Virus record (IMG/VR): IMGVR_UViG_3300035190_000070
Location: 1 to 31,277 of that record
Strand: one strand, 5' to 3'
DNA length: 31,277 nucleotides
Source of the DNA: a virus
Numbering within the stretch: position 1 is the stretch's first letter; each line of letters opens with the position of its first letter. The translations under genes were made by a program, and so were the position numbers. This document shows positions 1 through 31,277 of the stretch, one piece after another. A model generated the notes under the pieces. It was not told the origin of the DNA and did no database searches. It saw only the letters and a program-made list of their open reading frames with translations.

Positions 1-127
1 TTTGCATATTTTTTAAAATCAGTTTTACAAATGTCTATGTGACTATCAGCGTTTGGAAAATAATAGTCTAATACTTTACGAGGGAACTCCATCCATTCGC
101 AATGGAATACGTTATCCCAACCCATCC
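1..127. repeat. Terminal direct repeat, left copy (contig circularity)
   Basis: Bases 1-127 are identical to bases 31151-31277. The repeat sits inside the cytosine methyltransferase gene and the reading frame continues exactly across the join, so the two ends are the same place on a circular (or circularly permuted) molecule of 31,150 bp. A 127-base overlap equals a commonly used maximum assembler k-mer, so I read it as an assembly overlap and not as a biological terminal repeat. Confidence 0.95.
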
Positions 128-182
128 ACTCAGCAGCAAGATCAAAGCCTCCTATACCTGAGAATAAACTTCCGTGCCTCAT
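1..182 (-). CDS. DNA (cytosine-5) methyltransferase, N-terminal part (start of wrapped gene)
   Basis: This is the 5' end of the methyltransferase continued at 30487-31277. The start at 182 gives MRHGSLFSGIGGFDLAAEW, placing SAM-binding motif I right at the N-terminus as in small phage Dcm-type enzymes. The ATG (182-180) overlaps the TGA of the DnaB-like gene (181-179) as ATGA, so translation is probably coupled to the helicase. Bases 1-127 duplicate 31151-31277. The start is well supported by the family motif and the overlap. Confidence 0.92.
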   Translation of the reverse strand, partial: MRHGSLFSGIGGFDLAAEWMGWDNVFHCEWMEFPRKVLDYYFPNADSHIDICKTDFKKYA

Positions 183-1408
183 AGTATTTCTTTATATCGT
201 GTGTATCTTCCTTCAAATGACATCGGAACAGATACGCATTGCCCATGTCTATTCTTGCCTATAATTAACTCAGCATCCATTTCAATCTCAGGTTTATCAT
301 CTGAATAATACGCTGGTCTAAATGGAAATAAAACAATATCAGCATCCTGTTCAATTTGACCACTCTCTCTTAAATCTGAAAGCATTGGTTTCTTTTCAGC
401 TCTTTTTTCAGTTTCTCTTGAAAGTTGTGCAAGTGCTATTATTGTTATTCCTAACTCCTTTGCCAAAAGTTTAAGAGTTCTGCTGATGTGTGCAATCTCT
501 TGCTCTCTTACTTTCTGATGGCTTTTAATTAACTGCATATAATCAATGAAAACTATATCAAGACCATGTTTAGCCTTGTGAAGTTTTATCTTTGCTACAA
601 TGTCGTTTATATCACTATTGCTGCCATCATCAAGAAAGAAGTCCATATTCATTCCGTAAAGTTGCTCTGTGATTTGTTTTAAATCAGTTTCTGTTAATCT
701 CGCACTTCTGATTTTGTAGTTTTCTACATTCGCAATAAACGAAAGATATCTTTTTGCAAGTTCCTCTTTTGACATCTCAAGAGAAATAAATAGAACCTTT
801 GCAAGTCTACAGGAGTCAATGGCAAGTGAAAGAGCTATTGCAGTTTTTCCGCTTCCAGGTCTACCTGCTATTACAACCATGTTGCCCTTATTCCAACCTC
901 CTATATATTTGTCAAGGTATTTCCATCCTGTGCTTATGCCTGTCATGTTAGTTCCTCTTTGAACTGCCTCGTATAAAGTGTCAATTACATTTCCTGCAAC
1001 TGAAGAAATTACTTTTGCTTTCTGACCAACACTTACGGTGTTTTCTTGAAGCATTAAATTTATGTCGCTTATTATTTCGTTTAGATCACGGTCATAATTA
1101 AAATAAGCCATCTTAGATTGTATGTTGTTTTTCTTGTAAGCAATCTCAATCTGAAGAATCTCTTTTTCTAAATTGACATTTGTCGTTACAACATTTTGCA
1201 TGGTTGCAATCTCTCTGATATGTTCCCGGTGGCGTAAACCAATAGAGGATAAACTTACAGGCTCATTACTCATATATAACTCTTGCATTGTAGTTACAAC
1301 GTCTTTTCTAAATGAGCTAAACCATTGAGGGTTTAATTTCATTATAAAGTTGTGTGCATCAGGATAAAGAAACATTTGTCCTATTATGCTATTTTCTATT
1401 TCAATCAT
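179..1408 (-). CDS. dnaB: Replicative DNA helicase, DnaB-like
   Basis: DnaB-family replicative helicase of 409 residues, which unwinds the fork 5'-3' as a hexamer. An N-terminal alpha-helical domain (about 1-100) resembles the DnaB N domain. A linker precedes the RecA-like ATPase core, with Walker A GRPGSGKT (182-189), the SLEMS segment after strand 2 (209-213), Walker B-like DIVFIDYMQLI (about 284-294) and QLSRETEKR arginine-rich motif (about 328-336). It follows the DUF6291 gene with an 8-base overlap and precedes the cytosine methyltransferase with an ATGA overlap. No primase or polymerase is seen in the genome, so host enzymes presumably supply those steps. It is shorter than the E. coli protein, as usual for phage versions. 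Confidence 0.95.
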   Translation of the reverse strand: MIEIENSIIGQMFLYPDAHNFIMKLNPQWFSSFRKDVVTTMQELYMSNEPVSLSSIGLRHREHIREIATMQNVVTTNVNLEKEILQIEIAYKKNNIQSKMAYFNYDRDLNEIISDINLMLQENTVSVGQKAKVISSVAGNVIDTLYEAVQRGTNMTGISTGWKYLDKYIGGWNKGNMVVIAGRPGSGKTAIALSLAIDSCRLAKVLFISLEMSKEELAKRYLSFIANVENYKIRSARLTETDLKQITEQLYGMNMDFFLDDGSNSDINDIVAKIKLHKAKHGLDIVFIDYMQLIKSHQKVREQEIAHISRTLKLLAKELGITIIALAQLSRETEKRAEKKPMLSDLRESGQIEQDADIVLFPFRPAYYSDDKPEIEMDAELIIGKNRHGQCVSVPMSFEGRYTRYKEIL

Positions 1409-1961
1409 CTAAAGTTGCTCTTTTATGTGTTATCGTTGGTGTTTGCAAAGTTATCTTTTTTGGTGGATAAATACCGCTGTAATTATTTGCTATGCTATAC
1501 TCTACAGCGTTTGTAAAGTCTATAGGGTTCGGATAATCTTTAACGATTGTTTTCTTCAATGCTTCAAGTCCAGTAGGTTTATACGTTTGCTTTTTCTCTT
1601 TCTTATACTGAAGCCATAAATTCAAACTCTCTTTGTATTCTTTTACATTATCATTATCATTTACATTAGCTTTTACTTTGCTTTCGTTTAGGTTATGTTT
1701 AGGTTCTATTTTGGTTTCATTTAGGTTTTCTTTTGCTTTCTTTGGTCTACCTCCTTTATTGCCATTTGCATACTTACGCAAATTTGCATCTAATTGAGGT
1801 TTAATAAGTTTAAAGATTGTAGATGGCAAACCAGTTAAATCAATTTGATTTTGGTTTAATCCATACTCAAAAACTGCTTCCCAAACTTTCGCTTGGTGTA
1901 GTGGCTCAAGCTCTTTGATAGCATCATAGAACGAGCGGTAAATTATCATTGACTCTCTCAT
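1401..1961 (-). CDS. DUF6291-domain replication protein, possible helicase loader
   Basis: Protein of 186 residues. The N-terminal half has the layout of DUF6291, a domain common in Bacteroidota phages and mobile elements: IYRSFYDAIKEL near the start, LIKPQLDANLRKYANGNKGG at about 53-72. A low-complexity Asn/Lys/Glu linker follows (about 75-105). The C-terminal part (LWLQYKKEKKQTYKPTG, about 116-132) resembles the C-terminal segment of DnaD-like or helicase-loader proteins. Its place directly before DnaB, overlapping by 8 bases, fits helicase loading; that role is inferred. Two starts compete: ATG at 1961 (MRESMIIY) and ATG at 1949 (MIIYRSF). If 1949 is used, the GAGAGAG just upstream could act as a weak Shine-Dalgarno site. 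The gene is preceded by a promoter and a strongly structured leader. Confidence 0.8.
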   Translation of the reverse strand: MRESMIIYRSFYDAIKELEPLHQAKVWEAVFEYGLNQNQIDLTGLPSTIFKLIKPQLDANLRKYANGNKGGRPKKAKENLNETKIEPKHNLNESKVKANVNDNDNVKEYKESLNLWLQYKKEKKQTYKPTGLEALKKTIVKDYPNPIDFTNAVEYSIANNYSGIYPPKKITLQTPTITHKRATLDD

Positions 1962-1982
1962 AAATAAAAAATGCCCATAGAA

Positions 1983-2053
1983 AATAGATGTGAGAGAGAC
2001 ATCTATTAACTACAGGCAAATATCTTTTAAACTTAACCATCTCTCTCATGGTT
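1983..2053 (-). promoter_or_regulatory. Two-hairpin leader with complementary loops before the replication operon
   Basis: The leader transcript between the 2118-2148 promoter and the DUF6291 start can form two perfect hairpins. Hairpin A (2053-2035): stem AACCAT/ATGGTT, 7-base loop GAGAGAG. Hairpin B (2007-1983): stem AATAGATGT/ACATCTATT, 9 bp, 7-base loop CTCTCTC. The two loops are exactly complementary, so they could kiss or rearrange. A further CTCTCTC lies upstream (2080-2074), and a further GAGAGAG lies at the start codon itself (1959-1953, within ATGAGAGAG). Thus four alternating complementary 7-mers could switch start-site access. An alternative is a DNA-level role (origin or protein-binding repeats). 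Structures are read by eye, not by folding software. Confidence 0.6.
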
Positions 2054-2117
2054 GTGTTTGTTGCTATTTAAAAGAGAGAGCAGCAGGTGCAGTACTACTC
2101 CCTCTGATTTGGTGTAT

Positions 2118-2148
2118 GCAAATATAGTTAATTATTTTATAATTGCAA
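2118..2148 (-). promoter_or_regulatory. Bacteroidota-type promoter for the replication operon
   Basis: On the minus strand, TTG at 2148-2146 is followed after a 19-base A/T-rich spacer by TATATTTGC at 2126-2118. This matches the Bacteroidota housekeeping consensus (-33 TTG-type element and -7 TAnnTTTG). The TTG begins immediately after the HNH gene's stop codon. Transcription would start near 2113, giving a leader of about 150 bases to the DUF6291 gene. This is the best promoter match seen in the window. Confidence 0.65.
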
Positions 2149-2778
2149 TTATCTACCATTTTCTTTGTGCCATTTTCGGTGGCATTGTCCACATAAAGTA
2201 ACCCCATTGTTTACATCAAATCTTAATGATTCATTGTCTTTATAGGGCTTTATATGATGAGCGTGTAAATCATAGACGCTATTACATTCAGTGCATTTAC
2301 CGTCTCTTAACTTTACCAGAGAAGCCCAAGCAACTTGATTAAATCCTCTTTTATTTTTGGAGGTTTTTGGAGTTACACTCTTTTTGTAAATTTGTTTTAA
2401 AACTACTGTTTTCGGTTTTATTTCTAATAACCAATTTAATTCATTTACAACGCGACTTAAAACTTGGGTAGATGATTCAGTATTTACATTGGATAATCTT
2501 ATATGTGCATCAGTTGGTTCAAATGCTACTAATGGTATTAAATCTCGTTCATAGAATTCTTCATCTTGTTCAGACCAAACTTCTTCTTGGTGTATAATAC
2601 CTTCATAATCAAATATTTCGCAGCAATTATAAACATCGTGTAAATCCTTAAATAAATGAGCATATTTAGTTGGAACTGCAATAGCCTCTAATTCTGGACC
2701 ACCAAAATGATCCTGTATTGTAATTAAATAATCTTGATACTCGTATTGTTCAAATACTTTTATTTCAACTATCGGCAT
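2149..2778 (-). CDS. HNH endonuclease with N-terminal domain of unknown function
   Basis: Protein of 209 residues. The C-terminal about 60 residues form a classic HNH nuclease module: a Cys pair (KCTEC, about 160-164), then YDLHAHHIKPYKDN with the catalytic histidines (about 168-181), then NNGVTLCGQCHRKWH with the second Cys pair (about 190-204). The N-terminal 140 residues are acidic and not recognised. It could be a free-standing homing nuclease or a phage nuclease acting on host or phage DNA. It ends right before the replication promoter and is separated by one base from the upstream 70-residue protein gene. Confidence 0.8.
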   Translation of the reverse strand: MPIVEIKVFEQYEYQDYLITIQDHFGGPELEAIAVPTKYAHLFKDLHDVYNCCEIFDYEGIIHQEEVWSEQDEEFYERDLIPLVAFEPTDAHIRLSNVNTESSTQVLSRVVNELNWLLEIKPKTVVLKQIYKKSVTPKTSKNKRGFNQVAWASLVKLRDGKCTECNSVYDLHAHHIKPYKDNESLRFDVNNGVTLCGQCHRKWHKENGR

Positions 2779-2779
2779 A

Positions 2780-2992
2780 TCATTCTTCTTTATTTTCCAA
2801 CTGAATAAATCCAGTATGTCGATTACTTCCCATTTCTTTTAAAAATTGCACTTCTACTTTTGCGGAGTTAATGATTACCTGTGCAACCTCGCTGATTGCT
2901 CTTGCCTTCTCTATTTCCATGTCTCCGTCTTTAAGCATTTCAATAGTTTCAAATAGATGATGTCTCAGGTCTTGAATTTTGTCTTTTGCCAT
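2780..2992 (-). CDS. Small conserved phage protein, helical
   Basis: Hypothetical protein of 70 residues beginning MAKDKIQDLRHHLFETIEML. The central segment (AISEVAQVIINSAKVEVQFL, about 32-51) is amphipathic helix; this pattern recurs in short phage early proteins, but I know no defined function. The start overlaps the end of the 3578-2949 HNH gene by 44 bases in another frame, and both frames look genuine. The A-rich, charged composition and early position suggest a regulatory or replication accessory role, which is only inferred. Confidence 0.75.
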   Translation of the reverse strand: MAKDKIQDLRHHLFETIEMLKDGDMEIEKARAISEVAQVIINSAKVEVQFLKEMGSNRHTGFIQLENKEE

Positions 2993-3578
2993 GTTCTGTT
3001 ATTATTCTTGTTATGTTCTTTTTTAAATGTATTACTTCCTGTAATTCCTCAGGTAAATGTACCCAGTGATTGCGTTGCATATGTTCCTGACGTGAAATTA
3101 GTTTTAGATTTGAGATATCCAAGTTCTTTGGATTTCGGTCTAAAAATATAACTACTTCGTAAGGATCTAATTTAATGCCGTGATGCTCTTCGTATATAAT
3201 TCTATGCTTAGGTCTATACTTCCCCTTGTGCTTTATTTCAATATAACCGTCTTTGCTTATCCTTTCTGTGCCTTCAGGTTTCCAATTATGAGGCTTGTGA
3301 CCTTTTGGAAACTGAGTTTCTTTGCCACCTATTTGAATGCCTTTTTTACCTTTGTTCCAGCTTGTCATACCCTTTTTGAACTGAGTAGGTATATTTGGCT
3401 TTACATTGTAGCAATGGACTTTCTTAAACTCTTCTGACCTTGCTATGTTGTAACGCTGAGCAGCACAGTAAACAACGTGTCTCTTTGTTCCAAAGTATTG
3501 ACAAATTTCGTCAATGTGCGTTTCAATGTATAACTCTCTGAGTTTATCAATTTTCTCTGGTGTCCACCGAAATCTCAT
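2949..3578 (-). CDS. HNH endonuclease with N-terminal HTH-like and NUMOD3-like segments
   Basis: Protein of 209 residues. The first about 45 residues (RFRWTPEKIDKLRELYIETH) look like a SANT/HTH DNA-binding segment. QFKKGMTSWNKGKKG (about 67-81) and QFPKGHKPHNW resemble NUMOD3-type Gly/Lys motifs of homing nucleases. The HNH_3-type core follows: KHRIIYEEHHGIKLDP (about 124-139), VVIFLDRNPKNLDISNLKLIS (about 142-162) and a final RQEHMQRN. It probably cuts DNA at defined sites. It overlaps the upstream gene by 32 bases and the downstream gene by 44 bases, consistent with insertion into a tightly packed operon. Confidence 0.82.
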   Translation of the reverse strand: MRFRWTPEKIDKLRELYIETHIDEICQYFGTKRHVVYCAAQRYNIARSEEFKKVHCYNVKPNIPTQFKKGMTSWNKGKKGIQIGGKETQFPKGHKPHNWKPEGTERISKDGYIEIKHKGKYRPKHRIIYEEHHGIKLDPYEVVIFLDRNPKNLDISNLKLISRQEHMQRNHWVHLPEELQEVIHLKKNITRIITEHGKRQNSRPETSSI

Positions 3579-3870
3579 AGCCTAAATCTTGTTTAACCTT
3601 GTCCTGTTCTTCTAATCTCTTTTGATAGCGTTCACCTCTTAAATGAGGGTAGTTCATTTGTAGTTTGCGTCTTATTCTTGAAATGGTTGAAGCGTTGGTC
3701 ACTTTGCCCTGATAAAGCATATTGAAAAATTCATGCGTTTTGTAGGCATAATTATCGTTGTCGTTCATTTCCATTTTCCAAAATTCAACGAGTAAAACAT
3801 TATCGTTGTCTCTTGCTTCTGAGTGGTTGAGCAAAACTGCTGCTACTCTTTGTTCAATTAGTTTATTCAT
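3547..3870 (-). CDS. Hypothetical early protein with HTH-like C-terminal half
   Basis: Protein of 107 residues, MNKLIEQRVAAVLLNHSEAR at the N-terminus. The segment VTNASTISRIRRKLQMNYP (about 57-75) looks like a helix-turn-helix or winged-helix recognition region, followed by a basic tail. A strong Shine-Dalgarno sequence (GGAGGT at 3881-3876) lies five bases before the ATG, unusual for a Flavobacteriia-like genome. Possible DNA-binding early protein; exact role unknown. Confidence 0.72.
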   Translation of the reverse strand: MNKLIEQRVAAVLLNHSEARDNDNVLLVEFWKMEMNDNDNYAYKTHEFFNMLYQGKVTNASTISRIRRKLQMNYPHLRGERYQKRLEEQDKVKQDLGYEISVDTREN

Positions 3871-3886
3871 TTGTTACCTCCGTATG

Positions 3887-4093
3887 TTATTTTACTAAAT
3901 TGTGTGAATACCATGCTAAATCAAAAGCCCATGTAGGTGTTATTGGTTCTTTAAAATAGATAACCCAAAAATCAGCTGAGCCACCATAACCAAAGTCAGG
4001 ATCATTATATCTGCAATAGTCAATGGAACCATGCAGTAAATGACTTTTCATTACTGCGTTGTACTGTTGTGTGGTTAATAATAAGTGTTTCAT
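3887..4093 (-). CDS. Hypothetical small protein
   Basis: Protein of 68 residues rich in aromatic residues (GYGGSADFWVIYFKEPITP in the middle). No family recognised. The ATG overlaps the stop of the 76-residue membrane protein as ATGA (4093-4090), so it is co-translated. Its compact beta-rich appearance suggests a soluble globular protein, which is inference. Confidence 0.6.
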   Translation of the reverse strand: MKHLLLTTQQYNAVMKSHLLHGSIDYCRYNDPDFGYGGSADFWVIYFKEPITPTWAFDLAWYSHNLVK

Positions 4094-4320
4094 GATAATT
4101 TAGTTTTACCTCTGTACATTGTTTTTCTAACTTTAGCCTGGTGCTTCATTACCTCGTTAAAGTGAGCAGGATCAACATAAGGTCTTTCCTGCTCTTGGAA
4201 TGGTTCAGCTTCTTTTTGCTCTTGATTAAAATCTTGTACCTTGATAGCAAGATACCAAAGCAAGTACGCTATTGCAAAGAATAGAATACAAACGATTTGA
4301 AAATAGTGGTGTTGTGTCAT
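4090..4320 (-). CDS. Small single-pass membrane protein
   Basis: Protein of 76 residues with one N-terminal membrane segment (FQIVCILFFAIAYLLWYLAI, about 7-26). A charged cytoplasmic-looking tail rich in Glu and Gln and then Lys/Arg follows. No signal-peptidase motif is evident. It is the first gene after a candidate promoter at 4372-4380. Function unknown; early phage membrane proteins can act in superinfection exclusion or host takeover, but nothing here proves that. Confidence 0.65.
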   Translation of the reverse strand: MTQHHYFQIVCILFFAIAYLLWYLAIKVQDFNQEQKEAEPFQEQERPYVDPAHFNEVMKHQAKVRKTMYRGKTKLS

Positions 4321-4371
4321 GGTTCAAATATCTATCTAATTTCCTTAAATGCAAAATATTTTTTCAATATT

Positions 4372-4380
4372 GCAAAGATA
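4372..4380 (-). promoter_or_regulatory. Candidate TATCTTTGC promoter box
   Basis: On the minus strand TATCTTTGC matches TAnnTTTG perfectly. It lies in the only sizeable gap (4321-4381) of the early block, next to the exonuclease stop codon. No good TTG is seen at the expected -33 spacing, so it is weaker than the 2118-2148 promoter. It would give a leader of about 45 bases to the 4320 gene. Confidence 0.4.
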
Positions 4381-4381
4381 A

Positions 4382-5014
4382 TTACAATCTGATGACATTA
4401 TTTAACAACTCAGCAGCAGCATTTAGCTTCTCGTCTATCTCGTCTTGGACTAAATGACGTTCTATCTCTGCAACGTGAATCACCTTGCCTTGTGGCATTC
4501 GTGGATCGTAACTAACAAAGTAGCCTTTATCTAAATCCGCTGCAATCATTCCAAGTTGCATTTGCCAGTAATACTCAGGATGCAAAGCCTTTAAACTATC
4601 GGCATCGTAGATAGTAAAGTTTTTCAGGTGAATTGCTGAGTTATACGGGCATTTAATTTCTAAGATAGAATCTTTACTCAATCCGTCAGGAGAATAGCCG
4701 CTATTGTCTCCGTATGGTATAAAAACATACGTTTCACCTCCGTAATAGGTAAACTCATCAAATGTAATTCTTGCGAAATGGTTAAAGGCATCAGGTTCGT
4801 ATTGCTTACCCCATTCAAGGGCATCTCCGAAAATTGCTTTGCGTTGACCTGTGAGAATCTCTGCTGCTTTCTCGTATACGAAAGTCTCAGCAGTTTTGCT
4901 TAGTGTGTCACCGCTTCGAGAACTTCCCATCAGCTTGTGTATCTCAGAGGCAGTGAAGCGAGATAGTCTCGCCTCCTGCCAAAGTTCTTCCTGTTGTGTC
5001 AAAATAATTTCCAT
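4382..5014 (-). CDS. YqaJ-like phage recombination exonuclease
   Basis: Viral recombinase nuclease of the YqaJ/lambda-exonuclease (PD-(D/E)XK) type, 210 residues, which resects duplex ends 5'-3' for annealing. Motifs: SRFTASEIHKLMG (18-30), GDALEWGKQYEPDA (63-76) with the conserved Glu, SPDGL (108-112) supplying the catalytic Asp, ILEIKCPY (117-124) supplying the E-x-K pair, and YYWQMQLGM (about 147-155). It works with the ERF annealing protein two genes upstream, a standard two-component recombination pair. The gene has a clear GGAGGT Shine-Dalgarno site (5028-5023), and its ATG overlaps the upstream TAA by one base. Confidence 0.92.
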   Translation of the reverse strand: MEIILTQQEELWQEARLSRFTASEIHKLMGSSRSGDTLSKTAETFVYEKAAEILTGQRKAIFGDALEWGKQYEPDAFNHFARITFDEFTYYGGETYVFIPYGDNSGYSPDGLSKDSILEIKCPYNSAIHLKNFTIYDADSLKALHPEYYWQMQLGMIAADLDKGYFVSYDPRMPQGKVIHVAEIERHLVQDEIDEKLNAAAELLNNVIRL

Positions 5015-5283
5015 TATTTTTTACCTCCGATTATTTTATTACGCATCCACTCTGCTCCATAAATAAATGAAGGGGCAAAGGTAGATTGACTTTTTGCTTG
5101 TTCATATATTTCCTCATCACTTGGTAGTGGTACAGAGGTTAACAAATCAATCAAATCTTGATAATGTTTATTTGGAATGTAGATTCCATGTCTGCCTAAT
5201 GCTAACAAAATAACGCTATGCATCTGTTCTTCTGTGTATAGTTTCATATGTTCTGTAATTTCCATCCTTGTGATATCATTCAT
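5014..5283 (-). CDS. Hypothetical small protein of the recombination block
   Basis: Protein of 89 residues between the annealing protein and exonuclease genes. The ATG at 5283 overlaps the ERF stop (ATGA). A later in-frame Met (MEITEHMKLYTEEQM, residue 7) is an alternative start. The C-terminal part SFIYGAEWMRNKIIGGKK resembles the short tail seen in many Bacteroidota phage small proteins ending in AEWMR. Function unknown; position suggests a role linked to recombination or replication. Confidence 0.7.
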   Translation of the reverse strand: MNDITRMEITEHMKLYTEEQMHSVILLALGRHGIYIPNKHYQDLIDLLTSVPLPSDEEIYEQAKSQSTFAPSFIYGAEWMRNKIIGGKK

Positions 5284-5816
5284 TTAGTAGCGGTCAAAAT
5301 TGCAATGTTATCTGCACTTACAATGTACTTGTCAGTAACGTCAGAAATAGAACCGCCTTTTGCGATATGGTCAACTGCTTTCTTCCACAATGGGTGCTTA
5401 GGTGTCATCTCTTCTTTTACTGCTTTAACATGGTAGCCTGTGGCACTATTTGCGTCGTCGTCCTCTTGATTGAGATTAAAGATAGAAGCTAATGCGTAAC
5501 GTCTTGCGTAAGTAATTGCAGAGCCTTGTTGCTGAGGATTGTTTAAGTCCTTCATTCGCAATACTTGTTCACTCTGCATCCATTCGCCACTCTCAGCGTG
5601 ATAAACGGTAGTCACAAGACTATCCTCATTTGGGTGTTGTGTAACCAGTAGACCGCATTCTATCATAATAGGGTTAATGACTTCAAGAATAGCCGATAGG
5701 TCAGCGTAGTTCTTTTTAAAATGTCCATTAACAGCAGATTTCTTAACTGCTGATACTTTGGTTTGAAAGCAAAACATTGCTTTAGTTAGGTTTGTTATTT
5801 TCTCTGATGTTTTCAT
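5280..5816 (-). CDS. erf: ERF-family single-strand DNA annealing protein
   Basis: ERF superfamily recombination protein, 178 residues. Diagnostic features: KKNYADLSAILEVINPIM (34-51), a beta segment with LVTTVYHAESGEWMQSE (67-83), and QQQGSAITYARRYALASIFN (95-114) followed by the acidic EDDDAN. These are the core ERF motifs. It coats and anneals single strands made by the YqaJ-like exonuclease (4382-5014), supporting recombination-dependent replication or genome circularisation. Start overlaps the upstream gene stop as ATGA (5816-5813). Confidence 0.92.
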   Translation of the reverse strand: MKTSEKITNLTKAMFCFQTKVSAVKKSAVNGHFKKNYADLSAILEVINPIMIECGLLVTQHPNEDSLVTTVYHAESGEWMQSEQVLRMKDLNNPQQQGSAITYARRYALASIFNLNQEDDDANSATGYHVKAVKEEMTPKHPLWKKAVDHIAKGGSISDVTDKYIVSADNIAILTATK

Positions 5817-6055
5817 AGTGTTTCTTGAATTACTCTATATAGTTCGTGTTCTTTGATATGCTCTAAATCTACTCTATAAGTTACCTCGTAAGGACTGCTG
5901 TCGTCATCTTTAGAAATAACCTCTTCAAATTTCTTGAAATAGTGTTCAATTATTGCATCTTCAACTTCCATTCTGTCGTAGATAAAAGTAAAAGAGTCAT
6001 CAAATACTACTTGTACCTCTTTGTCGTGTACATACACGTTTACTTCAACTTTCAT
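5813..6055 (-). CDS. Hypothetical acidic early protein
   Basis: Protein of 80 residues starting MKVEVNVYVHDKEVQVVFDD; beta-strand-rich N-terminal half, acidic overall. No family recognised. It has a strong AGGAGGT Shine-Dalgarno site (6068-6062), and its ATG overlaps the stop of the HTH regulator gene (ATGA, 6055-6052). Co-transcribed with the recombination genes downstream. Confidence 0.7.
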   Translation of the reverse strand: MKVEVNVYVHDKEVQVVFDDSFTFIYDRMEVEDAIIEHYFKKFEEVISKDDDSSPYEVTYRVDLEHIKEHELYRVIQETL

Positions 6056-6231
6056 CGTGATACCTCCTCTAATGCAGTTTTAATAACCAACATAGCCTTT
6101 GGATTAATAACGTCACCGTCAAGATACTTGCGTACGGTAGGCATAGACACGCCTGTTTGCTCGGACACTCGCTTTACGAGTCCGTGCTTTCTTTTTACTT
6201 TAATAAGATTTATGATTTCTTGTAGTTCCAT
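6052..6231 (-). CDS. Tiny helix-turn-helix regulator
   Basis: Protein of 59 residues. It starts MELQEIINLIKVKRKHGLVK, then the HTH: VSEQTGVSMPTVRKYLDG (about 23-40), and ends in a short helix (AMLVIKTALEEV). The pattern fits a minimal XRE-like DNA-binding fold. It is the first gene of the early block and could be the early repressor or activator; no other candidate repressor exists in the genome. A TATCTTTGC promoter box ends only four bases before the ATG, so the mRNA may be leaderless. Too short for default ORF cut-offs but supported by the HTH, ATGA coupling and the promoter. Confidence 0.8.
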   Translation of the reverse strand: MELQEIINLIKVKRKHGLVKRVSEQTGVSMPTVRKYLDGDVINPKAMLVIKTALEEVSR

Positions 6232-6234
6232 GCA

Positions 6235-6265
6235 GCAAAGATAAAATAAATTTCCACAATAGAAA
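6235..6265 (-). promoter_or_regulatory. Early promoter, possibly giving a leaderless mRNA
   Basis: Minus-strand TATCTTTGC at 6243-6235 matches the Bacteroidota -7 box. TTTC at 6265-6262 sits 18 bases upstream as a weak -33 element (consensus TTTG). Start of transcription would fall at or within a base or two of the A of the HTH gene's ATG (6231). Confidence 0.5.
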
Positions 6266-6276
6266 AATATTTTTCT
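6261..6276. repeat. A/T palindrome, candidate operator
   Basis: AGAAAAATATTTTTCT is a perfect 16-base palindrome covering the -33 side of the HTH promoter. It is a plausible operator for autoregulation by the HTH protein. It lacks a G/C stem, so it is a poor terminator for the upstream HK97 gp10-like gene. Confidence 0.35.
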
Positions 6277-6288
6277 TTATTGACAGAA

Positions 6289-6807
6289 CTATGACGCTAA
6301 AGAGTCAGCTATATATTTGCCTACTCTGTCAGAAAGAGTCTGCAACATCTTGTCATTCAATGCAGGAGAAATAAAAGGTCGTGCCTTAGTTCCTTTTCTG
6401 TGAATCTTCCTTGCGATTACATAAGCAAGGCTCTTTACCGATTCAGCACGTGACTGATTTTTGGATGTCCTTGTTTGAATTCCTTTGTTTATTATCCATT
6501 GCTCAATAGATTTCTGTAGAGTTGGATTAGATGGCGTGTTTGTTTTTGTAGGTGGTCTACCGTCTTCAACCCACTTGTAGTAGTCAAGCATTTTAATCTG
6601 CAGACTATAGCCTGTTTTAGTTGAAGAAATGTCAGGCTCTATCTCTGAGTAAAGTCTACGTGATGCAAGTGATTTGTTTTTCTGAAGATTAGCACGAAAT
6701 TTAGAAATAAGTTCATTCCCCCAATTTTGGAGTATGCCTTGAATCCCTTTATCCCCAGCAGGATTAAAGTCGCTAAATTTTTTGCCTATGTCGTCTAAGG
6801 TTGCCAA
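6289..6807 (-). CDS. HK97 gp10-like head-tail/minor tail component
   Basis: Protein of 172 residues resembling the HK97-gp10 tail-completion family: N-terminal basic helices (NELISKFRANLQKNKSLASR, about 28-47), a beta segment SLQIKMLDYYKWVEDGRPPT (about 68-87) with the typical YxxxxEDGR turn, then IARKIHRKGTKARPFISPAL (about 131-150), the KGTKARPF loop being characteristic. It probably joins head and tail or caps the tail tube. It is last in the late transcript, after the endolysin, separated from the connector genes at 8988-10021. Overlaps the endolysin gene end by 13 bases. Confidence 0.72.
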   Translation of the reverse strand: MATLDDIGKKFSDFNPAGDKGIQGILQNWGNELISKFRANLQKNKSLASRRLYSEIEPDISSTKTGYSLQIKMLDYYKWVEDGRPPTKTNTPSNPTLQKSIEQWIINKGIQTRTSKNQSRAESVKSLAYVIARKIHRKGTKARPFISPALNDKMLQTLSDRVGKYIADSLAS

Positions 6808-7370
6808 CGTCTTTGTGCGTAAATGTAAAAGTCTTGTAATCTATTTATCCAACCTTTTCCAAAGTCTTTGAATGAAGTCAGGCTTTGAAGAAAGTGAATT
6901 CTCCAAGAGTAGCAACTTTCAAAAACCCACTTTTCACCGTGACGCTCAATAAGGCTATTTAAGGCACTAATTGTGAATTGCCCTATCTTACCATCAACTT
7001 TCAAATTGAAGCCGTGAGAGTTCAAAAAACGCTGCAACTGACGTGATGAACCGCCTATGCCTGAACCCCAAGCAAAGTCTGCCCAAAATTCAGCTATTAT
7101 CTGAGATTCTATTTTAGTGCAGTTTAAACCGTCCCAATAGCGTTTGTAAATCTGAATCCACTTATCTTTGGGCATCTTGTAAAAAGATTCAATAGATTCG
7201 TTGTTAGAGCCAAAGATACCTTTCCAAACCATCCAAGTAATTCCTTTGTTCGTGTGATATCCGCTTCCGTCAGGCACTGGGTGTCTTGATGCCGTATCAG
7301 CTTTGTGCTTATTTAGACCGCCTTCCCATTTGAGAATATAGTCGATATTAGAGAGTTCTATTCTTGCCAT
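6795..7370 (-). CDS. Endolysin, glycoside hydrolase family 108
   Basis: Peptidoglycan-cleaving lysozyme-like enzyme of 191 residues. GH108 signature at the N-terminus: YILKWEGGLNKH with catalytic Glu16, then HTNKGITWMVWKGIFG (about 53-68). The middle segment IIAEFWADFAWGSGIGG and LNSHGFNLKVDGKIG match the PG_binding_3 domain that follows GH108 catalytic domains. An upstream in-frame Met at 7493 would add 41 residues, but that region lies inside the DUF3310 gene. I therefore chose MARIELSNIDY at 7370, which places the catalytic region as in other family members. There is no signal peptide; release presumably depends on the holin-like proteins at 11768-12096. Confidence 0.88.
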   Translation of the reverse strand: MARIELSNIDYILKWEGGLNKHKADTASRHPVPDGSGYHTNKGITWMVWKGIFGSNNESIESFYKMPKDKWIQIYKRYWDGLNCTKIESQIIAEFWADFAWGSGIGGSSRQLQRFLNSHGFNLKVDGKIGQFTISALNSLIERHGEKWVFESCYSWRIHFLQSLTSFKDFGKGWINRLQDFYIYAQRRWQP

Positions 7371-7569
7371 TGATTTCAATAAGTTTGTTAAGATACCATT
7401 CTGCTTTAAGCAAATCTTCCTGTCCGTTCTTACGAGTATAACGCATAAGATACTTAAGACAGTTACCGTGTAAATAACCTTTAAATGCTTCATTTGTCAT
7501 TGCTGATTCGATAGCATCTATAGCCTCTACTTTACCCTGATAGTGTGCAGGTTTGTTAACTACGTCCAT
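7348..7569 (-). CDS. DUF3310 protein (SaV-like)
   Basis: Small phage protein of 73 residues matching DUF3310: NKPAHYQGKVEAIDAIESAM at 5-24, FKGYLHGNCLKYLMRYTRKN at 29-48, then GQEDLLKAEWYLNKL. The family is widespread in phage genomes, with unproven function (suggested links to nucleotide metabolism). Usually an early gene, here it sits between the metallophosphoesterase and endolysin genes in the late block. Overlaps both neighbours (10 bases upstream; 23 bases downstream). Confidence 0.88.
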   Translation of the reverse strand: MDVVNKPAHYQGKVEAIDAIESAMTNEAFKGYLHGNCLKYLMRYTRKNGQEDLLKAEWYLNKLIEINGKNRTL

Positions 7570-7793
7570 AGTGCTTCAAATTCATTTAACGGCAAATCTA
7601 TTAAAAAAGTGTGACCACCTGTGCAATAAACTTGTGTAAGTTCATAAAACTCTGACGCAGCAATGACATGATTTAGGTTTAGCCACCCTTCTTCTACTAT
7701 CTCAAAAGCGTCTGCATCCATTTCTAACCCCAACTTTTTGTATATTGGATCAATGTTTTCTTCTTGGAAGACAAAGTTTACTTTTACTCTCAT
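7560..7793 (-). CDS. Hypothetical small acidic protein
   Basis: Protein of 77 residues: MRVKVNFVFQEENIDPIYKK N-terminus, NLNHVIAASEFYELTQV mid-part, ends FEALWT. Predicted mixed alpha/beta, no family recognised. ATG overlaps the phosphoesterase stop (7793-7790, ATGA). Confidence 0.65.
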   Translation of the reverse strand: MRVKVNFVFQEENIDPIYKKLGLEMDADAFEIVEEGWLNLNHVIAASEFYELTQVYCTGGHTFLIDLPLNEFEALWT

Positions 7794-8635
7794 AGTGTTT
7801 TATAAGTGAAAGCGTTTATTTTAACAAGTTCTTGCCCTTCTTTTTTGGTTCTTTGCGGATGTAATTCTAACCATCTGCCACCTGTAGGCTTAGGAGATGC
7901 TCCACGTTCAACGTGCCAACCGCCTTTGCCCTGATTATATTCTTCTTTATAAGTTGCAGTTCTAATCATTAAAATATCCCGTAATTCAACATTCAAATGA
8001 GAGGTGATTCGTTCAACGGTGTACGTAAGTTCGTGGTCTTCGTGAACGTGTCCCATCCAAATCATGTCAGCACCTTCTACATAAGTAGACATTCTGTTAA
8101 ATTGAATAGTACCCTTAGTAACTGCTCCACCGCCACCGAAGCCGTGCATATACTTTATCTTGTAGTTTACTTGTGTTCCGTGCCTTATAAAATTATAGAC
8201 TATCCAACCACCGTAACCGCCTACTTCTATCGTAGTGCCGTTTTTAGAATTTAGACCAAAAACAAATCTATCAATTACGTCTGTTTCTTGACGTTTAAGA
8301 ATGTTTGTTTCATGATTTCCGTAACCTACAACTTTAATCAAATGAGCATAAGGAGAAAACCATTCAATAGCATCGTTTACAACCGCATCTAAGTAGTTTG
8401 CTTTGTTGTGTTCAGGTCTTATGTCGTTTTTGCTTTTACGAGGATCGTAAGCCCCTTGCATTAAACAAAAAGTGTCTCCATTAAATAAGATGTCTGCCTC
8501 TAACTCTTTTGCTTGGTCAAGATGACGTTTAAGCATTTGACGGTCACATTTGGGATTATCCCAATGGATGTCAGAGATGAGTAGTACTTTTTTAGGTTTA
8601 AATTCTGCATCGAAACGGTGTACATTGTTCTTCAT
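7790..8635 (-). CDS. Calcineurin-like metallophosphoesterase
   Basis: Two-metal phosphoesterase of 281 residues. Family motifs in order: LLISDIHWD (D-x-H), ILFNGDTF (G-D), VVGYGNHET (G-N-H-E), KYMHGFGGGG and MIWMGHVHEDH (G-H-x-H); all metal ligands are visible. Substrate unknown: phosphodiester bonds in nucleotides or nucleic acids are usual. Start chosen at 8635 (MKNNVHRFDAEF), whose ATG overlaps the upstream TGA (ATGA). The longer form from 8677 would add 14 residues inside the preceding gene. Its presence in the lysis region is unusual; a moron-like function or DNA/nucleotide processing are both possible. Confidence 0.88.
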   Translation of the reverse strand: MKNNVHRFDAEFKPKKVLLISDIHWDNPKCDRQMLKRHLDQAKELEADILFNGDTFCLMQGAYDPRKSKNDIRPEHNKANYLDAVVNDAIEWFSPYAHLIKVVGYGNHETNILKRQETDVIDRFVFGLNSKNGTTIEVGGYGGWIVYNFIRHGTQVNYKIKYMHGFGGGGAVTKGTIQFNRMSTYVEGADMIWMGHVHEDHELTYTVERITSHLNVELRDILMIRTATYKEEYNQGKGGWHVERGASPKPTGGRWLELHPQRTKKEGQELVKINAFTYKTL

Positions 8636-8955
8636 AGTAATATTGACAAAATCAAAACAGACCAACTGATAATACAAAAATCTCTGTACCTATTTCGTTG
8701 ACCTTTTATTTCAAAGTTGTCGTTCTTTAATTTAATGATTTGACTATGCTGCTCTTGAATTGTTGCACTATCTTGAGATGCTAACTGCATGAATTTTTCT
8801 TGTTTTTGTCTGCACTTATGCAACTCCAATAGACGCAAATTAATTTCTTTTATCGTGCTGTCGGAGAATTGACAATAGACTCTCTGTGGTGTTAACAGAA
8901 GTAATGCTATCAGCAAACACTTTGTAAATACTGTCATGCTTTTTTTCAATCTCAT
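8632..8955 (-). CDS. Secreted/membrane coiled-coil protein, spanin-like candidate
   Basis: Protein of 107 residues. N-terminal signal or membrane segment (CLLIALLLLTPQRVYC, about 13-28), a coiled-coil middle (EINLRLLELHKCRQKQEKFM and SQIIKLKNDNFEIKGQ), and a C-terminal hydrophobic stretch (FCIISWSVLILSILL). A start at Met7 is also possible. It overlaps the 86-residue gene by 116 bases in another frame. The pair resembles the overlapping Rz/Rz1 layout that disrupts the outer membrane at lysis. Assignment is by architecture only. Confidence 0.55.
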   Translation of the reverse strand: MRLKKSMTVFTKCLLIALLLLTPQRVYCQFSDSTIKEINLRLLELHKCRQKQEKFMQLASQDSATIQEQHSQIIKLKNDNFEIKGQRNRYRDFCIISWSVLILSILL

Positions 8956-9100
8956 AGATTTCTCTGATTATAATAAGCCTACTCGTATCAGGTGGGGATG
9001 TCACAGTAGGATTCGAGGTAGGGCGTGTTAACACTAACACTAATAGAGTGACCAGCCACAACGTCAGTTGAGCTATCAAAGAAAGGTTCTGCTGCTGCAT
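8840..9100 (-). CDS. Inner-membrane anchored small protein, spanin-like candidate
   Basis: Protein of 86 residues: an N-terminal membrane helix (SLIAQLTLWLVTLLVLVL, about 7-24), a Pro/Thr/Ser linker (about 26-40), then a charged helical domain (IREIYEIEKKHDSIYKVFAD). This is the layout of an inner-membrane spanin. It overlaps the upstream tail gene by 113 bases and the downstream secreted coiled-coil gene by 116 bases, unusually deep overlaps typical of nested spanin genes. Confidence 0.5.
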   Translation of the reverse strand: MQQQNLSLIAQLTLWLVTLLVLVLTRPTSNPTVTSPPDTSRLIIIREIYEIEKKHDSIYKVFADSITSVNTTESLLSILRQHDKRN

Positions 9101-9425
9101 TTACAATAAGTTCAAAGTCTGTTTCCGTCACGTTTCTTCGTAAAAGTGTGACAATGTCTAAAATAATACCTGCACTATCACTAAGCACCTCAATAGTGTT
9201 AGAGCTACTTTCAAACGCTCTATCCATCACCATCAGTTCAAAGTTGTAAGTCACTAATCTTGTTTCTGTGTTAAACTGAAAACCGTTAGGAACTAACCAA
9301 ACGAGAGGATAGTATTTAACCTCTTCAACTGCGAAATCAAAGTCAGCTCCGACTGCGAACTTTCCCACCATTTTGTGGCTTTCCGATTGAGTCTGAATTT
9401 TTTTGATAATCTGATTTAACGTCAT
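8988..9425 (-). CDS. Tail terminator/minor tail-like protein
   Basis: Protein of 145 residues: an N-terminal amphipathic helix (LNQIIKKIQTQSESHKMV), then alternating beta strands (VEEVKYYPLVWLVPNGFQ, LVTYNFELMVMDRAFES). A helix with VLSDSAGIILDIVTLLRR and a final beta segment follow. The alpha-beta order and length match tail-terminator or tail-completion proteins of siphophages. Located next to the DUF6712-like connector. Function is inferred from fold pattern and neighbours. Confidence 0.6.
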   Translation of the reverse strand: MTLNQIIKKIQTQSESHKMVGKFAVGADFDFAVEEVKYYPLVWLVPNGFQFNTETRLVTYNFELMVMDRAFESSSNTIEVLSDSAGIILDIVTLLRRNVTETDFELIVNAAAEPFFDSSTDVVAGHSISVSVNTPYLESYCDIPT

Positions 9426-9463
9426 AAAGTTTAATTAGTTTCTGTTCGTTTTTTATGCGCCAT

Positions 9464-10021
9464 TTATTCTTCTGGGAAGTCATAGTTTGAAAAGCAATCA
9501 TCGTTAGTACCGGGCAAGTACATACCACCAAACAAAGCAGTATTTTTTGGTTTAATTACATCGAAGCCACTACCAGGATTTAAATACTTAGGATAAATTT
9601 GTGGGTACTCCTTCAAGAAGTTACGCAATCTCTCAGCGTAGTATTCTGCTTTATCTCTATATCTCTGCTCGATTAGAGTTAACTCTTGCGGAGTAATAGG
9701 TTGAGCAAACTCTGCCTGTCTTGAACTTACGGACTTATTTAAGAATTTAAAAGTCATCGGAAGCATTGACTCAACCAATGTATAATACTTCAAACAGGGT
9801 GCAATGTATGAATCTAAAAGAGTCGTGTTATCAGCAGTTACGTTACCGTTAAAGGTTTGAACTTGCAGTTCGTCATATATACCGCTACCAATGATGTCAC
9901 GAATATACACTTCTTGTGCCTCTTTTATAGCACTTTTAAGTAATTTATCATCAAGATTTTCGTTGATGGGTGTGTTATCCTTTAAAAAGGTAACTGAAAT
10001 AAAATATACAAAGTTAGCCAT
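9464..10021 (-). CDS. DUF6712-like head-tail connector
   Basis: Protein of 185 residues with the features of a gp6-like adaptor seen beside portals in Bacteroidota phages: FLKDNTPINENLDDKLLKSA near the N-terminus, IKEAQEVYIRDIIGSGIYDE (about 31-50), LLDSYIAPCLKYYTLVESML (about 68-87), and a C-terminal helix RYRDKAEYYAERLRNFLKEY (about 119-138). It follows the portal directly with an 8-base overlap, as connectors usually do. Confidence 0.72.
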   Translation of the reverse strand: MANFVYFISVTFLKDNTPINENLDDKLLKSAIKEAQEVYIRDIIGSGIYDELQVQTFNGNVTADNTTLLDSYIAPCLKYYTLVESMLPMTFKFLNKSVSSRQAEFAQPITPQELTLIEQRYRDKAEYYAERLRNFLKEYPQIYPKYLNPGSGFDVIKPKNTALFGGMYLPGTNDDCFSNYDFPEE

Positions 10022-11771
10022 TGATTTTTCTTCTTAATAGTTGTGATTTCCAAATGTGTCTGCAATACGGAACGTGAATAGCAGGTGAAGAGCCTTTAAC
10101 CGTCATCCAACCGCCTCTTCTTTCCCACGCATTATACCCGACTCTTGACGAAATTGTGTCGATGTCCTCACGAGTGTACACACGATTTAAAGCGATTAAA
10201 CTTCGGCAAAAATCTCGTGAAGTAGGTATGATTTCAGAGCCGCTTATTCCAGGTGCTTTTTCGTAGGTATAACGCACTAAAAGTTCTGTTCCTAAGCCTG
10301 AATCAACAAGCGTCTTAGTTCCTTGCTCTGTGACGTTTAAAATGTTATCTGCTGAGGTAATTAAGCCGTCATTGATTAGTTTGGTTACTGCCTCCGCTAC
10401 TTTATCAGCATCTTGCTTAATGTTGTTAGCAAGGTCTTGAAGTGTTAACTCTGTGTTTCCGTTCAAAAACTGCAGAATAATAAGTTCAAGAGCAGAGGCA
10501 AAATCAAAAGGGACTTTTTCAAACTTAGAAGCTAATTCTCCAAATTGCTCAAAAACTGCAAGGTCTTTGTCGTCATCCCAACCGAAAGGATTGTGATTGC
10601 AATTGCTTTGTGAAGACATTGCAACGGTATCGCTCATGCCTAACTCTCTTCTTGCCTCAGCTTGTGATATAATTCCTTTCTCAAATAGTTGGATGTAATC
10701 TAAACCGATAGGAGGCTTATTTTTAGTTTTTAGGGTTACAGGTGTAATAAACTTAAAAATAGAAGTCAACGCTCTATCCATTTGGTTCTGACGTGGCTCA
10801 ATGTAAGCGGTCTGAAATGCCTCGTAAGATTCTATAAGTTCTGAACGTCCACCAAGTTGACCTTCTGTTTTGATACCAAATAACATTGGAGAAGTGACTC
10901 TGTGAGCCATCAAGATTTCTTGTTGTACAGTTTGGTTTAATAGGTCAAACTGCTTGTCGAAGTCAGATGGTGCTAAGTTGTTAACTACCGACGGAGTTTC
11001 GTTTGGATCGTTAAACTGAATAATTATAGAACCTGCATTATCTGTGCCGCTAAAGTTCTCTTTAAATCTCTTAATAGTCTGACGCATCTCTTCAGGAGTT
11101 GGAACGCCTTTGAAGAGTTGTAAGAGAGTTTGAGCAGAGAAACCACTCTTTATACTATTCAAGTGAAAATTTGCAATCTCCGTGTCTATTTCGATGTATT
11201 TTAAAGCACTTTGATACGGTGCAGTAGGATATTCCCCTTGACCTGCTTTGTACATCTTAAAATAGTACAACTGCTTATTCTCACGAGTGATTGGATTCCA
11301 GCAGTAGTAGTAAATCGGATCTAATTTTCTATCTGACCAATCTTCAGCATACCAATAGTGACCGTCAAGAGAAATTCTGACATTTTGAAATGGCAAGTGA
11401 TAAATCTCAGCTATGGAGGTTTTCGCCTTATTCCAAATAATCTCCAATGCGAATCCATCAAACAGTTCAAGGTCAGCAGCAATCTTTGCTTTAACGTCAT
11501 CAAAGGACTCGTAAGCGTTAATAGAAGCAAGTTTATCATTAGCGATTGTTAGTTGCTCTGTGTTGTTTGCTATTACCTCTGTTTTGTCACCTGCTATATA
11601 TTGAGCCTTTTGTGATACCAACGCCCCATGCTTAGGCGAAGAGTTGTAAAGGTCAATAAGCATTTGAGGGTACTTATTATCAGTCCCGTACGTGATATAG
11701 TTCTTTGCCTTGTTCTCTTTGAAAACAGGTATCTTGCTTTCGGCAAAGTTTATTCTTGCAAATTCTGTCAT
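10014..11771 (-). CDS. Portal protein with C-terminal winged-helix and Cys/His-rich extension
   Basis: Portal protein of 585 residues. The core (about 1-350) includes TYGTDNKYPQMLIDLYNSSP near the N-terminus, IYHLPFQNVRISLDG and NQTVQQEILMAHRVTSPMLF with the RSELIESYEAFQTAYIEPRQ helix (about 313-332), all typical of portals that form the dodecameric DNA gate. After about 420 comes a winged-helix-like segment (LTLQDLANNIKQDADKVAEA, then VTKLINDGLI and LNVTEQGTKTL). It is followed by a domain with RDFCRSLIALNRVYTREDID and RRGGWMTVKG, and a final CRHIWKSQ. This extension is longer than in classical portals and resembles head-morphogenesis add-ons. The ATG overlaps the holin-like gene stop (ATGA). 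Confidence 0.85.
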   Translation of the reverse strand: MTEFARINFAESKIPVFKENKAKNYITYGTDNKYPQMLIDLYNSSPKHGALVSQKAQYIAGDKTEVIANNTEQLTIANDKLASINAYESFDDVKAKIAADLELFDGFALEIIWNKAKTSIAEIYHLPFQNVRISLDGHYWYAEDWSDRKLDPIYYYCWNPITRENKQLYYFKMYKAGQGEYPTAPYQSALKYIEIDTEIANFHLNSIKSGFSAQTLLQLFKGVPTPEEMRQTIKRFKENFSGTDNAGSIIIQFNDPNETPSVVNNLAPSDFDKQFDLLNQTVQQEILMAHRVTSPMLFGIKTEGQLGGRSELIESYEAFQTAYIEPRQNQMDRALTSIFKFITPVTLKTKNKPPIGLDYIQLFEKGIISQAEARRELGMSDTVAMSSQSNCNHNPFGWDDDKDLAVFEQFGELASKFEKVPFDFASALELIILQFLNGNTELTLQDLANNIKQDADKVAEAVTKLINDGLITSADNILNVTEQGTKTLVDSGLGTELLVRYTYEKAPGISGSEIIPTSRDFCRSLIALNRVYTREDIDTISSRVGYNAWERRGGWMTVKGSSPAIHVPYCRHIWKSQLLRRKING

Positions 11772-11929
11772 GATTTATCTTTTGTAAATAATAGTAGTAA
11801 ACCTCCACCAATAAATGCCGTAAACTCAGTTAATGTTGCTTTTTCAAACCACACAAGCAAAAAACCTACGCCCATAACTCCTAAGCCTAAGAGTGTAGAT
11901 TTCCAATTTTTAAATATGCGGTCAATCAT
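11768..11929 (-). CDS. Holin-like small membrane protein
   Basis: Protein of 53 residues starting MIDRIFKNWKSTLLGLGVMG, with two hydrophobic segments (TLLGLGVMGVGFLLVWF and FTAFIGGGLLLLF) and a short charged tail. The NWKSTLLGL motif is common in small phage holins. It probably forms the inner-membrane lesion that releases the GH108 endolysin. Overlaps its upstream partner and the portal start by ATGA on both sides. Not in the longer-ORF set but the frame, coupling and family pattern are clear. Confidence 0.75.
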   Translation of the reverse strand: MIDRIFKNWKSTLLGLGVMGVGFLLVWFEKATLTEFTAFIGGGLLLLFTKDKS

Positions 11930-12096
11930 TTGCGTAATTTTTTAATGTAATAAATAGCACCAAGTAAGCCCGTAACAATTGCGATTAAACCACCGATAGC
12001 AGAGATGATAGGGTTGTATAAAGTAGCCAAAGAACTAAAAGCCCCAACAAAGGACGTTGTCGTTAAAGCGTTAGCGGTTGTATCAGTTAGTTTCAT
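11926..12096 (-). CDS. Second small membrane protein, holin or antiholin candidate
   Basis: Protein of 56 residues: MKLTDTTANALTTTSFVGAF, then a long hydrophobic helix (IISAIGGLIAIVTGLLGAIY, about 30-49) and the basic end IKKLRK. One membrane pass with a positive C-terminus. It lies directly before the holin-like gene (ATGA overlap at 11929-11926) and overlaps the preceding gene by 14 bases. A holin/antiholin pair is plausible; which is which cannot be told from sequence. Confidence 0.65.
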   Translation of the reverse strand: MKLTDTTANALTTTSFVGAFSSLATLYNPIISAIGGLIAIVTGLLGAIYYIKKLRK

Positions 12097-12313
12097 CGAA
12101 TGGGTTAGGTGTTGGTTTAGGTATGTATTCGCCTTCGGGCAAGGTAAGTAAGTAATTCCACTCAGTATTTAAAATTTCTTCTTTGTCCTGCTCAGATAAA
12201 AATAAGTACCATACTCCGTTAATATCTTGTACGCAATTAAAAAATTCATAAGGTGCGTAAAATACCCCTTGTATAGCGTCTTTTTGTTCTATTGTTAAAA
12301 TATATCCTATCAT
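12083..12313 (-). CDS. Hypothetical small protein after the fibre gene
   Basis: Protein of 76 residues: MIGYILTIEQKDAIQGVFYA, later VWYLFLSEQDKEEILNTEW and a Pro-rich end (YIPKPTPNPF). Short proteins of this look often follow receptor-binding genes in Bacteroidota phages and may be chaperones or fibre accessories, but that is inferred. Its ATG overlaps the preceding TAA by one base (TAATG). Confidence 0.65.
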   Translation of the reverse strand: MIGYILTIEQKDAIQGVFYAPYEFFNCVQDINGVWYLFLSEQDKEEILNTEWNYLLTLPEGEYIPKPTPNPFDETN

Positions 12314-13122
12314 TATACTTGACGTGATAAAGTTGTTTGAAATGCTTGTACTGCTGTGTAGAAGTTAGCCATATTTGTAGTTGACAAACCATCACCAATA
12401 GTACAAAAAGCATATTCTTTATTAGAAAAAAATGCCGCACTTCCATTTGCATTTGCAGCACCTAAATATAAATTATTATTTGCTAAATTCCCAGAAGTGC
12501 CTATCCCTGTAGTCCATAAAGTTCCATTTCTATAAACTGTTTGCGTCGAACTTCCGTTAGTTGCGACATTCCAAAAACCTCTTGAATCTAAAGAAGCAAG
12601 TGCCGTTGTATAGAGTGGGTCAGCAATACCAAAATAACTCATATTATTATTATATCTTGTTTGTAAATATGTTGGGTTGGTAGTCATACCAGCATTGTCA
12701 GCATTTGCTAAATCGTAAGGCTGACCAGTGTTAATGTTATTTCGTGCATATACAGATAAGTGGGCAGTTGTTTTTGTTAAATTAGTGCTTGAATTTAATG
12801 CAGTATCCATATGAGCACTCGTTCCATTAGGCTTTACCCCCGTACTCGCAAAAGTCCAACCGCTTGAAAAAGTACCCGTAAATGAACTGCTTTTTAAGTT
12901 CTGCGCACACGCTGCTGCACTTGCTCCAACCATTGGGTATATGGCTTTCATTTTAGTCCAAATTCCATCAGTTTTCATTTTAATAACCAAAGTATTTACG
13001 GCATTCTTTTCAGTCAATGAAAGTGAACCACCAGCAGTTGTAACTCGGTCAAAGAACGCTTGTGCATCAGCGTCAATTTGACCAATAGAACTTGCTAAAA
13101 ATCCGTGTGTTGCTAATATCAT
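12313..13122 (-). CDS. Putative receptor-binding / tail fibre tip protein
   Basis: Protein of 269 residues. The N-terminal portion DADAQAFFDRVTTAGG, then NAVNTLVIKMKTDGIWTKMK and AIYPMVGASAAACAQNLKSS, is a recurrent domain in Bacteroidota phages and prophages. The remainder is Asn/Thr/Ser/Gly-rich beta sequence (YRNGTLWTTGIGTSGN, NNNLYLGAANANG) similar to LamG/concanavalin-like or fibre-tip folds. It lies between the collagen-like fibre gene and the holin genes, and is a likely host-range determinant. Function inferred from composition and context. Confidence 0.65.
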   Translation of the reverse strand: MILATHGFLASSIGQIDADAQAFFDRVTTAGGSLSLTEKNAVNTLVIKMKTDGIWTKMKAIYPMVGASAAACAQNLKSSSFTGTFSSGWTFASTGVKPNGTSAHMDTALNSSTNLTKTTAHLSVYARNNINTGQPYDLANADNAGMTTNPTYLQTRYNNNMSYFGIADPLYTTALASLDSRGFWNVATNGSSTQTVYRNGTLWTTGIGTSGNLANNNLYLGAANANGSAAFFSNKEYAFCTIGDGLSTTNMANFYTAVQAFQTTLSRQV

Positions 13123-13127
13123 ATATT

Positions 13128-14222
13128 TTAACTTACGATGTCACCAAAGAGATACCATTCATTTTCCGCTATCTTTATCAAAGTCGCACCGCTATACTGC
13201 ACGTTCAACTTTAACTTACCTCCGTTACTTCTGACGGTTACTCCACTTGTTGCAACTATTGTCGTTTGACCAGCTCCGTATTGCGCTAATAAAATCTGTG
13301 TACCTGTTGGAAATGCAACCGAAGAATTTAAGGGTACAGTTAAGTTATTCGCACTACCTACGTTCATCTCAACTAACTTGTCAGCATCAGACAAAACAAG
13401 TGTATAAGATGCCGTTTGGCGGTTGGTAGTGATTAATTTATTTGTTTTTGCTGCATCCAAACCGCTATACTGCGAGTTTGTTGCATTATCACCGCTATTT
13501 GTTCCGCTTGTGTTTCCGATTACGGTTAATTGGGCATCAGTTACATAGCGTTTATTGCTGCTATCTGAAATGTCTGCGGTGGTTGCATCCGCCCCAGCAG
13601 TTACTAAACCTTTTGCATCGTAGGTTATTTTTGTTTTTGTCGCCCCTGTGATTGCAGCGTTTTCATCAACTTTACCGTCTAATTGCGTTTGAATCGCAGA
13701 TGTAACACCGTTTAATGTTTGAAACTCCGCATTGCTTACAGTTCCATCAGCCAACTTTGCAGCGTCTATTCCTGTTGCAATTTTGTCATTGTTTACAACA
13801 CCGTTGTCAATAGTCCAAGTCGCTCCACTTGCAGACACGGTTATATCTCCTTTGTCACCGTCAGAGATGCCACCGCCTCCAACTGTGATATTTCCGCTTC
13901 CTAATAGAGATTCGTTGTTAATGGTCTTGATGTTAGTGCCGCTAACTAAAGTCGCTTGTTTAGCGTTTAAAGCTGATTGTGTTGCACTTGATATAGGCTT
14001 GTCAGCGTCAGCAGTATTGTCGACATTGCCTAAACCAACATCACCTTTAACAAGAGTAACTGCTCCTGTTTTAGAAGCAACACTTTGCACAGGTGCTTCA
14101 CTTTTAATTTGAGCAATGCTTATTTTCTTGGTAGTAGATGCTGAGGTGTCAACGATAGGCAGAACGTCATCCGTTGCTATCGTAACTATGGCATCTAAGG
14201 CACTAATTTTTTTATCTGGCAT
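13128..14222 (-). CDS. Tail fibre protein
   Basis: Protein of 364 residues rich in Ala, Thr, Ser, Asn, Gly. Starts MPDKKISALDAIVTIATDDV, a typical fibre attachment start. The tail-fibre signature KGDVGLGNVDNTADADKPIS (about 59-78) follows, then NNESLLGSGNITVGGGG (about 102-118) and a second repeat-like block (KITYDAKGLVTAGADATTAD). The C-terminal 100 residues form a beta-rich cap (NNLTVPLNSSVAFPTGTQIL). It probably forms trimeric side or tip fibres. The start touches the upstream gene's end at 14222. Confidence 0.82.
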   Translation of the reverse strand: MPDKKISALDAIVTIATDDVLPIVDTSASTTKKISIAQIKSEAPVQSVASKTGAVTLVKGDVGLGNVDNTADADKPISSATQSALNAKQATLVSGTNIKTINNESLLGSGNITVGGGGISDGDKGDITVSASGATWTIDNGVVNNDKIATGIDAAKLADGTVSNAEFQTLNGVTSAIQTQLDGKVDENAAITGATKTKITYDAKGLVTAGADATTADISDSSNKRYVTDAQLTVIGNTSGTNSGDNATNSQYSGLDAAKTNKLITTNRQTASYTLVLSDADKLVEMNVGSANNLTVPLNSSVAFPTGTQILLAQYGAGQTTIVATSGVTVRSNGGKLKLNVQYSGATLIKIAENEWYLFGDIVS

Positions 14223-14668
14223 TATAGTAAAATTTTTGAGTCATCTTCTTGAAGCAAGAAATCACCGCTTTCCAACAATAAGTAAGCAATGGTCTCAGGT
14301 GCTTCGATTTCGTATATTTTCTCGTTGAGTTCAACGGTGTATTCAGACCTTGTAACATCAAAGTCAACTTTTACAAGCCCTTCTTCAACTAACTCGTTTG
14401 CAAGTTCAGGATTTGTGTTAACTGATGAAGTCTGAGCGTAGATTCTATATAGATACTCTCCTGCGTCAAGCGTAACGGTTGCACCTTCTGTGATTGCAAA
14501 CTCGTTGTAACGCTCTTTGTAGCTTGAAATATCAGTTAAAAGAAAGTTGTATTCTACGGCAGTTAAACGATGTTTAAGGCTAAACAAATAGTAAGGGTTA
14601 GAGATAGTGGTTTTCTCTGTTAAAGTCAAATACCAATTCTTACTCTCTGCCTTATTTATCTGTAGCAT
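14222..14668 (-). CDS. Hypothetical fibre-associated / baseplate-type protein
   Basis: Protein of 148 residues, beta-rich: ESKNWYLTLTEKTTISNPYY near the start, then ERYNEFAITEGATVTLDAGE and YLYRIYAQTSS, ending in Leu/Glu-rich sequence. Proteins like this commonly precede fibre genes in Bacteroidota phages and may link fibre to baseplate; exact function unknown. It is the first gene after the strong terminator at 14704-14729. Its leader shares an 18-base block (one mismatch) with that of the 23529 gene. Confidence 0.65.
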   Translation of the reverse strand: MLQINKAESKNWYLTLTEKTTISNPYYLFSLKHRLTAVEYNFLLTDISSYKERYNEFAITEGATVTLDAGEYLYRIYAQTSSVNTNPELANELVEEGLVKVDFDVTRSEYTVELNEKIYEIEAPETIAYLLLESGDFLLQEDDSKILL

Positions 14669-14703
14669 CTATACTTAAATAATAAAAGTCGATTTTTGGC
14701 AAA

Positions 14704-14729
14704 TAAAAAAAGGGTGACCGAAGCCACCC
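14704..14729 (-). terminator. Rho-independent terminator after the tail tube gene
   Basis: On the minus strand a 7-bp stem (GGGTGGC/GTCACCC with one G-T pair) closes a TTCG tetraloop at 14729-14712 and is followed by seven Ts (14711-14705). It begins about 25 bases after the stop of the 14754-15260 gene. It is the clearest intrinsic terminator in the genome and should end or attenuate the transcript coding for capsid and tail tube. Confidence 0.88.
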
Positions 14730-14753
14730 CCTTTAATAAAGAAACTATGAAAC

Positions 14754-15260
14754 TTAAATCGAGAGAGCAGTTACAACAGAAGCCTGTAATTTGTAAGGAC
14801 TTTCAGACTCAATAGCACTCAAAGTGAAATTGTAGCCGTAGTTGTCACCCATTGCAGTTCCTGTTTCAGAAGTCATAGCAGTGATGTCGCAACCGTATTC
14901 TTTTCCAACCAACCAGTAAGTACTATTGTTATCTTCTACAATACAGAAAACTCTGTTTTGAGAAAGAAGTTTCAATTCGTTACGCTTAGTAGTAGCAAGT
15001 TTTCTCAAACGAGCAACTACGTCTGTTTGGTTAAATACAGTTCCGTTTTCCTGAGAGACGTTAGTAGTGGTAGTCATAGAACCCACACCCTTAGGCATTT
15101 CGTATGTATATACGCTGCCTGATGCGATGGTGGTTGCTGTAACCTCTCCACCACTTACGGTAAATCCTGTTGCTGCAAAGTTAATCAAATGGATGGCTTT
15201 AACACCTCCTACTGAGTCCTTACAGTCTAATACAAATCCCGAAGTTAGAGAGCAGCTCAT
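14754..15260 (-). CDS. Probable major tail tube protein
   Basis: Protein of 168 residues starting MSCSLTSGFVLDCKDSVGGV. Two early Cys residues, a beta-rich body (FSSSG-free, e.g. GVGSMTTTTNVSQENGTVFN, YWLVGKEYGCDITAM) and a final NYGYNFTLSAIESESPYKL. This pattern occurs in tail tube-like proteins of Bacteroidota siphophages. Position immediately after the capsid gene and before a strong terminator suggests an abundantly made structural protein. Alternative: head decoration protein. Confidence 0.6.
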   Translation of the reverse strand: MSCSLTSGFVLDCKDSVGGVKAIHLINFAATGFTVSGGEVTATTIASGSVYTYEMPKGVGSMTTTTNVSQENGTVFNQTDVVARLRKLATTKRNELKLLSQNRVFCIVEDNNSTYWLVGKEYGCDITAMTSETGTAMGDNYGYNFTLSAIESESPYKLQASVVTALSI

Positions 15261-15271
15261 ATTCTATGAAA

Positions 15272-16207
15272 TTAAGCTAATTTAAACTGAACGATTTGAT
15301 CAGGGAATGCGAACTGAACACCATACTTCATGGTAGCACGGAAACGAACTTCATCGTTGTCTTGGCTATACCAGAATCTGTAGTCCTCTTCTTCGTTAGC
15401 AAGGTCAGTTCCTACAAAGAAGTTAACCAAACGACCCAAGAACATTCTGTTAGTTCCGTTCAATCCACCTACTGCAATCATTTTCACGTTGGTAGCAGGA
15501 ATCATGATTTCCATTCCGTCGCTATCAGCAGCGTAGTGGAATAAGTTGTTATTTCTAAGAGCAGTAGTGTACTTCTTGAAAGTGTCAATACCAACCCACA
15601 AAACGATGTCAGAAGCGTCAGAGATATCAGCAGGGATAACGTTGTAGATGTTGTCAATCAAATCATCTACGTTTGCAACTGTGATAGAAGTAGCAGAAGA
15701 AGTGTTACCAGCAACAGTAGAAGCAGAAGCAGCGTCAATCAACTTAATGAAACCGTCAAACTTATTAGTGTTAGGGTTAGTGTTGGTTGTTGCTGTGTCA
15801 CCTTGCCACATTGCAATCTCTAACAATTTAGCGATGTTGTTCGCTTTATCTTGACCGATTTGCTCCTCAAAAGGTACTGAAGTTGGAGAACCTGCAGCGA
15901 TTTGGGTCTGCATCCACTTTGCTTCCAAAGTCTTAGGGCACAAAGTCTCTTCAACTTTGATTTTACCTACAGTGATGTTACGCTGAGAGAAAGTAGTGTT
16001 ACCTGATGCAGTGTAACCGCAACCGTCAGTTTGAAAGTAAACGTCAGAAGTAAGGATGTTCAAAGCCTCTGCAGACTTCACACCTACTTGAACTTGACCA
16101 GCAGCTTGTAAAATAGCTGCAGTTTTTGAACCAAACAAAGACTTAAGTACTAACTCTGTAGACTGCTCGTTGGTGTAATTTGCTAAGGCTGATACGTTAA
16201 ATGCCAT
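15272..16207 (-). CDS. Major capsid protein
   Basis: Protein of 311 residues that fits a phage major capsid protein: N-terminal helical arm (ALANYTNEQSTELVLKSLFG), LEAKWMQTQIAAGSPTSVPF (about 98-117), a central domain with ASDIVLWVGIDTFKKYTTAL (about 197-216), and a C-terminal beta region (EDYRFWYSQDNDEVRFRATM) ending FPDQIVQFKLA. It directly follows the scaffold and protease genes, as expected for an HK97-fold shell. Assignment rests on context and general pattern; no single invariant motif defines the family. Confidence 0.85.
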   Translation of the reverse strand: MAFNVSALANYTNEQSTELVLKSLFGSKTAAILQAAGQVQVGVKSAEALNILTSDVYFQTDGCGYTASGNTTFSQRNITVGKIKVEETLCPKTLEAKWMQTQIAAGSPTSVPFEEQIGQDKANNIAKLLEIAMWQGDTATTNTNPNTNKFDGFIKLIDAASASTVAGNTSSATSITVANVDDLIDNIYNVIPADISDASDIVLWVGIDTFKKYTTALRNNNLFHYAADSDGMEIMIPATNVKMIAVGGLNGTNRMFLGRLVNFFVGTDLANEEEDYRFWYSQDNDEVRFRATMKYGVQFAFPDQIVQFKLA

Positions 16208-16211
16208 TTTT

Positions 16212-16769
16212 TTATTTATTTTTTAGGGTTTGTGCAATTTTCATGATGTTTGCAAACTGCTCTTCTTTCTTAGAAAGTTTTGCAGGTGCTTTCTGTGGTT
16301 CTTCAGATGGAAGTTCTGCTACTTTTTCAACTAAGTCAACGGTCTTACTGAAGATGTCTTTCATTGAGTTGAATTTAGCCTCTTGTTCAGCGTTTTTCTT
16401 TTCCATTGCCTCAAGACGTGCTACAACTTCATTGAACTTGTCTAACAAAGAATTGAAACCTTCAACGGTTGCAAATTCTTTAGCTGCAATTTCTACTTCA
16501 ACTTCTTCTTCGATTTCTACGATTTCGGTAACGATACCGCCTTCAGTAGTGACAAGCATACCGCCTTCTACTTCGTGAGTAGCGTCAGGAGCAGGAATAA
16601 GACCTTCGCCAGTTTGAACAAAGATAGCAGTACCTACTGCAAGTTCACCTTCCCATTCAATGATTGTGCCATCTACTAAAGTGGCAGTTTCCATCTTCAC
16701 CTCTTCGGTCTTCTCTTCTGAGAAACCTAACAAGGTTCTGATTTCTTTGATTACTTCTTTTGAATTCAT
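16212..16769 (-). CDS. Putative capsid scaffolding protein
   Basis: Protein of 185 residues, strongly acidic. The N-terminal helix is followed by a beta segment (LVDGTIIEWEGELAVGTAIF, about 31-50) like a small Glu-rich barrel, an E/V-rich stretch (about 75-95), and a long coiled coil (FNSLLDKFNEVVARLEAMEK, about 105-124). The tail is basic, ending AQTLKNK. Coiled-coil acidic proteins between protease and capsid genes are typically scaffolds digested during maturation. Confidence 0.75.
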   Translation of the reverse strand: MNSKEVIKEIRTLLGFSEEKTEEVKMETATLVDGTIIEWEGELAVGTAIFVQTGEGLIPAPDATHEVEGGMLVTTEGGIVTEIVEIEEEVEVEIAAKEFATVEGFNSLLDKFNEVVARLEAMEKKNAEQEAKFNSMKDIFSKTVDLVEKVAELPSEEPQKAPAKLSKKEEQFANIMKIAQTLKNK

Positions 16770-16802
16770 TTTATATATAATTAGTGGTTTGTTTTTTTTG
16801 GC

Positions 16803-17846
16803 TCAATTTTTACCATCCCATTGCTCTAAGACTCTTTTTAGTTTCTTCATCATGGCGTTGGCAATCTTGTCTTCTACAGTTTCTTCAAAGTCGAAAAAGC
16901 CCTCTACTGAGAAACCTTTGAACTCACCCTCTTTTACTCTCTGCCAAATAGATTCATCGTTTACGATGTAAGAAAGAAACCAACTTCCATCTGCTACTTC
17001 TTCGTAACCTTTTGGAGGCATAATGCCACGCTCTCTGTCAACGATGAATGACTCAAATAAAGAAAGTCCATTTACTGCTTTATCGTGATGAATGTTTACT
17101 GCATCGTACTTGTCACCTCTTGCCCATTTCTTAGCAATTTCAAAAATCGTTTCTTTGTCAAATACCACGTAGTATTCACCCCTTACATCATCGTAACGAT
17201 AAATAGGTAAATCAGCAATCATTGCAGCACCTGAGATTATACGCTTCTCTTCGTTCTGAATCTCAAATCTTGCTTTTCTTGCTTTGCTAAGTTCCAACTC
17301 TTCTAACTTGCGTTCAGTCCAACGAAGCATCTCTTCTCCACCCCATAATAAATAGCTGATAGTTCCACACGCTTTTGTGTCTGATGGGTTGTAGTATTCT
17401 TTAGCTCTTGACAAATAAGAGTAAGTGCGTTTAATCGTTTGCAAAGAAAGATTCTCTCTTGCTACTAATTGTCTTGCTCTGTTCTTACCTACTAAGGTAG
17501 CACAGTCATTGCTGATAGCCTCGTTCAGGTTAATTCCTCTCTGTGCGTTTTGACTTGCTGCTTTTGGATAGTCGTTGAAGAACTCATGTTTATCAAATTT
17601 TCCACCTTCCCAATATGAATAGCAGATTGCAACTGCCTGTTCATTTTCATAACCTTCGTTAATGACTTTCTCAACACAACGAGATATAAACTCACCTTCA
17701 TTCTCTCCTGGTCTTGGATCAACAAAGTCTTGCTCACTAAAATATTGAAACTCTTTTTCTATTGCAGGGTTGGTCACAAGTGACACGAATTCAACTCCTG
17801 TTTCATCCTCAGGATTTATAACGAGTTTGTAAATTGGCAAATCCAT
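16803..17846 (-). CDS. Prohead protease, XkdF-like, with inserted helical domain
   Basis: Protein of 347 residues. The extreme N-terminus (DLPIYKLVINPEDETGVEFV, then SLVTNPAIEKEF) and the C-terminal third (GEYYVVFDKETIFEIAKKW, NIHHDKAVNGLSLFESFIVD, WQRVKEGEFKGFSVEGFF) match XkdF/Peptidase_S78_2-type putative prohead serine proteases. The NIHHDK His and GFSVEG Ser are candidate catalytic residues. Between them (about 50-190) lies a separate helical module with FFNDYPKAASQNAQRGI, LVGKNRARQLVARENLS and SYLLWGGEEMLRW, seen elsewhere in phage head proteins. It would process scaffold and capsid during maturation; the gene order supports this. Confidence 0.8.
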   Translation of the reverse strand: MDLPIYKLVINPEDETGVEFVSLVTNPAIEKEFQYFSEQDFVDPRPGENEGEFISRCVEKVINEGYENEQAVAICYSYWEGGKFDKHEFFNDYPKAASQNAQRGINLNEAISNDCATLVGKNRARQLVARENLSLQTIKRTYSYLSRAKEYYNPSDTKACGTISYLLWGGEEMLRWTERKLEELELSKARKARFEIQNEEKRIISGAAMIADLPIYRYDDVRGEYYVVFDKETIFEIAKKWARGDKYDAVNIHHDKAVNGLSLFESFIVDRERGIMPPKGYEEVADGSWFLSYIVNDESIWQRVKEGEFKGFSVEGFFDFEETVEDKIANAMMKKLKRVLEQWDGKN

Positions 17847-17884
17847 CTTATTATAATTATTGATTGTTGTTTTTTGGCTTTGTT

Positions 17885-19582
17885 TTACCCACCTAACACG
17901 CTTACATTCTGATTAGTCGCTGCTCTTCGTTGTGTTCTTGTGATGTCACCTTCTAACACGTAAACTCTTCTCTCTTGTGTCAAAATGTCTTGGCTTTGTG
18001 GAAGTCGTGTAGTTGGAACTGATATACCAGCACTTGAACCGATTGCTGAAGATGGTGCTACTGATGACGGTGCAGAGTTTGGACTAAACTTAGTTCTTGA
18101 AATAGCAGCTACACGAGCAAGACCTGAAGCAATAGCAACACCTGCTGCAACCGCACCTCTTACGATTGATGATGGATCAGGTATAGGAAGAAACTGAGAG
18201 TTATATGCTAATTGTGCAGCATAGTAAGTATCTATTAAGGTCTTTGCAATGTTAAACGCTTTCTGAGTTTTAAAGTACCCCTCTGATTGCTTTGTTTGGT
18301 TGCTTGTAAAGGCATCCATTAAATCTGTAAGAATAGAAAACCCTTGCTCAGTTATTTGTTGTTCTTGTTGTAGTTTAGCATTAAGATAAGATTTATCTAA
18401 ACCTATTCTTCTTTGTAGGTGTGCTTCTTGCTGTGCTTCGTTTAGTTTAGTAAATTCTTCTTCAGTTAATAACCCCATAAAATAAGCATCTGTGACAAGC
18501 TCACGTTCTTTTTCAAACTGCTCTGACATGTCTTTTTGCTTTTGTAAATAATCCTGCTTATATAGGTCTTTAGACTCTAAACTATATTGCTCTTGTAAAT
18601 CTTTTACATCTTGTCTTATTTGTTTTTCTTGCTCAATCTCCTTTAAACGCTCATCAAACATTTTCTGATTAAAGTCTTGCTGATTCTTTAACTTTTCATC
18701 ATTAAGAGCCTTTAATCGTGCGTTTTCATTTGCCTGAATAATAAGAATGTTGTTACTTGCATCTAAAGCCGCTTTTTCTGCTTCTGTATACCCTTCTTCG
18801 CCTTGTTTAAAGATTGCAAGTTTCTGTTTAGCAAGTTTCTCCTCTTGCTCTGCAATCTCAAGACGCTTTTTAAATAATGCTGCTTCACTATCACCTCTTG
18901 CTTCCATTACCGCAAGTTCTCTGTTTAATGAGTCAACAAGTTTCTCCTGAGTCTTAATAGCCTCTTCTGCTGCAAAGTTTGTAAGTCCTATGCTATCAGT
19001 AAAGCCTTTGAACTTTTCTTTTAGTGAATCAAATAATTTACCTATCTGATCTCCGAACAAACCAACAACCGCAACTAAAGCACCGATACCAGTAGCAGCA
19101 AGAGCAAGTTTAACTCCTTTCAGGGTTTTAATCATGTTCAAGAATCCGCTATTGATAGCCTTAATAGCAGGAGCAAACTCTTTTAAATCTCGAAGCCCTT
19201 GAGCAAAGACCATTGCTCCCTGAACTTTGACTAAGACCTTGTCTAACTCTTTACTCTCTCCACCAAATAAAGCCATAGCACCTGCAGCAACTTCAAACCC
19301 TGCTGCAACTCCTTGAATAGCACCAAATAGTTTTTGAGTGTTGCCTCTGTTGGCATCTACTGCCTGGTCTAACTGCTCAAGTTGTTGCTTATACTGCCCT
19401 GCAGTCTTTATGGCATCTTGTGTTCTCTTGTCGTTTATTCCGAATTGAAGAGCTAAAGCCTCTGCTTCTCGTTGGGTTTTTGCAACTGCATCTCCCAAAT
19501 CTTCATAAACAGTTGCTGCCTGTTGTACGGTTTGTATGCCGTTAACATCTACGTCTATTTTTACTGCGGTTTCTATTGTCAT
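17885..19582 (-). CDS. Tail tape measure protein
   Basis: Protein of 565 residues. N-terminal coiled coil (TVYEDLGDAVAKTQREAEAL), a Gly/Ala hydrophobic region with a membrane-like segment (LALAATGIGALVAVVGLF, about 159-176), and a long Glu/Lys/Gln coiled coil (about 205-410, e.g. LKNQQDFNQKMFDERLKEIE). An Ala/Gly/Ser-rich C-terminal portion (GAVAAGVAIASGLARVAAIS) ends it. This order is typical of tape measures that set tail length and enter the cell envelope. By the usual proportionality its length suggests a tail under about 100 nm. Unusually, the chaperone gene is not adjacent but about 4 kb upstream. Confidence 0.85.
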   Translation of the reverse strand: MTIETAVKIDVDVNGIQTVQQAATVYEDLGDAVAKTQREAEALALQFGINDKRTQDAIKTAGQYKQQLEQLDQAVDANRGNTQKLFGAIQGVAAGFEVAAGAMALFGGESKELDKVLVKVQGAMVFAQGLRDLKEFAPAIKAINSGFLNMIKTLKGVKLALAATGIGALVAVVGLFGDQIGKLFDSLKEKFKGFTDSIGLTNFAAEEAIKTQEKLVDSLNRELAVMEARGDSEAALFKKRLEIAEQEEKLAKQKLAIFKQGEEGYTEAEKAALDASNNILIIQANENARLKALNDEKLKNQQDFNQKMFDERLKEIEQEKQIRQDVKDLQEQYSLESKDLYKQDYLQKQKDMSEQFEKERELVTDAYFMGLLTEEEFTKLNEAQQEAHLQRRIGLDKSYLNAKLQQEQQITEQGFSILTDLMDAFTSNQTKQSEGYFKTQKAFNIAKTLIDTYYAAQLAYNSQFLPIPDPSSIVRGAVAAGVAIASGLARVAAISRTKFSPNSAPSSVAPSSAIGSSAGISVPTTRLPQSQDILTQERRVYVLEGDITRTQRRAATNQNVSVLGG

Positions 19583-19585
19583 TTT

Positions 19586-22351
19586 TTAGTTTGTTATTAC
19601 CCAATATTGAGTGCCATCTGATACAACTTGATCAAAGCTATTTTTTGCATTTCTTGTAAGTGTTGTGTTGTCATCTAAAAGTATAGAGCCATCTCCTGCA
19701 TTTATTGTTACAGAGTGACTGCTTTGAGTTTTTTTAATCGTGTACATTTTTCCGCTATTTGCTGCCGTTGGTGTTGGAAGAGTTACCGTTATATTTCCAG
19801 AAGAAGTGTTGCACAGTATTAGCCAATCTTCAGAAGTCGCTAAATACGGACTCATTGAATGTACAATGGTCACAACTTTACCGCCCGACATCCAACTTCC
19901 CAAACATGGATAGTTTTCAATGTAGAGCCTCTCTGTGTAGGGCACGTTGTAGTTATCGCATCTTAATGCAGTCACGTTTTCGTAGTTGTCAGGAATTACA
20001 ACACGCTCTGAACTTGTAACTACATTGTGACTACCGCCTATAGCGTTAAGGTTACCTACTACTACGTTTTCACCGCCACGACCTGTGTTATTTCCGACGT
20101 ATACTCCGCGAGTTGAAGAGCCTGTACTATTGGTTTTGTTGCCAAATGGGATAAGCTCTGCTCCGCCCCCAGAGTTAATAGCATCTGAAAAGCCTAATTG
20201 CTTTTTTGTGCGTGAAAAAGGTGGGTAGTATTTAGCCAGTAAAAACTCACATTCGTAAACATCGTCAATCAAAGGGTTGTAATCTGTAACCGTTTGAAGT
20301 CTCCAATATTGCCCCTCAAAAAAATAAAGGTTTGACATCTTCATTGTCTGCCAATCCTTCGGAGTGATTCTGAAATACCCTTTAAATATCTTTGAATCTC
20401 TGTCTGCTATTTCTGTGAGCGTCTTGTAGTAGTATAAATTAACAAGATTCTGATTTGTATACTCAATTCCCAACTTCGTGTCGACATAAACAGGCATTCC
20501 GAAGTTTAAATCGAAATTCATGTCTTGAGTGTCATCGATATGAAGCGTTAACGGATAAACATTTTTGATATCAGAAATAGTTTTTCCCCCTGAGTTATAC
20601 AAATAGTAGAACGGACAAGTTACTGCACCATAGTAGTAAAGTATTCTTAACTCACCTATTTGACCATCGGGCGTAGTACACATCGAATAGAACCTACGAG
20701 TTCCAAAATCCTCAGTCATCATAGTAGGCACGAATGTCACCTCTATCTTTTTTTCTTGCTTGACAAAGTCGTTGTCAATTCTGTATGTGCGTTCTCCGTA
20801 AACCTGAGCCGTCTGAGTTTTGTAGATTTCGTTTTCTTCGTCCTTGCCTTCTTTGTAAGTAAACTTGTAAGGGTTGCCTTGCAAATCTCCGTAAGGAACA
20901 ATCTCATAAGGTTGTGAATAATCTAACTTTTGTGAATAGTCAACTGAACCAGCATAAAAGTCATCACGAGGAACAATTCGCAAAGTCTTTGAATCAAGTG
21001 TTGGCTCAATGTAAAGGTTAAACATCTTAATGAAATTCGTCAAGAGTTCAGTTTGTGTGTAATCACCTACAAAGAACGAAGCAAAATCTACAGGATTATC
21101 GTACAAGAATCCTGATGCCGTGCTTAATACGTACCAATAGGAATCAAGATTAATTTGAATAGACTTTTGAAGCACAGGAAGATTTGCTAAAACACCGCTA
21201 TTGTTATCTAAAACTACACAGTTATAAAATTTCAATTCTATTTCGTCACCTTCTAAAGCCGTTACAATTACACTTGAACTACCATCAAATACTGCATTAT
21301 TGCTTTGTACTGTCGTAGTTACGGAAACCATGCCGCTTTGAACTCCGTTGACTAATACTACAAATGAAGCATAAGCAGGACTTCCGTTTGGTGTTGAGTA
21401 ACTAAATGAGGCATCTAAGTATATACCAAACTCATACTTTGCAGATACAGGAGCGGTATATTTATAAGTAGTGGTGTTGTAATTACCTCCGTTGTCAAAG
21501 TTGCCTCCCGTTGAATCATTTGCAGCAGGGAATATGTCTCCTATTGTGTCCCAACCTGTGGTATTTAAAGTAGTAGCACCTGTAACCTGAGCACGAAACA
21601 TTCTATCTTCAATGTCGTTATCACTTACATTAAAGCCGTAGTTGGTATAAGGTATAATTAGGTTCTTAAAACGTGTGCTATTAAAAAAGGAATCTCCTGT
21701 GTAACGATATCCTTGATTTTCAAATATCTTGTCTACTACGGTCTTTGCATACAAACAAGGTGTATGGTCAGCAACAGACCACTCGTTAGAATTATAGCCT
21801 TTGGTTTCCCTTTTTGGAAACATTTGAGAATAAACATAGCCTCTGCCTTTTTCAAAGGTTACTCCTGTTCCGTCAACGATAATTTCAGTGTCCCAACTAT
21901 TGATAACATTGGTTCTATTTAAAACGTGGTTGTATTCAGAGAAGTCAAGATCAGAAAGTTTAAGGTCTTTTATATTGGTAAATAGGTCAGCAGTCTCTCC
22001 GTGAACCGTACAGACATACTCAATGTCGTTTGTTCCTTTTACGGTAACCTCAGTCAATCTCAGGAATCCTCTGAGTTGCTCCATGCCGTGAGCTATGATA
22101 ACGCATTGAGCCTTTTTGTTTACCTTAAAGTCGGAAATCTGCTGAACATTATTTCCGATGGTTGACTTGCCAACCTCAAAGAAAGCATTAAAGAACTTGT
22201 TATTTACTTTCGTGCCAGGTAAAGTAAAACTTTTTGACCAATCACTTTTTCTTTTCTCAGGCTCTCTGATGTCCGCTATTTGGCGAGTTATTAGAATCTG
22301 TAAGTCACCCCCTACTTCTAATTGGTAGCCTTCCGCAATTATTTCTATCAT
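19586..22351 (-). CDS. Tail-associated hub / tail tip protein
   Basis: Largest protein, 921 residues. N-terminus (about 1-180) has MIEIIAEGYQLEVGGDLQIL and REPEKRKSDWSKSFTLPGTK, then FEVGKSTIGNNVQQISDFKV, a form common to tail-hub proteins of Bacteroidota siphophages. The middle is beta-rich with jelly-roll-like inserts (about 265-400), and a hub segment TNFIKMFNLYIEPTLDSKTL (about 443-462) follows. The C-terminal 160 residues are Gly/Asn/Thr-rich (VYVGNNTGRGGENVVVGNLN) and end in a fibre-cap-like domain with NSGKMYTIKKTQSSHSVTIN. Likely host-contact function at the tail tip. Confidence 0.75.
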   Translation of the reverse strand: MIEIIAEGYQLEVGGDLQILITRQIADIREPEKRKSDWSKSFTLPGTKVNNKFFNAFFEVGKSTIGNNVQQISDFKVNKKAQCVIIAHGMEQLRGFLRLTEVTVKGTNDIEYVCTVHGETADLFTNIKDLKLSDLDFSEYNHVLNRTNVINSWDTEIIVDGTGVTFEKGRGYVYSQMFPKRETKGYNSNEWSVADHTPCLYAKTVVDKIFENQGYRYTGDSFFNSTRFKNLIIPYTNYGFNVSDNDIEDRMFRAQVTGATTLNTTGWDTIGDIFPAANDSTGGNFDNGGNYNTTTYKYTAPVSAKYEFGIYLDASFSYSTPNGSPAYASFVVLVNGVQSGMVSVTTTVQSNNAVFDGSSSVIVTALEGDEIELKFYNCVVLDNNSGVLANLPVLQKSIQINLDSYWYVLSTASGFLYDNPVDFASFFVGDYTQTELLTNFIKMFNLYIEPTLDSKTLRIVPRDDFYAGSVDYSQKLDYSQPYEIVPYGDLQGNPYKFTYKEGKDEENEIYKTQTAQVYGERTYRIDNDFVKQEKKIEVTFVPTMMTEDFGTRRFYSMCTTPDGQIGELRILYYYGAVTCPFYYLYNSGGKTISDIKNVYPLTLHIDDTQDMNFDLNFGMPVYVDTKLGIEYTNQNLVNLYYYKTLTEIADRDSKIFKGYFRITPKDWQTMKMSNLYFFEGQYWRLQTVTDYNPLIDDVYECEFLLAKYYPPFSRTKKQLGFSDAINSGGGAELIPFGNKTNSTGSSTRGVYVGNNTGRGGENVVVGNLNAIGGSHNVVTSSERVVIPDNYENVTALRCDNYNVPYTERLYIENYPCLGSWMSGGKVVTIVHSMSPYLATSEDWLILCNTSSGNITVTLPTPTAANSGKMYTIKKTQSSHSVTINAGDGSILLDDNTTLTRNAKNSFDQVVSDGTQYWVITN

Positions 22352-23529
22352 CTGCGTTGTGATTTGTCCATTGCACTTACTTCAACTTCTAAGGTCAAGT
22401 TAAACACCTTGTCGTTGACGTGGTATTTCCTTTCGTACTCGCTTGTTTTGATATTGACCGCTTTTAGTGTGCCGTCATACATCCATACGTAAGGACTGCC
22501 TATTAACTCTTTTAACCAGTCAGCCTCAGCCTCTGTGATAAAGTTAGAGTTTAAAGTAAATCGAGTAATTTCGTCTGTGTAGTAGTCCGTTTTCCAATGG
22601 CTCTCTGAGTCGTAAGTGTAAGTGATTGCCGTATTGTCTAAAGTGTATGGATTTCGATTGTAAGACTTTCGATTGTAATTTACGCTCTGTCGTCTCAGCA
22701 TATCAAATCGGAATGATTCAACACCCCCTAAACGATTTAAAAAGTATAAATCTACGTTGGCGTACTTGCTACATCGGTCATCAATGGTAATTGTGTACGG
22801 ACTGCCTACGGTAGTTCCTGCTGAATTCTTAGGAGTGATAGTGTAGGACTTTGTTCCAATAGGTATGCCACCTGGTATGTTTGCCCCAATCGGAAAACGA
22901 GTAATGTCCTGAGCCGTGCCGCTAATTGTCGTAGAACCACTTGGAGAAAAAACAACATCCAAGCTATTAAGTACACCAGCGTGAAGAGCGTAGAGCCAAT
23001 CTTTTTGATCAATGTGAATTCTTTTATTTAGGTTGTGTGTTAAGAAGTTTGCAGTTGAGCCTGTTGCCATTCTGTAGTCAGACTCAGCGTAGTTCATTAA
23101 CTCTTCAGGACTTAATGCAGCGTTCCAAACTTTTCTAACAGATTCGTTAGTTACTCCTGTAGATAACACTATCGGAGATGTTGCCCCTGTGCTATACTCG
23201 TAGCCAAACTTTGAAGTATAAGCAAAAACTGAATTATTGCAGCCACTTGCTGCACTATCGTTGTAGTCCCAATCGTAACTCACATAATTTTCAAGGACAC
23301 GACCAATGTTAAAAACGCCCTTGTTATTACTATTGTAGTAAATAGGTGCTTTGAGCATTGTGATAGAAAACGGTGTGCCTCCACCGTAGTCCTGAATAAC
23401 ACAGTTGAATCTAAAGTTGAACTGAGAATATGTGCCTGAGGCAGATTCTGAGACGACATAAATGTTGTCGTTGTATGCAGGTAGAAAACTTGTGCCTGAT
23501 GTTGGTTGGTGCTTGAAACTTAAAGCCAT
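22348..23529 (-). CDS. Distal tail-like protein
   Basis: Protein of 393 residues, beta-rich, starting MALSFKHQPTSGTSFLPAYN. Includes YSQFNFRFNCVIQDYGGG, a region with RCSKYANVDLYFLNRLGGVE (about 252-271), TDEITRFTLNSNFITEAEAD (about 315-334) and WLKELIGSPYVWMYDG, ending in Lys/Arg. The last 150 residues resemble distal-tail-type beta domains; the N-terminal part may be a carbohydrate-binding insert. It overlaps the hub gene by ATGA (22351-22348), fitting a Dit-hub pair. Confidence 0.65.
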   Translation of the reverse strand: MALSFKHQPTSGTSFLPAYNDNIYVVSESASGTYSQFNFRFNCVIQDYGGGTPFSITMLKAPIYYNSNNKGVFNIGRVLENYVSYDWDYNDSAASGCNNSVFAYTSKFGYEYSTGATSPIVLSTGVTNESVRKVWNAALSPEELMNYAESDYRMATGSTANFLTHNLNKRIHIDQKDWLYALHAGVLNSLDVVFSPSGSTTISGTAQDITRFPIGANIPGGIPIGTKSYTITPKNSAGTTVGSPYTITIDDRCSKYANVDLYFLNRLGGVESFRFDMLRRQSVNYNRKSYNRNPYTLDNTAITYTYDSESHWKTDYYTDEITRFTLNSNFITEAEADWLKELIGSPYVWMYDGTLKAVNIKTSEYERKYHVNDKVFNLTLEVEVSAMDKSQRR

Positions 23530-23566
23530 CTATACATAAATAATTTTTACGTTAAAGTGTCCCAAA

Positions 23567-24300
23567 TCAGAGCAATTCGTTTAGACAAGCACATACATAA
23601 GATTCAAATCCTTGTTGTGCTGCCTTTTCAAGTCTCTTCTGTTGTTGTCGTTTTACCGTTATATGGAACGAAAGAGTGTTCAAAAACTCCTTTAATGACA
23701 AGTTAAGAATGATATCCCATTCATTACGTTTGCCTCCTGCTAATCGGTCAATGAGTCCAAGCCATCCGAAAGCATCTCCTTCATCTTCGCTTCCTTCTCC
23801 TTCAAATAGATTAGGGTAGCCTCTAATAACTTCGGATAAAGTTGAGAAAAAAAAACCGCATAATTGTAGAAGTTAACCAAAGGTAAATCTGCAAAGTCTT
23901 TTACTTTCTCTTCGTAGTCATCTTCCTTCCTTTGCCCCAAGATATTTATTCGATATGACAAACACGCTATTATCTCAGGCAGCACTTCAATAGTGTCTTT
24001 CTTCATCAGCTCCTGCAATTCGATAAAATGGTGAGCCTTCATTTCTTTTGCAGTTTTAACAAGTCTGTATCTCTTGCCTTTGTGCTTAAAGGTAAACTTT
24101 AATTTGCTCTTTGGTATCTCCTGAAGAAACGTAAGGTCAATAGCTTTTAATTTGTCAAGTGTCCATTGCTCTACTTCTTCGTAGGGCGTTTCTGTCAAAA
24201 TAGACACAACCCATGCAGTTCTTTCAATAGGATTGCAGTTCTTGTCTATCTCGTTGATCTCTTGTAGTTTTTTGATTGTAATATTGTTCCAGTTAAGCAT
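23567..24300 (-). CDS. Tail assembly chaperone, -1 frameshifted long form
   Basis: Predicted GT-type fusion of about 244 residues. Ribosomes read frame 0 from 24300 to the T9 run (23855-23847), slip back one base, and continue in the -1 frame to a TGA at 23569-23567. The added 93 residues (FSTLSEVIRGYPNLFEGEGS, then DAFGWLGLIDRLAGGKRNEW and a long basic helix) look protein-like. They resemble the T domain of tail chaperones: acidic linker, aromatic FGW, helix. The -1 frame has no start of its own before the extension, and no other gene occupies 23567-23739. In siphophages the long form binds tape measure and recruits tube subunits. Confidence 0.82.
23740..24300 (-). CDS. Tail assembly chaperone, short form
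   Basis: Frame-0 product of 186 residues: LNWNNITIKKLQEINEIDKN (2-21), TAWVVSILTETPYEEVEQW (28-46), LKFTFKHKGKRYRLVKTAK, and C-terminal helices (KEKEAKMKEMLSDGLD). This is the G-type chaperone domain pattern in Bacteroidota phages. It begins 8 bases before the end of the large terminase gene. Most ribosomes should stop at the 23742-23740 TAG to give this form; a minority make the long form. Confidence 0.82.
   Translation of the reverse strand: MLNWNNITIKKLQEINEIDKNCNPIERTAWVVSILTETPYEEVEQWTLDKLKAIDLTFLQEIPKSKLKFTFKHKGKRYRLVKTAKEMKAHHFIELQELMKKDTIEVLPEIIACLSYRINILGQRKEDDYEEKVKDFADLPLVNFYNYAVFFSQLYPKLLEATLIYLKEKEAKMKEMLSDGLDSLTD
23847..23855 (-). promoter_or_regulatory. T9 slippery site for -1 frameshifting
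   Basis: Minus-strand G-GTT-TTT-TTT-TCT contains nine consecutive Ts, allowing re-pairing of both tRNAs one base back (T TTT TTT). It lies 35 codons before the frame-0 stop, and the -1 frame is open from here to 23567. Indel errors in the homopolymer should be excluded by read inspection. Confidence 0.75.
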
Positions 24301-25480
24301 AAAAAAATAATCCTTTTTTGTTGTGTTGTTTGCAGTCCCACGCCAACGCTAATGACATTACGCAGTCATCATGAAGTCCTTGTGGTGCGGTGTATTTTAC
24401 TCCTGTGCGGGAATATTCAAATTCAAAGTTACGCATTTCATCAGCAATGTTCCCGTCAGGGAATCCGATTTGCCTTTGTTGTACTGCCATCACCAAGCCC
24501 TCAATAAGTTGTTGTTTGCTCTGTGATGTAAATTTAAAGCCTACTACTCTTGGGTGCTTACGTTGTAGCTGCTCAACGATTGGATCACCAACACCAGTAG
24601 AGTCTAAGTAGGTCGGAGTGTTTCCGATTAAGTTAGAAATCTTTGTCATTGTCTGACTCCAATCCATTTGAAAGCGTTCAAAGTGACATACATTGCCTTG
24701 TTCGTTCAGTCCTATAATAACCGTCCAATCCGTATATTTTGCTAAGTCAATGCCGTATGCCGTAACTATACCCGATTGGGTAGGAATTATACAGTTTTCT
24801 ATATTATCGTACCCGAAAGGGTTTGAATTGTCATCAGCAGGTTCTGCAAGGTACAACTCCTTGAAAACGTAGTCGGGTAAATCACGCTTTGCCTGTTCTA
24901 TTTCTTCTACATCTAAGATGCCCTCTTTCGCTGCATCGTAAGCGGTTATTTTAAAGTACTCAAGATTAGGTTCACCTCCTTTGGCTTTCTCTCCCAATTT
25001 GTAAAACCAATTCTTTTTCCCTTTGACGTTACCGATTAGTTTGCATTTCCCTTTGGTAGCCGTCAACGTAGAACGTAAAGCGTACCATGATTCTTCTCTT
25101 GCTCTACTTGCCTCGTCAAATACTGCTGCATAAACATCGTCACCGTATAAGTTGTCAGGTTTCTCTGCAGATTTAAACTCTATCCGTGAACCTATCGGAG
25201 TAGTTAAGACAAGTTTAGATTCATTACTCTGAAAGAAGTCACGAGAGTTGACCTGTGCTTTCATTCTCCTGAATGCTATCTCCGCTTGTTGGTACACAGG
25301 AGCAACCCACCACACCGCTTGGTTTTCTTTTAGTTTCAAACTCTGTTCAAACAACCAAATAATATGAGATGCAGTTTTACCTGTCTTAGTCGATGCTGCC
25401 GTAATTGTGTAACGTGCAGGACTATCTAAGATGGCTTTCTGATAACTCGTTAAAAATGGTCGTTTGTAGTTTATTTGCAT
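24293..25480 (-). CDS. terL: Terminase large subunit
   Basis: DNA-packaging motor ATPase/nuclease of 395 residues. ATPase: Walker A AASTKTGKT (28-36), Walker B VYAAVFDEA (116-124). Nuclease (RNase H-like): IDLAKYTDW with Asp245, YLDSTGVGD with Asp293, and HDDCVMSLALAW with Asp371/Asp372 near the end. The domain order and length match short Bacteroidota-phage terminases. Overlaps the glycosyltransferase end by 10 bases. Pumps DNA through the portal and cuts it. Confidence 0.93.
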   Translation of the reverse strand: MQINYKRPFLTSYQKAILDSPARYTITAASTKTGKTASHIIWLFEQSLKLKENQAVWWVAPVYQQAEIAFRRMKAQVNSRDFFQSNESKLVLTTPIGSRIEFKSAEKPDNLYGDDVYAAVFDEASRAREESWYALRSTLTATKGKCKLIGNVKGKKNWFYKLGEKAKGGEPNLEYFKITAYDAAKEGILDVEEIEQAKRDLPDYVFKELYLAEPADDNSNPFGYDNIENCIIPTQSGIVTAYGIDLAKYTDWTVIIGLNEQGNVCHFERFQMDWSQTMTKISNLIGNTPTYLDSTGVGDPIVEQLQRKHPRVVGFKFTSQSKQQLIEGLVMAVQQRQIGFPDGNIADEMRNFEFEYSRTGVKYTAPQGLHDDCVMSLALAWDCKQHNKKGLFFYA

Positions 25481-26493
25481 ACTTTCTGTAACAAATCTAT
25501 TCTCTTTTTGTTAATCTCTTTAATGTTGTGATGCTCGTTGCAGTAGTTGTAGTTGATTAATCCTATCTCTTTACTTTTTCCGCTTTCTATCAGTTGCGTT
25601 AACGGTGTAGTCCAATCGTTATTCTGCACAAAGAAAACTCCTAAGTTACTTTTGTGGTTCGTGTATGGCTCTACACTTGAAACTAAAATAGGTCGCTTGT
25701 ACGCAGCAGCCTCAACAATCTTCAACTCTGACTTGTAGCGATTGAATGTCTGAGCCGTCAAAGGTGCTAAACAAATGTCAATCTCAGAATAAATCTCAGC
25801 GTATTTATCAGGTGTTGTCCCTACTCTCGTTTCAAACCATGTCGGTCTGTTCTTTTGGCTTTCTCCTGTTATGGCTTTCTCCATCTCTGCCCACATTCTA
25901 CTATTCTCGTGGTGTCCACCCATTATAAACCTATATCCATACTTCTCACAGATAGGTCTAATTTGATTTGTAAGCAACTTTATGTCCTCAACGTGACTTA
26001 TTCCACCTACCCAACCAATCGTTGGTGTATGGTCTTTATTTACGTTCCATTGAGCCTGTGTAAAGTCTACTGCATTTTCAGCAATCGTAATGTTGTCGCC
26101 TTTGTAAAACTCCTTTATCTTTTCAGCAAGTTGTGGAGTCGTAACCTGAACGCCATCAGCATAGGTTAAAGCGTTCTTAACTCCGTCTTTGATGTAGGCT
26201 CTGTAAAACTTGTACGCTGGGTTGTACTTCGGCAGTACCCAATAGTCATCAAGGTCAACGATGTAAGGTACTTTGTACTTTGCAAGTAATGGAAGTATGT
26301 TGTACTGATAGCGTCCTAACCAACGATTAAATATAACGCAATCGTATTGCTGATAGTCAAGGTTTACCCAATCTTCATGGTTCAAGCTGACATCAACAGT
26401 AATATCGTGGTCTTGTTGTAAACGAAGATAGGGAGTGTACAATCTATGAAAGGACACTCCGTTTGCTCCGTCAAGTAGACAAATTACTTTCAT
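25471..26493 (-). CDS. GT-B fold glycosyltransferase
   Basis: Glycosyltransferase family-4-like protein of 340 residues. N-terminal Rossmann domain: VICLLDGANGVSFHRLYTPY (3-22), YDCVIFNRW, VPYIVDLDDYW. C-terminal nucleotide-sugar domain: PTIGWVGGISHVEDIKLL (about 162-179), RFIMGG, and KSELKIVEAAAYKRPILVSS with the E-x7-E donor-binding motif. It would transfer a sugar from an activated donor to an unknown acceptor (phage DNA base, virion protein or host surface). Placement inside the terminase operon between small and large subunits is unusual. The ATG overlaps the upstream TAA by one base. Confidence 0.85.
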   Translation of the reverse strand: MKVICLLDGANGVSFHRLYTPYLRLQQDHDITVDVSLNHEDWVNLDYQQYDCVIFNRWLGRYQYNILPLLAKYKVPYIVDLDDYWVLPKYNPAYKFYRAYIKDGVKNALTYADGVQVTTPQLAEKIKEFYKGDNITIAENAVDFTQAQWNVNKDHTPTIGWVGGISHVEDIKLLTNQIRPICEKYGYRFIMGGHHENSRMWAEMEKAITGESQKNRPTWFETRVGTTPDKYAEIYSEIDICLAPLTAQTFNRYKSELKIVEAAAYKRPILVSSVEPYTNHKSNLGVFFVQNNDWTTPLTQLIESGKSKEIGLINYNYCNEHHNIKEINKKRIDLLQKVCK

Positions 26494-26708
26494 TAAAAGG
26501 GTTCTTTGGGCTTTGGCACTGCTACAGAGTGAGTCGCTTTGCTCTTCTCGTTTTGTTGCTTCAATTTTTGTACACGCACACGCACATCACCGTATTTGTT
26601 TACTTCTAACTTGCCGCTTTTAATTGCTTCGTTTAGTTTCTCGATGTTGATGCTGACGTTTAAGCCGTAGTCATCAGACCAGGCACTACCTAAGTAAGTT
26701 GTTTCCAT
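26493..26708 (-). CDS. Hypothetical small protein
   Basis: Protein of 71 residues: METTYLGSAWSDDYGLNVSI, INIEKLNEAIKSGKLEVN, VRVRVQKLKQQNEKSK, Pro-rich end. A beta hairpin followed by a helix and strand is likely. No known function. Overlaps the previous 51-residue gene by 23 bases and couples by TAATG to the glycosyltransferase. Confidence 0.68.
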   Translation of the reverse strand: METTYLGSAWSDDYGLNVSINIEKLNEAIKSGKLEVNKYGDVRVRVQKLKQQNEKSKATHSVAVPKPKEPF

Positions 26709-26841
26709 TTCTTTTAATATATTCGGTTATAATTGTGTCAAGTGCTATTCCTATTTGTGTTGGGTTGGGCATTTCTATATCTTCTCCTCTTCTCCAATCG
26801 TTGTAGTAGATCAGAAGAATGATTGCTTCTTTTTCGGTCAT
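26686..26841 (-). CDS. Hypothetical 51-residue protein
   Basis: Small gene: MTEKEAIILLIYYNDWRRGE, DIEMPNPTQIGIALDTIITE, YIKRNGNNLLR. Its ATG overlaps the stop of the MSGG protein gene (ATGA, 26841-26838), and AAAAAAGG just upstream is a modest ribosome site. The amphipathic helical look (ALDTIITEYI) and the coupling suggest a real protein. Function unknown. Confidence 0.62.
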   Translation of the reverse strand: MTEKEAIILLIYYNDWRRGEDIEMPNPTQIGIALDTIITEYIKRNGNNLLR

Positions 26842-27188
26842 ACCTTTTTTTTATTAACCTGGTCAAAGAAATCTAATTCATCATTAAGACGTTTTAAAAA
26901 GTTTTCTTCACCATCATCTCCTGACAATAACCAATCTATTCGATGGGCGTATATCTGTGCTTCTCGTAAAATGTTAACGGCTTCTTTAAATCTCTTTATT
27001 ACTACTCTTGGGTATTTGTGATGATTTTTGTCTTCAGGGTTTCTCTCAAGCCATTCTTCATCTATCCATGATTGCTCTCTAAGTTCTTCTTTAGTTTTTG
27101 GTTTACCGTTCTTTTCAATAAGTTGTTCTATTTTGTCGGCAATATATCCAATCTTATATTGGTCGTAATCAAATTGTCCTCCGCTCAT
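26838..27188 (-). CDS. Conserved MSGG-type phage protein
   Basis: Protein of 116 residues starting MSGGQFDYDQYKIGYIADKI. It contains YPRVVIKRFKEAVNILREAQ (about 59-78), then IYAHRIDWLLSGDDGEENFL (about 79-98). Proteins with MSGG at the start and RIDWLLSGDDGE near the end are frequent in phages and prophages of several phyla, without an established function. Helical, soluble, two bases after the small terminase stop. Confidence 0.8.
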   Translation of the reverse strand: MSGGQFDYDQYKIGYIADKIEQLIEKNGKPKTKEELREQSWIDEEWLERNPEDKNHHKYPRVVIKRFKEAVNILREAQIYAHRIDWLLSGDDGEENFLKRLNDELDFFDQVNKKKV

Positions 27189-27190
27189 AA

Positions 27191-27559
27191 TTAGTCCAAG
27201 TTTAAAGTTACGTTTATTACTTTCGCTTCTACCGTAGCCTCTACTGATTCTTTTGGTTTGCCGTATACTCTCGATAGAAGCGTGTCCATTGAATAGAGTG
27301 AGCCTTTCTCGTAGCTCTTTATTATAGCCTTTGCAACGGTTTTCTCAAGCATGGTTGCTTCGTCATTTTTAAGAACGTCTTTGATTTGTTTTTCGTCCAT
27401 TGACATAATTACCTGAATTGAATCGTTTACCTGAGAAAGTGAGTAGCCGTTCTCTTTCATCAGTGTAGTAAACTTTTTAGGTCTGCCGTTAGGATTGTTT
27501 GTCTCTCCTTTTTCGGGTACTTTTAAAGTCCCTCCATTTCTTCCTTGAATCTCTTTCAT
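27191..27559 (-). CDS. terS: Terminase small subunit-like protein
   Basis: Protein of 122 residues. NPNGRPKKFTTLMKENGYSL (about 23-42) is the DUF5681-like Gly/Arg/Pro-rich start followed by HTH-like helices. VAKAIIKSYEKGSLYSMDTL and RVYGKPKESVEATVEAKVI complete the layout seen in many small terminases/phage packaging proteins. It would recognise the packaging site and form the ring feeding DNA to the large subunit. Preceded by two near-identical 10-base repeats (27559-27579) that are possible recognition sites. Confidence 0.72.
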   Translation of the reverse strand: MKEIQGRNGGTLKVPEKGETNNPNGRPKKFTTLMKENGYSLSQVNDSIQVIMSMDEKQIKDVLKNDEATMLEKTVAKAIIKSYEKGSLYSMDTLLSRVYGKPKESVEATVEAKVINVTLNLD

Positions 27560-27579
27560 TACTTTGTACTTACTTTGTA
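27559..27579. repeat. Tandem 10-base repeat before the small terminase gene
   Basis: TTACTTTGTA occurs twice (27559-27568, 27570-27579) separated by one base, filling the whole gap between the 71-residue protein and the small terminase start. Each copy on the minus strand reads TACAAAGTAA, with short TTAC/GTAA symmetry in the first. It could be the packaging (pac) site, an operator or a translation element. Confidence 0.4.
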
Positions 27580-27580
27580 A

Positions 27581-27796
27581 TTACAGATTTATCCCTCTTT
27601 CAAAAAGCATCTGTCTTAGTTGCTCCCTTGTATCTTCAAGTAGGGCATATTCGTTCTCTTGAAGTTCGCTATACTTGATTTTCTGACGTAGAAACTCATC
27701 GATTTCGCATAGTACACAGAAGTAGTCAAATCCTTTGTTTGCGAAGTTATATTGTTCCTGGTCTTCAGGTAGTTCAAATTCTATTGTTGCTTTCAT
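27581..27796 (-). CDS. Hypothetical small acidic protein
   Basis: Protein of 71 residues: MKATIEFELPEDQEQYNFAN, GFDYFCVLCEIDEFLRQKIK, ENEYALLEDTREQLRQML. A short beta start with acidic helices; this kind of MKATIEFxLPED protein is common in phage early or packaging regions, with unknown role. ATG overlaps the HNH stop (ATGA, 27796-27793). Confidence 0.75.
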   Translation of the reverse strand: MKATIEFELPEDQEQYNFANKGFDYFCVLCEIDEFLRQKIKYSELQENEYALLEDTREQLRQMLFERGINL

Positions 27797-28050
27797 TTTA
27801 TTTCGTTCATTTTAACTTGATGTACTACTTTAAGCATTACTTTGTGTTCTTTCTTGTCGCCTAATTCCATGTGACACTTTCTGCATAGTGCTTGTAGGTT
27901 TTCTATTGTATCTTTTGTTTTGCTGCCGCCCATTCCTCTTGCTTCGATGTGATGAATATCATTAGCTGTCTGTCCGCACATCTCACAGGCAATCCAACTG
28001 CTTTGATCGTAACCGAAATAGTCTAAATATATTTTAGTGTGCTTTTTCAT
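27793..28050 (-). CDS. HNH endonuclease near the terminase
   Basis: Compact HNH nuclease of 85 residues. First zinc-binding pair CEMC (about 22-25), catalytic core DIHHIEARGMGG (about 31-42), NLQALCRKCHMELG (about 52-65) giving the second Cys pair and terminal His. HNH proteins beside terminases often work with the large subunit in genome cutting and packaging (HK97 gp74-type), which is the best guess here. Start at 28050 overlaps the previous gene end by 17 bases. Confidence 0.85.
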   Translation of the reverse strand: MKKHTKIYLDYFGYDQSSWIACEMCGQTANDIHHIEARGMGGSKTKDTIENLQALCRKCHMELGDKKEHKVMLKVVHQVKMNEIK

Positions 28051-28195
28051 TTAAAAAAATATCAAACAATAAATCTGTTGGTACTTGTGACATCCCTTTG
28101 GTTTCAGAACACCAATAGTAAATGAAGTCATGTTCATCGCAGCAAGTCCAATGATTCTCAGCAATCCATTCAGCAAATTTAATTTCAAACAACAT
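28034..28195 (-). CDS. Hypothetical 53-residue protein, paralogue of the 28746 gene
   Basis: Small gene: MLFEIKFAEWIAENHWTCCD, then EHDFIYYWCSETKGM and VPTDLLFDIFLNEK. It resembles the product at 28746-28934: IKFAEWIAEN against IKFAEYLAHN, then aromatic YW and a Leu-rich helix. Fills the apparent gap between the SAM methyltransferase and HNH genes. Function unknown; the KFAE-N-YYW pattern is frequent in short Bacteroidota proteins. Confidence 0.7.
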   Translation of the reverse strand: MLFEIKFAEWIAENHWTCCDEHDFIYYWCSETKGMSQVPTDLLFDIFLNEKAH

Positions 28196-28204
28196 AATGT
28201 ACTA

Positions 28205-28774
28205 TTAGTTCATTTTTTTCTTAAATAATAAACTCCACTTTGTAGGCTTTGACATCTCCAGTAATAGAGTGAATCCGCATTGCTCAAATAAATGCACCCA
28301 ATGTGCTACAGGCTTGATGTTGATGTGTCCCCATTCTTTGTCAAAATTAGAGTAGTGAGGCGTAGATGAGAAATGAAAGTAATTACATTTTAGGTTTGCT
28401 AAAAATGGTTTTAACTTGTCGTCCTCTATATGCTCCATTACTTCTATGCAACTTACAAAGTCTGCTTTGATTTTCTTGGTTGTAAAATCACAGATGTGAT
28501 ATTCATCAGCTACGTTCCGCTCGTGGGCGTATTCGTAGTGGTGTTCATTGAGGTCGTAGTAAATAGTCTTGATGCCTTTCTTCTTCATTGCTAAACAATA
28601 AGCACCTACTCCACCACCTAAGTCTGTGTGTGTTTTAATATCTAACAGAGTTGTGATTTCATTTACAACATCGTCATACATATTTACAAATGATGGGTTA
28701 TCTAAATGGATGCCGTTTCGCATTTCGTAATCAAAGCATTGCTGATTATTCCAAGTTCCTCCGAATGAGTTCAT
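28205..28774 (-). CDS. SAM-dependent methyltransferase, class I
   Basis: Protein of 189 residues with Rossmann methyltransferase motifs: TDLGGGVGAYCLAMKKKGI (motif I, about 50-68), IYYDLNEH (motif II acidic residue, about 71-78), ADEYHICDF, and KADFVSCIEVMEHIEDDKL (motif IV region, about 103-121) followed by FHFSSTPHYS. It lacks DPPY/NPPY or C5 motifs, so it is more like small-molecule, sugar or protein methylases than DNA methylases. It may modify a glycan or metabolite together with the glycosyltransferase downstream; that link is speculative. Overlaps the previous gene by 29 bases. Confidence 0.82.
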   Translation of the reverse strand: MNSFGGTWNNQQCFDYEMRNGIHLDNPSFVNMYDDVVNEITTLLDIKTHTDLGGGVGAYCLAMKKKGIKTIYYDLNEHHYEYAHERNVADEYHICDFTTKKIKADFVSCIEVMEHIEDDKLKPFLANLKCNYFHFSSTPHYSNFDKEWGHINIKPVAHWVHLFEQCGFTLLLEMSKPTKWSLLFKKKMN

Positions 28775-28934
28775 ATTCTCTTAAAAGTTGTTTTGTTGTT
28801 TTTGTTTCTTTTCCATTGCTCCAATAACTAACACCTTTCACGATGTCGTATAAGACAAAAGAGTTGTGTGCTAAGTATTCAGCAAATTTAATTTGTTCTT
28901 CTCTTTCTTTTTGGCTTTTGCTCATCATCTGCAA
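28746..28934 (-). CDS. Hypothetical small protein with KFAE motif
   Basis: Protein of about 59-62 residues: EREEQIKFAEYLAHNSFVLY, GVSYWSNGKETKTTKQLL, REYELIRRNLE. Three clustered Mets (28934, 28928, 28925) could start it; 28925 gives MSKSQKERE. Overlaps the upstream gene by 47 bases. Related to the 53-residue protein at 28034-28195, suggesting local duplication. Confidence 0.68.
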   Translation of the reverse strand: MQMMSKSQKEREEQIKFAEYLAHNSFVLYDIVKGVSYWSNGKETKTTKQLLREYELIRRNLE

Positions 28935-29163
28935 TAGTAGCTGCTTGTAGTTCTTGTTGTGCTTCTGCTCTTACAATTAACGAATATAGTGACTCGACAA
29001 AACAATTAGAGCAAGTCGGCATTGGTCTGCCCATCTCTCTAAAGTAGATGTCTCTTACTTTTACTGAGTCCTCTGGTGCTAACCTCATAAAACCACTATG
29101 CTTCCATTTAGTAAAGTGTGGTTGAATTTCAGTAATGATGTAGTTTATTTCTTCTTGTGTCAT
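28888..29163 (-). CDS. Hypothetical protein with Cys pair and basic tail
   Basis: Protein of 91 residues: MTQEEINYIITEIQPHFTKW, RDIYFREMGRPMPTCSNCFV (about 37-56), a helix VESLYSLIVRAEAQQEL, and a Lys/Arg-rich end (KPKRKRR). PTCSNC with only one Cys pair could bind metal in a dimer. The RPMPTCSNCFVESL look is common in short Bacteroidota phage proteins. ATG overlaps the membrane protein stop (ATGA). Confidence 0.72.
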   Translation of the reverse strand: MTQEEINYIITEIQPHFTKWKHSGFMRLAPEDSVKVRDIYFREMGRPMPTCSNCFVESLYSLIVRAEAQQELQAATIADDEQKPKRKRRTN

Positions 29164-29363
29164 AAGTATTTATTTATAATCGTTGCACTTGCTGCTGCTA
29201 AAAATGCTAAAGGTATACCCTCGATTGAATGAAACCAAAATAGAGTAATCCAAAACGATAGACACAACTCACATGACAAAGGTTTCTTGAATCTGTAGCC
29301 AAACTCACGCACCCAAATTATGCTCATCGATGCTATCCCCAAAATTTGCAACAAGTCTTTCAT
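29160..29363 (-). CDS. Small membrane protein, DUF1360-like
   Basis: Protein of 67 residues: MKDLLQILGIASMSIIWVRE, FKKPLSCELCLSFWITLFWF (about 25-44), then a Ala/Leu-rich second segment (IPLAFLAAASATIINKYL). The C-x-x-C-x-S-F-W motif next to a membrane helix recalls DUF1360-type proteins. Two membrane segments likely. Its start lies 59 bases inside the end of the sigma-like gene. Possible holin or envelope role, not proven. Confidence 0.7.
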   Translation of the reverse strand: MKDLLQILGIASMSIIWVREFGYRFKKPLSCELCLSFWITLFWFHSIEGIPLAFLAAASATIINKYL

Positions 29364-29862
29364 TTATTTCTTTTTTGATTGTGTTAATTACTCTGAGTAT
29401 TTCTTGTCTACTGATATCGGTTGCCCTACTTATGCTTCTTGCAGATCGTGGTTTAATTTCAAGTTTCGTGTCGCCTTCACAGTACAATGTCCAAATCTTC
29501 TGCTCATACCATTCTTTAGAACTTACAATGTCATCAATAGTGCTATATAGTGCCTCTTTATACATCGAATCATTCTCTTCTATTATTTCAACTCCTTCTG
29601 TGTCATATAGTCCTATTGGTTTGACAAAGTTCTTTGAGAAGTTGGTGTATTTGCCATAATACTGATTTAAACAGATGCGAATTACAAAGCCTTCCCAGTA
29701 GCCGCTCTTGTATTTTTCTTCTATCCATTCGTCTGTCTTCTCGCATAGAATTACAAATAGTTCCTGATATAAGTCTGATGAAAGTTCACCTGCAATCTTT
29801 ATGCAGAACTCACGCAGCCAGGTAGACTGCGTTAGCTCCGATATTATTTGTGGCTTTTTGAT
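29305..29862 (-). CDS. Sigma-70-like phage factor, frame opening at ATC
   Basis: Open frame of 185 codons. The N-terminal half resembles sigma region 2: WLREFCIKIAGELSSDLYQE, LFVILCEKTDEWIEEK, FVIRICLNQYYGKYTNFSKN. The C-terminal half has a region-4-like helix-turn-helix: SARSISRATDISRQEILRVI, NTIKKEINE. The first ATG (29565) would remove all of region 2. The frame opens after TAA (29865-29863) at ATC-AAA-AAG-CCA; a single base change would give MKKPQIISEL, a form I would expect for the family. So it uses a rare start, carries a start-loss mutation, or there is a base error. Might redirect host RNA polymerase to late genes. Confidence 0.6.
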   Translation of the reverse strand: MKKPQIISELTQSTWLREFCIKIAGELSSDLYQELFVILCEKTDEWIEEKYKSGYWEGFVIRICLNQYYGKYTNFSKNFVKPIGLYDTEGVEIIEENDSMYKEALYSTIDDIVSSKEWYEQKIWTLYCEGDTKLEIKPRSARSISRATDISRQEILRVINTIKKEINERLVANFGDSIDEHNLGA

Positions 29863-29895
29863 TTAACAAATTTCTTTTTAATTTGACCAAAGTTA

Positions 29896-30042
29896 TCAAT
29901 ATTGTTTCCACACTACTCTTGTCGTAAGTGATTCGTCAACAGATACTAATTCCCATCCTAACTTTGTGTACTTTCTCCAGTAATAGATGACTTCCTCTTC
30001 ATTGTTAAGACAAATATGGAGATATTCTCGTGACCTCCTCAA
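29896..30042 (-). CDS. Hypothetical 48-residue protein, DUF4177-like
   Basis: Frame from a TTG at 30042 gives REYLHICLNNEEEVIYYWRK, YTKLGWELVSVDESLTTR, VVWKQY. The beta-helix-beta-beta pattern with GWELVSV recalls DUF4177-type proteins. There is no ATG; TTG is followed by AGGAGG, which is too close to serve as its own ribosome site. It overlaps the end of the DnaA domain-IV gene by 38 bases. Start uncertain; a +1 frameshift from the upstream gene is an alternative. Confidence 0.5.
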   Translation of the reverse strand: MRRSREYLHICLNNEEEVIYYWRKYTKLGWELVSVDESLTTRVVWKQY

Positions 30043-30490
30043 GGTAATTGTCAGGAATCGCATTTAGTCGTGATTTAATTCTGTTGTGCATTGCCGTTTC
30101 AAACTTCATGTTAATGTCAAGGTAATCGCCTATCATATCTCTTCCGTGAATGACTGTTGAGTGGTCACGGTTTAAGTATAGACCGATTTTCTTTAGTGAC
30201 TGATTTAGTTCGTTGTAAGCGAAGAAACAAAACATTGCTCTTGCAATTACATACTCACGCTTCCTTGAACGAGAGAAAAAGTCTTTAGGTATCACGTTGG
30301 ACTCCTGACAAACTATTCTGAGTAGTTCATCAAAGTTCTTGTCTACCTTTTTTGTTTTCTGCTCAGGCTTTAAGATCATTTGTCTTAGTTCTTGGATTTC
30401 TCTCTTAGCACTTTCAAGTTTGTTCTCGTAGGTTGTTTTTAACCTGGTGTGTGATGCTTTTAATTTGATGTATTCGTATTCGTAGTTCAT
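30005..30490 (-). CDS. Stand-alone DnaA domain IV (DnaA-box binding) protein
   Basis: Protein of 161 residues. Residues 5-45 form a coiled coil (KASHTRLKTTYENKLESAKR). Residues about 52-135 match DnaA domain IV: RKREYVIARAMFCFFAYNEL, then LKKIGLYLNRDHSTVIHG (about 99-116), where RDHSTVIHG is the DnaA signature loop that reads DnaA boxes. There is no AAA+ ATPase domain. It may bind origin-like sites in phage or host DNA, redirect or block host DnaA, or act as transcription regulator. Coupled by ATGA to the cytosine methyltransferase. Confidence 0.85.
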   Translation of the reverse strand: MNYEYEYIKLKASHTRLKTTYENKLESAKREIQELRQMILKPEQKTKKVDKNFDELLRIVCQESNVIPKDFFSRSRKREYVIARAMFCFFAYNELNQSLKKIGLYLNRDHSTVIHGRDMIGDYLDINMKFETAMHNRIKSRLNAIPDNYLEEVTRISPYLS

Positions 30491-31277
30491 AGTTGTTTAA
30501 ATATTTCGTAAGCTATTTGTGGTAAAATTGCGTTTCCGTAACCCTTGATTGATTCTGCTCTCCATTTTGAAAAGGTAATTCCGTCCAATTCGGTGGGAAG
30601 CCCATCATCTCCGCCACAAATCGGGGATTGAGTTGGGAACGAGTCCCAAGTATGTAATTGACTTCCGAAACGAGATCGTCTCCTTTCCAATTTGGCATTC
30701 TCCATCTCGTTTGATAATCTGATTTTGTTGGTGTTGGTAGCATCCCCATTGTCATTGCTCTTGCTAATGTTACTGAGTGCATACTTCCCTCCTTTACTTG
30801 TGTTGATTTCATCGTTGCTGTTGCATTGGTTGAATCCATTACTGTTGGAGTAGGCAATAAACCAGCACCTATCTCTGCGGTGCGGTGCGTTTTTGGCTGC
30901 AGCACAAATAATAAACGGTTGAACTTCGTACCCTTCAGCTTCCAAGTCAAGGCACACCTGCTCGAAAACCAATCCGCCATCAATATTCGTGATACCAAAG
31001 ACGTTTTCTGCAATGACATATTTGGGTTTAATTTCTTGAATTGCTCTAAGCATTTCTCCCCATAAGTAGCGTTCATCATCTGTGCCTTTTCTTTTTCCTG
31101 CAGTTGAGAATGGTTGGCAAGGGAATCCTCCTGTGAGAATGTCAATTGTGTTTGCATATTTTTTAAAATCAGTTTTACAAATGTCTATGTGACTATCAGC
31201 GTTTGGAAAATAATAGTCTAATACTTTACGAGGGAACTCCATCCATTCGCAATGGAATACGTTATCCCAACCCATCC
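30487..31277 (-). CDS. DNA (cytosine-5) methyltransferase, main part (gene wraps across contig ends)
   Basis: C5-cytosine DNA methyltransferase; joined with 1-182 it gives a full 281-residue enzyme that transfers a methyl group from SAM to cytosine. Numbering from the joined start: SAM-binding motif I FSGIGGFD (about 7-14), catalytic motif IV GGFPCQPF with Cys72, motif VI ENV (109-111), motif VIII HRRDRCWFIA (151-160), a short target-recognition region, and C-terminal motif X-like GNAI (about 266-269). All key residues are present, so it should be active. The stop overlaps the next gene's ATG (ATGA at 30490-30487). Probable role: protecting phage DNA from host restriction or marking it during replication. 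It is an orphan: no cognate restriction enzyme is recognised nearby. A second long frame is embedded in it (30513-31157). Confidence 0.93.
   Translation of the reverse strand, partial: MGWDNVFHCEWMEFPRKVLDYYFPNADSHIDICKTDFKKYANTIDILTGGFPCQPFSTAGKRKGTDDERYLWGEMLRAIQEIKPKYVIAENVFGITNIDGGLVFEQVCLDLEAEGYEVQPFIICAAAKNAPHRRDRCWFIAYSNSNGFNQCNSNDEINTSKGGKYALSNISKSNDNGDATNTNKIRLSNEMENAKLERRRSRFGSQLHTWDSFPTQSPICGGDDGLPTELDGITFSKWRAESIKGYGNAILPQIAYEIFKQL
30513..31157 (-). CDS. Overlapping alternate-frame protein inside the cytosine methyltransferase gene
   Basis: Open frame of 214 residues, same strand, different frame, fully inside the methyltransferase coding region. Sequence features: QEDSLANHSQL at the start, WFSSRCALTWKLKGTKFNRL (about 63-82), RTAEIGAGLLPTPTVMDS (about 92-109), GMLPTPTKSDYQ, and SQLNPRFVAEMMGFPPNWTE (about 173-192). 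From memory, proteins with the ALTWKLK, LLPTPT and LNPRFVxxMMGFPxxWT motifs are a frequent phage family, annotated hypothetical or methylase-associated. Such a long open frame with recognisable motifs is unlikely by chance in A/T-rich DNA. Start at 31157 is only the first Met; the true start is unknown. Confidence 0.6.
   Translation of the reverse strand: MQTQLTFSQEDSLANHSQLQEKEKAQMMNATYGEKCLEQFKKLNPNMSLQKTSLVSRILMADWFSSRCALTWKLKGTKFNRLLFVLQPKTHRTAEIGAGLLPTPTVMDSTNATATMKSTQVKEGSMHSVTLARAMTMGMLPTPTKSDYQTRWRMPNWKGDDLVSEVNYILGTRSQLNPRFVAEMMGFPPNWTELPFQNGEQNQSRVTETQFYHK
31151..31277. repeat. Terminal direct repeat, right copy
   Basis: This is the second copy of the 127-base overlap described at 1-127. 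Removing one copy restores a single uninterrupted methyltransferase gene, which is the main argument that the genome is closed here. Confidence 0.95.

Follow-up and report, generated by a model that had tools for sequence, protein, structure and literature searches.

Here we report a stretch of phage DNA that in all likelihood encodes, in two reading frames of the same strand, both halves of a heterodimeric C5-cytosine methyltransferase. The window, i.e., the whole stretch of DNA analysed, comprises 31,277 nucleotides (IMG/VR record IMGVR_UViG_3300035190_000070); judging from its sequence and that of its relatives, a methyltransferase gene at one end (D) would provide the alpha subunit and an open reading frame nested within that gene (O, also called ORF2) the beta subunit. 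The observations computed here are the coding signatures of both frames, the presence of motif IX in O, the absence of a small domain from D, the exchange of modules between loci, and the redistribution of motifs among relatives. We infer that the two products form a heterodimer, that the modules act as target-recognition units, and that the enzyme has an anti-restriction role.

The two genes and their motifs

Gene D (30487-31275; all features of the window described here are on the minus strand) was assigned to the C5-cytosine methyltransferases by PF00145 (8.8e-38), and its product is the proposed alpha subunit, equivalent to the large domain of single-chain enzymes. Its motifs follow the order typical of PF00145, namely I, IV (PCQ, 31114-31122), VI (ENV, 31000-31008), VIII (HRRDRCWFIA, 30853-30882) and X (GYGNAILPQ, 30517-30543); the N-terminus including motif I runs off the contig end, and motif I was taken from the identical contig L001, which gives MRHGSLFSGIGGF. 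The chain has neither motif IX, which sits in the O frame, nor a target-recognition domain of its own. An initial annotation of this DNA had credited D with every catalytic motif, which holds for PCQ, ENV, HRRDR and GNAI and fails for motif IX (located in O) and motif I (located off the contig).

The second frame on the same strand was described exactly in the initial annotation (30513-31157, 214 codons); it is in the +1 frame relative to D, begins with an ATG (31155-31157) that is kept in 93% of the window's clade, and by its coordinates lies wholly within D. Its product, the proposed beta subunit of 214 amino acids, was identified by a match to phrog_1008 (2.8e-24) together with the dual-coding signature. 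The N-terminal region of O (residues 1-64, 30966-31157) lies over motif IV to ENV of D and beyond and is missing from Megaera-type relatives; it is followed by a hairpin, SSRCALTWKLKGTKFNRLLFVLQP (residues 65-88, 30894-30965), over the D stretch that precedes motif VIII. Module clustering delimited two proposed exchangeable target-recognition units, module 1, LLPTPTVMDSTNATATMKSTQVKEGSMHSVTLARAMTMG (residues 100-138, 30744-30860), and module 2, MLPTPTKSDYQTRWRMPNWKGDDLVSEVNYILGTR (residues 139-173, 30639-30743). Motif IX, SQLNPRFVAEMMGFPPNWTELPF (residues 174-196, 30570-30638), was located with hhalign against single-chain relatives. The motif blocks of the two frames coincide as originally noted, with HRRDRCWFIA over HRTAEIGAG (30861-30887) and SPICGGDDGL (30580-30627) over NPRFVAEMMG, which is part of LNPRFVAEMMG inside the motif IX segment; LLPTPT, said to occur twice, is present once, together with one MLPTPT.

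Coding signatures in the two frames

That O is genuinely a second coding frame of the D gene is strongly supported by the comparison of related sequences. In the nearest viral relatives (80/80; 83/83 including the first three annotated phages) and in all 80 genome loci, from many phyla, that were fetched with an O profile, neither frame is interrupted and their register is the same. The same register of O was found in 14 further annotated loci, several of which had been retrieved via D and not via O (mycobacteriophage SG4, Synechococcus phage S-H1, Microcystis phage Mel-JY01, a marine podovirus, and two Bacteroides phages). When each D protein was recoded with its own codon usage, a mean of approximately 6.8 stops was expected in the +1 frame and the probability of encountering none was ≤0.014 per gene, which argues that the O frame is not open by chance.

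The window's clade yielded 28 disjoint pairs, for which substitutions at the first, second and third codon positions of D were counted and compared with Fisher tests. The rates were 0.055/0.037/0.227 before O and 0.081/0.034/0.258 after O, with the third position evolving fastest and a ratio of third to first position (D3/D1) of 4.1 and 3.2, respectively. They were 0.416/0.247/0.246 in the module region (D3/D1 0.59; p 1.5e-37) and 0.257/0.128/0.153 in the motif IX region (D3/D1 0.60; p 2.8e-25); over modules and motif IX, the fastest position is the first of D, i.e., the third of O, which corresponds to the wobble position of the C-terminal half of O. The stretch from ENV to motif VIII is constrained in both frames (p 1.6e-8), and the strongest two-frame constraint falls on the hairpin of O. 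The first 48 or so codons of O show little extra constraint (D3/D1 2.99 vs 4.09, p 0.12), and constraint on the N-terminal region is weak as far as ENV, a point against the two-subunit proposal. Synonymous change at unchanged D residues drops from 0.40 before O to 0.22 in the overlap (at 20–25% divergence) and is lowest (0.06–0.09) over the hairpin, a portion of module 1, and motif IX. Constraint on synonymous sites, which the initial annotation had proposed as a test of dual coding, is strong in the overlap except for its N-terminal third.

Motif IX, modules and the proposed enzyme

Residues 172-195 of O align to motif IX of single-chain relatives (hhalign, 97.7% probability, E 1.8e-12), one of which aligns with M.HhaI through motifs IX–X (phmmer). 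Upstream of motif IX, each O protein carries one to seven modules that begin with [LW]PTP and have a median length of 39 residues (928 modules in 382 O proteins). The same module types are found in different groups and at differing array positions; when exchange is measured against the D core, modules are up to 87% identical between loci whose D cores are only 35–45% identical. Because the types are shared across divergent loci and array positions, the modules are read as exchangeable units, and they probably serve in target recognition. The multispecific C5-methyltransferases of Bacillus phages, M.SPRI and M.phi3TI, likewise have, between motifs VIII and IX, several target-recognition units that can be exchanged, which is also the arrangement found in O; they consist of one chain encoded in one frame, whereas the candidate units described here are located in a second chain and an overlapping frame. 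The initial suggestion that the second protein is real, and may be a partner of the methyltransferase or determine its specificity, gains support from the two-frame constraint, the conserved ATG, motif IX, and the swapped specificity-like modules.

In the AF2 model of D, the large domain and the motif X helix are confident, and residues 166-248 mostly have a pLDDT <50. The best PDB match of this model in Foldseek is M.HhaI (1.7 Å over 164 columns), and D is predicted to fold as the large domain of M.HhaI only; M.HhaI, unlike D, keeps its target-recognition domain and motif IX on the same chain. Modelled alone, O is unfolded (pTM 0.26) except for two elements, the motif IX helix and the hairpin (residues 69-89), the latter being the sole pair of strands predicted with confidence. 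Such a failure to fold alone might be expected of an obligate partner; since the model has a pTM of only 0.26, no fold comparison backs the assignment of O to the small domain.

In the proposed enzyme, D (alpha) would be the catalytic large domain with motifs I–VIII and X, which binds AdoMet and holds the catalytic cysteine, and its segment between motifs VIII and X would be a read-through linker to motif X and not a folded recognition domain. O (beta) would be initiated at its own ATG in the +1 frame and recognise the DNA site; its conserved hairpin probably docks on alpha, its one to seven [LW]PTP modules of approximately 39 residues would be target-recognition units exchanged by recombination, and its motif IX would complete the active enzyme, such that D and O would have to assemble for methylation. 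The enzyme would most likely be used to shield phage DNA from host restriction, and shuffling of modules would alter or multiply the protected sites.

Two-chain enzymes of this kind have precedents. Lee, Kam and Shaw are said to have described in 1995 that the small chain of M.EcoHK31I is encoded in another frame inside the large one, and both chains are reportedly required for activity. By its motif layout, M.EcoHK31I is the closest characterised enzyme, with D resembling the chain with motifs I–VIII and X and O the chain with motif IX. M.AquI and M.EcoHK31I are both two-polypeptide C5-methyltransferases; the large chain of M.EcoHK31I carries motifs I–VIII and X together with the predicted target-recognition domain, and the small chain carries only motif IX (PMC3404938). 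As in M.EcoHK31I, it is motif IX, and not motif X, that lies on the second polypeptide of the window. The two systems differ in that M.EcoHK31I belongs to a bacterial restriction-modification system (YGGCCR) whereas D and O occur in phages and prophages, and in that our proposal places recognition in the small chain, a discrepancy that counts against it. Multiple swappable modules, dual-coding evidence and a wide phage distribution were not found described for M.EcoHK31I in the accessible texts. The two-chain layout is already known; new, as far as checked, are the evidence for dual coding, its breadth, and the swappable modules of the second frame.

Relatives, alternatives and distribution

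Loci that divide the motifs otherwise served as natural controls; the queries used to retrieve loci for this comparison were four different D proteins and no O protein, and each locus was sorted according to which frame encodes motif IX. If motif IX is in O, the core from motif IV to VIII is free of +1 stops in 171 of 176 loci (all sets minus the Rhodoplanes-type), and the +2 frame of the same loci averages 5.2 stops. If motif IX is in D, +1 stops occur within this core in 26/26 loci, which represent mostly a single clade plus one damaged gene; the latter (L170) was excluded from further consideration, as it seems to have been damaged by a frameshift. The separate Rhodoplanes-type set has no +1 stop in 71/71 cores. 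Across the same catalytic stretch, all 14 canonical C5-methyltransferases contain +1 stops, and the only two stop-free control loci in that comparison are of the nested type themselves. The placement of the motifs in the controls implies that each frame is open up to the motif it needs and closes once that motif has moved to the other chain. Scattered +1 stops in homologues, named in the initial annotation as evidence against dual coding, were found only where the matching part of O had been lost or moved.

The Megaera-type genes encode motif IX in D, and their O is shortened by approximately 30 N-terminal codons and by its motif IX end; the part with the [LW]PTP modules is still open (about 115–250 codons). 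A loss of O from these genes was considered and rejected, since O survives as a shorter ORF. If the modules are target-recognition units, they must act here as part of a second chain that has no motif IX; this requirement counts against the proposal. Loci L204–L228 and L238 are single-chain genes of this type with a short O that holds PTP modules only. The Rhodoplanes-type loci (L284–L363) have an unusual motif order, with a YYNEIDPF block preceding an AHFFAGIAGW block and CPCQPF and GEQV replacing the usual motifs, yet show the same nested O.

In four actinophage loci (L506–L509, from Streptomyces, Mycobacterium and Arthrobacter phages), D ends shortly past motif VIII, and O, in the +1 frame, carries motif X in addition to the modules and motif IX. 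The motifs are divided likewise in M.AquI (CYCGRG), an enzyme split into alpha and beta whose beta chain has motifs IX and X (PMC3404938). In the window, D retains motif X and O lies wholly inside D.

Among the alternatives, it is improbable that O is real but not a subunit of the methyltransferase, e.g., a regulator or an anti-restriction protein in its own right whose gene arose on top of that of the methyltransferase. No Pfam or NCBIfam domain was found in O, and a PDB sequence search with O, both as single sequence and as profile, returned nothing, leaving most of the protein without a detectable homologue among solved structures, in favour of this reading. Against it, the motif IX missing from D is supplied by the end of O, relatives shift motifs IX and X between the chains with matching loss in the other frame, and, apart from the rearranged locus L472, no stand-alone O was found in the viral contigs, the genomes, or 398 Pseudomonadota genomes, a check that the initial annotation had suggested; every other O found lies within or across D in the same register. 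Marginally less probable is programmed ribosomal frameshifting, in which translation would start in D and change to the frame of O in the vicinity of motif VIII, so that a single fusion product and no separate O would result. A single +1 shift from D to O would indeed yield a complete motif I–X methyltransferase in the actinophages, but the O frame is already constrained upstream of any such shift point (ENV to motif VIII, with synonymous change of 0.09), O has a conserved ATG, and in the window, where O is nested in D, motif X could be reached only by shifting twice. Finally, a functionless O, kept open by the composition and codon usage of a conserved methyltransferase, is very improbable: spurious long +1 ORFs are known in GC-rich genes, and the conserved residues of D force part of the apparent conservation of O, but the G + C content of the window's clade is only about 39%, recoding predicts about seven stops, +1 stops are present in canonical and Megaera-type relatives that share this catalytic core, and the switch in codon positions, with a fast O wobble over modules and motif IX, contradicts it.

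The pair of D and O occurs well beyond the window. A tblastn search with O matched 70 phage records, 67 of them covering ≥80% of O, and matches in IMG/VR comprise at least 596 stretches. The PHROG to which O belongs, phrog_1008 ('DNA methyltransferase'), also matches 66/66 O proteins of relatives and is present in 27 of 398 sampled Pseudomonadota genomes, where every intact copy examined overlaps D; its label is silent on a nested second frame without catalytic motifs I–VIII. A search of the E. coli genome with a relative from a P2-like phage yielded two partial matches. Hundreds of phages and prophages share this double use of one stretch of DNA, for which databases mostly give a single protein instead of two. 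Records variously name D, O, both, or O alone. The initial annotation had suspected that the family is partly an artefact of mis-framed methylases; phrog_1008 instead represents a real nested gene, and the suspicion holds only insofar as annotation is inconsistent between records. In Porphyromonas phage018a (L083, 2206-3234), O alone is annotated, as a hypothetical protein, and the D frame was missed. An analysis of Paenibacillus larvae phages lists two adjacent 'DNA-cytosine methyltransferase' genes, and their overlap is unmentioned in the passages searched (PMC6070908). No description of the nested phage family was found in the open-access literature, to which the search was confined.

We consider it slightly more probable than the contrary that D and O represent a widespread, ancient phage family in which an interchangeable target-recognition array is located in a +1-frame subunit and module swaps rewrite specificity while keeping both frames open, and that the pair is among the most broadly conserved same-strand dual-coding pairs in prokaryotes. 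Long conserved overlaps on the same strand are considered rare in prokaryotes; here, the two-frame constraint extends over approximately 200 codons and is shared by many phyla, and the natural controls track the position of the functional motifs. Many phage 'Dcm' annotations would represent half an enzyme, predictions of specificity from the annotated protein alone would fail, and assays that express or recode only D may give false negatives. The swapped modules would provide a testable code from sequence to methylation site.

Downstream of D, the window encodes a stand-alone DnaA C-terminal domain (30005-30490; PF08299, 5.9e-17), a helix-turn-helix gene without the ATPase part whose own ATG overlaps the stop codon of D. 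The same phage also encodes a small SAM-dependent methyltransferase (28205-28774; Methyltransf_23) and a glycosyltransferase (25471-26493; phrog_7162). A further gene (16806-17846) has matches to head maturation protease PHROGs as well as to phrog_1530, which is labelled 'DNA methyltransferase'; this label may be wrong, or the family may be a fusion.
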